From assembly GCA_944325495.1 (NCBI GenBank), contig CALVAD010000006.1, positions 1 to 64,000 on the forward strand: a stretch of DNA of 64,000 nt, written 5' to 3'. A program made the translations under genes and the position numbers. The stretch comes from an uncultured Bacteroidales bacterium. GTDB taxonomy: Bacteria > Bacteroidota > Bacteroidia > Bacteroidales > UBA932. Positions within the stretch are counted from its first letter, which is position 1. Every line of letters begins with the position of its first letter. The notes under the pieces were generated by a model. The model was not told the DNA's origin and did no database searches. It was given only the letters and a program-made list of their open reading frames with translations. Shown in pieces: positions 1 through 64,000 of this stretch.

Positions 1-267
1 TCCGACCTTCGCGCCGACCTTGGCAGTCCGCAGCTGCCGTTCATCTTCGGCGAACTCGCCCCGTGGCTCAAGGACGCCACGGCAGGGGAGTTCCGGGAGA
101 TGCTGCACGAAGCCGCACGGGTCATACCGTATTCCGCCTGCGTCCCGTCACGGGGGCTGACCCCGCTGCGCGATGAACACGACCCGCATTTCGATGCCGC
201 GAGTCAGGTCATATTCGGCCGCAGATATGCCGAAGCGCTGTTGGAGGTGCTCGGTATGGACGAGTGA
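1..267 (+). CDS. Sialate O-acetylesterase (SASA domain), C-terminal part
   Basis: The window opens inside this gene; 88 codons and the TGA stop are present. The family removes O-acetyl groups from sialic acids or other acetylated glycans and is usually secreted. The support is the C-terminal motif HDPHFDAASQVIFGRRYAEA, which resembles the end of SASA (DUF303) esterases, where an Asp-x-x-His segment supplies the catalytic His and is followed by an LGRRYA-like helix. The N-terminus, the catalytic Ser block and any signal peptide lie upstream of the window. It converges on the beta-galactosidase, which fits a glycan-degradation neighbourhood. Another esterase of the same fold is possible. Confidence 0.75.
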   Translation, partial: SDLRADLGSPQLPFIFGELAPWLKDATAGEFREMLHEAARVIPYSACVPSRGLTPLRDEHDPHFDAASQVIFGRRYAEALLEVLGMDE

Positions 268-313
268 CGCTGCCGCCTTTCCGCACCGGCCGCTGCACCG
301 ACAGCAAAGAAAG

Positions 314-347
314 AGGGACTGACTCGAAATAAGAGTCAGCCCCTTTT
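314..347. terminator. Bidirectional terminator between convergent genes
   Basis: A 12-nt inverted repeat (AGGGACTGACTC and GAGTCAGCCCCT, one mismatch) flanks a GAAATAA loop and runs into CCCCTTTT on the + side, with an A-rich tract on the other side. It lies between the esterase stop and the beta-galactosidase stop, so it probably ends transcription from both directions. Confidence 0.75.
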
Positions 348-373
348 CCATAACCGGACCGGTCCTGTCAGAG

Positions 374-3496
<3,123 letters not shown>

Positions 3497-3591
3497 TTAT
3501 TAATCGGAAAGCACGGACTCCTGAATATAAAAATCACTCTTCCGCAGCTTCCCTTCCGCCCGCCGGAAATGCCGCCCGGACGCATCGTGGC

Positions 3592-3621
3592 TTGCATATA
3601 TCAAAAAGTTGCGTACCTTTA
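3592..3621 (+). promoter_or_regulatory. Promoter of the phosphatidyltransferase/cardiolipin synthase operon
   Basis: TTG at 3592-3594 is followed after 19 bp by TACCTTTA at 3614-3621, matching the Bacteroidetes TTTG-N19-21-TAnnTTTG arrangement. It overlaps the most upstream in-frame start of the next gene (3609), which is why the later ATG at 3651 is preferred. Confidence 0.65.
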
Positions 3622-3650
3622 TTCGTTCAATTGCATCAAAGACGGATACT

Positions 3651-4346
3651 ATGAGCGACATCAAGCAGGCTGAAAGGATACAGACATCGATTCTCAACGC
3701 GGCCGAGAAGAAGGCTCTTGTGTGGCTGGCGAAGCGGCAGCCGAAGTGGATGACCTCCGACATACTGACCGGAATCGGCTTCTTCGGCGCCGTGGTGATA
3801 GCGGCGGGCTACATGCTCACCGGCCGGAACCCCGCCTTCCTCTGGCTGGCTTCGCTGGGGCTTGTGATCAACTGGTACGGCGACTCGCTCGACGGCACCC
3901 TCGCCAGAGTGCGCAACACCCAGAGGCCGATATACGGCTATTATCTCGACCATACCGTCGACGGCATCAACGAGAGCCTTATGTTCATCGGAATAGGCCT
4001 TTCCGGCCTGATGCATCTTTCCGTCTCCCTGGGAATACTCGTACTCTACCTGCTGCTGACGATCAACGTGAGCGTCAACGCCCACCTTAAGAAGGAATTC
4101 CGGCTCACCTATGCCAAGCTCGGCCCCACGGAGTTCCGCATACTCGGCATAATTGCGAACACCCTGCTGTTCTTCATCCGTCCTTTCAGGGAGTTCACGC
4201 TGGACATCAGCGTCTGCGGGAAGGACCTGACCCTTTACTCCCTCGATCTGGTAGGTCTGGCGGTCATTCTGCTCCTGCTGGTGATACATCTTGTGACCAT
4301 CGCGGGCGACGCCCGCTATTATGCGAAGATTGATCCGAAGAAATAG
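3651..4346 (+). CDS. CDP-alcohol phosphatidyltransferase family membrane protein
   Basis: This 231-residue integral membrane enzyme should transfer a phosphatidyl group from a CDP-alcohol to an acceptor alcohol in phospholipid synthesis. The family signature is visible as GDSLDGTLAR followed by GYYLDHTVD, giving the four metal-binding Asp residues (about D78, D81, D100, D104 from the chosen start). About six hydrophobic segments follow. The start is taken at MSDIKQ because the promoter lies over the alternative upstream start. The stop is 6 nt before a cardiolipin-synthase-like gene, so the two form a phospholipid operon. The acceptor (glycerol phosphate, inositol or other) is not decided by the sequence. 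Confidence 0.85.
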   Translation: MSDIKQAERIQTSILNAAEKKALVWLAKRQPKWMTSDILTGIGFFGAVVIAAGYMLTGRNPAFLWLASLGLVINWYGDSLDGTLARVRNTQRPIYGYYLDHTVDGINESLMFIGIGLSGLMHLSVSLGILVLYLLLTINVSVNAHLKKEFRLTYAKLGPTEFRILGIIANTLLFFIRPFREFTLDISVCGKDLTLYSLDLVGLAVILLLLVIHLVTIAGDARYYAKIDPKK

Positions 4347-4352
4347 CGGCGG

Positions 4353-5759
4353 ATGCCTCTCTGGCTCAACATAGTGATCGTCATCGCGGTCCTCAGCATA
4401 GTGACCATGGTCATCGCCGAAAACCGCCATCCCGTGCGCACTCTTGCATGGATAGTGGTCCTCGTCTGTCTGCCGGGCCTCGGGCTCGTGCTCTATTTTT
4501 TCTTCGGCAGGGACAACCGCGGCAGGCGCCTGATTTCCGACGACGACCTCACGCTCCTGAAATCGATGACAGAGGAGCAGTGCCGCGAATGCGTCTGCCG
4601 CCGTCTGCCGGCGGAGAACGACGATCTCATCAAGCTGCTGTGGCGCACCAACCGCGCATATCCGCTGGAAGGCAACGCCGTGCGCGTCTACACCGATTTC
4701 GACGCCATGTTCTCCGACCTGCTTGCGGATCTCGAGCGTGCCGAGGATCATATCCATTTCGAATTCTTCAAGGTCGAGGATGACCCCGTCGGGCGTAAGA
4801 TCGAGGACGTTCTCGTCCGCAAGGCGCAGGCCGGGCTGGAAGTCAGGCTGCAATACGACGATGCGGCGAATCTCGGCCGGAAGCGCTTTTTCCGCCGCAT
4901 GGAGAGGGGCGGCGTGCTGGTGCAGCCGTTCATCAAGGTGGAGATCCCCTTCCTTTCGAGCAACACCAACTACCGCAACCACCGCAAGGTGGTGGTCATA
5001 GACGGCAAGGTGGGCTATCTCGGCGGCATGAACATCGCCGAGAGATATTCCACCGGCATACGCGGCGGCCGCTGGCGGGACACCCACATGCGCGTCGAAG
5101 GCCCCGCCGTCTCCGAACTGCAGACGAGCTTCCTGACCGACTGGCAGTTCTCGTCCAAGGAGCTGCTTGCCTCGCGGCGCTATTATCCGCGGCTCGGTCC
5201 GTGCGGCGGGGTGCTCATGCAGGTGGCGACCGCCGGCCCCATGGACGAATGGCATGTGATCATGCAGGGTCTCGTAAGGATGATTTCCAGCAGCAGCCGG
5301 TACATCTACATCCAGTCCCCGTATCTTATTCCCACGGATTCGGTGCTGGAGGCGCTGCGCAACGCCGCGCTCGCGGGCGTGGACGTTAGGATAATGATTC
5401 CGTACCGCGGCGACAGGGGAGTCACGGTGCCTCTCGCCTCCCGTTCGTATGTGAAGGAGGTGATCGCCGCCGGCGTCAAGGTCTTCTTCTATCCGAGCGG
5501 CTACATGCATTCCAAGGCGGTGGTCTCCGACGACCGCGTGGCCACCATAGGCTCGACCAACATGGATGTGCGCAGCTATGAGCAGGACTTCGAGATCAAC
5601 GCCTTCATCTACGACAGGGAGGTGGCCCTTGAACTGCGTGACGCCTTTCTCGAAGACCAGAGGACATGTTGGCAGGCCGAGCCCGACAAATGGTCGCGCA
5701 GGCCGCTGCATGTGCGTTTCGCGGAGTCGCTGGCGCGGCTGCTGTCGCCGTTGCTGTAG
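4353..5759 (+). CDS. cls: Cardiolipin synthase (two-HKD phospholipase D family)
   Basis: This 468-residue inner-membrane enzyme should join phosphatidylglycerol molecules, or a related pair of phospholipids, into cardiolipin. It has two N-terminal transmembrane helices (about 4-22 and 30-51) and two PLD catalytic motifs: HRKVVVIDGKVGYLGGMN (H210, K212, D217) and HSKAVVSDDRVATIGSTNMD (H386, K388, D393). Length and layout match bacterial ClsA-type enzymes. It follows the phosphatidyltransferase gene by 6 nt and is almost certainly cotranscribed with it. Confidence 0.92.
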   Translation: MPLWLNIVIVIAVLSIVTMVIAENRHPVRTLAWIVVLVCLPGLGLVLYFFFGRDNRGRRLISDDDLTLLKSMTEEQCRECVCRRLPAENDDLIKLLWRTNRAYPLEGNAVRVYTDFDAMFSDLLADLERAEDHIHFEFFKVEDDPVGRKIEDVLVRKAQAGLEVRLQYDDAANLGRKRFFRRMERGGVLVQPFIKVEIPFLSSNTNYRNHRKVVVIDGKVGYLGGMNIAERYSTGIRGGRWRDTHMRVEGPAVSELQTSFLTDWQFSSKELLASRRYYPRLGPCGGVLMQVATAGPMDEWHVIMQGLVRMISSSSRYIYIQSPYLIPTDSVLEALRNAALAGVDVRIMIPYRGDRGVTVPLASRSYVKEVIAAGVKVFFYPSGYMHSKAVVSDDRVATIGSTNMDVRSYEQDFEINAFIYDREVALELRDAFLEDQRTCWQAEPDKWSRRPLHVRFAESLARLLSPLL

Positions 5760-5799
5760 AACGGCGGCGGGCCGCCATGATGCTGCGGATAAATTTTCA

Positions 5800-5807
5800 T
5801 AACTTTG
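5800..5807 (+). promoter_or_regulatory. -7 element for the BACON lipoprotein gene
   Basis: TAACTTTG is an exact TAnnTTTG match, 18 bp before the ATG at 5826. It overlaps the more upstream in-frame start (5805) and therefore excludes it. No good -33 TTTG was found. Confidence 0.55.
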
Positions 5808-5825
5808 CCGAAAATCGATATTGTC

Positions 5826-6947
5826 ATGAAAAGGATATCATTGTTTGCCGCGGCGGCGCTGGCCATGCTTTCGCTCTGCTGCTGCCAGGAGAAGCCGGAC
5901 CGGGGCGCGGAACCGGTCATCAGGCTTGGCTTCGACGGAGACCTGCGCCTGCCCGCGGAAGGCGGCGAGGAGTCTTTCGGCTACAGCATCGAGTCCCCCG
6001 CCCGGGACGGAGAGCTGCAGGTGTCCGCGCCGGACGCGGACTGGATAGGGGATTTCGCCGTTGAGGACGGCGGCCGCGTGAAATTCCGCGTCGACCCTAA
6101 CGGAACCGCAGAGTCCCGCGAGACCGCTGTCCGGCTGGAATATGTCTACGGCGGCGGCAGCGTAGGATGCAGCTTCACTGCCGTTCAGGAGGCCTCCGGC
6201 GGAGAATGGACGGGGCCGGTGCCCGACGTCATATGTCCCGACCAGCTGGTGCCGGCCGAGGGCGGCCAGTTCGTCGTATACTACTATGTCAATGACGCCG
6301 CGGAGGACGGGGTCGTAAGTTTCAGCCACGAGGACTGCTCCTGGGCCAGCGATTTCCTGCTCGACGAAACCGAGATGAGGTTGAGCTTCACCGCGGAGCC
6401 CAACGGCGGCGCCAGGCGCGAGTTCCGCTTCACCCTGACCTATACCTATGGCGGCGGCCGTTTCAAGGACGAGATTGAAGTCTCCGTGACGCAGCTCGCA
6501 TCGGCGTCGGAGGCTCCGGACAAGGAAAGGGAGATGTCATACGCCATGGGTACCTACAACGGGACGGACATGACGTACACGAGCGTCCACGAATATCATA
6601 TCTATATGTCCAACAAGCCTTTCGACGTTCCTGACGAATATGCCTCCGCGAGCGCAAGCTACGACGTCGACCTGTTCGGCGTGGCGCCCGCCGATCCCGT
6701 GACCATGCTCCCCGCGGCCGGAGAATACGAATACGGAGTGACCTATATGAAGGACACGTTCTCGCTTTATTTCCATGACATCTTCGGCGAATGGCATTCA
6801 TTCATCGGCGGCACCCTCGTCCTCGACTACGATGCCGACGGGAACATGCTGCTGGACATTACGGCTACCGACGAAACCGGCGAAGTGCACAAGGTCACGT
6901 TCGCCGGTCCCGTCGGATTCGAGGATATCAGAGATTCGGAGGATTAG
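5826..6947 (+). CDS. BACON-repeat lipoprotein of unknown function
   Basis: A 373-residue exported lipoprotein. The start is MKRISLFAAAALAMLSLCCC, with the lipobox Cys among CCC at about 18-20. Two successive beta-sandwich modules (about 30-130 and 140-235) resemble BACON domains: each ends in a YGGG-type strand followed by VxVTQLAS-like or TAVQEAS-like sequence. A C-terminal domain (about 240-373), rich in Tyr and Asp, matches nothing I can name. BACON modules often accompany surface glycan or mucin binding in Bacteroidetes, but no catalytic motif is visible. Its TAG stop overlaps the stop of the convergent barrel gene (TTAG). Confidence 0.75.
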   Translation: MKRISLFAAAALAMLSLCCCQEKPDRGAEPVIRLGFDGDLRLPAEGGEESFGYSIESPARDGELQVSAPDADWIGDFAVEDGGRVKFRVDPNGTAESRETAVRLEYVYGGGSVGCSFTAVQEASGGEWTGPVPDVICPDQLVPAEGGQFVVYYYVNDAAEDGVVSFSHEDCSWASDFLLDETEMRLSFTAEPNGGARREFRFTLTYTYGGGRFKDEIEVSVTQLASASEAPDKEREMSYAMGTYNGTDMTYTSVHEYHIYMSNKPFDVPDEYASASASYDVDLFGVAPADPVTMLPAAGEYEYGVTYMKDTFSLYFHDIFGEWHSFIGGTLVLDYDADGNMLLDITATDETGEVHKVTFAGPVGFEDIRDSED

Positions 6948-7555
6948 AAGCTGAAGGAGACGTAGGCTCTGAGGCCGTCCGTTTTCAGCGGGGAAGTGCC
7001 GCCTTCAAGGAAGTCGTTCATCTCTCCGCTCCCGCTTCTATATTCGCAGCCGAGCCCGATGAAGCCGTAGGAGACCCTGCCTCCCGCGACTATGTATCCC
7101 ATGTATCCTCCCAGTATGGTTCCGTCACCGGTGTTGAAGCTGGCCGAGAAAGTGGGGGCGTAGCGGCAGTAGAGCGCGACGTTCAGCTTGTCCACGGGAT
7201 TGAAGGTCAGTGAAAGTCCTGCCTGCACCCCTATCTCCGCCTGATGCAGAGGACTCTCGACGAGGCCTGCTTCCTCGTCGAGGACCATGGTCGTGAAGCT
7301 GTTGTAGCTGAGGTCCATCCAGGTAGCGTCGATTCCGATCTTCATGAGACCGGCGATCGGCTTCTTGTGCAGGAAATAGGTTCTTGTAGTGGAGAAAGCG
7401 GCTCCGAAATTGTTTTTCAGGGACAGGTCTCCGGAACTCATTTCCATGGAGGAGTAGCTGATGACCCTGTGCTTTCCGCGGAAATACCCGTCGTCGGCAC
7501 TTGCGCTGGCGGCTATGAAGCAGGCCAGGACGGTCAGAATCAAGAATTTTTTCAT
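6944..7555 (-). CDS. Small outer-membrane beta-barrel protein
   Basis: A 203-residue exported protein. The start MKKFLILTVL gives a Sec signal peptide cleaved near ASA|DDG; the longer upstream reading frame runs through the promoter and is not used. The mature part alternates hydrophobic and polar residues in short strands with Gly/Tyr turns, and it ends in an aromatic residue (YVSFSF), as outer-membrane barrels do. About 8-10 strands are likely. The substrate or role is unknown. The stop overlaps the stop of the convergent BACON gene. Confidence 0.7.
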   Translation of the reverse strand: MKKFLILTVLACFIAASASADDGYFRGKHRVISYSSMEMSSGDLSLKNNFGAAFSTTRTYFLHKKPIAGLMKIGIDATWMDLSYNSFTTMVLDEEAGLVESPLHQAEIGVQAGLSLTFNPVDKLNVALYCRYAPTFSASFNTGDGTILGGYMGYIVAGGRVSYGFIGLGCEYRSGSGEMNDFLEGGTSPLKTDGLRAYVSFSF

Positions 7556-7574
7556 TTGAAGAGTTTTTTTTGTT

Positions 7575-8270
7575 TTACTGCCTCTGCGAGGCGGCGCCAA
7601 AGTTAGCAATTTTTCGGGAAATCTCCGGAGCAATGCCGTCCTGTATGCCCAGCGCGGACGCGACGGCCAGGACGGTTCTGCGGTTGATCTCCATGTCCGC
7701 TCCTGAGCCTCCGCTCTCCGGCGTGATGCCGCCGCAGATGTCGGCGCCGATGATTCCGTGGCCGCCGCGGCGTGAACGGAGGCCGGAGAGTATCGTCGCC
7801 AGTTCCTCCAGGCTCATGTCCCCCTGGTCCCAGCCGGTGCGCGCATGGTCCCGGGAAAGCACGTCGATGTCGACGGACAGATAGAGCGGCAGGCCGTCAT
7901 CCGGCCACGCGCCGTCATGGTCAGTGGGGCGGCGGATCCAGCGGAAGTCGCGCAGCATCGGAAGCTGTCGTGCGCGCGCCGCCCAGTTCCCGCAGCTCAG
8001 AAGCTCCTGTCCGAACGCGCCGCTCTGGTCGTCCGGGTGGTTGTCTATCAGGAGCAGCGCGAACGGCCGGTCTATCCTTTCGAGCCAGAACAGCGTCTGA
8101 TAGTGGTAGTCGCCCGTGCCTATGTAGTGCACGGCTTCGAGGGGCAGGGCGGAGATGCGCTTTCTCATCTCGGCGCCGGCCTCGCCGGAGCAGTAGCAGC
8201 AGCTGCCCTCAAGTCCGGAGAAATCCGAAAGAACCAGTTCCATAAACATGGCGGCCGTTTGAATTTTCAT
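7575..8270 (-). CDS. Ureohydrolase (arginase/agmatinase/formiminoglutamase) family protein
   Basis: A 231-residue protein related to binuclear manganese ureohydrolases, which cleave guanidino or formimino compounds. Metal-site motifs are visible: GTGDYHYQT (about 51-59, equivalent to GGDHSxT), LLIDNHPDD (D76, H78, D80) and SVDIDVLSRDHA (D134, D136). It is shorter than classic arginases (about 300 residues), and the SxDxDxxDP block is altered, so the substrate is uncertain. It contains an unusual Cys-rich patch (SCCYCSG) near residue 25. The ATG at 8270 is used; an in-frame TTG sits just before it. Its 3' end overlaps the upstream region of the barrel gene below it. Confidence 0.75.
   Translation of the reverse strand: MKIQTAAMFMELVLSDFSGLEGSCCYCSGEAGAEMRKRISALPLEAVHYIGTGDYHYQTLFWLERIDRPFALLLIDNHPDDQSGAFGQELLSCGNWAARARQLPMLRDFRWIRRPTDHDGAWPDDGLPLYLSVDIDVLSRDHARTGWDQGDMSLEELATILSGLRSRRGGHGIIGADICGGITPESGGSGADMEINRRTVLAVASALGIQDGIAPEISRKIANFGAASQRQ
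7598..7605 (-). promoter_or_regulatory. -7 element for the small barrel gene
   Basis: On the minus strand this reads TAACTTTG, an exact TAnnTTTG match, 42 bp upstream of the ATG at 7555 and inside the 3' end of the ureohydrolase gene. The same ATTGCTAACTTTG context recurs before the SLC13 gene at 58206. Confidence 0.55.
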
Positions 8271-8323
8271 CAAAAATGCACATTTCTTTTGAAACCATAA
8301 GGATTTTTCAGAAATTTTATTCG

Positions 8324-8331
8324 TATATTTG
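8324..8331 (+). promoter_or_regulatory. -7 element of the hypothetical gene/glycine-cleavage operon
   Basis: TATATTTG is an exact TAnnTTTG match, 22 bp upstream of the ATG at 8354. Only T-rich sequence occupies the -33 position. It rules out the in-frame ATG at 8276. It is the only promoter seen upstream of the tightly packed gcv genes, so it probably drives them too. Confidence 0.6.
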
Positions 8332-8353
8332 TATAATTAGCGGAGAATACGAG

Positions 8354-8821
8354 ATGCAATCTGACGGACAATTCGAACTCGACCCTGAAAAGGTCTACAC
8401 ATCTATGGATGAACTTACGCTCGACACCGACGAAGGCCCCAGGACATTGAAAATGGGGGTCTGGATCAATGTCGATCCGGTGCGCATACATAGGATGATA
8501 GTCCGCGACAAGGTCCTTCAGGTGGATGTTCTCGAAGTTCTCAACCCGCTCGTCAGCAAGCTCCGCAGAGCCGATCCCGAGTATTACAAGAGATTCATGG
8601 GGCTCAGGCTCGTCATAGACTATCCCGGATACAGCACCGGCATCCTTGCCAAGATACCGTTCGAGAACGACCCGGTCGGGTTCTACAAATGGTGGCGCAA
8701 GGGCAAGCATGAGGACAAGGTATATCTGTCGCTCGGCAACAGGATCCGTCTTTTCCAGAAAGTCGCCATGATGGAGCCGCGGATGATACTCAAGAAAGAT
8801 CTTGAAATCCTTAATCAATAA
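8354..8821 (+). CDS. Conserved-looking protein of unknown function upstream of gcvT
   Basis: A 155-residue, probably cytosolic protein with no signal peptide or membrane segment. It has a mixed alpha/beta pattern: Asp/Glu-rich N-terminus, strand-like GVWINVDPVRIHRMIV, a central helix LVSKLRRADPEYYKRFMGLR, and a basic C-terminal helix. I do not recognise the family and no catalytic motif stands out. It lies 10 nt before gcvT with no terminator between, so it is probably the first gene of the glycine-cleavage transcript. The start was chosen because the promoter lies after the upstream ATG. Confidence 0.65.
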   Translation: MQSDGQFELDPEKVYTSMDELTLDTDEGPRTLKMGVWINVDPVRIHRMIVRDKVLQVDVLEVLNPLVSKLRRADPEYYKRFMGLRLVIDYPGYSTGILAKIPFENDPVGFYKWWRKGKHEDKVYLSLGNRIRLFQKVAMMEPRMILKKDLEILNQ

Positions 8822-8831
8822 GCGCCAAGCG

Positions 8832-9938
8832 ATGGAAGAACAGTTAAAGCAGACTTGTCTTCACGACCTGCATCTCGGGTTGGGGGCAAAGATGAGTCCG
8901 TTCGCGGGCTATGACATGCCCATACAGTACAGCGGAATAATCGACGAGCACAACGCGGTGCGCAATCACGCCGGAGTCTTCGATGTGTCCCACATGGGGG
9001 AGATATTCATTTCCGGAGAGGACGCGGAGAGATTCGTGAACCATATATTCACCAACGACGTGAGCGGACTGGAGCCCGGAAAGATACTCTACGGCATGAT
9101 GCTCTACGAGGACGGCGGGACCGTGGACGACCTGCTGGTCTACAAGGAGTTCGAGCCCCGGCGCTATCTGCTCGTGGTCAACGCCTCGAACATCGGCAAG
9201 GACTACGCCTGGATAAAGATGCAGGCCTGCCGCTGGAAGGTCGAGGTCGACAACCAGTCCGACATCTGGGGGCAGATCGCGGTCCAGGGACCCGAAGCCG
9301 AGAAGACGGTGACAGAAGTGCTCGGCTTCTCCGGAGCCTCTGACCTTAAGTTCTATGAATTCTGCAATCACGCCGCCGCGGACGGAAGCCGCGTCATCCT
9401 GAGCCGCACCGGCTATACGGGCGAGGACGGCTTCGAGATATATGCGTCCCCCGAGCTCATACGCGCTTACTGGAAGTCGCTCATGGCCGCCGGCGTGAAG
9501 CCCTGCGGGCTCGGATGCCGCGACACCCTGCGTTTCGAGGCCGGACTGCCGCTCTACGGCGACGAACTCAGCGCGGAGATATCTCCCGTGATGGCCGGGC
9601 TGTCGATGTTCTGCAAGTTCGACAAGCCGGAGTTCATCGGAAAGGAGGCCATCGCCGCCCAGAAGGCGGAAGGCGCCCCGCGGCGCATCGTGGGCATCGA
9701 GCTTCAGGACAGCGCAGTGCCCCGCGCGGGCTATCCCGTGGAGCTTGAGGACGGGACCGAGGTCGGACACGTGACCACGGGCTATCATTCCATAACTCTC
9801 GGCAGAAGCCTTTGCTTCGCGCTGGTCGACAGCGGGCATGCCGCCCTCGGGACTCCGCTTTTCATCCGCATACGCAGGCGCGTGTTCCCCGGCACCGTGG
9901 TGAAAAAGAGATTTTATCAAACAAATTATAAGAAGTAA
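8832..9938 (+). CDS. gcvT: Glycine cleavage system T protein (aminomethyltransferase)
   Basis: This 368-residue cytosolic enzyme should take the aminomethyl group from the lipoyl arm of GcvH, release ammonia and form 5,10-methylene-tetrahydrofolate. Family motifs include the N-terminal GAKMSPFAGYDMPIQYSGI block, HMGEIFISG, LSRTGYTGEDGFEIY and GLGCRDTLRFEAGLPLYGDE near residue 230, and the C-terminal VGHVTTGYHS barrel. Length is typical. The ATG at 8832 (MEEQLKQTCLHDLH) matches the usual N-terminus. Its TAA stop shares one base with the gcvH start, indicating translational coupling. Confidence 0.96.
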   Translation: MEEQLKQTCLHDLHLGLGAKMSPFAGYDMPIQYSGIIDEHNAVRNHAGVFDVSHMGEIFISGEDAERFVNHIFTNDVSGLEPGKILYGMMLYEDGGTVDDLLVYKEFEPRRYLLVVNASNIGKDYAWIKMQACRWKVEVDNQSDIWGQIAVQGPEAEKTVTEVLGFSGASDLKFYEFCNHAAADGSRVILSRTGYTGEDGFEIYASPELIRAYWKSLMAAGVKPCGLGCRDTLRFEAGLPLYGDELSAEISPVMAGLSMFCKFDKPEFIGKEAIAAQKAEGAPRRIVGIELQDSAVPRAGYPVELEDGTEVGHVTTGYHSITLGRSLCFALVDSGHAALGTPLFIRIRRRVFPGTVVKKRFYQTNYKK

Positions 9939-10315
9939 TGAGCAAGATAGTTGACGGACTCCTGTACAGCGAGTCCCACGAATGGGTTAAAGTCGATGGC
10001 AACGTGGCTATCGTGGGCATTTCGGACTATGCGCAGAGCGAACTCGGCGACATCACCTACGTGGACATGCCCGAACCTGACGACGAGTTCAAGGCCGGCG
10101 ACGATTTCGGGGCGGTCGAGAGCGTGAAGACTTCCGGCGAGATCATAGCTCCCGTATCCGGAAAGGTGGTTGCGTGCAACACCGAGCTTGCGGAGCATCC
10201 GGAACTCATCAACGAGGACGCATATTCCGCCTGGATAGTGAAGATAGAGATGAGCGACAGATCCGAGCTCGACTCGCTGCTCAACGCTTCGGCATACGCA
10301 AAGCTCCTGGGCTGA
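9938..10315 (+). CDS. gcvH: Glycine cleavage system H protein
   Basis: A 125-residue lipoyl carrier protein that shuttles the methylamine group between GcvP, GcvT and the lipoamide dehydrogenase. The lipoylated Lys is K64 in GAVESVKTSGEI. The HEWVKVDGNVAIVGISDYAQ block near the N-terminus and LGDITYVDMPEPD are characteristic of GcvH. Length matches the family (about 125-130). It overlaps gcvT by one base and lies 12 nt before gcvPA. Confidence 0.97.
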   Translation: MSKIVDGLLYSESHEWVKVDGNVAIVGISDYAQSELGDITYVDMPEPDDEFKAGDDFGAVESVKTSGEIIAPVSGKVVACNTELAEHPELINEDAYSAWIVKIEMSDRSELDSLLNASAYAKLLG

Positions 10316-10327
10316 CATTCCGCTGAT

Positions 10328-11638
10328 ATGGGAACATTCTGCTATTTCCCCCATACCGAGGAGGACATAGCCCGCATGCTCGAAAGGATAGGGGTGAAGT
10401 CGCTCGACGACCTCTATTCCGACGTGCCGGCGGACTTCATATACAAGGGGGAGTACGACCTCCCGTCCGCGATGAGCGAGCAGGAAGTGCGCGACCATTT
10501 CGCGCGTCTCGCTTCGATGAACCGGAAGCTCAAGGTCTTCGTGGGGCAGGGCGCATACGACCACTGCACGCCTTCAGCGATACCTTATCTGACATCCCGC
10601 AGCGAATTCCTCACCGCATATACGCCCTACCAGTGCGAAATATCGCAGGGGACTCTGCGCTATATCTTCGAATGGCAGACCATGATATGCCGCCTGACCG
10701 GACTTGACTGCTCCAACGCCTCTATGTACGACGGGCCAACCGCCGCCGCGGAGGCGATGAGGATGTGCGTCGCATGCACCAGGAAGCGCAATACCGTGCT
10801 GCTTTCGGCCGGACTGCTTCCGCATGTCATAGCCACCGTGCGCAGCTACGCGAAATACGAGGGCACGCAGATAATCGTGAGCGATGATCTTGCGGGCGGC
10901 ATTTCCGCGCATGCTTCCGACCTTGCGGGCGTCATCGTGCCTTCGATTGACCGCGACGGCATTATCCGCGACCTCGAAGGGCTCGCGGAGCAGGTCCACG
11001 CCGCCGGGGCGCTGCTGGTCGAATATTGTGACCCCTCCGCTCTCGGAGTATTGAAGACGCCCGCGGAATGGGGCGCGGACATCGCAGTGGGCGACGGACA
11101 GCCACTCGGCATTCCGCTCAATTTCGGCGGACCCTATGTGGGCTTCATGGCATGCCGGAAGGACTACATGCGCAAGTTGCCAGGCCGTATCGTCGGACAG
11201 ACCGAGGATGCCGCCGGCCGCCGCTGCTTCGTGCTGACGCTCCAGGCCCGCGAGCAGCACATACGCCGCGAGAAGGCGACTTCGAACATCTGCTCGAACC
11301 AGTCGCTGATGGCTCTGTGGTGCACGATATACCTGTCGCTCATGGGCCCCGAAGGTCTGAGGCGGGTCAACGGACTCTGCTGGGAGAGGTCCCACTACCT
11401 GCATGACGAACTCCTGAAGACCGGCCTTTTCGACGAGGTGCACGAAGGCGAATTCCTCAAGGAGTTCGTGCTGAAGCCGCATATCCCTGCGGAAAGGCTC
11501 ATGCACGCCCTGCTCGACGCCGGCTATTTCGCCGCGCTTCCGACGGCGGAGGGGAACGTGAGCTTCTGCGTGACCGAGAAGCACGGGAAGGATGAAATCG
11601 ACGGACTTGTAAAAACAGTGAGGGAGCTTGCGAGATGA
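10328..11638 (+). CDS. gcvPA: Glycine dehydrogenase (decarboxylating) subunit 1
   Basis: A 436-residue N-terminal half of the split P protein, which decarboxylates glycine and loads the aminomethyl group onto lipoyl-GcvH. It shows CYFPHTEEDIARML at the start, YTPYQCEISQGTLR, SMYDGPTAAAEAMRM and the FGGPYVGFMACR segment. In the two-subunit form the PLP lysine is in subunit 2, so none is expected here. The gene overlaps gcvPB by 4 nt (ATGA), consistent with coupled translation of an alpha2beta2-type enzyme. Confidence 0.96.
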   Translation: MGTFCYFPHTEEDIARMLERIGVKSLDDLYSDVPADFIYKGEYDLPSAMSEQEVRDHFARLASMNRKLKVFVGQGAYDHCTPSAIPYLTSRSEFLTAYTPYQCEISQGTLRYIFEWQTMICRLTGLDCSNASMYDGPTAAAEAMRMCVACTRKRNTVLLSAGLLPHVIATVRSYAKYEGTQIIVSDDLAGGISAHASDLAGVIVPSIDRDGIIRDLEGLAEQVHAAGALLVEYCDPSALGVLKTPAEWGADIAVGDGQPLGIPLNFGGPYVGFMACRKDYMRKLPGRIVGQTEDAAGRRCFVLTLQAREQHIRREKATSNICSNQSLMALWCTIYLSLMGPEGLRRVNGLCWERSHYLHDELLKTGLFDEVHEGEFLKEFVLKPHIPAERLMHALLDAGYFAALPTAEGNVSFCVTEKHGKDEIDGLVKTVRELAR

Positions 11639-13011
11639 AATACTACGACAAACTGATATTCGAGCTTTCGAGGCCAGGAAGGACAGGATTCTCGCTTCCG
11701 GCGGCCGAGGGCGGCATGCCTGTCGGCGGAAAACTGTGGCGCGGCTCCGCCCCGGAGCTTCCCGAGGTGAGCGAACCGGATGTCGTAAGACATTACACGA
11801 ACCTCAGCCAGATGAATTTCGGCGTGGACACCGGATTCTATCCGCTCGGATCCTGCACGATGAAGTACAACCCCAAGCTCAATGAGGAGATAGCCGCGAT
11901 GCCCGGGTTCACCGGCCAGCACCCGCTACAGCCGAAGGAGAGCACCGAAGGCAGCAGGGCGGTGTTCGAGGAACTCGACAAGGCTCTCGCCGCCATCACG
12001 GGCATGAAGCGTTTCACCTTCAGGCCCTGCGCCGGCGCCCACGGGGAGCTGACGGGCCTGATGCTGATGAAGGAATACCATCTCGGCAGGGGAGACCTGG
12101 CGCGCACCAAGGTCATAGTGCCGGACAGCGCGCACGGCACCAACCCCGCGTCGGCGGCCTGCTGCGGCTATGAGATAGTCGTGGTCAAGTCCAAGGCCGA
12201 CGGCCTCGTGGACGTGGAGGATCTGAAGCCTCTGCTCGGGCCCGACATAGCCGGCATCATGATGACCAATCCCAATACCCTCGGGCTTTTCGAGAAGGAC
12301 ATAAAGGAGATAGCCGAGCTTGTGCACGGCTGCGGCGGCCTGCTCTACTACGACGGGGCCAACATGAACCCTCTGCTCGGAGTGGCGCGTCCCGGGGACA
12401 TGGGCTTCGACATACTGCATCTGAACCTGCACAAGACCTTCTCTACGCCTCATGGCGGGGGAGGTCCGGGAAGCGGTCCGGTAGGAGTCTCGGAGAGGGT
12501 TCTGCCCTATCTGGACATCCCGCATGTCAGCGGCTTCCACGGCAATTTCACGGTGATGTTGCGTGCTCTGGCCTATATTCTGATGCTCGGCAGGGAGAAC
12601 ATACGCATGGCCGGCAGGCTCGCGACGCTCAACGCCAATTATGTGAAGGAATCCCTGAAAGACTGCTACAGGCTGCCTATACCGTCAGTCTGCAAGCATG
12701 AGTTCGTGTTCGACGGTCTGCTCGAACCTAACGGGACCACGACCCTGGATGTGGCCAAGAGGCTGCTGGACTACGGTTTCCATGCTCCGACCATCTATTT
12801 CCCCCTGCTTTTCCATCAGGCCATAATGATTGAGCCTACGGAGACGGAATCGCCCGAGACCCTCGATGCGTTCATCGAGGTAATGAGGAAGATAGCCGAG
12901 GAGGCCAGGACCGATCCCGGGCTCCTGCATTCGGCGCCGAGGACCGCTCCCGTCGGCCGTCCCGACGAGACCCGCGCCGCCCGGCAGCCCATATTGAAAT
13001 ACGAGGCCTGA
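11635..13011 (+). CDS. gcvPB: Glycine dehydrogenase (decarboxylating) subunit 2
   Basis: A 458-residue C-terminal half of the split P protein carrying the PLP cofactor. The PLP lysine is K267 in DILHLNLHKTFSTPHGGGGP. LGSCTMKYNPKLNEE, AGAHGELTG, PDSAHGTNPASAA and the DGANMNPLLGVARPGDMG block are all family hallmarks. Length is slightly below the usual 480-490 residues. It is the last gcv gene; a periplasmic protein gene starts 2 nt after its stop and may be cotranscribed. Confidence 0.96.
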   Translation: MKYYDKLIFELSRPGRTGFSLPAAEGGMPVGGKLWRGSAPELPEVSEPDVVRHYTNLSQMNFGVDTGFYPLGSCTMKYNPKLNEEIAAMPGFTGQHPLQPKESTEGSRAVFEELDKALAAITGMKRFTFRPCAGAHGELTGLMLMKEYHLGRGDLARTKVIVPDSAHGTNPASAACCGYEIVVVKSKADGLVDVEDLKPLLGPDIAGIMMTNPNTLGLFEKDIKEIAELVHGCGGLLYYDGANMNPLLGVARPGDMGFDILHLNLHKTFSTPHGGGGPGSGPVGVSERVLPYLDIPHVSGFHGNFTVMLRALAYILMLGRENIRMAGRLATLNANYVKESLKDCYRLPIPSVCKHEFVFDGLLEPNGTTTLDVAKRLLDYGFHAPTIYFPLLFHQAIMIEPTETESPETLDAFIEVMRKIAEEARTDPGLLHSAPRTAPVGRPDETRAARQPILKYEA

Positions 13012-13013
13012 CG

Positions 13014-13811
13014 ATGAAGAAAAGTCATAAGGGCCTGCTGGTGCTTGCCGTCCCTTTTCTGCTGGGCTTCCTCGCCGGCTATCTGGTCAGAGGAGGCTGC
13101 GGCGGAGAGCGGGACGGAGCGGCCGTGGAGGAGACGGCCGCGGTTTCCGAGGGGCGTGAGAGTGCTCAGGAGTGCGACGGGCTGGAGAGTGCCGTGGAGG
13201 AGTTCGATGATGTCGACGGCCTGGGCGAGAAGCCCGAAAGGAAGGAGATAATCTATTATCGCGACCGGCTGCCGTATGCCAGATTGTTCGCCGACCTGAA
13301 CGAGGCGCACCTGAAGGTTGCGAGGCAGCTCGGACTCGCGGAGATTCCGAAGACGCGCGAGGACTTCTCCCACAAGGGGCTCGTGCGCATCGAGGACAAC
13401 GAGTATCTGGTCGTCGACGAGCTCCAGTATTCGATTCCTTATCTGACCAGAGGCGCCGCCGACGAGCTTCAGCGCATAGCGAAGGCGTTCAGCGATTCGC
13501 TGGAGTCGAAGGGTCTGCTGGACTACAAGCTGGTAGTCTCGTCGCTGCTCAGGACGGAGGAGGATGTCGACCGGCTGCGGCGCAGCGGCAATCCCAACGC
13601 CAGCGACAATTCGGCCCACTGCTACGGGACAACCTTCGACATCACCTATACCCGCTATTTCAGCGAAGACGAGTCCGAGGCCTTCATGCAGCCTTTCGAA
13701 CTTACCAAAGTGCTTGGCGAGGTGCTGCTCGACGAGAAGAACGCCGCCCGCTGTCTGGTCAAGTACGAGAAGCAGGAACATTGCTTCCACATAACCTCCT
13801 GCGTGAAGTAG
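13014..13811 (+). CDS. Periplasmic M15-like (DUF5715-type) protein
   Basis: A 265-residue membrane-anchored or exported protein. A basic N-terminus and one hydrophobic segment (GLLVLAVPFLLGFLAGYLV, about 7-25) are followed by a Glu/Asp-rich linker and a globular C-terminal domain. That domain contains LVVSSLLRTEEDVDRLRR, SAHCYGTTFDITY and KQEHCFHI, the spacing of zinc ligands in M15 D-Ala-D-Ala carboxypeptidase-like proteins (SxHxxGxxxD and a late HxxH-type segment). A role in peptidoglycan trimming is inferred, not proven. It starts 2 nt after gcvPB but is probably only a transcriptional passenger. Confidence 0.7.
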   Translation: MKKSHKGLLVLAVPFLLGFLAGYLVRGGCGGERDGAAVEETAAVSEGRESAQECDGLESAVEEFDDVDGLGEKPERKEIIYYRDRLPYARLFADLNEAHLKVARQLGLAEIPKTREDFSHKGLVRIEDNEYLVVDELQYSIPYLTRGAADELQRIAKAFSDSLESKGLLDYKLVVSSLLRTEEDVDRLRRSGNPNASDNSAHCYGTTFDITYTRYFSEDESEAFMQPFELTKVLGEVLLDEKNAARCLVKYEKQEHCFHITSCVK

Positions 13812-13817
13812 GTCTCC

Positions 13818-14516
13818 CTAAAGGACTTCGAGGATGTCGCCGTCGACGCGGAATCGGATTTCGATGCCTGCGAAGTCCAGTCCGTAGACGCGCTCCGGGT
13901 CATGCTGGAACTGCGGACGCGGGTCCTGGGAGAGGATTTCTTCCAGCGCCTTGAGCATGGTGCCGTCAAGCCTGTCCCTGATGCTTTCGGGAAATATGAC
14001 CCTGAGGGTCTTCCATTCATTGCTGTCCACGAATCCGTTGCGCACGCCGGGGTGACTGTCGGCGTATTCGACATACGGCTTGATGTCATAGATCGGAGTC
14101 CCGTCGGCGAGGTCCGCTCCGGCAACTTCGATGCGGCAGTTCCGGAAGTCGATTCCGCATATCCTGACGGCGCTGAGCCCGAGTCCGTTGGGCCTGAAAG
14201 GCGAGCGGGAGGCGAATACGCCTATGCGTCTGTTCCCGCCGAGACGCGGCGGCCTCACCGTGGCTTCGAATCTAGGCCGTGCGGAGCCCTCTTCTTCCGT
14301 CCTCGGAGCGTCGGACGCGGCGTTCCGGTTGAGACTGAAACCCCATATCAGCCAGAGGTAGTCGAATTCTTCAAGCCCGCGCAGGGCGTCAGGCTGGTTG
14401 AAGGGGGCCGTCAGCTCTATGGTCCCTCGCAGCGATGCAGCGATGCCGGCCTGCCGCGGCAGACCGAATTTCTCCTTGAGCGGCGAATGAAAGACGGCGA
14501 TAGGCTCGATGGTCAT
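13818..14516 (-). CDS. trmO: tRNA (N6-threonylcarbamoyladenosine(37)-N6)-methyltransferase TrmO
   Basis: A 232-residue cytosolic enzyme that uses S-adenosylmethionine to methylate t6A37 of certain tRNAs. The core motifs EPIAVFHSPLKEKFGLPRQ, FDYLWLIWGFS, RRIGVFASRSPFRPNGLGLS and GTPIYDIKPYVEYADS are diagnostic. MTIEPIAVF at 14516 matches the usual family start. A longer frame begins at 14549 (MPPEDLKHET), but its first codons lie inside the arm of a long palindrome, so it is less likely. Convergent with the preceding gene, 6 nt apart. Confidence 0.9.
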   Translation of the reverse strand: MTIEPIAVFHSPLKEKFGLPRQAGIAASLRGTIELTAPFNQPDALRGLEEFDYLWLIWGFSLNRNAASDAPRTEEEGSARPRFEATVRPPRLGGNRRIGVFASRSPFRPNGLGLSAVRICGIDFRNCRIEVAGADLADGTPIYDIKPYVEYADSHPGVRNGFVDSNEWKTLRVIFPESIRDRLDGTMLKALEEILSQDPRPQFQHDPERVYGLDFAGIEIRFRVDGDILEVL

Positions 14517-14537
14517 GATTGTTTCATGTTTAAGGTC

Positions 14538-14652
14538 TTCCGGCGGCATGCTGTCTCCTGAGAGGCTGGCCGCCCACGGCCGTGAGTGGGTGCCGCGTCA
14601 GCGGCGGGATGGAGCGGAGCGGAACCTCTCAGGAGGCAGCATGCCGCCGGAA
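14538..14652. repeat. Family B palindrome upstream of trmO
   Basis: Arms of 28 nt (14538-14565 and 14625-14652, one mismatch) enclose a 59-nt centre starting CTGGCCGCCC and ending GCGGAA. The left arm contains the first codons of the longer trmO frame, and the right arm is an inverted copy of them. The centre is shared, on the opposite strand, with the palindrome at 51259-51396. Confidence 0.85.
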
Positions 14653-14669
14653 ATTACAATTAAAATTAG

Positions 14670-15941
14670 TTAATTCACTGCGGTGGCGGCTGTTTTCAGG
14701 CTGTCGGGCGCATCGTAGCCGGCCACCTCGGCCATGTATTTCTCGTAGAGCGCGCCGAACTCCGTCAGGTAGGCGCTGTCCAGAGGGTCGGAAGCGGGGG
14801 AGTCCAGCTTCAGCGGATCTATCGGACGACCTTTCTCCCAGATGCGGAAATCAAGGTGCGGCCCGGTAGCGGTGCCTGTGGCTCCCACATAACCTATGAG
14901 CTGGCCCTGGGTCACTCTCGTGCCGACCCGGATGCCTGAGGCGAATTTTGAGAGATGCATGTAGGAGCTCTCGTAGCCCATGTTGTGCTTTATCCGGATG
15001 CGGTTGCCACCTCCCGTGGGGTCCCAGCCGCACTTGGTCACGGTTCCGTCCCCTATCGCATGCACGGGCGTGCCCGTCGGGGCCGCGTAGTCCACCGCCG
15101 TGTGCGGCTTGACTTTACCGGTTACGGGATGTCTGCGGCTGTAGCTGAAGCGGCTGCTGACGCGGTTGTATTTGAGCGGAGCCTTGAGGAACATGCGCTT
15201 GAGGCTCACCCCGCCCTTGTCCCAGTAGGTGTTGCCGCCCTCGGCCGTCTCGAAGCGCACAGCGGCCGTCTGCTTGTAGCCGTCGCCGTCGAAGAGGCTG
15301 AAATGTACGGTGTCTATGCCCACGAACTCGCCGTCGCAGACGCTCTGCGTGTAGATGGTGCGGAACCTGTCGCCTTTCTGCAGGGCGAAGAAGTTCACGC
15401 TCCACTGATATATGTCCGCGAGGTTCATGATGAGCTCCGGGGATGCCCCGGCTGCAATCATGTCGTTCCAGAGGGAACTGCTTATGGTCACGTCGGTGAA
15501 TTTGCGTATGTGCTCCACCGGCTTGGCGACATTCCAAATCGCGAGCGAGTCGCTGCACCGGAATACGGTCGCGTTGACCTTGTCCTGCTCATAGATCGCG
15601 TAGCGCAGCATGCGGGTGCTGTCGGTGGTGTCGTAATAGGCGTGGAGATGGTTGCCCGCCTTGATCCTGCGCAGGTCGAACACCGAATCGCAGAGCTCGC
15701 TGAGCGCGTAGGCGTCGGAAGCCTCCATGCCCATGCGCATCATGAGCACCGAGAAGGTGTCGCCGTATTTGACTTCCACGGTGTCGGCGTCGAATTCCGA
15801 GGTCTCGAAGCCGTAGAGCGGCGGCAGTTCCTCGACGATTTCGGTTTCGCCTGCAGGGTCACCGCCGTTCTTGCAGGAAAACATGGAAAACGGCAGCGTC
15901 ATGGCCGCCAGAAGCATTATTGCAGAATATTTCAGTTTCAT
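14670..15941 (-). CDS. M23-family (LytM/NlpD-like) lipoprotein with altered metal site
   Basis: A 423-residue exported protein, probably a lipoprotein (lipobox-like Cys at residue 23). Residues about 50-250 form an N-terminal region typical of Bacteroidetes M23 proteins (a LysM/opacity-like start, then a beta domain). Residues about 255-385 form the LytM domain. The first zinc motif is intact (HTAVD, H280 and D284), and the catalytic-type His at SYMHL is present. The usual HxH motif reads GPHLDFRIW, so the second His ligand is replaced by D364. The protein may be a peptidoglycan hydrolase with a variant metal site or a non-catalytic activator like NlpD or EnvC. Confidence 0.85.
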   Translation of the reverse strand: MKLKYSAIMLLAAMTLPFSMFSCKNGGDPAGETEIVEELPPLYGFETSEFDADTVEVKYGDTFSVLMMRMGMEASDAYALSELCDSVFDLRRIKAGNHLHAYYDTTDSTRMLRYAIYEQDKVNATVFRCSDSLAIWNVAKPVEHIRKFTDVTISSSLWNDMIAAGASPELIMNLADIYQWSVNFFALQKGDRFRTIYTQSVCDGEFVGIDTVHFSLFDGDGYKQTAAVRFETAEGGNTYWDKGGVSLKRMFLKAPLKYNRVSSRFSYSRRHPVTGKVKPHTAVDYAAPTGTPVHAIGDGTVTKCGWDPTGGGNRIRIKHNMGYESSYMHLSKFASGIRVGTRVTQGQLIGYVGATGTATGPHLDFRIWEKGRPIDPLKLDSPASDPLDSAYLTEFGALYEKYMAEVAGYDAPDSLKTAATAVN

Positions 15942-16249
15942 CCTCGATTCAGGTTTTAGTGAATATTGTCCGCTGAAAGGACGGCTGCAGAAAATCTGCG
16001 TGGTCGGGAGTTTTCAGCAAAACATGTAAAGATACAAAAAAACAGGCAATCTGCTCCCGGGAGGCATAAAACTGGGAATAGCCTCCCGGGAGCAGATTGC
16101 CTGTTTTTATATCGCCTGACCTGCCGCTATGTCGGCAACCGGTCTTGATTCGGTCCGGCCCGGCGTCTTGCGGAAGAAGCTTTTCGAACCTGTCATCGGC
16201 GGAAGTCCCGGCATCCTCCGGCAGGCCGGTTCATCATAGTCCGCGCTCG
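15942..16249. other. 308-bp intergenic region
   Basis: It lies between the start of the M23 gene and the stop of the PCMD gene, both on the minus strand. Its only clear content is the perfect palindrome at 16038-16108. An A/T-rich segment before the M23 start probably holds its promoter, but no box is strong enough to mark. Confidence 0.6.
16038..16108. repeat. Family A palindrome, perfect 28-bp arms
   Basis: Arms 16038-16065 and 16081-16108 are perfectly complementary, with A5 and T5 at the outer ends. The loop ATAAAACTGGGAATA is framed by GGGAGGC and GCCTCCC. The outer A/T runs make it a possible bidirectional terminator; it would end the PCMD lipoprotein transcript on the minus strand. 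Confidence 0.9.
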
Positions 16250-17599
16250 CTAATAGACGAATTCGAACTCGTCGACATAGAGCACGCTGCCCACGGCACC
16301 TGTGAAGTCGTCGCCGTAGCGGCTCGCGCAGGAGTTGATTATCACATACTTGGGCTTGCGCTCCGTGTCCCTGTACTCGATTTCGATCGTGAACGGCACA
16401 TATTCCGGATTCTCGCCCTCGGCGTAGGTCGCCTTGGAGGTCTCAAGCTTTCCGTAGCCGATGATGTGGGGATCGTTCTGCTGGTCGATGAATTTTCCTG
16501 TGGCGGTATTGACCTCGAAGGGCTCGTCCCAGTCGCCGAGCATCACGAGAATCTGCATTTCGTCGGTCTGGCCGATGAGGTCGGGATGCTTCTCGAGATC
16601 ATCGTGGTCGATTTGCGCGGGCTGGTAAGCATAGTAGCCTTTGAGAGCCGAAGGCCGTGTGGTGAACGGTGTGCCCCAGGACATCTTCGCTCCTATGTTC
16701 GGAAATGTACCCTCGGTGCCAAGGAAATCGCCCGTGAGAAGGTTCCCGGCGGCGAAACGCCCCAAGCTTCCAATTCCGGCATACATGGATTCCATCCTCG
16801 CTGCTTGCTTGCCTTCACCCGCGACCGCCACAAACTGGCTTTCAGGCGTGGTTGCACAGTTCCTGTTAAGAGGATTCGCGAGTACACCCATGTTTGCCGA
16901 ATCCCAGACTCTTCCGGCACTAATGTCCGGGGCGGGATACCATGAGAACTTGCTGCCGGAGCCGTAAGGCTCCTGGCACCATTCATCGAAGCTCATGTTG
17001 GCCACCTGAGCTTCGGCTTCAGTGGTGAACAGCACCTCGCCGCTGCTAGAGCCTGCCATTGTCAGACGCACATAATAGTCGGTTCCCGCGTCGAGGCTTT
17101 CGGCAGCATAGACGAAACTGCCGGCCTGTGCGGTGATGTCGGGGCTGCTGCTCCATTCGCTTTCCCCGCTGCGGCGCCACTCGAACACTCCGGGAACCTG
17201 CGCTCCTCCGGAAGCAGCGGAAAATACCGCATGGTGCGCCCAGGCGTTGACTTCGATCTCGGAGGACACGCGGGCGCTGGCATAGATGGTCCACACGTAG
17301 TCCTGGTATGTGCGCACATGCACGGTGAGAGGGCTGCTGAGGTCGAGGATGCTGCCGACTGACAGCTCGCTGCATCTCGCACCGTCCGACAGCGAGAAGC
17401 GCACGAGCTCCAGCCTTGTCAGGTCGGCGGATTCGGGAACCTCCACGCGTACGGTCCTGCTGCTCTTGTTTATGTCCACGCTGAGCTGGCCCTCCACGAC
17501 GAAGTCTGTTATGTCGCCGGGCACGAGCGGATAGTCGATGTCGTTCTTGATGGTGCACGCCGCCATGAGGGCGAGCAGGAATATTGCTGCTTTTCTCAT
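16250..17599 (-). CDS. PCMD-domain lipoprotein
   Basis: A 449-residue lipoprotein (MRKAAIFLLALMAAC, lipobox Cys 15). After an N-terminal beta-sandwich region of the DUF4971-like kind seen in such proteins (VEGQLSVDINKSSRTVRVEV...) and an Ig-like segment (about 110-200), residues about 210-449 resemble the putative carbohydrate metabolism (PCMD) domain: SFDEWCQEPYG, a Trp-rich early part, and VINSCASRYGDDFTGAVGSV followed by LYVDEFEF at the end. The domain has a jelly-roll fold and is expected at the cell surface. A glycan-binding role is inferred. It follows the barrel gene by 11 nt in the same direction and probably forms a pair with it. Confidence 0.8.
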   Translation of the reverse strand: MRKAAIFLLALMAACTIKNDIDYPLVPGDITDFVVEGQLSVDINKSSRTVRVEVPESADLTRLELVRFSLSDGARCSELSVGSILDLSSPLTVHVRTYQDYVWTIYASARVSSEIEVNAWAHHAVFSAASGGAQVPGVFEWRRSGESEWSSSPDITAQAGSFVYAAESLDAGTDYYVRLTMAGSSSGEVLFTTEAEAQVANMSFDEWCQEPYGSGSKFSWYPAPDISAGRVWDSANMGVLANPLNRNCATTPESQFVAVAGEGKQAARMESMYAGIGSLGRFAAGNLLTGDFLGTEGTFPNIGAKMSWGTPFTTRPSALKGYYAYQPAQIDHDDLEKHPDLIGQTDEMQILVMLGDWDEPFEVNTATGKFIDQQNDPHIIGYGKLETSKATYAEGENPEYVPFTIEIEYRDTERKPKYVIINSCASRYGDDFTGAVGSVLYVDEFEFVY

Positions 17600-17610
17600 T
17601 TTCTTCGGTA

Positions 17611-18339
17611 TTAGAAATACAGGATCAGGGCCAGGTTGGTGGACAGCAGGTCGATGTTGTAATGGATTCCGAAGCTGTTGGAATTGCTGTATTCCACCTG
17701 ATTGGCTATCTGGTGGGTGTTGGTCCAGTCGAGGCTCATCAGGTCGAGGCTCAGCTCGACTGCGATGTTCTTCATCACGAAGGCGCTGATGCCGGGAGAG
17801 ACGGCGAGGCTCAGCGAGTACTGGTCATAGTAGGTGCCTTCCTTGCGTCCCTCGTTGATGGAGTAGGTCTTGCCCTGGCCGTAACCTCCTTCGAGGCCGA
17901 GTTCGGTGAAGAACGCGAAGCGCCGGCTGTTCGCAATGGGCATGTAGTAGCGTCCCGTGAGAGCCAGGGAGTATTCGTGGCCGAGATGGTAGTGGTTGCC
18001 GAGCGACAGCCCCATGTCGGCGGTGCCGATGGAAGCCTGGTCTATCCCTATCGAAGTCCTCTGGTAATTGAGCCTGAGGCCCACGGACATGTTGTCCTTG
18101 ATGAACCATGAGCCCGTCGCGGCGAATTTCCAGGTGTCGAGCGACCCTTTCGCCCCCTGGATCAGGGAGAGCAGGGCGTCGTAACCGGTCTCGCTTCCTA
18201 TATTGTAGTCGTTATAGGAGAACACGAGTCCTGCGGATTTTGTGCCTTTGGGGATAAAACACTGCGATTCCTCCCCGGCTGCGGCAATCGATGCAAACAG
18301 CAGGAACGTTGCTGCCGCCAAACTGAGTTTTCTTCTCAT
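17611..18339 (-). CDS. Outer-membrane beta-barrel protein paired with PCMD lipoprotein
   Basis: A 242-residue exported protein. A signal peptide (MRRKLSLAAATFLLFASIAAAG) is followed by alternating beta-strand sequence and a terminal aromatic (LALILYF), the mark of outer-membrane barrels. The strand count suggests 10-12 strands. No ligand motif is recognised. It is the upstream gene of a two-gene unit with the PCMD lipoprotein (11-nt gap), an arrangement suggesting a surface complex. No clear promoter is seen between it and the tRNA-Phe terminator. Confidence 0.7.
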   Translation of the reverse strand: MRRKLSLAAATFLLFASIAAAGEESQCFIPKGTKSAGLVFSYNDYNIGSETGYDALLSLIQGAKGSLDTWKFAATGSWFIKDNMSVGLRLNYQRTSIGIDQASIGTADMGLSLGNHYHLGHEYSLALTGRYYMPIANSRRFAFFTELGLEGGYGQGKTYSINEGRKEGTYYDQYSLSLAVSPGISAFVMKNIAVELSLDLMSLDWTNTHQIANQVEYSNSNSFGIHYNIDLLSTNLALILYF

Positions 18340-18352
18340 ATCTGCATATTAA

Positions 18353-18379
18353 AAAAAGAGACTGCCTTGCGGTAGTCTC
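18353..18379 (-). terminator. Terminator after tRNA-Phe
   Basis: On the minus strand AGAGACT and AGTCTCT flank a short inner CC-GCAA-GG hairpin, followed by seven T. It lies just downstream of tRNA-Phe and just upstream of the barrel gene, so it should end the tRNA transcript. Confidence 0.75.
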
Positions 18380-18391
18380 TTCATCTGTTTG

Positions 18392-18464
18392 TGGTGCTGG
18401 CAGGAGTTGAACCGGCGACACATGGATTTTCAGTCCATTGCTCTACCACCTGAGCTACAGCACC
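18392..18464 (-). tRNA. tRNA-Phe (GAA)
   Basis: A full cloverleaf can be drawn: acceptor GGTGCTG with CAGCACC, D arm GCTC-AGGTGGTA-GAGC, anticodon stem ATGGA/TCCAT with loop CTGAAAA (anticodon GAA), T arm around GGTTCAACTCC (one mismatch in the stem), discriminator A. CCA is not encoded. Length is 73 nt. Confidence 0.95.
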
Positions 18465-18518
18465 GTTTCCCTTAACGGGATTGCAAAGGTAGCAAAAAAA
18501 TGTATATCCGCAAATTTT

Positions 18519-19709
18519 TTATAAACTTTTCACCGCCGCGGCGAGTTTTTCGAGAGCCAGGGCAAGCTTGCTGCGCGGACATCCGGCGTTCATGCGCATG
18601 TAGCCTTCGCCTTCCGGGCCGAACATCGTGCCGTCATTGAGGGCGAGTCCCGCCCTGTTCACGAAAAGGTCGACCAGCTGATGCTGGGGGAGTCCGAGCC
18701 GGCGGCAGTCCAGCCATATCAGGAACGAGGCTTCGGGCGGAACGGCATGCACCTGCGGCAGATGCTCCTTGAGCCAGCCGCAGACGAACCTGACATTGCC
18801 CTCGACATAGTCGAGCATCTGCCTGCGCCATTCCATGCCTTCGTCGGTATAGGCGGCCCTGGTGGCTTCGGCCGAGAAGATTGAGGGGTAGTCGGTCTCG
18901 TTGGCTTCGAGATAGCTGAAGAATTTCTTCTGCAGCTCGGGATTCAGGACTACGCAGTAGGAACTTACCACGCCGGCCATGTTGAAGGTCTTCGTGGGGG
19001 CCATGAAGCTGATGCTGCACTGCGCGGCGTTTTCGCTGACCGAGGCGAAGGGATGGTGCTTCCTGCCGCCGAGCAGCATCTCCGCGTGAATCTCGTCGGA
19101 GATCACGATAATGCCGCGGCTCGCGCAGATGTCGGCCAGTCTCCGCAGCGTCTCTTCGGGGAAGCACACGCCTCCCGGATTGTGGGGATTGCAGAGCATC
19201 ATCATCCTGGTTCTGTCGTCGATGAGAGCTTCGAAGCCGTCGAGGTCCATCTCGTATGTCTTCAGAAAGCCGTCGGCGTCGTAGACCGGCTTCAGAGGGT
19301 TGTCCACGACCTCGAAGCCGCAGGCTTCGGGCACTTCGCGGAACGGATGGTAGACGGGCTGCTGGATTATGACCTTGTCGCCGGGTGACAGGAAGCACCG
19401 CAGGGCGAGGCCGAAACCCCTCACTATGCCTGGGATGTACCTGAAATGTCCGGGTTCGACCCTCCAGCCGTGCAGGCGGTACACCCAGTCGGAGACGATG
19501 CGGAAATAGTCCGCGCCGGTGCTCGGGTAACCCAGAATGGGATGGTCGAGGCGCCGGCGCAGGGCGTCGGTTATGAAGTCCGGCGTCCTGAAATCCATGT
19601 CCGCGACCCATAGCGAGATGAGGTCCGGGCGGCCGAAAGTCTCCTCCAGAGTGTCAACATTCAGGCACCTCGTGCCGTGTCTGTCTATAATTTCGTCAAA
19701 ATTGTACAT
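18519..19709 (-). CDS. patB: PatB/MalY-family cystathionine beta-lyase (PLP aminotransferase fold I)
   Basis: A 396-residue cytosolic PLP enzyme. The family cleaves the C-S bond of cystathionine or related thioethers to give a thiol, pyruvate and ammonia. The PLP lysine is K240 in SFMAPTKTFNMAG. LWVADMDFRTPDFITDAL near the start is the PatB/MalY hallmark, with NPHNPGGVC and ISDEIHAEM for cofactor binding and an RMNAGCPR-type arginine at the end. The start at 19709 (MYNFDEIIDRHGT) fits the family; the upstream extension crosses the promoter. It is divergent from the porin/polyamine operon. Confidence 0.9.
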   Translation of the reverse strand: MYNFDEIIDRHGTRCLNVDTLEETFGRPDLISLWVADMDFRTPDFITDALRRRLDHPILGYPSTGADYFRIVSDWVYRLHGWRVEPGHFRYIPGIVRGFGLALRCFLSPGDKVIIQQPVYHPFREVPEACGFEVVDNPLKPVYDADGFLKTYEMDLDGFEALIDDRTRMMMLCNPHNPGGVCFPEETLRRLADICASRGIIVISDEIHAEMLLGGRKHHPFASVSENAAQCSISFMAPTKTFNMAGVVSSYCVVLNPELQKKFFSYLEANETDYPSIFSAEATRAAYTDEGMEWRRQMLDYVEGNVRFVCGWLKEHLPQVHAVPPEASFLIWLDCRRLGLPQHQLVDLFVNRAGLALNDGTMFGPEGEGYMRMNAGCPRSKLALALEKLAAAVKSL

Positions 19710-19728
19710 TATCTCGTGTGAAACCCGA

Positions 19729-19736
19729 CAAAAATA
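19729..19736 (-). promoter_or_regulatory. -7 element of the patB promoter
   Basis: On the minus strand this reads TATTTTTG, matching TAnnTTTG, with a TTG 23 bp further upstream. It lies 19 bp before the ATG at 19709. A possible divergent -7 box (TATCTTCG) for the porin lies about 20 bp to the right. Confidence 0.55.
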
Positions 19737-19795
19737 CGATTTTTTCGTATCTTCGCGGCCAAGTTCAACCAAATTCAATTTTATGGTAGCGAAAA

Positions 19796-20812
19796 ATGAA
19801 GAAACTACTTTTATCGATCGCAGCTCTGCTGCCGGGCTTGCTTGCGTACTCGCAAGAGGCTGACGACCTCGGTAGGTATGCCGAGGTAACACTCATCCCC
19901 CGCCTGGACCTTAACCCTACCTACACAGCCGGCGATTCCGGTTTGGGTTTCAACCACGGCAATTCTTCAGTTTACACTCTCTTTGAAGGTTCCCTTTCGG
20001 AACATTTCTCCTGGACGATAGCCAATCACTGGTTCCAGTCAGGCGGCGACTATGTCTGGCCCTACCGGGATCTCGGCCGTTCGGACACTCCCAACTGGCT
20101 TGACTATTTCGTCGGCTATTTCTCGTTCGGCAATTGGACTTTCGGTCTCGGCAAGGACATGATCGCGACCGGCGGTTTCGAGTACGAGGACTGGGACTGG
20201 GATATCCACACCGACTTCTCTTCACCTCTGGCCGGAGGGCTCGCCTGCTATCAGTGGGGTGCGTCCGTCTCGTGGATGACACTGTCGGAAAGCACCGAGT
20301 TCATGCTGCAGATGACTACTTCGCCTTACGGGGAGCATCCGTTCGCCAGCGGCCTGTGGGCATATTCCTTCCAGTGGAGCGGTGAATATGGCTGGTATTC
20401 CCTGATAGGCAGCGCCAGTGCGCTCCAGTACGCCAAGGACGGTTACGACTGGCTGTTCGCGGTCGGAATGAACTTCGACCTCACCGACGAGCTCGCGCTG
20501 ACTCTCGACTGGAACAACAGCTACGGCTTCGACGAGGACAGCTGGACTCTCGCTCCCGGGCATACGATACAGGGCAAGCTCGCCTTCGCCCCCTCGGACA
20601 AGTTCGACATGGCCCTGCGCGGCTGGTACGCCTTCGCCGACGACAGGACCCTGCTTCCTGACTGCTGGACCGCCGGTGCCGTGTTCCAGTATTACCCGCT
20701 GAATGATTCCGACGATCTGAGACTGCACGCCTGCGTGGCCTGGAATTCGGCGCTTTCGACCGCGACCCTGAGCATAGGCGCGCGCTACAATCTCAGATTC
20801 AAGCTCTTTTAA
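19796..20812 (+). CDS. Outer-membrane porin-like barrel at the head of the polyamine operon
   Basis: A 338-residue exported protein. The signal peptide MKKLLLSIAALLPGLLAYSQ is followed by amphipathic strands rich in Trp, Tyr and Asp and ends in FKLF, as porins do. The overall pattern (long strands, short turns, about 16 strands) resembles phosphate-selective or alginate-type porins. It ends 9 nt before potA with no terminator between, so it probably provides the outer-membrane entry for the substrate of the pot importer. Acidic residues in the strands would suit a cationic substrate; this is inference. Confidence 0.72.
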   Translation: MKKLLLSIAALLPGLLAYSQEADDLGRYAEVTLIPRLDLNPTYTAGDSGLGFNHGNSSVYTLFEGSLSEHFSWTIANHWFQSGGDYVWPYRDLGRSDTPNWLDYFVGYFSFGNWTFGLGKDMIATGGFEYEDWDWDIHTDFSSPLAGGLACYQWGASVSWMTLSESTEFMLQMTTSPYGEHPFASGLWAYSFQWSGEYGWYSLIGSASALQYAKDGYDWLFAVGMNFDLTDELALTLDWNNSYGFDEDSWTLAPGHTIQGKLAFAPSDKFDMALRGWYAFADDRTLLPDCWTAGAVFQYYPLNDSDDLRLHACVAWNSALSTATLSIGARYNLRFKLF

Positions 20813-20821
20813 GCGGGAGAA

Positions 20822-22204
20822 ATGAACAAGGACATAGTTATCTCACTCCAGCATCTGTCCAAGTCCTATGACGGGAAACAGGTGCTCGATGATATAAATC
20901 TCGACATACGCGAAGGCGAGTTCGTGACATTGCTCGGCCCCTCCGGCTGTGGAAAGACCACCACGCTTCGCCTCATCGCCGGCTTCCTCGCTCCGGACGG
21001 GGGCAAGATACTGCTCGACGGCAAGGATATTTCCGGAGTTCCGCCCTACAGGAGGCCGTTCAACACGGTTTTCCAGAGATACGCTTTGTTTCCGCACCTC
21101 GACGTCTACGACAACATCGCCTTCGGACTCAAGCTCCAGAAGGTGCCTACGGACGAAATCGACAAGCGCGTCCGCCGCATACTCAAGATGGTGAGCATGA
21201 CCGACTACGAGAGCCGCGACGTGGAGTCGCTCTCCGGCGGCCAGCAGCAGAGGGTGGCGATAGCCCGCGCCCTCGTGAACCGCCCCCGAGTGCTGCTGCT
21301 CGACGAGCCTCTCGCCGCGCTCGATCTCAAGATGCGCAAGGACATGCAGATAGAGCTCAAGGAGATGCACGCGCAGCTGGGCATCACCTTCATATATGTG
21401 ACGCACGACCAGGAGGAGGCCCTCACCCTTTCGGACACCATCGTGGTGATGAACGAAGGGAGGATCCTTCAGGCCGGTGATCCCGTATCCATATACAACG
21501 AGCCCCAGAACGCCTTCGTGGCCGACTTCATAGGCGAGTCCAATATCCTGAACGGCAGAATGATAGAGGACAGGCGCGTGGAATTCCTCGGCCACGAGTT
21601 CGACTGCGTGGACGAGGGTTTCGGCGAGAATGTCCCCGTGGATGTGGTGATACGCCCCGAGGACGTGTACATCATGCACAAGCTCGAAGGCTCCCAGTTC
21701 TCGGGGACCGTCAAGTCCTGCACCTTCAAGGGCGTGCATTACGAGATGTTTGTCGACACCGACAAGGGCTACGAGCTCATGATCCAGGACTACAACGCCT
21801 TCGAGGTGGGCTCCACCGTAGGCCTGCTGATCCGTCCGAACGATATCCAGGTGATGCGCAAGGAGCGCGTCCGCAACAGTTTCGACGCCGAGATAGTCGA
21901 CGCCGGCCATATCAGCCTTTTCGGCTCGGAAATCGAGTGCGCGGCCGCCGCGGCGTTCGCCCCGGGCGACAAGGTCCGGGCGATGGTGGATTTCGACAAG
22001 GTCGAGCTCGTTGACCATCAGGAGGACGGCCAGTTCGCCGGGGAGGTGCATTTCCTGCTCTACAAGGGGGACCACTACCATCTTACCGTGCTCACCGAGG
22101 ACGGTGACCATGTCTGGGTGGACACCGATGATGTCTGGGACAAAGGCGACCTCGTCGGGGTCAACTTCGCTTCGGAGAACATAAAACTGGAAGCGGTGAA
22201 ATGA
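20822..22204 (+). CDS. potA: Spermidine/putrescine ABC transporter ATP-binding protein, extended C-terminus
   Basis: A 460-residue ATPase of the polyamine importer. Walker [11 protein letters not shown] (about 39-48), the signature [15 protein letters not shown], Walker [14 protein letters not shown] and the switch His in YVTHDQEEA are intact. The first 235 residues are the nucleotide-binding domain. E. coli PotA is about 378 residues. Here the C-terminal part seems to hold two similar TOBE-type modules (about 240-350 and 355-460), each ending in a DIQVM- or NIKLEAV-like strand. It overlaps potB by 4 nt. Confidence 0.95.
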
Positions 22205-22983
22205 CGGTGAAGAGATCCAGCTGGGCTCTGCCATATCTGATATTCCTGATACTGTTCGTCGCGCTGCCTCTCGTGATGATTGCGGTGTACGCGTTCAGGA
22301 ATCCTCAGACTGGAGCCTTCACACTTGAGAACTTCGCGAAGTTCTTCAGCACCCCGCATGATCTGAACACTTTCCTGTATTCGATACAGGTGGCGTTCAT
22401 CAATACGCTGCTGTGCCTGCTGATAGCCTATCCGGCCGCATGGATACTCAGCAAGTCGTCGTTCAACCGCTCGAAGATAACCGTGATGCTGTTCATCCTG
22501 CCCATGTGGATAAACATGCTGATCCGCACTCTCGCGACGGTGGCTCTGTTCGACTTCCTGAAGATGCCGCTTGGCGAAGGGGCTCTGTATTTCGGAATGG
22601 TGTACAATTTCCTGCCGTTCATGATATATCCTATCTACAACTCGCTGGAGAAACTGGACAATTCCTATGTGGAGGCCGCCCAGGACCTCGGGGCTACGCC
22701 CTGGAAGGTGTTCTGGAAGGTCACCGTGCCGCTTTCGCTGCCGGGAGTCTGGAGCGGGGTGCTCATGGTGTTCATGCCGACCATCTCCACCTTCGCGATA
22801 GCCGAACTGCTGACTCTCAACAAGGTCAAGCTCTTCGGAACCACGATTCAGGAGAACATCAACAACGGTTTCTGGAACTATGGTTCGGCCCTTGCGCTGA
22901 TAATGCTGCTGATAATAGGGCTTACGACCCTTATTTCGGATGAGGACAGCGCGCGTGACAGTGAAAAAGGAGGTCTGATATGA
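22201..22983 (+). CDS. potB: Spermidine/putrescine ABC transporter permease PotB
   Basis: A 260-residue inner-membrane permease with six predicted helices. The EAA loop that docks on the ATPase reads [25 protein letters not shown] (about 159-183). Length and N-terminal [20 protein letters not shown] match PotB/PotH. It overlaps both neighbours by 4 nt, indicating a single coupled transcript. Confidence 0.94.
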
Positions 22984-23780
22984 AGAAGCTGCTTGCAAGG
23001 GGCTATCTCGTGGTTCTGCTCGTGATCCTCTACGCCCCGATTCTCATAATCGCGATCTTCTCGTTCACTGAGGCCAAGGTGCTGGGCAACTGGACCGGCT
23101 TCTCGACCAAGCTCTACGAGTCGCTGTTCACCGGCGGGCTCGGCAATTCCATGGTCAAGGCCATCGAGAATACCATCACCATAGGTCTGCTGGCCGCGCT
23201 GTGTTCGACCATGCTCGGGTCCGTGGCGGCGATTGGCATACATAACATGAAGGGCCGCGGCCGCAAGGCCATCACCTTCCTGAACGACATACCGATGCTC
23301 AATCCCGACATCATCACCGGTATCTCGCTGTTCATCCTTTTCGTGGCCGTCGGCGTGAGCCAGGGCTATGTGACGGTGCTGCTTGCGCATATCTCGTTCT
23401 GCACTCCGTATGTGGTGCTGACCGTGCTGCCCAGGCTCAGGATGATGAATCCCAACATCTACGAGGCGGCGCTGGACCTCGGGGCTACGCCGGCCCAGGC
23501 TCTGCGCAAGGTCATAATCCCGCAGATACGCCCCTCGATGATCTCCGGCTTCATCCTGGCGTTCACCCTTTCGATCGACGATTTCGCGGTGACGCTTTTC
23601 ACGAAGGGCAACCGCGGTCTGGAGACTCTTTCGACCTATATCTACGCGGATGCGCGCAAGGGCGGGCTCACCCCCGAGCTCAGGCCTCTCATGACCCTGA
23701 TTTTCCTTGCGGTGCTCGCTCTGCTCATAATAATCAACATTCGTTCTGCAAGAAACAACAAGCAAAAACTTATAAAATGA
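22980..23780 (+). CDS. potC: Spermidine/putrescine ABC transporter permease PotC
   Basis: A 266-residue second permease subunit with about six helices. Its EAA loop is EAALDLGATPAQALRKVIIPQIRPS. The helix starting YLVVLLVILYAPILIIAIFSF and the segment SIDDFAVTLFTKGN are typical of PotC/PotI. It overlaps potB and potD by 4 nt each. Confidence 0.94.
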   Translation: MKKLLARGYLVVLLVILYAPILIIAIFSFTEAKVLGNWTGFSTKLYESLFTGGLGNSMVKAIENTITIGLLAALCSTMLGSVAAIGIHNMKGRGRKAITFLNDIPMLNPDIITGISLFILFVAVGVSQGYVTVLLAHISFCTPYVVLTVLPRLRMMNPNIYEAALDLGATPAQALRKVIIPQIRPSMISGFILAFTLSIDDFAVTLFTKGNRGLETLSTYIYADARKGGLTPELRPLMTLIFLAVLALLIIINIRSARNNKQKLIK

Positions 23781-25078
23781 AAAAACTCTTTACCGCAGTA
23801 ATCTGCATGCTGCTTGCGGCTTCGGCCGCCTGCTTCGCGGCTGACCGCGAGCATACTCTCAAGGTCTACAACTGGGCGGACTACATCGACGAGGACCTCA
23901 TCGGTGAATTCGAGCAGTGGTACGAGGAGCAGACCGGAGAGCCGGTGGAAATCATCTACCAGCTCTTCGACATCAACGAGGTCATGCTCTCGAAGATCGA
24001 GAAGGGCCACGAGGACTTCGACGTGGTGTGCCCTTCGGAGTATATAATCGAACGCATGCTGCGCGCGGATCTCCTGCTTCCCATAGACAAGGATTTCGGT
24101 GACACTCCGAACTACCTGAGCAATGTCGCGCCCTTCATGAACGATTTCCTCTCGCAGGTCGACGGCAACGGCAAGGACGCCAACGACTATGCGGTGCCCT
24201 ACATGTGGGGTACGGTGGGCATAACCTACAACACCGATTATGTGACCCCCGAGGAGGTCAGCAGCTGGGATGTGCTCAAGGATCCCAAGTTCCAGGGCAA
24301 GGTGCTGATGAAGGAGGCTTTCCGCGATGTCTACACGAGCTTCAACATCGCTCTGAACCGCGACCGCATAGATAATGGCGAGACCACGGTGGAGGAACTC
24401 TCGTATGACGCTTCTCCCGAGTCCATCGCCCGCGTGGAGGCTTATCTGAACGAGATGAAGCCCAACATCGCCGGCTGGGAGGCCGATTTCGGCAAGGAGA
24501 TGATGACCAAGGAGAAGGCCTGGCTCAATCTGACCTGGAGCGGCGACGCCCAGTGGGCGATCGAGGAGGCCGAGGCGGTGGGAGTGCCCCTCGACTATGT
24601 GGTGCCCGAGGAGGGCAGCATCGTATGGTTCGACGGCTGGGTGATTCCCAAGTATGCCCGGAACGTCAAGGCCGCGCGCTACTTCATCAACTTCATGTGC
24701 AAGCCCGAGAACGCGCTGCGCAACATGGACGTGATAGGTTATGTGAGCGCGATCGGCGGCGACGAGATTCTGTCGGCGATGAGCGACAGCACGGCTTATG
24801 CTCCCATCGACGCGAGCTATTTCTTCGGCGAGGCCGGAAAGGGCGCGCATCTGAACCAGATCATGTATCCCGACGCGTCGGTCATGAAGTACTGCGGCAT
24901 GATGCATGACCGCGGCACGGAGGAGCTTCTTGCCATGTGGTCGCGTGTGAAGGGCGACAATGCGGGCGGTCTGACGGTGATCATCATCGGTGGCATCGTG
25001 GTGCTGCTGATTGCCGCGGTGGTGCTCAGCAGCCGCAGGAAGAAGCGCGGCCACAGGCGCGCGGCTTCGCGCAGGTAG
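23777..25078 (+). CDS. potD: Polyamine-binding protein PotD with C-terminal membrane anchor
   Basis: A 433-residue substrate-binding protein of the polyamine importer. A Sec signal peptide (MKKLFTAVICMLLAASAACFA) precedes LKVYNWADYIDEDLIGEFEQ, the PotD/PotF hallmark, and the ligand-pocket segment PYMWGTVGITYNTDY. Unusually, the last 40 residues form a hydrophobic helix (VIIIGGIVVLLIAAVVL) followed by a strongly basic tail (SSRRKKRGHRRAASRR), so the protein would be tethered to the inner membrane by its C-terminus. Typical PotD proteins are soluble or N-terminal lipoproteins and about 350 residues long. A Cys near the signal-peptide end (AACFA) gives a weaker lipoprotein alternative. Confidence 0.92.
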   Translation: MKKLFTAVICMLLAASAACFAADREHTLKVYNWADYIDEDLIGEFEQWYEEQTGEPVEIIYQLFDINEVMLSKIEKGHEDFDVVCPSEYIIERMLRADLLLPIDKDFGDTPNYLSNVAPFMNDFLSQVDGNGKDANDYAVPYMWGTVGITYNTDYVTPEEVSSWDVLKDPKFQGKVLMKEAFRDVYTSFNIALNRDRIDNGETTVEELSYDASPESIARVEAYLNEMKPNIAGWEADFGKEMMTKEKAWLNLTWSGDAQWAIEEAEAVGVPLDYVVPEEGSIVWFDGWVIPKYARNVKAARYFINFMCKPENALRNMDVIGYVSAIGGDEILSAMSDSTAYAPIDASYFFGEAGKGAHLNQIMYPDASVMKYCGMMHDRGTEELLAMWSRVKGDNAGGLTVIIIGGIVVLLIAAVVLSSRRKKRGHRRAASRR

Positions 25079-25133
25079 CGCCCGACATCGGGGCTTGCCC
25101 TCCGGAGGGCTTGCTTTTATAAGCTATGAGTAT

Positions 25134-25207
25134 TGTGACGGAGCCGCACGCGCCAGGGAGGCGGAAATTCAGGGAATAGCCTCCCTGGCGCGTGCGGCTC
25201 CGTCGCA
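25134..25207. repeat. Family A palindrome, 29-bp arms
   Basis: Arms 25134-25162 and 25179-25207 pair with one mismatch. The loop GGAAATTCAGGGAATA lies between GGGAGGC and GCCTCCC. Arm sequence is unrelated to that of the palindromes at 16038 and 43638 apart from the inner 7 bp. Confidence 0.9.
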
Positions 25208-25252
25208 GTTCCGGTTTTTGGAAAGCTCCGTTTCTGCTGACCCGTAGAATCA

Positions 25253-25520
25253 GAGGTCCGCCGCTGCCGTTCGGGAGGCTCTGCCCGAATGTCCCAGCCT
25301 TCCGGGTGGCAGCGCAAATCCCGTCAACTCCACTTCAATCTGCGCATAAGCGAGGTCCGCCGCTGCCGTTCGTGAGGCTATACCCGGAATTTTCCTGCCT
25401 TCCGGGTGGCAGCGCAAATCCCGTCAACTCTACTTCAATCTGCGCATAAGCGAGGTCCGCCGCTGCCGTTCGTGAGGCTATACCCGGATTTTCCTGCCTC
25501 ACGAACGGCAGCGGCGGACC
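25253..25520. repeat. Tandem 100-bp repeat, 2.7 copies, ending in a palindrome
   Basis: Units start at 25253, 25352 and 25452, each with GAGGTCCGCCGCTGCCGTTC. Units 1 and 2 carry a degenerate right arm (GCCTTCCGGGTGGCAGCG) and then a spacer ending GCGCATAAGC. Unit 3 instead closes as a perfect 25-bp palindrome (25454-25478 and 25496-25520) with loop TATACCCGGATTTTCCT, the minus-strand version of the family A loop. Confidence 0.9.
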
Positions 25521-25547
25521 GCAGCGTATCACATAGAGAAATGAAAC

Positions 25548-27014
25548 CTACCGATTGTCGCCGAGACTGCGGTAGCGGCCCAGGTTGAACACCAGACCGA
25601 CATAGACGTCCAGGTTCAGCTTCCCGCAGGGAAGGCTGATGCCGTCGAGCGCCTCGACGGGAGGAGTCACATTCAGTATGGCGCTGTCAGTGCCGACATA
25701 CAGACCTATGCCGGGCAGGTCGATGTTGAGCACTGCTCCGAGGGAGGAACCGTAATTGGATATGCCGTAGCTCGCCGAGAAGCCGAACCACTTGGTCGGA
25801 GAGACGTTGGCCGAGAACCTGCCCTCGTGCATCGAATACAGCCCGTCTATGCGCGATGAATAGAGGAAGCCGACCGAGAGCCTGCGGTAGAAAGGCAGCT
25901 CGTATTCGGCGCCGAGATTGACCGTGCAGGCCAGCATCCTGGCGCCGGCCTTCGAAGCCGCGGCGCTCTTCTCGAAGACCACCATGTCGGCGAGGCCTTC
26001 GCCTATCGAGCCGAACTGCGACTCGATGCTGTTCTCGCTCCCTTCTTCGAAGGAGATGTCGTTGAAGCCGCCGAACTCCCAGCTGTTCTGCGAAGTGGTC
26101 GCCTGCAGATGGTTGGTGCCCCAGGAAATGAATCCCAGGTCGAGAACGGCCGCGGAGACATTGAGACCTTCGAGCAGGCCGTCGAACTTATATTCGGCAC
26201 CGAGATCGATCGCGGCGCCGTAGCTCAGAGAGCTGAGGTCCGACATCAGGCGGTCGGTGGAAAACTCCATCCCGGCGAAGTCCAGTTGATTGGCAGCCGC
26301 AGGATCGGTGGACGCGCCGGTCTCGCCCTTGGTCGGAATCACGAGCCCGGGGACTGATGAATTCAGGCTTCCCTGGGCCGTGATGCTCCATTTGTCCCCG
26401 TTCATGACCACGTCCATGTTGTCGACATGCGCGTTGACATTGGCAAGACCGACGAGCACCTTGACCTTGGCGCCGATATTCAGGTTCTCGCTGATGCTGT
26501 GGGAGTGTCCGAGGGCGAGCTCCGCATACGCGCGTCCGCTCACGTCGAGATTGCTGATGTTATATGACTGACGGGCGCCCAGGTTCTTCATGAAGTCGAA
26601 GAGGTCGTAGGGGAGATTGGCATGCACGTCGGCCCTGAGATTGAGTTCGACGGAGGTGAAGCCGTTCTTCCCCCAGGAGCCCACGGAGATGATGTTCGTT
26701 TTCAGACCGACGCCGATGTCGTTGTCGGCTTTCAGCTTCGAGAGGAACTCGTCGGCGGACACGCTGCTGTTCATGAAGGTCGTCAGCTGTCCGTCCCGGG
26801 GGTAGAGCAGAGTGTTCATGCCGAGGTCGCTCCTCGTGCCGGCGGTGATGCCGCCGATTGCGGGAAGGCTGAAATAGGAACGGCTCGGTGCAAGGGCTGG
26901 ATTCAGCCGGTGGCGGTATTTGTAGCCGTCGAGGAAGTATGCCGAATTCAGGTCCTGGGCCGCTGCGGGCAGGCATATCGCCGCTGCGAGCAATGCTATG
27001 TGCAGTTTTTTCAT
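25548..27014 (-). CDS. DUF5723-type outer-membrane protein
   Basis: A 488-residue exported protein with signal peptide (MKKLHIALLAAAICLPAAAQ). The sequence after it, LNSAYFLDGYKYRHRLNPALAPSRSYFSLP, resembles the DUF5723/PorV-like barrels of Bacteroidetes, where an NPALAP motif follows the signal. The rest is alternating beta-strand sequence ending in GLVFNLGRYRSL. An exact function is not known. Its start overlaps the stop of the large lipoprotein gene upstream by 4 nt, so the two products are made together and probably form a surface complex. Confidence 0.75.
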   Translation of the reverse strand: MKKLHIALLAAAICLPAAAQDLNSAYFLDGYKYRHRLNPALAPSRSYFSLPAIGGITAGTRSDLGMNTLLYPRDGQLTTFMNSSVSADEFLSKLKADNDIGVGLKTNIISVGSWGKNGFTSVELNLRADVHANLPYDLFDFMKNLGARQSYNISNLDVSGRAYAELALGHSHSISENLNIGAKVKVLVGLANVNAHVDNMDVVMNGDKWSITAQGSLNSSVPGLVIPTKGETGASTDPAAANQLDFAGMEFSTDRLMSDLSSLSYGAAIDLGAEYKFDGLLEGLNVSAAVLDLGFISWGTNHLQATTSQNSWEFGGFNDISFEEGSENSIESQFGSIGEGLADMVVFEKSAAASKAGARMLACTVNLGAEYELPFYRRLSVGFLYSSRIDGLYSMHEGRFSANVSPTKWFGFSASYGISNYGSSLGAVLNIDLPGIGLYVGTDSAILNVTPPVEALDGISLPCGKLNLDVYVGLVFNLGRYRSLGDNR

Positions 27015-29002
27015 AATACGATGTCCTCCATTTCTATGTCAACCCCGCCGTCGAGATTCACGGAGATGTCCGTGAGCTGGATATACTGGTTCGTGTTCAG
27101 CGGCGTGCCGGCAGTCTCAGCCGACGATGTTCCGCTTATGTTGAGCCTAAAGCCGTCAAGCGCGGTGACGGCGTCCCTGGATGCGCGTAGGACGATGGTC
27201 ACCGGCGCGGAAGACGGATTGTCGAGAGTCCCAGCAGGAACGACGGCACCGGAACCGTCGGCCGCCAGAATTTCGGCTTCTATTCCAGATGACGCGGGGA
27301 GCACCTCGCCCCGGGCGTCTATCGGCTCGGCGCTCACCGACATCCCTATGGGCAGGGTATTGACGAAATTCATGCTGATTTCGGCCTTGTCAACATAGAT
27401 GGAATACAAACTCTCCTCCTCGCCGCCTTCCGGGTCGAAGATTCCGTTCATTCCGGTGATGTCGTAGGGATATTCTATAGCCAGGTCCTCTCCGAACGCG
27501 AGAGGCACGTCTATGCTGTAGTCTATGTCGAATCCGTACTGCAGCGTGCCGTTACGGTCGAAGAATATCCTGGTGAACTTGTTGCCGTCATCATACCACG
27601 GCTTTGCCGATATGTCGCCTATTTCGACGAGTTCCGGCATTCCGGCGATGAGGTCGGGAAGATCCGCTATCACTATGTTCTCGAAATATTCGTCCATCGG
27701 TGCCACTTCGTCGATGTCCACGGGCCTTGCGGAAATGTAGATGGTGGTGCGGCAGGTGACGCCGCCGTCAAGGCTCCTGATGATGACAGGTTTGTCCGGA
27801 GTGCCGATGGCGATGGGCTCGTCGGTCACGGGGACACCCTCGGCGTCGTAACCGGTGAGCGTGGCGGAAAGCGCTATGGCCACAGGGGAGGAATTGTCCA
27901 CTTCCAGAGTTATTACGGGATTCCAGATGTCCAGGCGGCTGCCTTCTCCCGTCAGGAACTCGGGCAGGCCGCCTGTCTCCATCATCTGGTCTTCTATGGT
28001 CAGGTCGGGGTCGAGCACGAGAGTGGCGCCGATGAGTTCTATCTCCTTGGAGTCCATGGTGATTCCGCATGTGATTTCGAGCGGCAGATCTCCGAGGGTA
28101 CGCCCGAAATCCAGGGGCAGCACTTCGAATACGAGGCTGCTCATCGTAATCTGGCGGTCGACCCTGATGAAATGCCTTCCGCCGTCCTCCACGAAACCTT
28201 CGGCGCCTCCGCTTTCGCTCTTCAGCGCCTCAAGGTCCATTTCCGTGATGTTCACGCCAACCTCGAGAGGGCTGCCCTCACTCGCGCGCAGGTCATCGCG
28301 GAGCGTGAGCACATGTCCGTCAGTGACCGAGAACCTGGTGTCGGACGCCTCGACGCTGATGAAATCCGGGAAAGTGACCGTGAGGCCTTTGCGGAGCGTT
28401 ACTGCGCCGGTCCCGGAAGGGGAGTCAAGGTACAGGGTCACGCCAACCGGAGCGTCCAGGCGGACGGTGCCTATCTCGGAGACGGCGGCGGCGATTTCCT
28501 CCGCGTCGATGTCGAGACTGAATCCGATGGACGAGGTGCCGTCCTCAAGCAGGTCGTCGATCACCAGCGGGTCGATGCCGTCGAGGGGGAAGGCCTCTAT
28601 CATGTCGGCGTATTCGCCGAAGTCTCCCGCCGCCTCCTCGACTCTCTGCCTCATGTCTATGGGAGGGATGCTGAAGCTTTGGTTGTCGAGGAAGTCTCCT
28701 GCCTTCAGGTCTATGGACGGAACCTCGATGGTCTCGCTGACAGCGTCGCCAGTGAAATGCAGTGACAGGTCTCCGTCGGCGCTCTCCGTCAGACCGGAAC
28801 TTCCGTCTATCTCGAAGAAGTCGCCTATCATGATCTTCTCCGTGCTGCCGAGCGGAGCGCTGATGTTTCCGTCCACGGTCATGCCCATGTCGATGCCCTT
28901 GTTCAGGTCATATTCCTGATTGACGCATGACGAGGCGCCGAAAACGGACAATGACGCCGTCATGGCTGCCAGCGCCGTCGTTTTGAATTCTTTTAAGCTC
29001 AT
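27011..29002 (-). CDS. Large lipoprotein partner of the DUF5723 protein
   Basis: A 663-residue exported protein with a lipobox-like Cys at 26 (SVFGASSCVNQEYDLNKGID). The mature chain is acidic and beta-rich with repeated phrases such as LxGSTEKIMIGDFFEID and SxPVTIVLRASRDAV, suggesting several beta-sandwich domains. No catalytic motif is seen and I cannot name the family. The CVNQEYDLNKGIDM type of start is common in Bacteroidales lipoproteins next to DUF5723 genes. A TATCTTCG box on the minus strand at 29037-29044 may be its -7 element. Confidence 0.7.
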   Translation of the reverse strand: MSLKEFKTTALAAMTASLSVFGASSCVNQEYDLNKGIDMGMTVDGNISAPLGSTEKIMIGDFFEIDGSSGLTESADGDLSLHFTGDAVSETIEVPSIDLKAGDFLDNQSFSIPPIDMRQRVEEAAGDFGEYADMIEAFPLDGIDPLVIDDLLEDGTSSIGFSLDIDAEEIAAAVSEIGTVRLDAPVGVTLYLDSPSGTGAVTLRKGLTVTFPDFISVEASDTRFSVTDGHVLTLRDDLRASEGSPLEVGVNITEMDLEALKSESGGAEGFVEDGGRHFIRVDRQITMSSLVFEVLPLDFGRTLGDLPLEITCGITMDSKEIELIGATLVLDPDLTIEDQMMETGGLPEFLTGEGSRLDIWNPVITLEVDNSSPVAIALSATLTGYDAEGVPVTDEPIAIGTPDKPVIIRSLDGGVTCRTTIYISARPVDIDEVAPMDEYFENIVIADLPDLIAGMPELVEIGDISAKPWYDDGNKFTRIFFDRNGTLQYGFDIDYSIDVPLAFGEDLAIEYPYDITGMNGIFDPEGGEEESLYSIYVDKAEISMNFVNTLPIGMSVSAEPIDARGEVLPASSGIEAEILAADGSGAVVPAGTLDNPSSAPVTIVLRASRDAVTALDGFRLNISGTSSAETAGTPLNTNQYIQLTDISVNLDGGVDIEMEDIVL

Positions 29003-29054
29003 ATTGAAGTCTGTGTTTTTCGGTCAGAACCAGTCGCGAAGATACTAAAAACTT

Positions 29055-31112
29055 CTATAATTTCCTGCGGCGGCGGAGCTGCCGGAAGCTGTAGGCCCCT
29101 ATGGCGACTACGGACACGAGCGATATCACCAGCCAGAAGGCCCTGTCGAAGAACGGGGCGGTGACCTGCAGCAGCGCAAGTATGGCCAGCATCGCGTTGG
29201 TGAAATAGTCGGCTCCGAGCTGGTCCTTGGTCTTGTATTCCTCCATCAGCATCCTTTCCTTGTCCAGCCGGTTCTCCAGCTGCTCGTAGCGCCGGGAAAG
29301 CCCACGTTGCAGAGTGCCCTCCTCCATGATCTCCTGCTCGCCGCGGTAGTGGAAGATGTCCTGGAGATATTCTGTGTTCAACGAAGTCATCACGTCGCGT
29401 ATCCGCTCGGAGAGCAGCATACTGCGCCGGTAATATGAGTTTCGGTCCGCGAGCGGCCTGCCCGTCACCTTCTCGTTTCTGTCCAGCACGAGCTCGTTGA
29501 TGCTGAGCACGGCGCTCGGTATCAGCAGATAGGGTGAGACGAGGATGTTGGCCGTCTGGTCTTCCGACGTCTCGTCGAACTTGACTTTCATAAGGTGTCC
29601 GCGGCAGATCACTATGAAAGAGTCCCGGCGCACCGCTATAGGCTTTATGGTGTCCGAAATCTCCGCGCTGTTCATGCGCATGAAGTCGAAGATGCCCAGC
29701 AAGAGGCCGCAGAACGCCTTGTTCCAGGGACTTTCGTCAGGCTCCCTGTCGTTCAGCGCCGACTTGCGGAATTCTTCGAAACTGGCGAATAGCTGCCGGC
29801 CGTTGCCGTCGCAGATTCCTGCGATGTCAAGTTCGGTAATGCCGTTGCGCAGGACGCGACAGGGGATTCCATTGAAATTCGATGATACGAAGGCCTCGAT
29901 GGTGTTCCATTTTTCTCCGCTTTCAGCGTCCTCCACGCCGAGCTCCGAACGGTTCGGAACCGAAAACTTCTCCTGTATGCTGCCGAAAGCGCTTATGAGC
30001 TTGATGCAGTCGAGCTCGTTGAAAACCAGACAGGAATTCTCATCGGGAGTGATCACGAGATGCGCGATGCCGATGTTGCGCGTCTGGTTGTCGGTGCAGT
30101 TCACCGATACGGTGACCGGCAGGTCCGTATGCTCCGAGATTCTGTAGAAATCCTGACCTTCCGAGGTGTATCTGTAGAAGCGGGGCAGATGCAGGATGAT
30201 TCTGCGGTAGAGCCCGACATGTCTGGTTCTCACGGGTCTGCGCTCCGGCTGCTGAAGACTATAGTTCATCAGGTCACACTCGTAGGAGTTGAACAGAGGG
30301 TCCTCTCCGGCAGCGTCGGCGGGGGCATGACAGCGGTCAAGCAGGAAATGATAGACGAGAGAGAAGCGAGACATTCCGAACTGCGGCTGCTCCGCGAAGG
30401 GGTGGCATTCGAGCGTGCCGTCGCTTTCGGTGACATAGTCTATGCTCCGGAGCATTTCCAGGAATCTCGGGTGATCCGTGGAGGCTCCGAGTCCGCGGAA
30501 GAAACAGCGCAGGAACTCCTTCAGCTCGCCGGCCGGCAGCTCCGCGCCTCCCTCGGAGAATTCCGGCAGCGTGCACAGGTAGAGATTCTCCGCCCATGGG
30601 GCGCCCGGAGCCAGCGGAGGCTGGTAATATCTTATGGGCACCCTGCATGCCGAATTGCGCGCGAAGAAGCGTACCCTGGAAACCTTGTCCATGCCGTCGT
30701 CGGTTTCCGACAGGAAGGGGTTCTCGGTCTCGAAGAAAAGGCGTCTCATGGTCTCTCCGCGTTCCGCGAGCGACCTGGACAGCTGCCTGACGCCTTCCCG
30801 GAGCAATTCGTCCCCCAGTCTTGCGCCCCTGCAGCCGGGAAGGAGCGCAATGTAGATCAGTTCGGCCGCCCCGCAGTCGGGATACCAGTCGAAGATCTCT
30901 CCTCCGGCCAATGCTCCCTGATGCCAGGCGAGGACGGCGAAAGTCTGCGGATATGACTCCGCGCCGGCACGGATGCGGGCCGTGATTCCGGCGAACGGCT
31001 CCCGCTCGCCTTCGTCCGGGAAAGCCGGCAGGTATATCTGCTCCTCGAATTCGCCGAGCAGGGCTTCAGCCGCCGGGTCGAAAGTCCGGTTGTCGATGAA
31101 TCTGAATTCCAT
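29055..31112 (-). CDS. GNAT-like N-terminus fused to a C-terminal membrane hairpin
   Basis: A 685-residue protein. Residues about 1-185 look like a GNAT acyltransferase: strand AVLAWHQGALAGGEIFDW, strand AELIYIALLPGCRG, then ARLGDELLREGVRQL in place of the acetyl-CoA loop and helix. Residues about 200-580 are a mixed alpha/beta region I do not recognise. About 585-630 is a charged, probably coiled-coil helix (RYEQLENRLDKERMLMEEYK). The end has two hydrophobic helices (about 639-655 and 659-676) and a basic tail (RQLRRRRKL), like the membrane end of CorA-type proteins but without a GMN motif. It would sit on the cytosolic face of the inner membrane. Confidence 0.65.
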   Translation of the reverse strand: MEFRFIDNRTFDPAAEALLGEFEEQIYLPAFPDEGEREPFAGITARIRAGAESYPQTFAVLAWHQGALAGGEIFDWYPDCGAAELIYIALLPGCRGARLGDELLREGVRQLSRSLAERGETMRRLFFETENPFLSETDDGMDKVSRVRFFARNSACRVPIRYYQPPLAPGAPWAENLYLCTLPEFSEGGAELPAGELKEFLRCFFRGLGASTDHPRFLEMLRSIDYVTESDGTLECHPFAEQPQFGMSRFSLVYHFLLDRCHAPADAAGEDPLFNSYECDLMNYSLQQPERRPVRTRHVGLYRRIILHLPRFYRYTSEGQDFYRISEHTDLPVTVSVNCTDNQTRNIGIAHLVITPDENSCLVFNELDCIKLISAFGSIQEKFSVPNRSELGVEDAESGEKWNTIEAFVSSNFNGIPCRVLRNGITELDIAGICDGNGRQLFASFEEFRKSALNDREPDESPWNKAFCGLLLGIFDFMRMNSAEISDTIKPIAVRRDSFIVICRGHLMKVKFDETSEDQTANILVSPYLLIPSAVLSINELVLDRNEKVTGRPLADRNSYYRRSMLLSERIRDVMTSLNTEYLQDIFHYRGEQEIMEEGTLQRGLSRRYEQLENRLDKERMLMEEYKTKDQLGADYFTNAMLAILALLQVTAPFFDRAFWLVISLVSVVAIGAYSFRQLRRRRKL

Positions 31113-31130
31113 GTCGCCGCCTGTCGCGTC

Positions 31131-32414
31131 CTATGCCGCCTTCTTCTGCTTGTCGGGGTCCTTGAAGACTATCATGAAGAGTAGTCCGACCACGAGGGCG
31201 TAGGCCGCGAAGATGTACCAGGCGGTGCTCCAGCTGGGTTCGGCCGCGTTGTATACGAAGCGGTTGACCACGAGTCCGGCGGCCCAGGTGCCTATGGAGG
31301 CCCCGAGCCCGTTGGTCATCAGCATGAACAGCCCCTGAGCGGAGGAGCGCATGTCCTTGTCGACATGCTCGTTGACGAACAGCGAGCCGGAGATGTTGAA
31401 GAAGTCGAAAGCCATGCCGTAGACTATGCAGCTCAGTATGAAGAGCCATACTCCGCCGCCCGGGTTGCCGAGTCCGAAGAACGCGAAGCGGAACACCCAT
31501 GCGAACATCGCGATGAGCATCACCTTCTTGATGCCGAACTTCTTCATGAAGAAGGGTATCAGCAGTATGCACAGCGTTTCGGACGCCTGGCTCAGCGAAA
31601 TCAGCGCATTGGCGTTGTTGGCGCCCCAGGTGTGGGCGTACTCGGGATTGTCGGTGAAGGAGGTGATGAAGGTGTTGGCGTAGCCGTTGGTGATCTGGAG
31701 AGCGGCGCCCAGCAGCATCGAGAAGATGAAGAATATGGCGAACTGGCCGTTCCTGAAGAGCCTGAAGGCGCTCAGGCCGGTCGAGTCGGCGAAGGACTGG
31801 ACTTCGGCGGTCTTGGGCTTGCAGGGGCAGTTGGGGAGAGTGAGCGCATAGAGGCAGAGCACGACGCTCAATGCTCCCGAAACGATGAACTGGTTGAAGG
31901 TGTGCTGGAACTGCACGCCGTCGGCTCCGCGCATGAAGTTCACGAAGAGCATGCTGCAGATGAAGCCCACGGTGCCGAACACCCTGATGGGAGGGAAGTC
32001 CTTGACGGGATCCTTGCCCACCTTCTCAAGGGCATTGTAAGCCACGGAGTTGGCTATGGCTATGGTCGGCATGAAGAACGCCACGCTTATGGTGTAGAGG
32101 GCGTAGAACACGCCGAACTGTATCCCGTCGCCCGCACCCATCGCGTAGAAGCCTGCGCCCAGCATCGCGGCTCCGGCAAGGCCGTGGCACAGCGAAAGCA
32201 CCTTCTGCGCGGGAATCCACTTGTCGGCGATGATGCCCATCAGCGCGGGCATGAATATGGATACGAAGCCCTGGGTGGCGAAGAACAGCCATATCTGGGG
32301 GCCGAAGCCGGACTTGGCGAGGAAACTTCCCATGGAGGTGAGATATGCGCCCCATACGGCGAACTCCAGGAAGTTCATGAGAATCAGCCTGAGGCTGACA
32401 TTGGCATTTTTCAT
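31131..32414 (-). CDS. NupG-like nucleoside:H+ symporter (MFS)
   Basis: A 427-residue inner-membrane transporter with 12 predicted helices. The N-terminus LRLILMNFLEFAVWGAYLTS and the SMGSFLAKSGFGPQIW segment match the nucleoside/H+ symporter family (NupG, XapB). The ATG at 32414 is preferred; the upstream extension begins with TTG over a TAATTTTG box (minus strand 32431-32424) that may be the -7 element. It likely imports nucleosides, but sugar-related members exist. The GNAT/membrane fusion gene follows 18 nt downstream on the same strand. Confidence 0.85.
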   Translation of the reverse strand: MKNANVSLRLILMNFLEFAVWGAYLTSMGSFLAKSGFGPQIWLFFATQGFVSIFMPALMGIIADKWIPAQKVLSLCHGLAGAAMLGAGFYAMGAGDGIQFGVFYALYTISVAFFMPTIAIANSVAYNALEKVGKDPVKDFPPIRVFGTVGFICSMLFVNFMRGADGVQFQHTFNQFIVSGALSVVLCLYALTLPNCPCKPKTAEVQSFADSTGLSAFRLFRNGQFAIFFIFSMLLGAALQITNGYANTFITSFTDNPEYAHTWGANNANALISLSQASETLCILLIPFFMKKFGIKKVMLIAMFAWVFRFAFFGLGNPGGGVWLFILSCIVYGMAFDFFNISGSLFVNEHVDKDMRSSAQGLFMLMTNGLGASIGTWAAGLVVNRFVYNAAEPSWSTAWYIFAAYALVVGLLFMIVFKDPDKQKKAA

Positions 32415-32470
32415 GTGATCAGTCAAAATTAGTTATCGGACAAAATTAAAAGAATTTGCGGGATTCTCCC

Positions 32471-32478
32471 TATATTTG
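32471..32478 (+). promoter_or_regulatory. -7 element immediately before tgt
   Basis: TATATTTG matches TAnnTTTG exactly and ends 4 bp before the tgt ATG at 32483. Transcription would begin at or next to the start codon. No good -33 element is present. Confidence 0.5.
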
Positions 32479-32482
32479 AGGG

Positions 32483-33613
32483 ATGAAATTCAGCATATCC
32501 GCAAAAGACCCGCATTCTTCGGCACGGTGCGGCACGCTTGAGACCGCCCACGGAGCGGTACGCACGCCCATTTTCATGCCGGTGGGCACGGTAGGTTCGG
32601 TCAAGGGCGTGTATCACCGCGACCTCAAGGAGGACATAAAGGCCGAAATCATACTCGGCAACACATACCATCTCTACCTGCGTCCCGGACTGGAGACTCT
32701 ACGGGCGGCGGGAGGGCTCCACAAGTTCGAGTCCTGGGACAGGCCCATACTCACCGACAGCGGCGGCTTCCAGGTCTTCTCGCTGAGCCCGATCAGGAAG
32801 CTCACCCCCGAAGGCTGCACCTTCCGCAGCCATATCGACGGCTCGCGCCACATATTCACTCCGGAGAACAATGTGGACACGCAGCGCATAATCGGCGCCG
32901 ACATAATGATGGCGCTCGACGAGTGCTGCCCGGGCGAGGCCGACCACACATACGCACGCAAGAGCCTCGACCTGACCAAAGGCTGGCTGGAAAGGTATGC
33001 CGCGCGTTTCCGCGAGACCGAACCGCTCTACGGCTACGACCAGTGCTTCTTCCCGATAGTGCAGGGCTGCGTATATCCGGATCTTCGCAGGGAGGCGGCC
33101 GACCATGCGGTGCAGTTCGGCGCCGACGGCTACGCGATAGGCGGACTTGCCGTGGGAGAGCCCACGGAGAAGATGTACGAGATGCTGGAGCTCGTGTGTC
33201 CGCTGCTTCCCGAGGACAGGCCGCGCTACCTGATGGGCGTCGGCACTCCGGCCAACATACTCGAGGGCATAGAGAGGGGAGTGGACATGTTCGACTGCGT
33301 GATGCCCACGCGCAACGGCCGCAACGGCATGCTGTTCACCTGGAACGGCATCATGAACATGCGCAATGCCAGATGGGCGCAGGATTTCTCGGAGATCGAC
33401 CCGTCAGGGACATCCTTCGTCGACCATAACTATTCCAAGGCATATCTGCATCATCTTTTCATAGCCGGCGAGATGTTCGCCGCGATGCTCGCGAGCGAGC
33501 ATAACCTCGCGTTCTACCTCGACCTCGTGCGCCAGGCGCGGCTGCATGTTGAAGCCGGCGACTATGCCGCATGGAAGAAGGATGCAGTCGGCAGGATAAG
33601 TTCGAGGCTATGA
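32483..33613 (+). CDS. tgt: tRNA-guanine transglycosylase lacking the zinc cysteines
   Basis: A 376-residue cytosolic enzyme that exchanges guanine-34 for preQ1 in tRNAs with GUN anticodons. The catalytic blocks are intact: PILTDSGGFQVFSL (D92), ALDECCPG, GGLAVGEP and MFDCVMPTRNGRNG (nucleophile D271). The C-terminal zinc motif CxCxxC of E. coli-type TGT is not present; the aligned stretch reads DPSGTSFVDHNYSKAYLHHL (306-325). The start is supported by the normal N-terminal spacing to TPIFMPVGT. It overlaps the LptF/G gene by 4 nt. Confidence 0.94.
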   Translation: MKFSISAKDPHSSARCGTLETAHGAVRTPIFMPVGTVGSVKGVYHRDLKEDIKAEIILGNTYHLYLRPGLETLRAAGGLHKFESWDRPILTDSGGFQVFSLSPIRKLTPEGCTFRSHIDGSRHIFTPENNVDTQRIIGADIMMALDECCPGEADHTYARKSLDLTKGWLERYAARFRETEPLYGYDQCFFPIVQGCVYPDLRREAADHAVQFGADGYAIGGLAVGEPTEKMYEMLELVCPLLPEDRPRYLMGVGTPANILEGIERGVDMFDCVMPTRNGRNGMLFTWNGIMNMRNARWAQDFSEIDPSGTSFVDHNYSKAYLHHLFIAGEMFAAMLASEHNLAFYLDLVRQARLHVEAGDYAAWKKDAVGRISSRL

Positions 33614-34701
33614 ATTTCTACATCAAGAAGCTCGACGTCTACATAGCGAAGAAGTTCATCCTGACCTTCTTCGTGGCGCTGCTGCTGATAATCGGCATAG
33701 TCATAATCTTCGACATTTCCGAGAAGATAGACTATTTCGTGAAGAACGAAGCTCCGCTGAAGGCCATAATCTTCGACTACTACCTGAACTTCATCCCGTA
33801 CTTCGTCAACATGTTCTCGCCGCTCTTCGTGTTCATCACCGTGATTTTCTTCACATCGAGGATGGCCGCGAACTCCGAGATAATCGCGATTCTTTCCGGC
33901 GGCGTGAGCTACAACCGCATGATGGTGCCGTACATGGCCTCGGCCATGCTCATCGCCCTGCTGTCGCTCGGACTGAACCTCTATGTGATTCCGAGGTCCA
34001 ACGCCACGCGGGTCGAGTTCGAAGCCCAGTATATAAAGCGCCACAACAATTTCAATCTCAGGGACATACATTATCAGATCTCTCCCGGGCAGTTCATCTA
34101 TATCGAGTCGTTCTCGCGCTGGAACAACACCGCCTACCGCTTCACAATGGAGGACATAGAGGACAACAGGCTCGTGCGCAAGGTGAGCGCCGAGACGGCG
34201 GTATGGGACAGTACGATGGACGGGTGGCACCTGCGCCGCGTGTTCACGAGGGAGTATTCCGCGGGACTTCAGGACAGAGTGTCCTACAAGGCGCAGGTAG
34301 ATACGGTAATAGCGCTGAAGATCAAGGACCTGTTCAACAACGAGAAGACGGTCGAGGCGCTTTCCATAAAGCAGCTCAACGAACTTATAGCGACCCAGAA
34401 GATGAGGGGCGACGCCAATGTGATGTACGCCCAGATCGAGAAGCACCGCCGCTGGGCCCTGCCTTTCTCCGCGCTCGTGCTTACGATAATAGGAGTGACG
34501 CTGTCGGCCAAGAAGCGGCGCGGCGGAATCGGGTGGAACATCGGCATCGGCATAGCGCTCGCGTTCTCGTACATCCTGTTCCTGCGTTTCAGCGAGATGT
34601 TCGTGTATACGAACACGCTGCCTCCGGGCATAGCGCTGTGGATTCCCAATCTGCTGTACGCGATAATCGCGGCCGCGCTGTACCGCTACGCGCCGAAGTA
34701 G
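33610..34701 (+). CDS. LptF/LptG-family lipopolysaccharide export permease
   Basis: A 363-residue inner-membrane protein of the YjgP/YjgQ family. It extracts LPS from the membrane together with LptB. Three N-terminal helices (from LDVYIAKKFILTFFVALLLIIG to the EIIAILSGGVSYNRMM segment), a periplasmic beta-jellyroll (about 135-265) and three C-terminal helices match LptF/G. The start MNFYIKKLDVYI overlaps the tgt stop by 4 nt (ATGA), giving translational coupling. Whether it acts as LptF or LptG is not clear. Confidence 0.88.
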   Translation: MNFYIKKLDVYIAKKFILTFFVALLLIIGIVIIFDISEKIDYFVKNEAPLKAIIFDYYLNFIPYFVNMFSPLFVFITVIFFTSRMAANSEIIAILSGGVSYNRMMVPYMASAMLIALLSLGLNLYVIPRSNATRVEFEAQYIKRHNNFNLRDIHYQISPGQFIYIESFSRWNNTAYRFTMEDIEDNRLVRKVSAETAVWDSTMDGWHLRRVFTREYSAGLQDRVSYKAQVDTVIALKIKDLFNNEKTVEALSIKQLNELIATQKMRGDANVMYAQIEKHRRWALPFSALVLTIIGVTLSAKKRRGGIGWNIGIGIALAFSYILFLRFSEMFVYTNTLPPGIALWIPNLLYAIIAAALYRYAPK

Positions 34702-34840
34702 ACGGAGAGTCCGCATTGAGGCTGCTTCCGATTTTGCAAACGGGCGGAGTCTTAAGGCTGCGGGCGGTTGAGACTGTCAGGCGATATCAGGCAGTATGCA
34801 GAAAATGTAAAACGGACTGCATGGCAAAAGTTATAGGACA

Positions 34841-35275
34841 ATGAAAGTCAAGGTAATGAACCGGAGCGGCAACGAACTGCCGCAGTATGCCACGGAGCTT
34901 GCGGCCGGAACGGACGTGCGCTCGGCGAACGACGAACCTATAGTTCTGAAGCCGCTGCAGCGCGCCATGGTGCCCACCGGACTGTTCGTGGAGATTCCCG
35001 CCGGATATGAGATACAGGTGCGCCCCCGCAGCGGCCTTGCGGCGAAGAAGGGTGTCACGGTGCTCAATGCGCCGGGAACAATCGACGCCGACTACCGCGG
35101 GGAGATATGCGTGATACTCGTGAACCTGAGCGCCGAGGACTTCGTGATCGAGAAAGGGGAGCGTATAGCGCAGCTTGTGCTGGCGCGTCACGAGCGCATC
35201 GACTGGGAGGAGAGCGGCAGCCTCGCGGAATCCGCGCGCGGCGCGGGAGGCTTCGGCAGCACCGGCGTCAAATAA
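34841..35275 (+). CDS. dut: Deoxyuridine 5'-triphosphate nucleotidohydrolase
   Basis: A 144-residue trimeric enzyme hydrolysing dUTP to dUMP and pyrophosphate. All five motifs are visible: [41 protein letters not shown] and the C-terminal [10 protein letters not shown]. Length is normal. It is preceded by a 139-bp gap with no clear promoter or hairpin and followed by a family A-like hairpin before murF. Confidence 0.96.
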
Positions 35276-35309
35276 TTTGAACTTGCATTTCTATGTGCTG
35301 CTATCGGCC

Positions 35310-35372
35310 ATGCTGACCTGCTGCTTCGAGGGAGGCTTTTCCCGCCTCCCGAGGGGCACGCACGGTCAGCAT
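35310..35372. repeat. Family A-like palindrome between dut and murF, short loop
   Basis: The inner stem GGGAGGC/GCCTCCC encloses the 7-nt loop TTTTCCC (GGGAAAA on the other strand). The outer 9 bp (ATGCTGACC/GGTCAGCAT) also pair, but the middle of the arms is mismatched, suggesting a decayed copy. Confidence 0.7.
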
Positions 35373-35400
35373 CGCAAGAAAGATATGATTGTATTCAATT

Positions 35401-36702
35401 ATGACAACAGAAGAACTTTATTCAATATATCAGGACTGCGGATGCCGGGTGACAACCGACAGTCGGAAAATCACCGGGGGAGAGATATTCTTCGCGCTCA
35501 AAGGCGAGAATTTCGACGGCAACGACTATGCGCCCGCAGCCTTGGAGAAAGGCGCCGCATGGGCTGTGGCCGACCGGAAGGAGCTGCCGCAGAATGACCG
35601 GCTGATAGTGGTGGATGATGCGTTCGCAGCACTGCAGCAGCTGGCGGTATGGCATCGCACGCACCTGCGCGGAGGGCGTCTGCCGGTGATAGGTCTGACC
35701 GGAACCAACGGCAAGACTACCACCAAGAACCTGATCCGAGCGGTGCTCTCCCGGAAATACCGCGTAAGCGCGACCGAAGGCAATCTCAACAACGACATCG
35801 GCGTGCCGCTGACCCTGCTCGCGATGCCCCGGGACACCGAGATAGCCGTCGTGGAGATGGGCGCGAACCATCCGGACGACATAGCGAAACTCGTCAGGGT
35901 GAGTCAGCCGGACTACGGTCTGATCACCAATGTCGGCCGCGCGCATCTGCTCGGCTTCGGCTCGTTCGAGGGCGTGAAGGCCGCCAAGGGCGAATTGTAC
36001 AAATGGCTCGGCGGCCGTCGCGGTTCGGTGATATTCATCAACGAGGACGACGGGAACCTCAGGGAGATGGCTTCCGGCATCGCCTGTCATTTCTTCGGCT
36101 ACGGCCGGAAATACCAGAATGTGGAGATACTGCCTGCCGGGCCGCAGCAGCCCTGCCTGAGGCTGGTGCTCGACGGCATGACGGTCTCGACTCACCTCGT
36201 CGGGGCATACAACGCCGACAATGTGCTGGCAGCCATAGCCGTGGGGGATTACTTCGGGGTGCCGAGAGAGGATTCGGTGAGGGCGGTTTCGGAGTTCGTT
36301 CCGGACAATATCCGCTCGCAGTTCGTGAACACCGGCCGCAATACATTGATTGTCGATGCCTACAACGCCAATCCTTCCTCTATGAACGCCGCACTTGACA
36401 ATTTCGAGTCTTGCGCTGCCGGTGTCAGGCTTGCCCTGCTCGGTGACATGAAGGAGCTCGGTGCCGATTCCGCAGCCGAACATGCCGGGATCGTGCGCAG
36501 GCTGCTCGCCTCGGGGACGGATGCGATGCTTGTGGGGTCGGAGTTCCGCTCGGCAGTCTCCGCCTGCGGTGCCGGCTTCCCCTGCTTCGACGACTCCGCC
36601 GCGCTTGCCGCATACCTGAAGTCGCATCCGGTTTCGGGAGCTTTCGTGCTCGTGAAGGGCTCGCGCAGCATGAAGATGGAGGCTGTCGTCCCGGAGCTGT
36701 AA
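35401..36702 (+). CDS. murF: UDP-N-acetylmuramoyl-tripeptide--D-alanyl-D-alanine ligase
   Basis: A 433-residue cytosolic ATP-dependent ligase that adds D-Ala-D-Ala to the UDP-MurNAc-tripeptide in peptidoglycan synthesis. The ATP loop GLTGTNGKTTTKNL, VEMGANHPDDIAKL, TNVGRAHL and the C-terminal YNANPSSMNAAL and LLGDMKELG are hallmarks. The ATG at 35401 (MTTEELYSIY) is used; an in-frame TTG lies 12 nt upstream. Length is typical. Confidence 0.95.
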   Translation: MTTEELYSIYQDCGCRVTTDSRKITGGEIFFALKGENFDGNDYAPAALEKGAAWAVADRKELPQNDRLIVVDDAFAALQQLAVWHRTHLRGGRLPVIGLTGTNGKTTTKNLIRAVLSRKYRVSATEGNLNNDIGVPLTLLAMPRDTEIAVVEMGANHPDDIAKLVRVSQPDYGLITNVGRAHLLGFGSFEGVKAAKGELYKWLGGRRGSVIFINEDDGNLREMASGIACHFFGYGRKYQNVEILPAGPQQPCLRLVLDGMTVSTHLVGAYNADNVLAAIAVGDYFGVPREDSVRAVSEFVPDNIRSQFVNTGRNTLIVDAYNANPSSMNAALDNFESCAAGVRLALLGDMKELGADSAAEHAGIVRRLLASGTDAMLVGSEFRSAVSACGAGFPCFDDSAALAAYLKSHPVSGAFVLVKGSRSMKMEAVVPEL

Positions 36703-36712
36703 TTGTAAAGGA

Positions 36713-36737
36713 CTAAAAGTGCTCTTTTGGTTCTTTC
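36713..36737. terminator. Weak terminator between murF and glycerate kinase
   Basis: CTAAAAG and CTTTTGG can pair around TGCT (with a G-T pair), followed by TTCTTT. It lies between convergent genes. Confidence 0.4.
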
Positions 36738-36760
36738 GCGACCTTGCGCTGGAGCGGCCG

Positions 36761-37882
36761 TCAGATTCCGCGGAGAATCGCGGCGAGGGTGCGCCTGATA
36801 TTCGCCTCCGCCACTTCGGGCCGCATTGCGGTTTCACGGGGGCATCCGGGCGGACTGATGCGGAACATTCCGGCAAATCCGGGATTCGCTGCATCGGGGC
36901 TTATGTCTCCAGCCAGTGCGATGACGGGAATGCCGAGTGCCGATGCCCGGCGTAGCACGCGCAGCGGCAGTTTGCCCATTGAGGTCTGCGCGTCTATCCT
37001 GCCTTCGCCTGTGATGACGAGGTCCGCGCCGGCGGCTTTCCTGTCGAAGTCCGATGCGTCAAGCACCATCTCTGCCCCGGGGACAAGGTCCGCGTGCAGG
37101 AATGCGAGCAGCGCGGCACCCATGCCTCCGGCCGCACCGGCACCCCTGACTTTCCTGATGTCGGTTCCGAGCGCCCTCATGGTCGCGGCGGCGAAATTCC
37201 GCATTCCCGAGTCGAGTGCCTCTGCCATTCGTGCGTCGGCTCCTTTCTGCGGACCGTATATGAATGCTGCCCCATCCGGACCGCAGAAGGGGTTCTCCAC
37301 ATCGCAGGCTGCCGTGAACTCGGCTTCTTTCAGTTCCGGACGCATTTCTCCCATATCGATGTCGGCAACCTGCGCCAGGGATTCTCCGGTTCCCGGCAGC
37401 GGCCTTCCGTTGAAGTCCATGAACTTCACCCCGAGGACGCTCAGCATACCGGTTCCAGCGTCATTAGTCGCTGTCCCTCCGAGTCCTATGAGAAAGCGGC
37501 GGCATCCTCGGGCCAGAGCGTCCGAAATCATTTCCCCGGTCCCGTAAGTGGTGGTCTTCATCGGATTGCGCTCCAGCGGGCCGAGCAGTGCGAGCCCACT
37601 TGCCGTTGCCGTTTCCATGACGGCTGTCCTGCCGTCAGCGGAGATGCCGTACACTGCCCGCAGCGGCCGCATCAGAGGGTCGTGCACGACGGCCTCGACC
37701 ATCCGGCCTCCGAGTGCCCCGGTCAGAGCGGCGCATGTTCCCTCTCCTCCGTCGGCGGCCTCTATGCGGACGATTTCGCAGTCATGGAAGACCTCCAGTA
37801 TTCCCGACGACACGGCCGCCGCGACCTGAGATGAACTCAGGCAGCCCTTGAACGAATCCGTTGCGACCACTATTTTCTTCAT
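36761..37882 (-). CDS. glxK: Glycerate 2-kinase (GlxK type)
   Basis: A 373-residue cytosolic kinase that phosphorylates D-glycerate to 2-phosphoglycerate. MKKIVVATDSFKGCLSS at the N-terminus, EAADGGEGT, METATASGLALL, GLGGTATNDAGTGML and TGEGRIDAQTSMGKLP are the class I glycerate kinase hallmarks. Length matches GarK/GlxK (about 380). It is transcribed alone from the promoter at 37925-37956. Confidence 0.93.
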   Translation of the reverse strand: MKKIVVATDSFKGCLSSSQVAAAVSSGILEVFHDCEIVRIEAADGGEGTCAALTGALGGRMVEAVVHDPLMRPLRAVYGISADGRTAVMETATASGLALLGPLERNPMKTTTYGTGEMISDALARGCRRFLIGLGGTATNDAGTGMLSVLGVKFMDFNGRPLPGTGESLAQVADIDMGEMRPELKEAEFTAACDVENPFCGPDGAAFIYGPQKGADARMAEALDSGMRNFAAATMRALGTDIRKVRGAGAAGGMGAALLAFLHADLVPGAEMVLDASDFDRKAAGADLVITGEGRIDAQTSMGKLPLRVLRRASALGIPVIALAGDISPDAANPGFAGMFRISPPGCPRETAMRPEVAEANIRRTLAAILRGI

Positions 37883-37924
37883 GCCGCCAGGAAGCTGTTT
37901 TGAAATTTTCCGGAACTTCTCCCC

Positions 37925-37956
37925 CGAAAATACTTCTTATATTCAAGAATTTCAAA
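37925..37956 (-). promoter_or_regulatory. Promoter of glycerate kinase
   Basis: On the minus strand TTTG (37956-37953), 20 bp, then TATTTTCG (37932-37925): a close fit to TTTG-N19-21-TAnnTTTG, 42 bp upstream of the ATG. Confidence 0.65.
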
Positions 37957-38046
37957 ACATTTTCCGGGATATTGTTCCCATTCGGCGGTTCCGGCAGTTT
38001 CCGGCGGAGATTCTTCCGGCTGAAGGTGCTTCCGGGCCTTTACCGT

Positions 38047-39975
38047 TCAGCTTCTCCAGCGGTACTGCAGCCTGAATTCGAGTCTGCCCGGCTTTTCGCT
38101 GAGATTCCATGGGTATTGTATGCTCTCCGCACGCAGCCAGATGCTGTGGTGTCTGCCGATGTGCACGGCCGCGTAGAGCGAAAGATTCCATCCGCGGCCG
38201 TAGAATGCCGGAACATTGAACGTGCCCGGAGCATCCTGCTGGTAGACATAGATTCTGTCGTTCCAGTTGTCTATGCGGAATATGCCTCCGCGTATGCTGA
38301 GGGTGAAGCTCTCGGTCTTTCTGCCGGCCTGGGCATACCAGAGCCAGCCGAATTCCTGGCACCACAGGGCATTGAACCTGCCGGACAAGGTCCATCCTCG
38401 CCACTCCGCGGCGATGTCTGCCCTCAGGTCATTGCGCAGCCTGAACTCGTCGGAGGGACGCAGACGCCCGCTCCATCGTATCTGCGGCATCAGCGCGAGC
38501 TGCCCGACTGCGAACTGAGGTTTCAGCTGCACGAGGCCTTTGTATTGGGCTTCCATCTTGTCGTTCCTGCGGGCCGCGTCGACCGTGCATATTGCCGACG
38601 GAGTTTCCACGCCGGCAGCCACGCCGCTGTATTCTTTGTATGCGGCATCGTGCCACCGGGCCTGCAGCGCATACTTCCGGCCGTATTCGGGTATCCATAT
38701 GAGGCCGCCTGTTCCGCGGAATCTTCCCTCGTAGTCCGAGCACAATTCTCCGAAGACGCTGATGTCGGGCAGCGGGAGCCTCCAGTCGAGAGAGACTGCC
38801 GACCCGGTGGCCGTGACTCCAAGCGTCAGTCTCCGGGTGGTCCAGCTCAGGTTGCCGATTATTCTCTTTCCGATGAACGAATATGCGGCCGAAATGGTGA
38901 ATTTCCCTGCATTCCAGTCGCTTGCCACGCCGAACAATTCTGCCGTGGCCGAGCCGGTGGTGGAGATTCCGCTTGCGTTTTTCCGGAAGGATGCCGCTGA
39001 TGAGTACCCGCTCATGCTGAATCCGCTCCATAGTGCAAGTCCCTGTCCGAAGCGTGCGGAGAAATGGCCGAGCACCACTTTGCCGAGAATGCGCTTGCCG
39101 TAATAGGCGGCGCTGAATGTGCCGGGCCTGAATTCCGGCTCCGAGTATGTTGTCCGCGAGGTCCAGCGGAATTCGGCTCTTTCGCCGAGCTCCGCGCTGT
39201 ACTTTATTCTTGCCGTATATTGTCCGTCGTGTCTCGCAGAGGCTCCGGCCGTGACGGACTGGTCGAGCCGCTGCCTTTTCCGCTGACCTGGCGCTGAGTC
39301 CGTGCGCAGGACAACGAAGGGCTTCAGGGCTTCGGCGAATTCGGGTGAGAATCCGTCGACGAGCCCAAGTTCGCTGAACGACAGGATGTCCCCGCTGCGC
39401 GAGCGGTAATCGGTCAGCGAGGCTGCCTGGTATTGGCTGAAAAGTCCGGAGGAAAGCAGCCGGGCCTTGCCCGCGAGATTGAGGTCAAGCGGATGTTCGG
39501 CAAGGCTTTGGTAGCGGTCAAGTTCGTCCTGTGTGAGTTCTTCGATGCAGGATGCCCCGCTCAGGACCAGCACGGAGTTTTCGAAATTGTCGCGGTTTTG
39601 TTTTTTGCCGCGGTTTTGATTTTTGTCGGTATACGTTTCTCCGTCGGTGTCCGTTTTTCTGGCGGCATCAACTTCTTTGTAGGTATCCATGTTCCCGTCG
39701 GTGGCCATTTTCTTGTCGGCAGCTGCTTTTCTGCCGACATCTGCTGTGGGGGATATTTGGATTTCTGCGGCCTGCATCGACGGCTTTGCTGATGCTCGTT
39801 GCGGGTTGTTCTGTCCTGCTGTCTGTTTTGCCTGCGGTACCTGCGGCGGTTTCGCCGCCGGACCTGCCACTGTGGATTCGATGGCCGCCGAGGCCGTAGC
39901 ACCCTGTACTGCTGCGGCCGTTTCCGCAGTCGCCGGCAGGGACATGAGCGCGGCGAGAAATAGGAATGAAGTCAT
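38047..39975 (-). CDS. Helix-hairpin-helix outer-membrane barrel protein
   Basis: A 642-residue exported protein (signal MTSFLFLAALMSLPATAETA). Residues about 25-140 are a low-complexity Ala/Lys/Asp/Thr-rich stretch. About 145-225 hold a helix-hairpin-helix-like region (LTQDELDRYQSLAEHPLDLN and ILSFSELGLVDGFSPEFAEALKP), as in ComEA-type proteins. The remainder is beta-barrel sequence with aromatic girdle residues and a YRWRS end. Such HHH-barrel proteins occur across Bacteroidetes without a settled role; DNA contact at the surface is a guess. The start follows the promoter at 39996-40027, which excludes the longer frame. Confidence 0.75.
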   Translation of the reverse strand: MTSFLFLAALMSLPATAETAAAVQGATASAAIESTVAGPAAKPPQVPQAKQTAGQNNPQRASAKPSMQAAEIQISPTADVGRKAAADKKMATDGNMDTYKEVDAARKTDTDGETYTDKNQNRGKKQNRDNFENSVLVLSGASCIEELTQDELDRYQSLAEHPLDLNLAGKARLLSSGLFSQYQAASLTDYRSRSGDILSFSELGLVDGFSPEFAEALKPFVVLRTDSAPGQRKRQRLDQSVTAGASARHDGQYTARIKYSAELGERAEFRWTSRTTYSEPEFRPGTFSAAYYGKRILGKVVLGHFSARFGQGLALWSGFSMSGYSSAASFRKNASGISTTGSATAELFGVASDWNAGKFTISAAYSFIGKRIIGNLSWTTRRLTLGVTATGSAVSLDWRLPLPDISVFGELCSDYEGRFRGTGGLIWIPEYGRKYALQARWHDAAYKEYSGVAAGVETPSAICTVDAARRNDKMEAQYKGLVQLKPQFAVGQLALMPQIRWSGRLRPSDEFRLRNDLRADIAAEWRGWTLSGRFNALWCQEFGWLWYAQAGRKTESFTLSIRGGIFRIDNWNDRIYVYQQDAPGTFNVPAFYGRGWNLSLYAAVHIGRHHSIWLRAESIQYPWNLSEKPGRLEFRLQYRWRS

Positions 39976-39995
39976 AGTTCTCAGTTTTGGTTGTC

Positions 39996-40027
39996 CAAAT
40001 ATACGCAGAAGCTGAGAGCAGTGCAAA
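39996..40027 (-). promoter_or_regulatory. Promoter of the HHH-barrel gene
   Basis: On the minus strand TTTG (40027-40024), 20 bp, then TATATTTG (40003-39996): a full match to the Bacteroidetes consensus, 20 bp upstream of the ATG at 39975. Confidence 0.75.
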
Positions 40028-40111
40028 TGAACTTGCGCGTTTGTAGCGTTTGCACTGCCGAGGCGCCACGGTATATGCCACCGTCAGTCACCGTCCGTCA
40101 TATGCACCTCC

Positions 40112-40140
40112 GGGAGGCGATTTGGAGGGATTAGCCTCCC
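40112..40140. repeat. Family A palindrome core, decayed arms
   Basis: GGGAGGC and GCCTCCC enclose the loop GATTTGGAGGGATTA. The outer flanks share only scattered complementarity (ATGC and a few bases), so the arms appear to have decayed. Confidence 0.75.
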
Positions 40141-40276
40141 TACAACGCATACAGCGTCCGGTAACTTGGAAACGGCAACAATTGGACAAATTCCCGGCAG
40201 CTGGTGGCATTGACGGGACAGGCTAAGACGGTTCCTGCAAATCACCTCGTACGCCGACCGGTCCCAGACCCGCGCA

Positions 40277-40325
40277 GAACGCAGGCAAGCGTTCTTGGTC
40301 GCATCGATTCCGTGAGACCAAGAAC
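40277..40325. other. Two overlapping hairpins, possible RNA structure
   Basis: GAACGC/GCGTTC (40277-40294) and GTTCTTGGTC/GACCAAGAAC (40291-40325) share the bases GTTC, so only one can form fully at a time. It lies about 180 bp before the HPRT-adenylate kinase gene. It could be part of a leader or small RNA, or a decayed palindrome. Confidence 0.35.
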
Positions 40326-40503
40326 AGCAACCGGCTTCCCGAAGCCTTGCAGGGCCCATCACTGCGACAGGTGAATTGCAGGAATTCAGATTGTCAACAT
40401 GGCGGCGCGACGCGAAAACCCGTGCATGAGACTGAATTTGGCGTGCACCCCGGAAAGATTTAGAAAATTAATTCGTAAATTAGTGGTTTGACAGTTCCAG
40501 CTT

Positions 40504-41628
40504 ATGAAAGAAAAGATAGTTCTGCGCGACAAGGCTTTCAAGCCATACATCAGCCATGACAAAATCATGGACGCGATTGACAGGGTGGCGGAGAAGGTCA
40601 ATGCTGATTTCAGAGGGTGCGACGACGTGCCGATCGTGCTCTGCGTCCTCAACGGCGCCATACCCTTCACCGGAGAGCTCCTCCAGAGGCTCGATTTCAA
40701 CTGCGAGCTGGTCTCCATCAAGATGTCGTCCTATCAGGGGACGAAGTCCACGGGCACGGTGCTCACGATGATGGGACTGACAGCCGACGTGAGCGGACGG
40801 CGCATAATAATCTGTGAGGACATAGTCGATACCGGGAACACCATAGTCGCCCTCAAGGAGCTGCTGCTCGACAAGGGCGCGTCAGACGTCAAGATCTGCA
40901 CGATGCTCTTCAAGTCCGGAGTCTATGCGAAGCCGGACAAGATCGACTACATCGGCATGGACATTCCGAACGCGTTCATCGTGGGCTTCGGCCTCGACTA
41001 CAACGAATTGGGACGCAATACCAGGGACATTTACGTAATTGATGAAAATATGAAGTATTACATTCTTTTCGGCCCTCCGGGAGCCGGTAAGGGCACCCAT
41101 GCCGGGGCCGTAGCGGAGAAGTACAATCTCAAGCATATTTCGACGGGAGAGCTCCTGCGCGCGGAAATCGCCGCAGGCACCCAGCTCGGCAAGGAGGCCA
41201 AGTCGCTTATCGATGCCGGAGAACTCGTTCCGGATTCAGTGGTCGAAGGCATGATAGAAAGCGCCTTCGACAAGATCAAGGGAGTCGACGGCTTCCTGCT
41301 TGACGGCTTCCCTCGCAATCTCGCACAGGCGCAGGATCTCGACAAGATTCTTGAGAGGCGGGGCAGCGGCGTCACCGCGGTGATCTCGCTGATGATTTCC
41401 GATGACATGATACGCCAGCGCATCGCGAACAGGGCGGCGATCGAAGGCCGCGCCGACGACGCCTCCGAGGCCACCATCACCAACCGCATCCGCACCTACC
41501 ACGCCCAGACCGAGCCTCTGATAGAGTACTACAAGAAAGCGGGCAAGTACTATGAGTGCAACTGCGAACACGGCGACATCAACGAGAACCGCCGCCGCGT
41601 GCTGAACCTCGTGGACAGCATACAGTAG
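40504..41628 (+). CDS. hpt-adk: Hypoxanthine phosphoribosyltransferase-adenylate kinase fusion
   Basis: A 374-residue cytosolic protein joining two purine enzymes in one frame. Residues 1-182 are hypoxanthine phosphoribosyltransferase (PRPP loop IICEDIVDTGNT at about 103-113; flexible loop SSYQGTKSTG), which salvages hypoxanthine or guanine to the nucleotide. Residues 183-374 are adenylate kinase (P-loop GPPGAGKGTHA at about 190, ISTGELLRAEI, LLDGFPRN, short LID RAAIEGRADDASEAT without zinc Cys), which interconverts AMP, ADP and ATP. The adk part begins with its own Met (codon at 41050), so internal initiation is possible. Genes for these two enzymes are often adjacent in Bacteroidales. Confidence 0.93.
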   Translation: MKEKIVLRDKAFKPYISHDKIMDAIDRVAEKVNADFRGCDDVPIVLCVLNGAIPFTGELLQRLDFNCELVSIKMSSYQGTKSTGTVLTMMGLTADVSGRRIIICEDIVDTGNTIVALKELLLDKGASDVKICTMLFKSGVYAKPDKIDYIGMDIPNAFIVGFGLDYNELGRNTRDIYVIDENMKYYILFGPPGAGKGTHAGAVAEKYNLKHISTGELLRAEIAAGTQLGKEAKSLIDAGELVPDSVVEGMIESAFDKIKGVDGFLLDGFPRNLAQAQDLDKILERRGSGVTAVISLMISDDMIRQRIANRAAIEGRADDASEATITNRIRTYHAQTEPLIEYYKKAGKYYECNCEHGDINENRRRVLNLVDSIQ

Positions 41629-41629
41629 A

Positions 41630-41673
41630 GAGCCTGCCTTGAGATACCACGACGGCAGGCTCAGGCCTGCCGT
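41630..41673 (+). terminator. Terminator with an alternative hairpin after hpt-adk
   Basis: Segment 41652-41660 (ACGGCAGGC) can pair with 41665-41673 (GCCTGCCGT), followed by TATTCTTTCTC, a terminator-like arrangement. The overlapping segment 41654-41662 can instead pair with GAGCCTGCC at 41630-41638 just after the stop. The two foldings exclude each other. Confidence 0.6.
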
Positions 41674-41727
41674 TATTCTTTCTCCCTTGGTCATGCCTTT
41701 GTTGGATATTAAAAAATAACCGAAAAA

Positions 41728-42642
41728 ATGAAAGCCATCATCGAATCCGTGCTGAAAAGACTGTGTGCCGGGCTTCTGTGCATATTCTTTTCGGCGACTC
41801 TCCATTCCGCCCACGGCCAGGTTCCTGAACCCATACCCTATGCCAGTGTCGAGACCTGGCCTTCGTTCATGGGTGCCGGAAATGATTCTCCGGCAGAATT
41901 CCGGTCCTGGATAGAGGACAGGCTGCAGCTGAATGACAGACTTGAACCGACGCGGATTTTTTTCAGTGTCATCGTGGGCGGGGATGGACGTGTGTCCGGT
42001 TTCAAGGTCATCAGGGACGATACGGGAGATCCCGCTCTGCGCGGCGATCTGGAGCGCGTCGTCTCGATGTCACCGCGATGGGAGCCCGGACTGCAGCGCG
42101 ACGTCCCGCAAAGTGTCTCCCTGACCTTGTATGTGGACTTCATGCGCCCGGACCTGCTCGCGGAGACAAGAAACCGCAATGCCGCAGAGAAAAGGCGCCA
42201 GGAGGATACGGAGGCCTCCGCTTCTGAAAAAAGCTTCGTCGAGAGTCTGATCGCTATGGGCGCGGACCCGGAAACGGCGGTGATAGAGGACATGTCCCGG
42301 CTGGAGACGCTGATTTCCGCGGCGACAGAACCGGTCGTCGTGGTTTATTTCAACAATCCTCTTCATCTGCCTTGCGCGAACATGAGGAGGCAGTGGAGCG
42401 GCGTGCTCGCGGACTATGCCGGCAAGTACGGACTGCACGCGGTATATTCAAGATTGTCTTTTTCCTCTGGATATGAAGATTATCCTGCTACGGCGCAGTT
42501 TGCGGAAAAGTTCGGACTTAAGGTTTATCCTGTGACGTTCTTCTTCTATGACCGGAGAGGCGATTACGAATGTTTCACTGGTTTCGATCCGGAGAAGTTC
42601 CGGTCGTGGTTCGGCGAGATGATGGAAAAAGCTGATTTTTAA
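41728..42642 (+). CDS. TonB C-terminal-like domain fused to a thioredoxin-like domain
   Basis: A 304-residue exported protein (signal peptide to about residue 30, SAHG|QVP). Residues about 40-140 resemble a TonB_C domain: WPSFMGAG, FRSWIEDRLQ, VIVGGDGRVSGFKVIRDTGDP-like strands and SMSPRWEPGLQRDVPQSVSLTL. Residues about 190-304 have a thioredoxin-like order: VVVVYFNNPLHLPC, then a helix, then KVYPVTFFFYDRRG with the cis-Pro, then a final helix. The usual CxxC is HLPC (only C216 kept). Without an N-terminal TonB transmembrane/Pro-rich part, it is not a standard TonB. A periplasmic redox or chaperone-like role is inferred. Confidence 0.7.
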   Translation: MKAIIESVLKRLCAGLLCIFFSATLHSAHGQVPEPIPYASVETWPSFMGAGNDSPAEFRSWIEDRLQLNDRLEPTRIFFSVIVGGDGRVSGFKVIRDDTGDPALRGDLERVVSMSPRWEPGLQRDVPQSVSLTLYVDFMRPDLLAETRNRNAAEKRRQEDTEASASEKSFVESLIAMGADPETAVIEDMSRLETLISAATEPVVVVYFNNPLHLPCANMRRQWSGVLADYAGKYGLHAVYSRLSFSSGYEDYPATAQFAEKFGLKVYPVTFFFYDRRGDYECFTGFDPEKFRSWFGEMMEKADF

Positions 42643-42654
42643 CGGGAATGCATT

Positions 42655-43269
42655 ATGAAAGTTCTGCTGATTAACGGAAGCCCCCATAAGGAGGGCAACA
42701 CCTTCATCGCATTGAGCGAGGTCGCGGAGACCCTGCGCATGCTCGGCGACGAGGCGGAGATCGTATGGATCGGCAGCAGGCCGGTGCGCGGCTGCATCGC
42801 CTGCGGTTCGTGCGCGAAGACCGGGAAATGCGCGTTCGACGACGATGTGATGCCTGAGATACTCGCGAAGGCGGCCGAGGCCGACGGCATCGTGGTCGGC
42901 TCCCCGGTCTATTATGCCGGCCCCAACGGAGCCTTGTGCGCCGTGCTCGACAGGATGTTCTATTCGGGCGGGCGCTTCCTTCAGCGCAAGCCTGCGGCCG
43001 CGGTAGTGGTCTGTCGCAGGGGAGGGGCCAGCGCCGCTTTCGACCGCTTGAACAAATATTTCGCGATGAGCAACATGCCCGTAGTGCCTTCGCAGTACTG
43101 GAACAGCGTCCACGGGCATAAGCCGGGCGAGGCGGCGCGCGATGCCGAAGGGCTTCAGACCATGCGCACCCTCGCGCGAAACATGCACTGGATGCTCCAC
43201 GGGCTCGATGCCGGCAGGGAGGACTCCGTCAACCCCGAACCCCGCGAGCGCACGAACTTCATCCGCTGA
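42655..43269 (+). CDS. NADPH-dependent FMN reductase/flavodoxin-fold oxidoreductase
   Basis: A 204-residue cytosolic flavoprotein. The N-terminal FMN phosphate loop is LLINGSPHKEGNT; GCIACGSCAKTGKCAFDD is the Cys-rich segment of the iron-sulfur flavoprotein/NADPH-dependent FMN reductase family, and VVGSPVYYAG is the second flavin loop. It should reduce quinones or other small acceptors, but the physiological substrate is unknown. It starts 12 nt after the TonB_C/thioredoxin-like gene and may share its transcript, which would fit a redox theme. Confidence 0.85.
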   Translation: MKVLLINGSPHKEGNTFIALSEVAETLRMLGDEAEIVWIGSRPVRGCIACGSCAKTGKCAFDDDVMPEILAKAAEADGIVVGSPVYYAGPNGALCAVLDRMFYSGGRFLQRKPAAAVVVCRRGGASAAFDRLNKYFAMSNMPVVPSQYWNSVHGHKPGEAARDAEGLQTMRTLARNMHWMLHGLDAGREDSVNPEPRERTNFIR

Positions 43270-43411
43270 CAGTCGCGGATCTTTTCGTTCGGGTCCTGAG
43301 ATTCACCGGCCGCCGCTTTTTCATGTTTCGTGCAAAACACCTGTCGCAGCGGCCGGATTCCGACTTGCGCACAGGGCCGGCAGCTGTTACCAGTCACACG
43401 GAATCCGAGGG

Positions 43412-43467
43412 ACCGGTCGCACTGCCGTGCTTCTTCTCAGCCTCCAAGCCGTCCGTCTGCGACCGGT
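43412..43467. repeat. 10-bp inverted repeat with 36-nt loop
   Basis: ACCGGTCGCA (43412-43421) and TGCGACCGGT (43458-43467) are perfectly complementary. A related pair, CCGGCCGC/GCGGCCGG, sits 60-100 bp upstream, and both have ATTCACCGG-like or AATCC flanks, hinting at a third decayed palindrome type. Confidence 0.6.
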
Positions 43468-43637
43468 GAATTTCAGAAACCCAATCGGTGCCGGCGGGCG
43501 AAGATTACTGCCGTATTGAGTCCAACTTGGGGCACTCAATTCAATTATTTGTTGGAGATAATGACAAAAGCAGCTGGTGTATGGATGGTGATGCCGACTG
43601 CTGTGCGCCGGCGGCGGAACCGGCAATCCGACCGCAC

Positions 43638-43708
43638 AAATGCTGGATGCTCCCTCATGGCAGGCTTTTCCCCAATCATTGCCTGCCGTGAGGGAGCATC
43701 CAGCATTT
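43638..43708. repeat. Family A-like palindrome, 28-bp arms
   Basis: Arms 43638-43665 and 43681-43708 pair with one G-T. The loop TTTTCCCCAATCATT (minus strand ...GGGGAAAA) lies between GGCAGGC and GCCTGCC. The right arm ends in ATTTT and the left begins CAAA, so it may terminate both convergent genes. Confidence 0.9.
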
Positions 43709-43767
43709 TCATGCCCGGGGCGTCGCTCCGGAGCTTGAACTGTTTTGGCTTCTGGCGAAAACCAGAA

Positions 43768-46700
43768 CTAATACTCGTCCCAGCTCTTGATGCCTATGTC
43801 GTCGAGCGACTTCGCGCAGAAGGCCCGGATATAGGCCGTGGCGAGCCGGCTGTTGGTGATCAGCGGCACATTGAAGTCGATTGACGCGCGCCTCATCTTG
43901 TAGCCGTTGCTGAGCTCCTTGCGCGAGTAGTTCTTCGGAATGTTCACGACGAGATCCACCTCGTGCGTGCGTATCAGCTCGAGAGCCGAAGGTTCGTCCG
44001 GTTCCAGACCGTCGGCCTCCTCATGGGGCCACAGCGCCCTGTGGGCCGGTACCCCGTTCTCGTTGAGGTACTTGCAGGTGCCGGCGGTAGCGTAGATCTT
44101 GATACCTTTCTCGTAGAGCTTGTGGCAGGCGAGAAGCAGGTCGGCCTTCTGTATCGGGTTGCCAGAAGAAATCAGCACCGCGTGCTCCGGAATCCTGTGC
44201 CCTACGGAGAGCATGGCCTTGAGCAGGGCCTCGTCGAGATTGTCGCCTATGCAGCCCACCTCGCCGGTGGATGCCATGTCCACTCCGAGCACGGGGTCGG
44301 CGTGGCTGAGGCGCGAGAACGAGAACTGCGAACACTTGATGCCCACATATTCGAGTTCGAACGGATCGATGCGCATCGGTTCCGGATGTTCTCCGAGCAT
44401 GCAGCGGGTGGCGAGGTCTATGAAATTGACCTTCAGCACCTTCGATACGAAGGGGAAGCTGCGCGACGCGCGCAGGTTGCATTCGATTACCTTGATGTAG
44501 TTGTCGGTCGCGAGGAACTGGATGTTGAAGGGTCCGGTGATATGCAGCTCGGCCGCTATCGCCGCGGTGGTCTTGCGTATCTTGGCGGCCGTGATTCCGT
44601 AGATCTTCTGCGGAGGGAACTGGATCGTGGCGTCGCCCGAATGCACTCCGGCGAACTCGATATGCTCGGATATCGCCGAGGCTATGACCTTGCCGTTGTC
44701 GGCGACGGCGTCGCATTCGAGCTCCTTGCACCTCTGCATGAACGAACTGATCACCACCGGATGCTCTTCCGAAACCTCCACCGCCATGGCGAGGAACACC
44801 TTCATGTCCTCCTTGCTGTAGCAGACATTCATGGCGGCGCCGGAAAGCACATAAGAAGGCCGCACGAGCACCGGGAAGCCGACCTCGTCCACGAACTTGT
44901 CGATATCGTCCATGGTCGTGAGCTCCCTCCAGCGCGGCTGGTCGATGTGCAGCTTGTCCACGATCTGGGAGAACTTGTTGCGGTCTTCGGCCCTGTCGAT
45001 GTCGTCGGCCGATGTCCCGAGCAGACGGATGCCTCCGCGCATCAGCGGCAGCGCGAGGTTGTTCGGAATCTGTCCGCCCACGCTGACGATGACGCCGTAG
45101 GGCTTCTCGAGCTCGCAGATGTCCATCACGGTCTCATAGCTGAGTTCGTCGAAGTAGAGCCTGTCGCAGGAGTCGTAGTCGGTCGATACGGTCTCGGGAT
45201 TGTAGTTTATCATTATCGACTTGTAGCCGCGGCGGTGCAGGGTCTGGAGGGCGTTGACGCCGCACCAGTCGAACTCCACGCTGCTGCCTATCCTGTAGGC
45301 TCCCGAGCCCAGCACTATGACGGTCCTGTGGCCTTCGTTGAAGTTCACGTCGTCGGTCTCTCCGTTGTAGGTAAGATAGAGATAGTTGGTGCTTGAGGGG
45401 AATTCGGCCGCGAGCGTGTCGATCTGCTTGACATGCGGCCTGAGGCCGAGGGACTTGCGCAGCGAGCGCACTTCGCTTTCCTGTATTCCGAACACCCGGC
45501 TTATCTGTATGTCGGAGAAGCCCTGGCTCTTGGCGCGGTGCAGCAGTTCCGCGCCGACCTTGCCGAGAGACTCGCATCTCTCCAGCTCGCGGTAGGTGTT
45601 TTCGATGTTCTCGAGCTTGTCGAGGAACCATTTGTCTATGTGGGTGAGCTCGTGGATCCTGTCCACGCCGTAGCCGGACTGAAGCGCGGCCGCAATCGCG
45701 AATATGCGGGTGTCCGTAGGGTTCTTCAGGGCCTCGTCGAGGTCTTCGGTCTTATAGGGCTTGTTGCACACGAAGCCGTGGGCGCCCTGGCCTATCATCC
45801 TGAGGCCTTTCTGAATCGCCTCCTCGAAGTTGCGTCCGATGGCCATGACCTCGCCGACGCTCTTCATGCTCGAACCTATCTCGCGTGAGACGCCCTTGAA
45901 CTTGGCGAGGTCCCAGCGCGGTATCTTACAGACCACATAGTCGAGCGCCGGCTCGAAGAAGGCCGGGGTCGTCTTGGTCACCGAATTCTTGAGCTCGAAC
46001 AGGCCGTAGCCGAGGCCGAGCTTGGCCGCGATGAAGGCGAGAGGGTAGCCGGTCGCCTTGGAGGCGAGGGCCGAAGAGCGGCTCAGACGGGCGTTGACTT
46101 CGATGACCCTGTAGTCCTCGCCGTCGGGGCTGAACGCATACTGCACGTTGCATTCGCCGATTATGCCCACATGGCGCACGATGTCGATGGCTATCTTGCG
46201 CAGGAAGTGGAACTCCTTGTTGGAAAGGGTCTGCGACGGGGCCACCACGATGCTCTCGCCGGTATGTATGCCGAGAGGGTCGAAGTTCTCCATGTTGCAG
46301 ACTGTGATGCAGTTGTCGTAGCTGTCGCGCACGACCTCGTATTCGATTTCCTTCCATCCGCGCAGGGACTTCTCGACCAGCACCTGGGGCGAGAAGGCGA
46401 AGGCCTTGCCGGCCAGGGCTTCAAGCTCCTCCTCGTTCTCGCAGAATCCCGAGCCGAGTCCGCCGAGGGCGTAGGCCGCGCGTATGATCACGGGATAGCC
46501 CACGCTGGCGGCCGCCGCGCGCGCCTCCTCAAGGTTGGAGGCGGCGTGCGACTTGATGGTCTTGACTCCTATTTCGTCGAGCTTTTTCACGAAAAGCTCA
46601 CGGTCTTCAGTGTCGATTATGGCCTGCACCGGCGTTCCGAGCACCTTCACCCCGTATTTGTCGAGGACTCCGCTGCGGAAGAGCTGCACTCCGCAGTTCA

Positions 46701-46983
46701 GGGCCGTCTGGCCTCCGAACGAGAGCAGTATGCCCTGGGGCTTCTCCTTGGCGATGACCTTCTCGACGAAGTAGGGGGTGACCGGAAGGAAGTAGATCTT
46801 GTCCGCCACGCCTTCGGAGGTCTGCACCGTGGCGATATTGGGGTTGATGAGCACCGTGCTGATGCCTTCCTCCCTGAGCGCCTTGAGCGCCTGCGAGCCG
46901 CTGTAGTCGAATTCTCCGGCTTCGCCGATCTTGAGCGCGCCCGAGCCCAGGACCAGGACTTTCTTTATGCTTGTGTCTGTCAT
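43768..46983 (-). CDS. carB: Carbamoyl-phosphate synthase large subunit
   Basis: A 1071-residue cytosolic synthase that makes carbamoyl phosphate from bicarbonate, ATP and ammonia delivered by CarA. Two homologous ATP-grasp halves are present (starts [21 protein letters not shown] and [20 protein letters not shown]), followed by an allosteric MGS-like domain (about 930-1071, with [20 protein letters not shown] and DLVVNIPK). Length is typical. The start at 46983 ([13 protein letters not shown]) lies 4 nt after the carA stop; an upstream ATG at 47010 would overlap carA. It is last in the arginine locus and serves both arginine and pyrimidine synthesis. Confidence 0.97.
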   Translation of the reverse strand: [1071 protein letters not shown]

Positions 46984-46987
46984 AGCT

Positions 46988-48070
46988 CTACAATCTGGAA
47001 ATGAATTCATCGAAAAGGAACTCCGTGTCCACGGGGCCGCTGGACGCTTCGGGATGGAACTGCGCCGAGAAGAAGGGCTTGGAGCGGTGGCGTATGCCCT
47101 CGTTGGTGCCGTCGTTCATGTTTACGAAATAAGGCTCCCACTCGCCTCCGAGGGTGCTGTCGTCCACCGCGAAACCGTGGTTCTGGGAAGTTATGAAGCA
47201 TTTGTTGCTGCCGCACATCCTCACCGGCTGGTTGTGGCTGCGGTGGCCGTACTTGAGCTTGAAGATTCCGGCTCCTGCGGCGATGGACATCAGCTGGTTG
47301 CCCATGCAGATGCCGAACACGGGCCTGTCGCCCTGAAGGGCTTTCGAGATGTTTTCGATTGCCGTCCCGCAGAGCGTGGGGTTGCCCGGTCCGTTGGAGA
47401 TGAACAGACCGTCCCATTCCATCTTGTTGAAGTCGTAGTCCCAGGGCACGCGCACCACTTCCACTCCGCGCGTAATCAGGCAGCGCAGTATCTGGTGCTT
47501 GACTCCGCAGTCGACGAGAACGACGCGCTTCCTGCCGCTGCCGTATCTGATGATTTCGCGGCAGCTGACCAGGGCGACCTGGTTCTCCTTGTTCGGATCG
47601 TAGAACGGGACGTCCTCGGCCCTGACCTCGTCCGGGACGATCTTGCCGAGCATCGCGCCCTCCTCGCGCAGGATCTTGGTCAGCTCGCGGGTGTCGATGC
47701 CACAGATTCCCGGTATCTTCTCCTCCTGCAGCCATTGCCCGAGACTCATCCTGGCGTCCCAGTGGCTGTATTTTTCGCTGTAGTCCGAGATGATCAGGCC
47801 TCTGACATGGATTTTCTCCGATTCGAAGTTTACGCTGAGCCCGTCGGAGTCCTTCTCCCTGGAAGGGATTCCGTAATTGCCGATCAGAGGGTAGCTGACG
47901 CAGAGGATCTGCCCCGAGTATGACGGGTCGGTGAGACTTTCCGGATAGCCCACCATGGCGGTCGAGAACACGACCTCTCCGCCGGCAGGTCCGTCGTAGC
48001 CGAAACTCCATCCGTGAAGGATGTGTCCGTTCTGAAGAACAAGTGATGCTTTCTTGCGATTCTGTGACAT
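46988..48070 (-). CDS. carA: Carbamoyl-phosphate synthase small subunit
   Basis: A 360-residue glutaminase subunit. The N-terminal CPSase_sm domain (LVLQNGHILHGWSFGYDG) precedes a class I glutamine amidotransferase domain with nucleophile C255 in VFGICMGNQL and the catalytic H339/E341 in SAQFHPEAS. Ammonia is channelled to CarB. It starts 3 nt after argH ends and is followed 4 nt later by carB. Confidence 0.97.
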   Translation of the reverse strand: MSQNRKKASLVLQNGHILHGWSFGYDGPAGGEVVFSTAMVGYPESLTDPSYSGQILCVSYPLIGNYGIPSREKDSDGLSVNFESEKIHVRGLIISDYSEKYSHWDARMSLGQWLQEEKIPGICGIDTRELTKILREEGAMLGKIVPDEVRAEDVPFYDPNKENQVALVSCREIIRYGSGRKRVVLVDCGVKHQILRCLITRGVEVVRVPWDYDFNKMEWDGLFISNGPGNPTLCGTAIENISKALQGDRPVFGICMGNQLMSIAAGAGIFKLKYGHRSHNQPVRMCGSNKCFITSQNHGFAVDDSTLGGEWEPYFVNMNDGTNEGIRHRSKPFFSAQFHPEASSGPVDTEFLFDEFISRL

Positions 48071-48073
48071 ATA

Positions 48074-49390
48074 TTACCAGTTGGAAGCTTTTTTCATCAA
48101 TTCCGCTACCTTGTCGTTGCAGAGGTTCCCGACGCTGCCGATGTGGGTGTGGCCGAGGTCGGAGGCCCTGAGCGACGGCATGTCCCCGAGGGAACTCTCG
48201 AAACGTCCTTCGTTCACCTCGACGCCGACCTGCCTGTAGGCCTCGCGGAACGGGGTCCCGGCGAGGGTCCGGCGGTTGACCTCCTCCACGGTGAACAGGT
48301 GGCGGTAGAGCGGATTGTCGAGTATGTGTCCGTTCACCTCGATGCGGGCAAGCATGTAGTCCGTCATCCCTATGCAGTCGTGCATGAGCTCCAGGCGGGG
48401 GAAGAGTATGTCCTTGAGCAGCTGCAGGTCGCGGTGGTAGCCGTGGGGCATGTTGCTGCATAGCATCGAGATTTCGTTCTCGCAGGCGAGGATCATGTCG
48501 CATTTTCCGCGGATGATCTCCCAGACGTCGGGGTTCTTCTTGTGCGGCATGATGCTGGAGCCGGTCGTCAGTTCGTCGGGGAAATGTATGAAGCCGAAAT
48601 TCGGGCACATGTACATGCAGCAGTCCGCGGCGAACTTGTTGAGCGTCAGCGCGACGGAGCCCATGGCGGAGGCGACGCACCTCTCGGCCTTGCCCCTTTC
48701 GAGCTGGGCGGCCACGCTGTTGTAGACAGGCGTGTCGAAGCCGAGCAGTTCCGTGGTCATCCGCCTGTCGAGCGGGAAGGAGTTGCCGTAGCCTGCAGCG
48801 GATCCGAGGGGGTTGCGGTTGATGAGCCTGTAGGCCCCGCCGAGCAGGAACATGTCGTCGGCGAGCGCTTCGGCATACGCCCCGAACCACAGGCCGAACG
48901 ACGAGGGCATGGCGAGCTGGTTATGGGTGTATCCGGGCAGGAGCACCTCCTTGTGTTTTTCGCTCAGCGACTGGAGCGTGCCGAACAGCGCCAGCACCTC
49001 GTCGCGCAGCCTGCGCAGCTCTTCGCGCAGGAACAGCTTTATGTCCACGAGCACCTGGTCGTTGCGGGAGCGGCCGGAATGTATCTTCTTGCCCGTCTCG
49101 CCGAGTTCCCTTGTCAGCATGAGCTCCACCTGGGAATGTATGTCCTCCACGTCGTCTTCGAGCCGGAAGCTGCCGTCCTCGATGCCTGCGGCTATCCTGT
49201 CGAGCGCGGCGCTCAGCTTCTCGAGTTCGTCCTGTTCCAGCAGGCCGATGCTGCGGAGCATGCGTATGTGCGCCCTGGAGCCTTCGACATCGTATTTCGC
49301 GAGCCGCAGGTCAAGAATGCGGTCGTTTCCGACCGTGAATTTCTCCACCGTTTCGGTGGCGGAGCTGCCTTTATTCCACAAAGTTGCCAT
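48074..49390 (-). CDS. argH: Argininosuccinate lyase
   Basis: A 438-residue cytosolic lyase that splits argininosuccinate into arginine and fumarate, the last step of the pathway. The signature TGSSIMPHKKNPDVWEIIRG (GSSxMxxKxN) holds the catalytic Ser loop. Other blocks are EDIHSQVELMLTRELGETGKKIHSGRSRNDQ-type sequence and LLPGYTHNQLAMPSSFG with the conserved His. It overlaps argE by 20 nt. Confidence 0.96.
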   Translation of the reverse strand: MATLWNKGSSATETVEKFTVGNDRILDLRLAKYDVEGSRAHIRMLRSIGLLEQDELEKLSAALDRIAAGIEDGSFRLEDDVEDIHSQVELMLTRELGETGKKIHSGRSRNDQVLVDIKLFLREELRRLRDEVLALFGTLQSLSEKHKEVLLPGYTHNQLAMPSSFGLWFGAYAEALADDMFLLGGAYRLINRNPLGSAAGYGNSFPLDRRMTTELLGFDTPVYNSVAAQLERGKAERCVASAMGSVALTLNKFAADCCMYMCPNFGFIHFPDELTTGSSIMPHKKNPDVWEIIRGKCDMILACENEISMLCSNMPHGYHRDLQLLKDILFPRLELMHDCIGMTDYMLARIEVNGHILDNPLYRHLFTVEEVNRRTLAGTPFREAYRQVGVEVNEGRFESSLGDMPSLRASDLGHTHIGSVGNLCNDKVAELMKKASNW

Positions 49391-50459
49391 AGAATGCGTT
49401 TATGAATGCGATATAGCCGTCAATGCCGGCGCGTATTTCTTCAGTCAGTATGTATTCGTCGGCTCGGTGCGAGCGTGCGGAGTCCCCGGGGCCGAGCTTG
49501 AGCGCGTCGCATTCCAGCCTCATCCAGTCGGAGGTCGTGGGCGACGAGAAGACCGGCATTCCGGCGGCTTCGGCGGCCTTGAGCAGGGGAGAGCCCGGCC
49601 GGGTCGCCGACGAGCGGTTCCTGAGGTTGCGCGGACGCAGTTCGCTGCGGCATATCCGCCGCAGCTCCCCGAGTATCTCGGAGTTCGTGTACTGTTCCGT
49701 CGGACGTATGTCCGCGACGAAGCTGCATTCGTCGGGAATCACGTTATGCGCGCTTCCCGCCTGAATCTGGGTGACGTTGAGCATGACCTCCCCCATGGTC
49801 GGGGAGATTCTGCCGAAACGGTGGCCGCGCATGGCCGCGATGTCGTCGAGGGCGATGTACAGGGCGTTGACACCTTCGGCCCTGGCCGCATGTCCGCTTT
49901 TCCCGCGGGCCAGTCCGTCGATCACCAGCAGGCCGCGTTCGCTCGTGGCGGCCTTCATGCCGGTGGGTTCTCCGACTATCGCCCATTCAGGCAGGTTCAG
50001 CCCGCCGGTTACGAGCGGACCTCCGGCGGCGAACACGGCCGCAGCCCCGCCGTCTCCCGACCTTTCCTCCTCGCTGCCGAGCACGAGCAGCAGGTTGAAC
50101 GGCAGCCGCGCTTCAAAAAAATGGCGGAATGCGGCAATCATCGATACCACACTACCGCCATCGTCATTGGCTCCGAGTCCGTAGATTATGCTGTCGTCGA
50201 CTCCCGGATCGTAAGGGTCGCGCGTATAGCCTCCTGACGCGGGCACCGTGTCGATATGGGCCAGAAGCGCGAGCGTCCTTTTCTTCGGGCTGAAATCCCG
50301 GCAGGGGACGATCAGGTTGTTGCCGCTGCGCCTGTGGGGGAGTCCGAAGCTGTCGAGGGCCGAGGAAAGCAGGGAGCATACCTTGTCTTCCCCGAAGGAC
50401 GGCGAAGGTATGCGTACCATCTGTCTCAGCAGATCGATGTATTCTTCAGTCCTGCTCAT
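49371..50459 (-). CDS. argE: M20-family N-acylornithine/N-acylcitrulline deacylase
   Basis: A 362-residue zinc amidohydrolase. Metal and catalytic residues are visible in LALLAHIDTVPASGGY (His, Asp), GLGANDDGGSVV (bridging Asp), VLGSEEERSGDGG (catalytic Glu pair) and a C-terminal His (DSARSHRADEYI). In pathways using ArgF', the deacylase removes the acyl group after carbamoylation, so the substrate is probably N-succinyl- or N-acetylcitrulline. The ATG at 50459 is used; an in-frame TTG precedes it. It overlaps argB by 14 nt and argH by 20 nt. Confidence 0.9.
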   Translation of the reverse strand: MSRTEEYIDLLRQMVRIPSPSFGEDKVCSLLSSALDSFGLPHRRSGNNLIVPCRDFSPKKRTLALLAHIDTVPASGGYTRDPYDPGVDDSIIYGLGANDDGGSVVSMIAAFRHFFEARLPFNLLLVLGSEEERSGDGGAAAVFAAGGPLVTGGLNLPEWAIVGEPTGMKAATSERGLLVIDGLARGKSGHAARAEGVNALYIALDDIAAMRGHRFGRISPTMGEVMLNVTQIQAGSAHNVIPDECSFVADIRPTEQYTNSEILGELRRICRSELRPRNLRNRSSATRPGSPLLKAAEAAGMPVFSSPTTSDWMRLECDALKLGPGDSARSHRADEYILTEEIRAGIDGYIAFINAFYGNFVE

Positions 50460-51237
50460 CAAGTGTCAGTCTTGTTCCCGTGTCGCGCAGCAGATCCGAC
50501 GAGTGCTTGATCACCACCGAGGCCGCTCCTGCGCGGAGGGCCGCAAAAGAATTCTCGAGCTTGGGAATCATGCCTTCGGCTATGCGGCCTTCGGCCTTCA
50601 GCCTTTCGAATTTTCCCGGCCCGATCGACGGTATCACGCTTGTGTCGTCAAATTTGTCGTAAAGTACGCCATTTTTTTCGAAACAATAAAGAAGTTCGGC
50701 GTTTAATGCTGAAGAAATGCTCGACGCCACGGTGTCGGCGTTGGTGTTGAGCAGGTTTCCGCGTCCGTCGTGGTTGATGGCGCAGAAGACCGGCGTGAGT
50801 CCGGCCTGCATCAGTGCGTCGAGCGCCGCGGTGTTGACGGAGGCGGGGGTCACGTCGCCGACATAGCCGTAGTCTACGCTCGTGACGCCGTCTGAAAGCA
50901 GTCTGGGCGGCCGTCTGCCGGCAGTTATGACCGCGGCGTCGCATCCTGCGAGTCCGATGGCGTTGCAGCCGGCGGACTGTAGCAGGGCGGTGATGTGTTT
51001 GTTGCACCAGCCGGCGTAGACCATGGTGACTATGCGGAGCGTGTCTTCGTCGGTCACCCGTCTGCCTTCTATCATCTTCGGTTCGGTTCCGAGCTGTTTC
51101 TGCATGCGGCTTGCCAGGGCGCCTCCTCCGTGGACGAGCACTTTCGGGCCGTCCAGTCTCGCGAAGTCGCGGCAGAACTGCGTCAGCAGCTCCTCGTTAT
51201 CTACGACGTTTCCGCCTATCTTGACTACTTTGATCAT
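50446..51237 (-). CDS. argB: N-acylglutamate kinase
   Basis: A 263-residue amino acid kinase that phosphorylates the gamma-carboxyl of N-acetyl- or N-succinylglutamate. KIGGNVVDNEELL at the N-terminus, KVLVHGGGALASRMQ, and the C-terminal GIPKLE-like GMIPKLENSFAALRAGAASVVI are family hallmarks. Length is typical. It is the first gene after the 660-bp repeat-rich gap, so it may have its own promoter; none is convincing. Confidence 0.95.
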   Translation of the reverse strand: MIKVVKIGGNVVDNEELLTQFCRDFARLDGPKVLVHGGGALASRMQKQLGTEPKMIEGRRVTDEDTLRIVTMVYAGWCNKHITALLQSAGCNAIGLAGCDAAVITAGRRPPRLLSDGVTSVDYGYVGDVTPASVNTAALDALMQAGLTPVFCAINHDGRGNLLNTNADTVASSISSALNAELLYCFEKNGVLYDKFDDTSVIPSIGPGKFERLKAEGRIAEGMIPKLENSFAALRAGAASVVIKHSSDLLRDTGTRLTLDEQD

Positions 51238-51258
51238 AATCCGTATTTCCGGTTTTCT

Positions 51259-51396
51259 GTCAAAGCAGGAGGATTGCCCCCGGAGAGGTTCCGCGCTTCG
51301 CGCTTCTTCCCGTCACTTCTCCGCTTCGCTCCGAAGCGCCACCCGCTCACGGCCGCGGGCGGCCAGCCTCTCCGGAGGCAATCCTCCTGCTTTGAC
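51259..51396. repeat. Family B palindrome in the arginine locus
   Basis: Arms of 30 nt (51259-51288 and 51367-51396, one mismatch) enclose a 78-nt centre. Read on the minus strand the centre starts CTGGCCGCCCGCGGCCGTGA and ends GCGGAA, matching the centre of the palindrome at 14538-14652. The inner arm CCTCTC-x-GGAGGCA is also shared; the outer arms differ. Confidence 0.9.
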
Positions 51397-51584
51397 ATGA
51401 GTAATAATATGGTGAATACTGTTACAAAATTCAATCGCTTTCAGGTCCCTGTTCAGCCGGATTTGCAATCCGGCTCCGGAGCATCACCCGTTCACAGCTG
51501 CTGGCGGCCAGCCTACGCAGAGGCAGTCTTCCTGCTTTGACGAGGTGTAATATTATGGTAATCAGTTGTTGTAATATAGTTCAA
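51340..51584. repeat. Diverged direct duplication, about 95 bp
   Basis: 51340-51434 and 51485-51584 align along their length: both begin CACCCG(C/T)TCAC, share GGCGGCCAGCCT, TCCTGCTTTGAC and GTAATA(A/T)TATGGT, and end near TTCAA. The second copy lacks a matching left palindrome arm, so it is a half element. Confidence 0.75.
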
Positions 51585-51882
51585 GTCCAAGTTTTCCGGC
51601 GGAATTGTCCGAAGGCAGGGGACTTGCCGCTTCACCCGCTGTCGGTACTGGGTCGCCTCAGTTGTTCCGCTTGTTAGTGGTTCGAGTTTAATCTCAGGCC
51701 CACACCGTTGCTCCTGTCGTTCGGAGTTCGAATTCTATCCCTTACTTCCGCCGCGTCAGCGGCCCGGCGGAGCGTCAGCGAGATTTGCTTGCAAATCGAA
51801 GCAGCGCAGCCGGCGACCGTAGCGACAGCACAGGTCGAGTGTGCCCCTGGGGGCTGTCGCTTAGCGACTGGGGGTGAAACTG

Positions 51883-51941
51883 AAGCTGCGCTTGCGCAGC
51901 TTAGTCCCGCTCAAGCAGTTGCTTAAGCACTGCTTGAGCGG
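51883..51941. repeat. Palindromes over the 3' end of argF'
   Basis: A 20-bp hairpin (AAGCTGCGC/GCGCAGCTT, 51883-51902) touches the argF' stop. A perfect 13-bp arm hairpin (51907-51919 and 51929-51941, inner GCTTAAGC) lies inside the last codons, encoding the AQAVLKQLLERD end. Transcription runs leftward, so these would form at the end of the argF' message. Confidence 0.8.
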
Positions 51942-52854
51942 AGACTACGCGGTTGGCGGCTTCGGGGATCACGAGCGAGCGGGGGCCTTCGATGACCTCG
52001 TCGGAGACTATCATGTTGCGGCGCACTGGCAGGCAGTGCATGAAGAAGGCGTTGTCGGTCAGGGCCATCTTCTCCGCGGTCACGGTCCAGCTGCGGTCGC
52101 GGCAGAGCACCTTGCCGTAGTCCGGACCGTCAGGCACCGACCAGTTCTTGGCGTAGACGAAGTCGGCTCCGCGCAGGGCCTCGTCCTGGTCATGAGTGAC
52201 CACGGCGTTCCCGGTGAACTCCTTCGGCAGGTCGTATCCTTCGGGGTTGGCTATCACGAAGTCGTATCCGGCGAACTCCATGCCCTCGGCGAAGGAGTTG
52301 GGCACCGCCTGGGGCAGGGCCTTGGGGTGAGGCGCCCACGTCATCACGACCTTGGGTCGCGCCTTGGTCCTGTGCTCCTCGATGGTGATGATGTCGGCGT
52401 AGGTCTGGAGCGGATGCCTCGTCGCGGCCTCCATGCTGAACACGGGCTTTCCCGAATATCTGATGAACTGGTTCAGCACCTCCTCGCCGTAGTCGCGCTC
52501 CCTGTCCGTGAGTCCGGCGAACGAGCGCACGCCTATGATGTCGCAGTAGCAGCCCATGACCGGGATGGCTTCGAGCAGATGCTCGCTCTTGTCGCCGTCC
52601 ATGACCACTCCGCGCTCTGTCTCGAGCTTCCACGCGCCCTGGTTCACATCGAGCACTATCACGTTCATTCCGAGGTTCATCGCGGCTTTCTGCGTGCTCA
52701 GCCTGGTGCGCAGGCTGTTGTTGAAGAACACCATGAGCAGGGTCCTGTTGTGGCCGAGCTCCTGGTCGGCGAAGGGATGCTCCTTCACATATTTCGCGGC
52801 CTCCATCGCTTCATGGAGACTGCCAAGCTGTTTTATTGAGGTGAAATGTTCCAT
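51901..52854 (-). CDS. argF': N-acyl (probably N-succinyl) ornithine carbamoyltransferase
   Basis: A 317-residue cytosolic enzyme of the ArgF' branch, which carbamoylates N-succinyl- or N-acetylornithine instead of ornithine. The carbamoyl-phosphate loop is FFNNSLRTRLSTQ (about 43-55), the HCLPVRRNMIVSDEV block is near the C-terminus, and TWAPHPKALPQAVPNSFAE is the marker of this branch. The residue reported to govern succinyl versus acetyl preference aligns with S90 in MDGDKSEHLLEA; a non-Glu residue there favours the succinyl substrate. The start at 52854 (MEHFTSIKQLG) fits; longer frames run into argD. It lies 7 nt after argD. Confidence 0.93.
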   Translation of the reverse strand: MEHFTSIKQLGSLHEAMEAAKYVKEHPFADQELGHNRTLLMVFFNNSLRTRLSTQKAAMNLGMNVIVLDVNQGAWKLETERGVVMDGDKSEHLLEAIPVMGCYCDIIGVRSFAGLTDRERDYGEEVLNQFIRYSGKPVFSMEAATRHPLQTYADIITIEEHRTKARPKVVMTWAPHPKALPQAVPNSFAEGMEFAGYDFVIANPEGYDLPKEFTGNAVVTHDQDEALRGADFVYAKNWSVPDGPDYGKVLCRDRSWTVTAEKMALTDNAFFMHCLPVRRNMIVSDEVIEGPRSLVIPEAANRVVSAQAVLKQLLERD

Positions 52855-52861
52855 ATCGATG

Positions 52862-54007
52862 TCAGTTTCCGCTCGCCGTGAGCTCCTTCCAGGCGCGGAT
52901 GAAGCGGTCGGCGGTTTCAATGCTGATAGTGAGCGACGGCAGCAGTCTGATGACTTTCGGTCCTGCCGCGCCCGTGAAGAAGTGCTTCTCGAAAAGCAGC
53001 CGGTCACGCAGCCCGACGAACCTGTCCTTGAGTTCGAGACCTATCATCAGACCTTTCCCGCGGTATTCGTCAAGCGCCGGGTCGGGACCGGAAGGGCCGC
53101 AGAAGGCCTGACGGAAATGTTCGCCGACTTTCGCGGCGTTCTCCACCAGGTGCTCGCTTTCAATCACTTCGAGCACTGCAATGGCGGCGGCGCAGGCGAG
53201 GTGGTTTCCGCCGAAAGTGGTGCCGAGCATTCCGTATTCCGGCTTGATTGAGGGGGATATCAGCACTCCGCCGATGGGAAAGCCGTTCGCCATGCCCTTG
53301 GCTGTCGTGATAATGTCCGGGCGTATGCCGGAGAACTGATGGGCGAAGAACCGCCCGCTCCGTCCGTAGCCCGACTGTATTTCGTCGACAATCAGAAGCG
53401 TGCCGTATTTGTCGCAGAGGCGGCGCAGCTCCCTGAAGAATCCGTCGGAGGGTTCATAGATGCCGGCGACGCCCTGTATGCCCTCGATGATCACGGCGGC
53501 ATATTCCTTTCCCGCCAGCTCCCGCTCCACCGCGCCGGAGTCGCCCAGATCCACGAAGCACACATTGCCGTTCGCGTTGAACGGCGCGCGTATCTTCGGG
53601 TTGTCGGTCACGCTGACGGCACCGCTGGTGCGGCCGTGGAACGCCCGTCCGAACGCAAGTATCTTCGCCCTGCCGGTCGCGAACGAGGCGAGCTTCATCG
53701 CGTTCTCGTTGGCTTCCGCGCCGCTGTTGCAGAGGAAGAGGCTGTAGTCGTCGTAGCCGCTGGCCTTCCCGAGCCGGCGGGCGAGTTCGGTCTGGAGGCC
53801 GTTCTTCACCGCGTTCGAATAGAAGCCGAGCCTTGCGAGCTGTCTGCCGACAGCTTCCACATAGTGCGGATGGCAGTGGCCTATGCTGATGACGGCGTGG
53901 CCGCCGTAGAGGTCGGTGTATTCGGTGCCGTCGGCGGTCCATAATGTGGTGTCGAGCCCGCGCACGGGTTCGATGTCCCAGAGTCTGTATACTTCGAAGA
54001 GATTCAT
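52862..54007 (-). CDS. argD: N-acylornithine aminotransferase
   Basis: A 381-residue class III PLP aminotransferase that converts N-acylglutamate semialdehyde to N-acylornithine with glutamate. The PLP lysine lies in DIITTAKGMANGFPIG, with LLIVDEIQSGYGRSG upstream (cofactor Asp) and LCNSGAEANENAMKLA for phosphate binding. Length is slightly short but complete. It begins 1 nt after argC ends. Confidence 0.94.
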   Translation of the reverse strand: MNLFEVYRLWDIEPVRGLDTTLWTADGTEYTDLYGGHAVISIGHCHPHYVEAVGRQLARLGFYSNAVKNGLQTELARRLGKASGYDDYSLFLCNSGAEANENAMKLASFATGRAKILAFGRAFHGRTSGAVSVTDNPKIRAPFNANGNVCFVDLGDSGAVERELAGKEYAAVIIEGIQGVAGIYEPSDGFFRELRRLCDKYGTLLIVDEIQSGYGRSGRFFAHQFSGIRPDIITTAKGMANGFPIGGVLISPSIKPEYGMLGTTFGGNHLACAAAIAVLEVIESEHLVENAAKVGEHFRQAFCGPSGPDPALDEYRGKGLMIGLELKDRFVGLRDRLLFEKHFFTGAAGPKVIRLLPSLTISIETADRFIRAWKELTASGN

Positions 54008-54008
54008 G

Positions 54009-54971
54009 TCAGAATGCGGATGCTTTGAGTTTCAGGCCCGTGTTCTCGGGCAGGCCGGACATCAGGTTCATGTTCTGGACAGCCTGTCCGGAGGCGCCTT
54101 TGAGAAGATTGTCCAAGACCGAGGTGATGACCAGCTTGCCGCTGTGCTTCTCGAGGTGCAGCAGGCACTTGTTGGTGTTCACGACCTGCTTGAGGTCGAA
54201 AGGTCTGTCGCATACGAAGGTGAACGGGGCATTTTCATAATAGGTCCGGTAGAGCGAGCCGGCTTCGTCCTCCGAAAGGCCGCAGTCAAGGTGCACGCTC
54301 GCGAAGATGCCTCTCGCAAAGTCGCCGCGCATGGGCACGAAGTTCAGCGGGACGGAGAATCCGGGCTGCAGCAGTTCGAGATTCCTCCTGATCTCGGAGA
54401 GATGCTGGTGCTCGAAGACCTTGTAGACCGATATGTTGTCGCTGCGCCAGCTGAAATGCGTGGTCGGCGACGGCCTGACCCCCGCACCGGTCGAGCCGGT
54501 GACTGCCGTCACGTTGATTTCCGAATCAAGGCGCCCGGCGTCCGCGAGCGGCAGCAGTGCGAGTTGGATGGCGGTGGCGAAGCATCCCGGGTTGGCGACG
54601 CTGACGGCCCCGGATATGCGTTCGCGCTGCATCTCCGGCAGGCCGTAGACATAGCCTTCGCTCTCGTCGCGGAAGTCCTGCGCGAGGTCGATGACCTTGA
54701 GTCCCGGCGGTCTGCCGTGCAACTCCCAGAAGCCGCGGCTCTTTCCGTGGCCGGAGCAGAGGAAGAGCACGTCCGCGTCCGCGAGGTCAAAGCTGTCGCA
54801 GAACTTCAGGTCAGTGTCCCCGTAAATGCCTTCATGCACTTCATGCAGGTGTCTGCCGGCGTTGCTTTCCGAATGTACGAAGGCGAACCGGACCTCCGGA
54901 TGGTTCAGGAGCAGGCGTATCAGTTCGCCGGCGGTGTAGCCCGCGCCGCCTATGATTCCGACCCTTATCAT
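54009..54971 (-). CDS. argC: N-acyl-gamma-glutamyl-phosphate reductase
   Basis: A 320-residue NADPH-dependent reductase that makes N-acylglutamate semialdehyde. The Rossmann start IRVGIIGGAGYTAGELIRLL and the catalytic Cys in VANPGCFATAIQLALLPL are clear, with VPMRGDF and the late His region typical of ArgC. It overlaps argG by 4 nt. Confidence 0.95.
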   Translation of the reverse strand: MIRVGIIGGAGYTAGELIRLLLNHPEVRFAFVHSESNAGRHLHEVHEGIYGDTDLKFCDSFDLADADVLFLCSGHGKSRGFWELHGRPPGLKVIDLAQDFRDESEGYVYGLPEMQRERISGAVSVANPGCFATAIQLALLPLADAGRLDSEINVTAVTGSTGAGVRPSPTTHFSWRSDNISVYKVFEHQHLSEIRRNLELLQPGFSVPLNFVPMRGDFARGIFASVHLDCGLSEDEAGSLYRTYYENAPFTFVCDRPFDLKQVVNTNKCLLHLEKHSGKLVITSVLDNLLKGASGQAVQNMNLMSGLPENTGLKLKASAF

Positions 54972-56173
54972 ATCATTTCGTCCTTATGGTTGCCGTAGTA
55001 GACCCGCAGAGGGGTGGAGAGGACCTTGATGAAGCCCTTGGCGTCCTCGGCGGTCCAGCCCTTCTGGGTCTCGCCGTATTCGCCGAGCTTCGACTTCACG
55101 AGGTCGTCGGGGGAGTCCACTCCGACCGTGGAGAACGACCAGGGGCGGAGTTCGAGGGTCACGGTGCCGTTGACATTGCGCTGGCTGCTCTCGAGCATGG
55201 CCTCGATGTCCCTCATCACGGGTTCGAGGTACTGGCTCTCGTGCAGGAACATGCCGTACCAGTTCGCCACCTGGTCCTTCCAGTACTGCTGCCATTTCGA
55301 AAGCGTGAACTTCTCGAGGAACTTGTGCGCTCCGATGATGAGCATCGGCGCCGCCGCCTCGAAGCCCACGCGGCCCTTTATGCCTATTATCGTGTCGCCC
55401 ACATGCATGTCGCGGCCTATTCCGTAAGCGGCACCGATTTCCTCGACTGCCTTTATCGCCGCTATTCTGTCCTCGTAGGCTTTTCCGTTGACGGAACAGA
55501 GCTCGCCTCCGGTGAAGCCGAGGCTCAGGATTTCGCTGCCGCTCTTCGTTATCTGCTTGAGATAGGCCGTTTCGGGCAGCCCCTCGCGCGAGTCGAGTAT
55601 CTCGCCGCCGCAGATAGAGGTGCCCCAGATGCCCACGTTGTAGGAATACTTGAGTTTGGTGAAGTCCGCGTTGAAGCCGTGGGCGTTCAGATAGTCGACC
55701 TCCTCCTTGCGGCTTAGGTTGCCGTCGCGGGTCAGGGTGATTATCTCCATGTCGGGGCACATCACGAGGAAGGTCATGTCGAAGCGCACCTGGTCGTTGC
55801 CTGCGCCGGTGGAGCCGTGGGCTATGGCGTCCGCGCCGATCTCCTTCGCGTATCTCGCGATCGCCATGCCCTGGAAGATGCGTTCGGAGGAAACGGAGAT
55901 GGGATAGGTGCCGTTCCGCAGCACATTGCCCCATATCATGTACTTGAGGCTCCTGTCGTAGTACTCCCTCGTGACGTCGAGGGTCACGTACTTCGTGGCT
56001 CCGAGCCTGTAGGCGTTCTCCTCGTTGGCCCTGAGCTGCTCCTCGCTGAAGCCTCCGGTGTTTGCGCAGGCCGCGTGGACCTCGTAGCCTTTCTCCTTTG
56101 CCAGATACATCACGGTGTAGGACGTATCGAGTCCGCCGCTGAACGCGACGACAACTTTCTTCTTATTGCTCAT
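54968..56173 (-). CDS. argG: Argininosuccinate synthase
   Basis: A 401-residue ATP-dependent ligase that joins citrulline and aspartate. The ATP pyrophosphatase loop is VVVAFSGGLDTSYTVMYL. HGSTGAGNDQVRFD and RPWSFSTVGVDSPDD-like blocks complete the family pattern. The start at 56173 (MSNKKKVVVAFSGG) overlaps the end of the GNAT gene by 11 nt; the longer frame would overlap further and is unlikely. Confidence 0.94.
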   Translation of the reverse strand: MSNKKKVVVAFSGGLDTSYTVMYLAKEKGYEVHAACANTGGFSEEQLRANEENAYRLGATKYVTLDVTREYYDRSLKYMIWGNVLRNGTYPISVSSERIFQGMAIARYAKEIGADAIAHGSTGAGNDQVRFDMTFLVMCPDMEIITLTRDGNLSRKEEVDYLNAHGFNADFTKLKYSYNVGIWGTSICGGEILDSREGLPETAYLKQITKSGSEILSLGFTGGELCSVNGKAYEDRIAAIKAVEEIGAAYGIGRDMHVGDTIIGIKGRVGFEAAAPMLIIGAHKFLEKFTLSKWQQYWKDQVANWYGMFLHESQYLEPVMRDIEAMLESSQRNVNGTVTLELRPWSFSTVGVDSPDDLVKSKLGEYGETQKGWTAEDAKGFIKVLSTPLRVYYGNHKDEMI

Positions 56174-56744
56174 GGTTTTCGAGTTTTTCTTCAGGGTGAT
56201 GGATGACAAGGTGATCCTTCGGGTCATACAGAAGACCGGTGCAGATGCACATCTTGTAGTCGTGGCTCTTGAGAATCTCGAAGTGCCGGCAGCCTTCGCA
56301 GCCTTTCCAGAACTCCGGGTCGTCGGTGAGCTCGGTGAAGGGGACGGGGCGGAAGCCGAATTCGTAGTTCATCTTCATCACGGCCGCTCCGGTGGTGATC
56401 GAGAATATCTTGGCGTCGGGGAAGAGCCGGCGCGAAAGCAGGAAGGTCTGCTCCTTTATCATTTTCGCTATGCCCATCCCTCTGAAGGCGTGGGCTACGA
56501 TGAGGCCCGAATTGGCCACGAAACTTTTCCCTCCCCAGGATTCTATATAGGAGAATCCGGCAAATTCGCCGTCCTCTGACACGGCGATCACGGCCTTCCC
56601 GGCCCTTATCTTGTCGCAGATATATTCCGGCGTGCGCTTCGCGATGCCGGTCTTGCGCTCAAGCGAGGAGATGTAGATCTCACGGCAGATTGTCTCTGCG
56701 AATCTGGTGTGGCATTCCTCTGCCACGCATACGTTTATCTTCAT
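56163..56744 (-). CDS. GNAT acyltransferase, candidate N-acylglutamate synthase
   Basis: A 193-residue GNAT-fold protein, first gene of the arginine run. VANSGLIVAHAFRGMGIAKMIKEQ holds the acyl-CoA loop (RGMGIA, equivalent to Q/RxxGxG/A), followed by the SITTGAAVMKMNYEFGFRPV segment. A Cys-rich C-terminal stretch (GCEGCRHFEIL...CICTG) might bind a metal. No other gene here encodes the first step, acylation of glutamate, so this protein is a good candidate for N-succinyl- or N-acetylglutamate synthase. That assignment rests on context. It overlaps argG by 11 nt. Confidence 0.8.
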   Translation of the reverse strand: MKINVCVAEECHTRFAETICREIYISSLERKTGIAKRTPEYICDKIRAGKAVIAVSEDGEFAGFSYIESWGGKSFVANSGLIVAHAFRGMGIAKMIKEQTFLLSRRLFPDAKIFSITTGAAVMKMNYEFGFRPVPFTELTDDPEFWKGCEGCRHFEILKSHDYKMCICTGLLYDPKDHLVIHHPEEKLENHEQ

Positions 56745-56787
56745 TGCTGCATATAAGGTCCCTAACGGCAAGACAAACCTGGATTGT

Positions 56788-56799
56788 CAATTGCAATTG
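56788..56799. promoter_or_regulatory. 12-bp perfect palindrome, candidate arginine operator
   Basis: CAATTGCAATTG lies 44 bp upstream of the first arginine gene. It also overlaps the TTG of a rightward promoter candidate (56797-56830). Perfect symmetry between two divergent units suggests a regulator site. No ArgR gene is in the window. Confidence 0.4.
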
Positions 56800-56830
56800 T
56801 CATTCGGGACGAAATTCTTTGCTACTTTTG
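56797..56830 (+). promoter_or_regulatory. Rightward promoter candidate divergent from the arginine locus
   Basis: TTG at 56797-56799, 23 bp, then TACTTTTG at 56823-56830 (TAnnTTTG match). The next ATG on the + strand is 7 bp downstream at 56838. Confidence 0.45.
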
Positions 56831-56837
56831 GAGTACT

Positions 56838-56921
56838 ATGAAAATGTCCGGATTTTGGGAGGGTTCTACGCCTCCTAAATTCGGCAGAGGACAGAATATC
56901 TCGTGCAGTTGCGCTTCATAG
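56838..56921 (+). CDS. Possible 27-residue small protein
   Basis: MKMSGFWEGSTPPKFGRGQN followed by seven Cys/Ser-rich residues and TAG. The only support is the well-placed promoter candidate just upstream and the divergent position next to the arginine locus. A GGGAGG/CCTCCT hairpin lies within it. It could equally be a short untranslated RNA or chance. Confidence 0.2.
   Translation: MKMSGFWEGSTPPKFGRGQNISCSCAS
56853..56881 (-). terminator. Terminator candidate of the 2-hydroxyacid dehydrogenase gene
   Basis: On the minus strand TTTAGGAGG and CCTCCCAAA pair (one G-T), separated by CGTAGAAC. It lies about 80 bp after the dehydrogenase stop. Confidence 0.45.
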
Positions 56922-56959
56922 CGCCGCAAATATAGCAATTAATATTCAGCAAACAAATT

Positions 56960-57859
56960 TCAGTTTCCGTCGAGGAAGGCTTCGATGTTGGCGATCACCT
57001 TGCGGGAGAGCCTTTCGGTGCTCTGTACCGAACTTCCGGCGGTCACGGGGGTGAACACCACATTGCCGATGCCTGCAAGCTCCTCCTGCAGCGTGCCCAT
57101 GCCCGTGCCGTCGCAGAAATAGCGGCTGTCGGGGTTGGCTGCAAGCCATTCCTTGAGCGCGTCCACATCGAAGGTCGGCCCGATGGAGGTGTTCATCAGG
57201 ATCTTTCCGTTTCCGAGTATCCCGAACTGCTCCCTGTGCAGCACCGCAGTGTTGCGCGGCAGCGTCGTGAGCACCGCGTCGCATTCCGCGAGCAGCCTGT
57301 CCAGCGGAAGATATTCGATGCCGGACGCTTCGGCCTCCGTTTTCCTGCTTCTGCTGAAATAGCACACCCTGCTGCCGAAGAAGCGGAAGGCTTTCGCGCA
57401 CATCAGCCCGGTGGTACCGAGCCCTATTATTCCTATGGTCACGCCTCCGAGTTCGTGGCGTCCGCGCTTCCAGCCGTCGCCGCCGAATCCGTGCAGGAAG
57501 CGCACGAGCTCGCTGACGGCATATTCGACCACGCCCTCGTCGCCGTAGTCGCGCACTCCGCAGACCCGGATTCCTCTCTCCCTCGCCGCGGCGATGTCGA
57601 CATTGCAGCTCTTCTCGCTGTACAGGGTGCAGCACATGCCGATGTAGCGTATGTGCGGGCAGGATTCGATGACCTTGCGGCCGATCGCGGTGCGGAACGA
57701 AACCAGCACGCAGTCAGCGTCGCCTATCCGGCGTATGCACTCCTCTTCCGAGCCGGGGCTGTCGTGATAAAGTTCGACCGAGGCTGCAAACCTGTGCAGC
57801 TCCTGTTCCGCGCGGGCGTTGACGAGAATGTCCTCTACTGCTACGATTTTTCTGAACAT
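56960..57859 (-). CDS. D-isomer 2-hydroxyacid dehydrogenase family protein lacking catalytic Arg and His
   Basis: A 299-residue Rossmann protein related to phosphoglycerate dehydrogenase. The NAD-binding GIIGLGTTG (about 143-151) and the two-domain layout are intact. However, the catalytic Arg of the NxxRG motif is replaced (LMNTSIGPTFDVDAL, I226), and the catalytic His of the TPHxxG motif is replaced (FTPVTAGSS, V272). It may bind NAD(H) without dehydrogenase activity or act by a different chemistry. The start at 57859 is preferred over 57883, which lies in a GCATGC palindrome shared with the divergent gene. Confidence 0.82.
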   Translation of the reverse strand: MFRKIVAVEDILVNARAEQELHRFAASVELYHDSPGSEEECIRRIGDADCVLVSFRTAIGRKVIESCPHIRYIGMCCTLYSEKSCNVDIAAARERGIRVCGVRDYGDEGVVEYAVSELVRFLHGFGGDGWKRGRHELGGVTIGIIGLGTTGLMCAKAFRFFGSRVCYFSRSRKTEAEASGIEYLPLDRLLAECDAVLTTLPRNTAVLHREQFGILGNGKILMNTSIGPTFDVDALKEWLAANPDSRYFCDGTGMGTLQEELAGIGNVVFTPVTAGSSVQSTERLSRKVIANIEAFLDGN

Positions 57860-57881
57860 GTTGTCTGTATTTAAAGATTGC

Positions 57882-58178
57882 ATGCCGACGGAAAGCCGGT
57901 CCGAAAGGCCAATTTACGAAAAATTACGGAAACCGCCGCGCCTAGAAGTCCGTCCCGCCCGGTGCGCGAGCCGCAAGACGGAGATAATCGCGATGCTGGA
58001 CGAGGGCGAATCCGTCGCCGCGGTGTGCCGGCGTTTCGGGGTCGCCCGCGACACCTTCGTGAAGTTCAGCCTTTCGTCTCCACAGGTGAACCGGAGGATC
58101 TCGGTCAGGAGGGGAGGGCGCCGCCGGCGTCCGGGGCCGGCTTTCGACAACGGGATTTCTTCGGCGGACAAGAAGTGA
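57882..58178 (+). CDS. Small helix-turn-helix protein
   Basis: A 98-residue basic protein. After a charged N-terminal part, TEIIAMLDEGESVAAVCRRF followed by GVARDTFVKF forms a helix-turn-helix of the type found in transposase OrfA and related DNA-binding proteins. The C-terminus is Arg/Gly-rich (RRGGRRRRPGPAF). No catalytic transposase part or terminal repeats accompany it. Its ATG overlaps, on the opposite strand, the upstream start of the degenerate dehydrogenase, so it may regulate that gene; this is inference. A chance frame is possible in such GC-rich sequence. Confidence 0.5.
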   Translation: MPTESRSERPIYEKLRKPPRLEVRPARCASRKTEIIAMLDEGESVAAVCRRFGVARDTFVKFSLSSPQVNRRISVRRGGRRRRPGPAFDNGISSADKK

Positions 58179-58205
58179 ATCGTCACAAGTGAAACGGAAA
58201 ATTGC

Positions 58206-58213
58206 TAACTTTG
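58206..58213 (+). promoter_or_regulatory. -7 element for the SLC13 transporter gene
   Basis: TAACTTTG matches TAnnTTTG, 22 bp upstream of the ATG at 58236. No clear -33 TTTG is seen. The preceding ATTGC matches the context of the 7598 box. Confidence 0.55.
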
Positions 58214-58235
58214 AAAGTTTTCAATTTTACTGAAC

Positions 58236-60095
58236 ATGTGGGTTACAATCATAGTCCTCGCGCTCTCGATAATCTTCTTCGTGAGCGGCAAGGTCAGGTC
58301 GGATCTCGTGGCGCTGTGCGCGCTGCTGGCTCTGCTGATCTTCCAGATACTGACGCCTGAGGAGGGACTCTCGGGCTTCTCCAACTCCACCGTGGTCATG
58401 ATGGTGGGGCTGTTCATAGTCGGCGGCGGGATATTCCAGACCGGCCTCGCCAAGATGATAAGCAGCAAGATACTGAAACTGGCCGGCAAGAGCGAGCTCA
58501 GGCTGTTTCTGCTGGTCGTTCTCACCACGGCCGGCATCGGGGCGTTCGTCAGCAATACCGGCACGGTCGCGCTGATGCTGCCGATAGTGGTGAGCATGGC
58601 CGCCATAGCCGGCGCGAACCCCAGCCGCCTGCTGATGCCGCTTGCGTTCGCGAGCAGCATGGGCGGAATGATGACATTGATCGGTACGCCTCCGAACCTT
58701 ATAATCAGCGACACTCTCGCCGACGCAGGCTACGACAGGCTGTCGTTCTTCAGTTTCCTGCCTGTCGGACTGATCTGCGTGACCGTGGGCACCCTGGTGC
58801 TGCTTCCGCTGAGCAAATGGTTCCTCGACAAGCGCCGCAAGTCCGACGACGCGTCGTCCGGCAGCAAGTCGCTCAACCAGCTCGTGAATGAATACGGCCT
58901 TTCGCTCAACCTCTTCCGCGTGCGGGTCACCAGGGAATCCGGCATTGCCGGCAGGACCATGGGCAGCCTGAACCTGCGCAGCGGATACGGTCTGAACATA
59001 CTGGAGATCCGCCGTCAGGACAGCAGCGTGCAGAACCGCTTCATGCGCACGGTCAAGCAGTACTCGGCTCCCGACACCGTGCTGGAGGACGGGGATGTGC
59101 TGTATCTTTCCGGACTGCAGGAGCAGGTCCGCAGCTTCGCCGCCGACTTCGGCCTTTCCGTCATGGACGACCGCAGCACCGAGGAGAACAAACACGACGG
59201 AGCGTCGCTCGACTTCTATGACATAGGCATCGCCGAAGTGCTGCTGATGTCATCCTCCCGCATGAACAACCACACGGTCAAGGAGGCCGACTTCAGGGAG
59301 AAGTTCAATGTGAACGTGCTGGGAATCCGCCGCAAGCATGAATATCTGCTCCACGACCTCGGCGACGTGAAGATGCACGAAGGCGACGTGCTGCTGGTCC
59401 AGGGCGGCTGGAAGGACATCGCGCGACTTTCCAAGGAGGATGAGGACTGGGTCGTCCTCGGCCAGCCTCTGGAGGAGGCCGCCAAGGTCACCCTCGACTA
59501 CAAGGCTCCGGTGGCGGCGCTCATCATGGTCCTGATGATAGTGCTGATGGTCTTCGACTTCATTCCCGTGGCTCCTGTCACCGCAGTTCTGATCGCCGCC
59601 GTGCTCATGGTGCTCACGGGCTGCGTGCGCGGCATGGAGGCCGCATACAAGACCATCAACTGGCAGACGATAGTGCTTTTCGCCGCGATGATGCCGATGT
59701 CGCTGGCCCTTGAGAAGACCGGCGTCTCCAACCTTATCTCGAACACACTGGTCAGCAGCATAGGCGGTTTCGGCCCGCTCGTGCTCCTTGCGGGGATATA
59801 TTTCACGACCTCCCTGATGACCATGTTCATCAGCAATACGGTGACGGCCCTGCTCATGGCGCCTATAGCCCTGCAGAGCGCGATACAGATAGGCGTGAGC
59901 CCCGTTCCCTTCATGTTCGCGGTGACGGTCGCGGCGAGCATGTGCTTCGCATCGCCGTTCTCGACCCCGCCCAACGCTCTCGTGATGTCGGCCGGACAGT
60001 ACGACTTCATGGACTATGTGAAGGTGGGTCTGCCGCTCCAGATCATCATGGGCGTGGTCATGGTGTTCGTCCTGCCGCTGCTCTTCCCGTTCTGA
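58236..60095 (+). CDS. SLC13/DASS-family anion transporter with two RCK_C domains
   Basis: A 619-residue inner-membrane transporter. Two hydrophobic halves (about 1-200 and 415-619) each contain the SNT-type signature: FVSNTGTVALMLPIV followed by LIGTPPNLI in the first, and FISNTVTALLMAPIA with ASPFSTPPNALV in the second, typical of sodium:dicarboxylate/sulfate symporters. Between them lie two RCK_C (TrkA-C) cytosolic domains (about 225-310 and 325-405, the latter ending in HEGDVLLVQGGW), suggesting ligand gating. The substrate (dicarboxylate or sulfate) is undecided. Confidence 0.88.
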   Translation: MWVTIIVLALSIIFFVSGKVRSDLVALCALLALLIFQILTPEEGLSGFSNSTVVMMVGLFIVGGGIFQTGLAKMISSKILKLAGKSELRLFLLVVLTTAGIGAFVSNTGTVALMLPIVVSMAAIAGANPSRLLMPLAFASSMGGMMTLIGTPPNLIISDTLADAGYDRLSFFSFLPVGLICVTVGTLVLLPLSKWFLDKRRKSDDASSGSKSLNQLVNEYGLSLNLFRVRVTRESGIAGRTMGSLNLRSGYGLNILEIRRQDSSVQNRFMRTVKQYSAPDTVLEDGDVLYLSGLQEQVRSFAADFGLSVMDDRSTEENKHDGASLDFYDIGIAEVLLMSSSRMNNHTVKEADFREKFNVNVLGIRRKHEYLLHDLGDVKMHEGDVLLVQGGWKDIARLSKEDEDWVVLGQPLEEAAKVTLDYKAPVAALIMVLMIVLMVFDFIPVAPVTAVLIAAVLMVLTGCVRGMEAAYKTINWQTIVLFAAMMPMSLALEKTGVSNLISNTLVSSIGGFGPLVLLAGIYFTTSLMTMFISNTVTALLMAPIALQSAIQIGVSPVPFMFAVTVAASMCFASPFSTPPNALVMSAGQYDFMDYVKVGLPLQIIMGVVMVFVLPLLFPF

Positions 60096-60118
60096 CGGCC
60101 TGGTGCGGGCTGAAACTC

Positions 60119-60150
60119 ATGAGGACCGGTCCTTGCGGGCCGGCCCTCAT
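60119..60150 (+). terminator. Terminator of the SLC13 gene
   Basis: ATGAGG-x-CCGG pairs with CCGG-x-CCTCAT, then TTTGCATTTT. It starts 24 bp after the stop codon. Confidence 0.7.
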
Positions 60151-60187
60151 TTGCATTTTACATATCGGTTATTATTTCCACCGCTTT

Positions 60188-60216
60188 CCGCCACGCGGAT
60201 TGCAGGCGGCTTTTTT
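60188..60216 (+). terminator. Second hairpin with T6 before the convergent gene
   Basis: CCGCC and GGCGG enclose a 12-nt loop and are followed by CTTTTTT. It backs up the first terminator and abuts the stop of the convergent membrane-protein gene. Confidence 0.6.
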
Positions 60217-60663
60217 CTATTTCAGCATGTTGCCGCACTTGTCAAGTTCGAGCTTGAACCAGTCGGCGCAGCTTATGTATTCGTAGGGTATGAATTCGAA
60301 GCAGTGCACGAAGACCGTGTTGTTCTGCCTGCTGGAGTAGATGTCCAGACGGAAGCTCTCCTCGGAGCCGGACTCGGACCAGTCGAAGCCGGCGGGGTCG
60401 TTGGCGAGAGCGTTGAGAATTTCGGTCTTGCGCGCCTTGGGGTAGTATTTGTGAGCGATGTTATAGCAGATTCCGGTCTCCTTGTCCTTGCGCAGGCTCT
60501 TGAGCACGCAGAACAGAACGATGCCTATGATCGTGATGAAGCAGCCGAGAATGCTGATGGCCATCGATGACGGCACGAGTATGCAGGCCAAACCGGCGAG
60601 CAGGAGTATCGATGACAGTACTATGTCGCGTGCGCTGCGCACGCGCGTGAATTCCTTGTTCAT
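60217..60663 (-). CDS. Small membrane protein of unknown function
   Basis: A 148-residue protein with two hydrophobic helices (about 14-31 and 34-54: IVLSSILLLAGLACILV and ISILGCFITIIGIVLFCVL) and a cytosolic C-terminal domain containing KYYPKARKTEILNAL, FRLDIYSSRQNNTVFVHCFE and FIPYEYISCADWFKLELDKC. I do not recognise the family. It is flanked by terminators on both sides, so it is a single-gene unit. Confidence 0.7.
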   Translation of the reverse strand: MNKEFTRVRSARDIVLSSILLLAGLACILVPSSMAISILGCFITIIGIVLFCVLKSLRKDKETGICYNIAHKYYPKARKTEILNALANDPAGFDWSESGSEESFRLDIYSSRQNNTVFVHCFEFIPYEYISCADWFKLELDKCGNMLK

Positions 60664-60703
60664 TTTTGAATCCGATTTTTATTGTTCTACATCATGTTCC
60701 CGA

Positions 60704-60728
60704 AGCGGCGTCAGAAACGCCGCTTCCT
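60704..60728. terminator. Hairpin between the unknown membrane protein and the exported protein
   Basis: GAAGCGGCGT and ACGCCGCTTC pair perfectly around CAGAA. A smaller TGCGGC/GCCGCA hairpin follows. No strong T-run is present, so termination strength is unclear. Confidence 0.55.
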
Positions 60729-60781
60729 GCGGCATTGCGCCGCATTGAAGCTTCCGGGCGGAATTGAATCCCGGAACTGAA

Positions 60782-61183
60782 TCAGATTCTGAGGTTTCGG
60801 AGGACTATGGGGCGGAGATGGCCGCCGGCGCCCTGCAGGTGCAGGGCCGTACCGGAGGAGCGGCGCGTTCCGGTCTCGCAGATGCATACCGTGTCTCCTC
60901 CCTTGAGAAAGAAATTTCTGAAAAATGATGACGGGGCCCGTCGGGAGCCGCTGTTCAGGGAACGGAATTTTCCTGAAGCGGAGACGAGCCCGGGAGCTCC
61001 GTGCTCCTCGAGCCTGAGCTCGGGTATGGACTGGTCGGGATTCTCCGTGGCGAGCAGCGCGCCGCACGAGCTTTCGCGGGTCTCCGCGGCGGACGCATCC
61101 TCCACACCGGCTGCCGGACACAGCGCCGAGCGGCACAGCAGCGCCGCAAACATGATCAGCAGTATCCCGAGCAGCTTCTTCAT
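60782..61183 (-). CDS. Exported protein of unknown function downstream of ridA
   Basis: A 133-residue protein with a signal peptide (MKKLLGILLIMFAALLCRSA). The mature part contains Cys residues and the segment SSFFRNFFLKGGDTVCICET but no domain I can name. It starts 7 nt after the ridA stop on the same strand, so it is probably cotranscribed. Overlapping frames on both strands are open over part of the region, which lowers confidence. Confidence 0.55.
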   Translation of the reverse strand: MKKLLGILLIMFAALLCRSALCPAAGVEDASAAETRESSCGALLATENPDQSIPELRLEEHGAPGLVSASGKFRSLNSGSRRAPSSFFRNFFLKGGDTVCICETGTRRSSGTALHLQGAGGHLRPIVLRNLRI

Positions 61184-61190
61184 CGGAGGG

Positions 61191-61565
61191 CTATTTCCCG
61201 GCGACGGCGTCGATCTCGACCATCGCGCCCTTGGGAAGGGCGGCGACCTGATAGCATATCCTCGCAGGCTTGTCTCCCTTGAAGTATTCGGCGTAGACGG
61301 CGTTCATCGCGCCGAAATCCGAGATGTCGGCCAGCAGCACCGTGGTCTTCACGACATCGTCGAAGCCGAGCCCCGCCTCCTCAAGTATGTATCCCAGATT
61401 GTCGAGCGAGCGTCGGGTCTGAGCCTCGATGCCGGCGGGCAGCTCTCCCGTCACCGGATCGGCCGGAAGCTGTCCTGAAATGTAAAGGGTTCCGTTGAAC
61501 TCTATCGCCTGCGAATAAGGTCCGACGGCCGCCGGAGCCTTGGGTGATGCAATGGTCTTTTTCAT
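61191..61565 (-). CDS. ridA: RidA-family 2-iminobutanoate/2-iminopropanoate deaminase
   Basis: A 124-residue trimeric protein that hydrolyses reactive enamine/imine intermediates made by PLP enzymes. SPKAPAAVGPYSQAIEFNGTLYISGQ at the start, QTRRSLDNLGYILEEAGLGFDDVVKTTV and the active-site Arg in KPARICYQVAALPKGAMVEID are diagnostic. The start at 61565 (MKKTIASPKA) is typical; a longer open frame upstream is a shadow of tcdA. Confidence 0.95.
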   Translation of the reverse strand: MKKTIASPKAPAAVGPYSQAIEFNGTLYISGQLPADPVTGELPAGIEAQTRRSLDNLGYILEEAGLGFDDVVKTTVLLADISDFGAMNAVYAEYFKGDKPARICYQVAALPKGAMVEIDAVAGK

Positions 61566-61615
61566 CCGTGTGTCAATGTTTCGGCGCGAAGATACTAAAA
61601 ATTCCAGTCTTGTAG

Positions 61616-61623
61616 TATATTTG
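61616..61623 (+). promoter_or_regulatory. -7 element of the tcdA promoter
   Basis: TATATTTG matches TAnnTTTG and ends 11 bp before the tcdA ATG, giving a very short leader. A TATCTTCG on the minus strand near 61590 may be the divergent ridA box. Confidence 0.55.
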
Positions 61624-61634
61624 TCCCCTGAATC

Positions 61635-62432
61635 ATGAACGACATGCCGCAATACGCCGGGAAGGAGATTTTCCAGAGGACCGAACTGCTGCTCGGCGGG
61701 GACGTGATGTCCGCGCTCGCGTCGGCGAACGTGATCATATTCGGTGTAGGAGGCGTCGGGAGCTGGTGTGCCGAAGGCCTCGTGCGCTCCGGAGTACGCC
61801 GTCTTACGATAGTCGATTCCGATGTGGTGGGCGTCAGCAACATCAACCGTCAGCTCATGGCCACGGTGCGCACCGTAGGCAGGCCGAAGGTCGACGCGCT
61901 GAAGGACAGGCTGCTCGACATAAACCCCGAAGCCGAGATCTCCGCGGTCGACAAGGTGTACAGCGAGGAGACGGCGGCGGAGTTCGACATCGCCGGCTAC
62001 GACTATGTCATAGATGCGATAGATACCCTGAAGAACAAGGTCTGCCTGATAATCAACGCGTCGGATGCCGGCCCCGTGTTCTTCTCGTCCATGGGCGCCG
62101 CGCTGAAGGTGGACCCGTCGCGCGTGCGCACGGGCAATTTCTGGAAGGTCAGGGACTGCCCGCTCGGAGCCGCGCTGCGCAAGAAGATACGGCAGAAGAA
62201 GAGGATTCCCGAACATTCCTTCACCTGCGTCTACGGCGACGAAGTGCTGGAGAACAGGGGAGGGCGCGATATCGACGGAGCCGCCTCCCGCCGCGAGGCG
62301 GCCGCTTCCGGCAAGGCCGTGATCAACGGCACCACGGCGCCCGTGACGGCCATATTCGGCATGACTCTGGCCGGCCTCGTGATAAATGACATTTACCGCA
62401 GGACGCTTGACAGGGAGGAGGGGAATGGCTGA
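61635..62432 (+). CDS. tcdA: tRNA threonylcarbamoyladenosine dehydratase
   Basis: A 265-residue E1-like ThiF-fold enzyme that cyclises t6A37 to ct6A in an ATP-dependent reaction. VIIFGVGGVGSWCAEGLVRSG is the nucleotide-binding loop; IVDSDVVGVSNINRQLMA (with the conserved Asn-x-x-Arg-Gln) and DYVIDAIDTLKNKVCLI follow. Length matches TcdA/CsdL. It overlaps the MFS gene by 8 nt. Together with trmO, the window carries two enzymes that act on t6A37. Confidence 0.93.
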   Translation: MNDMPQYAGKEIFQRTELLLGGDVMSALASANVIIFGVGGVGSWCAEGLVRSGVRRLTIVDSDVVGVSNINRQLMATVRTVGRPKVDALKDRLLDINPEAEISAVDKVYSEETAAEFDIAGYDYVIDAIDTLKNKVCLIINASDAGPVFFSSMGAALKVDPSRVRTGNFWKVRDCPLGAALRKKIRQKKRIPEHSFTCVYGDEVLENRGGRDIDGAASRREAAASGKAVINGTTAPVTAIFGMTLAGLVINDIYRRTLDREEGNG

Positions 62433-63603
62433 CAGGCTCTGGAACGGCAACTATATCAGGATATGGACGGGGAACTTCCTGCTGAATTTCTCGTTCACTC
62501 TCATCGTGCCGCTGCTGCCGCTGTATCTGAGCGAAGCGTTCGGCGCGAGCAACGACGTCATCGGCATGGCGCTTGCCGGCTACACGCTGATGGCTCTGGT
62601 CGTCCGGCCTTTCAGCGGCTACGTCGTCGACAACTATCCGAGAAAGATAGTGCTGATAGTCTGCAACTTCTTCTTTTTCCTGCTGTTCTTCGGCTACATA
62701 GTCGCCGGCTCCCTGACCATGTTCACGATTTTCAGGACGCTCCACGGCGCCCCGTTCGGTTCCGTGACCGTGGCGGCAAGCACGGTGGCCATAGACGTGC
62801 TGCCGTCGTCGCGCAGAAGCGAAGGGATAGGCTACTATGGCCTCAGCAACAATCTTGCGACTGCGCTCGGCCCGGTGCTGGCCATATACATGCTTCAGGC
62901 GTTCAAGGGCGATTTCCATGCGCTTTTCTGGATTTCGACGGCGTTCTCGTTCGCCGGTCTGCTCATCGACGCGTCGATAAAGCTTCCTCCCCGCGACTTC
63001 ATGCCGGAGAAGAAGGTCATCTCTCTCGACCGCTTCTTCCTCCTCAAAGGCTGGCGCGAGGCTCTTGCGATGATATGCTATTCGTTCAGCTACGGGGTCG
63101 TGTCCACCTATGTGGCGATTTACGGCAAGGAGGAGCTGGGAATCACCAGCGGCACGGGCATATTCTTCACCCTATTCGCCGTTGGCCTGATAGTCTCGCG
63201 CCTGACGGGAGCGAAGGCCCTGAGAGAGAACAGGGTCAGCCATAACGCCGCCACGGGCTGCCTGGCTTCGATGTGCGGATATCTCGTGTTCGCCGCAGTC
63301 GGCAATCCGGTCGGATACTATCTGTCCGCGTTCATAATAGGTCTCGGCAACGGTCACATGTATCCCGCATTCCAGAACATGTTCATCAATCTGGCGGAGA
63401 ACAGCCAGCGCGGCACCGCCAATTCGTCGATTCTGACTTCCTGGGACGCCGGTCTGGGCCTCGGAGTCCTGTTCGGCGGCATGCTTTCCGAGCATTTCGG
63501 CTACCATGTCGCCTTCTGGGCCGCGCTTGCGGTAAATGCCTCCGGCGTGCTCTGGTATTTCCTGCACGTCCGGAGGCATTTCGAGGAGAACAAGCTGCGC
63601 TAG
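62425..63603 (+). CDS. MFS transporter
   Basis: A 392-residue inner-membrane protein with 12 predicted helices. The loop after helix 2 contains VVRPFSGYVVDNYPRK, the MFS motif A position (G-x-x-x-D-x-x-x-R/K). The start at 62425 (MADRLWNGNYIRIWTGNFLL) matches a drug or metabolite efflux subfamily common in Bacteroidetes. The substrate is unknown. It is translationally coupled to tcdA (8-nt overlap). Confidence 0.85.
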   Translation: MADRLWNGNYIRIWTGNFLLNFSFTLIVPLLPLYLSEAFGASNDVIGMALAGYTLMALVVRPFSGYVVDNYPRKIVLIVCNFFFFLLFFGYIVAGSLTMFTIFRTLHGAPFGSVTVAASTVAIDVLPSSRRSEGIGYYGLSNNLATALGPVLAIYMLQAFKGDFHALFWISTAFSFAGLLIDASIKLPPRDFMPEKKVISLDRFFLLKGWREALAMICYSFSYGVVSTYVAIYGKEELGITSGTGIFFTLFAVGLIVSRLTGAKALRENRVSHNAATGCLASMCGYLVFAAVGNPVGYYLSAFIIGLGNGHMYPAFQNMFINLAENSQRGTANSSILTSWDAGLGLGVLFGGMLSEHFGYHVAFWAALAVNASGVLWYFLHVRRHFEENKLR

Positions 63604-63606
63604 CCG

Positions 63607-64000
63607 CTACATTTCGAGGGCCATCAGGTCCGCCACGGCGAGCATGTAGTCCAGCTGGGTCTGCAGCGCAAGCTCGCGGGAACTGTAGAAATAACTGATC
63701 TCGTTCATGTAGTCGAGCAGCGACATCTGTCCGCTGTCGAGAGCCTTCCGCAGGTCTTCGAGACCTTCCTTCGAGTCCAGCAGCAGGCTGTATCCTGCGG
63801 CGGAGCCGGCAAGGCCGACGGCCTTGTCGTACAGCATCTCGGCATTGGTCCTGAACTGGATCAGCGCGTCCTGCTCGGCGGTCCTGGCCGCCTCGATCTG
63901 TTTCTTCGCGCTCGAAATCTTCTTTCCGGCGGACCACAGCGGAATGCTGACTCCTACGGAAACTCCTCTGAAACCTTCTCCGGGCACGACTTCGGACTTG
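63607..64000 (-). CDS. TolC-family outer-membrane efflux protein, C-terminal part
   Basis: The gene continues beyond the window; about 130 C-terminal residues are visible. GVSVGVSIPLWSAGKKISSA is the typical strand-turn entering the last helical hairpin of TolC-like proteins, and the long helices QIEAARTAEQDALIQFRTNA and SGQMSLLDYMNEISYFYSSR fit the periplasmic tunnel. The product exports drugs, metals or other compounds together with inner-membrane partners that must lie upstream, outside the window. Convergent with the MFS gene, 3 nt apart. Confidence 0.88.
   Translation of the reverse strand, partial: KSEVVPGEGFRGVSVGVSIPLWSAGKKISSAKKQIEAARTAEQDALIQFRTNAEMLYDKAVGLAGSAAGYSLLLDSKEGLEDLRKALDSGQMSLLDYMNEISYFYSSRELALQTQLDYMLAVADLMALEM

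Follow-up and report, generated by a model that had tools for sequence, protein, structure and literature searches.

The stretch of DNA analysed here (the window) covers the opening 64 kb of contig 6 in the studied genome (G000), a 2.02 Mb draft in 61 contigs. A sequence-only reading had described six stretches within it as palindromes sharing an inner stem and a loop that ends near GGGAATA or GGGAAAA, with outer arms that change from site to site. The described features are present in all six (Table 1). The further observation that four sites have perfect or one-mismatch arms holds for the four long palindromes, with the stretches at 35310-35372 and 40112-40140 being weaker; neither of these two is among the covariance-model matches at E 0.001 (see below). 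Likewise, only the four long palindromes are recovered as inverted repeats scoring at least 15 in the window, and two shuffled windows yield none at this score. The copy at 25134-25207 lies 58 bp downstream of a stop codon ending at 25078, that at 43638-43708 is separated by roughly 60 bp from the stop codon of a minus-strand gene (43768-46983), and the one at 25454-25520 adjoins the stop codon of a minus-strand gene. The last of these, with perfect 25-bp arms, is the sole full palindrome in a tandem array whose remaining units have an imperfect right arm, the 100-bp units over 25253-25499 having the right half of a family copy as their basis. A scan of the window against Rfam at the gathering score found tRNA only; at E-values up to 1, the region 25000-25600 matched microRNA-precursor models and one sRNA model, all below the gathering score.

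Table 1. Features of the palindrome family and neighbouring features, by position in the window or by contig or locus.
Feature	Position	Strand	Remarks
Family copy	16038-16108	+	28-bp arms, no mismatch; 15-nt loop ending GGGAATA; A/T run at end
Family copy	25134-25207	+	perfect 26-bp arms at 25137-25204; 16-nt loop
Tandem array	25253-25520	-	TRF period 100, 2.5 copies over 25253-25499
Probable decayed copy, 7-nt-loop type	35310-35372	-	GGGAAAA on minus strand; imperfect arms
Core and loop, outer arms nearly absent	40112-40140	+	below the model threshold
Family copy	43638-43708	-	28-bp arms, one mismatch; loop ends GGGAAAA on minus strand
Arrays headed by a copy	window 25253-25520; L056; L129/L054; L170; L050		
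Orthologous pairs with inverted loop	C20:9033; C21:28356; C9:32105; C30:20942; C16:36368; C11:28589; C13:7792		
ORF	40504-41628		first half matches hypoxanthine phosphoribosyltransferase, second half adenylate kinase
Pieces of another dispersed repeat	14556-14599; 51285-51380		several copies in the sequence examined (L024, L048, L049, others); no relation to the palindrome core as far as seen

Searches of the genome for the shared elements indicate that these palindromes belong to one family, beyond what chance would produce. The exact core AGGC-N8-GGGAAWAGCCT has 18 matches genome-wide in G000 (7 and 11 on the two strands) as against none for the reversed control, which leads us to reject a mere effect of base composition; the looser pattern GGGAGGC-N10-40-GCCTCCC occurs 28 times as against 2 per strand. 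The core was also found in three contigs of Candidatus Cryptobacteroides merdipullorum (G225), a member of the same genus. These matches, together with the fused hypoxanthine phosphoribosyltransferase and adenylate kinase frame of the window, suggest that the studied genome belongs to the Bacteroidales and probably to Cryptobacteroides. Among 400 genomes drawn from the larger genus the exact core was present in five, and only G000 (18) and G225 (11) have more than one match. G076, G356 and G410 have one match each, a level that the reversed control also reaches across the same 400 genomes; the match in G356 is a genuine palindrome while those in G076 and G410 are non-palindromic. A genome-wide search with a covariance model, which the sequence-only reading had proposed, was carried out with a model built from 25 copies. 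It returned 94 rows in G000, 48 in G225, three in G199 and one in G356, with none in G121, G089, G174 and G104. After merging of strands, the catalogue holds 78 places in G000, 36 in G225, three in G199 and one in G356, with weak matches retained down to E 0.001 and one G225 copy cut by a contig end (C90:1-50) left out. One of the three G199 matches has an abnormally long loop; one G199 copy shares its site with a G225 copy, the flanks being 80.5% identical over 3.5 kb, and the family therefore predates the split of these species, although it is abundant in two of the genomes examined, G000 and G225. Long-arm hairpins as a genus-wide habit were rejected: inverted-repeat scans of 125 kb of G199, 100 kb of G121, 60 kb of G089 and 21 kb of G174 found 12 inverted repeats, none with the core. 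A viral origin was rejected too, as none of 112 core matches in viral contigs had more than 12 complementary pairs among the 22 outer ones.

A typical copy has a stem of 26-30 bp and a 15-16 nt loop ending in GGGAAAA. Among 113 parsed copies from G000 and G225, the arms are at least 23 bp long in 65, 49 of them falling at 26-30 bp, while in about 30 a bubble ends the counted arm at 6-7 bp; loops of 15, 16 and 7 nt occur in 49, 39 and 11 copies, respectively. Within the 15-nt loops of 20 near-perfect copies, the final seven bases are better kept than most of the first eight, the successive bases of GGGAAAA being retained in 20, 20, 19, 17, 19, 14 and 20 copies. One subtype is part of a longer dispersed repeat whose flanks are conserved (11 copies aligned), as is seen in MITE or foldback repeats. 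In some cases a copy stands at the head of a tandem array of 76-100 bp units, with the full palindrome as the end copy; at L056, L129, L054, L170 and L050 the units measure 76-80 bp. Most of this array structure is explained by a tandem duplication that begins at the inner stem. The headed-array copies at L054 (G000 C1:167243) and L129 (G000 C9:43071) are identical despite lying on separate contigs, and at least 150 bp in front of the array is identical as well.

We examined the placement of the copies relative to genes called with a small gene finder written for this analysis. Among the 69 copies of G000 lying between two predicted genes, 45 are between convergent, 19 between tandem and five between divergent genes; in the background, taken from sequence itself picked for copies, 27 of 103 intergenic regions of at least 70 bp are convergent. 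Further, copies scoring at least 60 with an adjacent gene 3' end (n=59) cluster closely behind the stop codon: 37 are at 5-27 bp and none at 28-50 bp. When the high-scoring copies were placed at random inside the same intergenic regions in 5000 trials, a mean of 19.0 and a maximum of 28 came within 27 bp of a stop codon compared to the 34 of 51 observed, and 7.3 were expected in the empty interval of 28-50 bp. In regions of at least 200 bp, 14 of 30 copies are near the stop codon versus 4.7 by random placement. The family thus has many intergenic copies close behind genes and is REP-like in this wide sense. Among the copies within 30 bp of the stop, 29 of the 37 high-scoring ones, and 37 of 53 when all scores are included, carry the core on the sense strand; this bias stems from G000 (25/32), with G225 being little biased (12/21), and it is gone beyond 100 bp. 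On reasoning alone, entry in the sense orientation followed by neutral flipping would give a sense fraction like that in G000. From their position we infer a role for the palindromes at mRNA 3' ends.

To follow individual sites across genomes, we took the 31 gene 3' ends that have a copy no more than 30 bp away and traced the first 26 of them in G199 and G225. Sixteen of the 26 ends could be placed in G199, with a family copy at none of them: three have a marked ordinary hairpin (slots 2, 6 and 11), and at some others the next gene follows directly. The G199 counterpart of the window copy at 16038-16108 is an unrelated hairpin. Ordinary-looking hairpins of 19 and 13 bp at G199 L070:9846 and L070:18761 correspond in location to window positions 25079 and 16038, respectively. 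For G225, 20 rows were obtained: 11 cover ten elements common to both genomes (one cut by a contig end), two are without sequence, one has a different element (slot 20) and six have no copy (slots 3, 11, 13, 14, 17 and 19, the gene end at slot 17 being extrapolated). As the sites were picked for having a copy in G000, these counts do not represent a turnover rate.

The stems show strong covariation. Of the 26 pairs in the alignment of 25 copies, 22 vary on both sides, and pairing holds in 95.2% of the 650 cells, which is far above shuffled (0/500 shuffles) and slid controls. The course of these changes can be followed in 18 orthologous pairs from G000 and G225, picked by flank matches together with arm resemblance; two sites with common flanks but unrelated arms (window 25137/G225 C11:2231 and C20:15765/C100:3783) were omitted, and these could be rewritten copies. 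In 12 gap-free pairs covering 300 positions, we counted nine compensated, 24 one-sided and two other double differences between the arms, whereas 0.59 compensated changes are expected if the arms changed independently. The count left out C7, C30, C38:3425, C1:167243, C2:100142 and C11:28172 on account of indels, array or subtype copies and parsing. One of these, C38:3425, differs from its orthologue by one indel that is present in both arms. Since one-sided differences exceed compensated ones, the correction of one arm by the other is not immediate. Moreover, going by the draft assemblies of G000 and G225, from which the orientations are taken, seven of the 18 pairs (Table 1) have the loop turned over with respect to the flanks, and the other 11 do not. 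In one inverted pair, 15 of 15 loop bases match only when the loop is reversed. In the C9/C79 pair (C9:32105), an asymmetric arm mismatch keeps its place while the loop is turned, which places the switch in the inner stem or the loop. The C13/C80 pair (C13:7792) is the least certain inversion, its flanking match being short. Taken together, the compensated changes, the indel in both arms and the loop inversions support the suggestion of the sequence-only reading that the arms are copied from one another.

Compensated arms accompanied by inverted loops are the signature that has been published for template switching at inverted repeats. Polymerase template switching at short inverted repeats is reported to homogenize the arms and invert the spacer (PMC8604942), and such switching has been put forward as a source of hairpins and a means of maintaining them, loop inversions having been found in RNA genes (PMC8794818). 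The palindromes resemble quasipalindrome correction in arm homogenization, in compensated stem changes and in inversion of the spacer between perfect arms (PMC8604942, PMC8794818). The published cases are scattered single loci, yeast coding genes and RNA genes (PMC8604942, PMC8794818), whereas here there are many copies of one repeat in two bacterial species. We therefore consider it probable that these elements constitute a dispersed, clade-restricted family of palindromes of about 71 bp, whose copies evolve as hot spots for quasipalindrome template switching. Under this proposal, the copies would have spread from one ancestor by a route that we leave unspecified, and each would since then have acted as a quasipalindrome hot spot. 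During replication, the growing strand would briefly switch to the other arm or to the other strand, such that a mutation in one arm is copied into the other; because of this copying, arms would diverge between loci without losing their complementarity, and a switch across the inner stem would turn the loop over. The inner stem and the GGGAAAA motif change less and are probably constrained. As for function, the transcript of the upstream gene might end in or behind the strong hairpin, which would protect or define its 3' end, and one hairpin might often serve two convergent genes.

An alternative reading of the covariation is that the palindromes specify functional RNA stems, which are kept paired by point mutation and selection for compensation. 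The placement downstream of stop codons and the sense bias in G000 are in line with this, as is a sense-strand G-U count somewhat higher than that of A-C (24 and 15 mismatches, respectively, in 44 copies). However, this excess is small, G-U occupies 10 of the 650 alignment cells, and the mismatch counts provide no clear mark of RNA selection. Further, point mutation would not invert a 15-nt loop between fixed arms, as seen in seven of 18 pairs, nor would it easily make one indel in both arms. Hence, we regard RNA-level selection as the source of the pairing as unlikely.

The other suggestion of the sequence-only reading, namely that the arms are built from the target, would involve a small mobile core that inserts and has the neighbouring target sequence copied into both arms by foldback synthesis. 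The strong differences in arms between loci would follow from it. By eye the arms do differ at every site, as had been claimed, but the 45 near-perfect copies have a degenerate positional consensus (chi-square 313 versus a permuted mean of 58 and a rotated maximum of 109; 0/1000). It persists on thinning to 27 dissimilar arms (0/1000) or to 15 arms (4/1000) and is present in G225 as well (16 copies, 0/1000). Most simply, the arms across loci are very diverged relatives, though the consensus could also come from shared constraint rather than ancestry. Two adjacent copies on contig 12 have most of their arms in common. All arms were compared by blastn-short with 393 kb of G000 and 164 kb of G225 (overlaps counted); the matches were mostly other copies, arrays and subtypes, the further ones being isolated, 14-18 nt long and near the cut-off; within the sequence searched, we therefore reject the possibility that arms were taken from elsewhere in the genome, and the paucity of matches outside the family is also what target-built arms would predict. 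Three more observations favour such a process: at L056 the arms of the far end copy, which has an inverted loop, match its neighbours' linker; at slots 10 and 24 the arm is present once, without the core, in one of the species; and one convergent region has copies in both species with unrelated arms. However, the single-arm sites equally fit a deletion between direct repeats of 6-7 bp, and the consensus across loci in both species, the narrow range of arm lengths and the fact that orthologous sites of G000 and G225 have kept the same arms argue against arms made anew from each target. We accordingly hold target-built arms to be distinctly unlikely; of the interpretation offered by the sequence-only reading, the copying between arms stands while their origin from the target is disfavoured. 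A further scenario is one in which the hairpins are mobile and reached gene 3' ends by an unrecognised route, with the loop serving as a reversible switch: a factor would read the sense-strand GGGAAAA in the tail of the mRNA, and a flip would turn it off gene by gene. We think this most unlikely.

The GTAG and CGTC superfamilies of REPs are described as clade-limited, high-copy palindromes that lie in intergenic DNA behind coding regions and are probably transcribed; the CGTC type is reported from Bacteroidetes among other phyla and is without a known dedicated transposase (PMC3733652). The family described here resembles REPs in being palindromic, high-copy, clade-limited, probably transcribed and intergenic close behind genes, and it could be an unusually diverged REP family moved by a RAYT (Y1) transposase. 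The anatomy is nevertheless different: its stems are 26-30 bp as opposed to the 5-13 bp of GTAG and 8-9 bp of CGTC REPs, and it combines a conserved apex with drifting arms where REPs have conserved stems (PMC3733652). There is no counterpart of the GTAG or CGTC terminal tag, with no tetranucleotide conserved at or outside the arm ends and positions 27-31 being near background in 45 copies. A Y1/RAYT gene, which the sequence-only reading had recommended looking for, was not found either: PF01797 (Y1_Tnp), present in six of ten genomes searched, has no match in the G000, G225 and G199 drafts (89, 82 and 93% complete, respectively), and the same drafts have no match to the reverse transcriptase profile PF00078. 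The family is thus REP-like in position and unlike REPs in anatomy, and we give its mobilization by a RAYT transposase a still smaller chance.

Intrinsic terminators are GC-rich hairpins close behind the stop codon, and the palindromes might be ordinary bidirectional versions of these that are alike through composition. The convergent placement, the A/T run at 16038-16108, the ordinary hairpins at some G199 counterparts and a slight excess of A before the hairpin (2.03 versus 1.48 expected in 8 nt) agree with this. In contrast to such terminators, however, the stem is much longer, there is a common loop sequence, and T is not enriched after the hairpin (2.33 versus 2.25 expected in 8 nt, 39 copies); given this lack of U-tract enrichment the palindromes are not ordinary terminators. 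With the excess of the exact core over its reversed control, and other sampled genomes being without a multi-copy family, we find this explanation very improbable. Barely tenable is a dedicated recombinase that inverts the loop as a reversible switch, for although the seven inverted loops between arms left in place and the well-kept GGGAAAA agree with one, template switching yields the same outcome without an enzyme, and 15 nt would be a very short segment for any known invertase.

The model for SbcD (TIGR00619), of the SbcCD nuclease, was run on ten genomes of the genus and had no match above its cut-off, G104 and G356 giving weak ones below it. By comparison, 13 of 14 control genomes, including Bacteroides ihuae, have a match, eight of them above the cut-off. 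Going by these profile searches, the missing SbcD matches may mean that long palindromes are tolerated in the genus. If SbcCD is truly missing, this would be a possible reason for the survival of long palindromes there, but would not explain the richness of one clade in them.

In the literature searched, judged by titles and the opening lines of abstracts, we found no description of this palindrome family, and no paper joining Cryptobacteroides with an inverted repeat. Template switching at inverted repeats was known before from reporter genes and scattered loci; in the present case a single natural repeat family supplies many replicate loci in two related species. With so many replicate loci, the rates of arm correction and loop flipping, together with their dependence on strand and transcription, would be open to direct measurement. 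The family also illustrates that strong stem covariation need not mean selection on RNA, because copying from arm to arm in DNA produces covariation as well. Finally, with arms that appear to copy each other and loops that often turn over, the copies seem unrelated even though all are probably members of a single old family.
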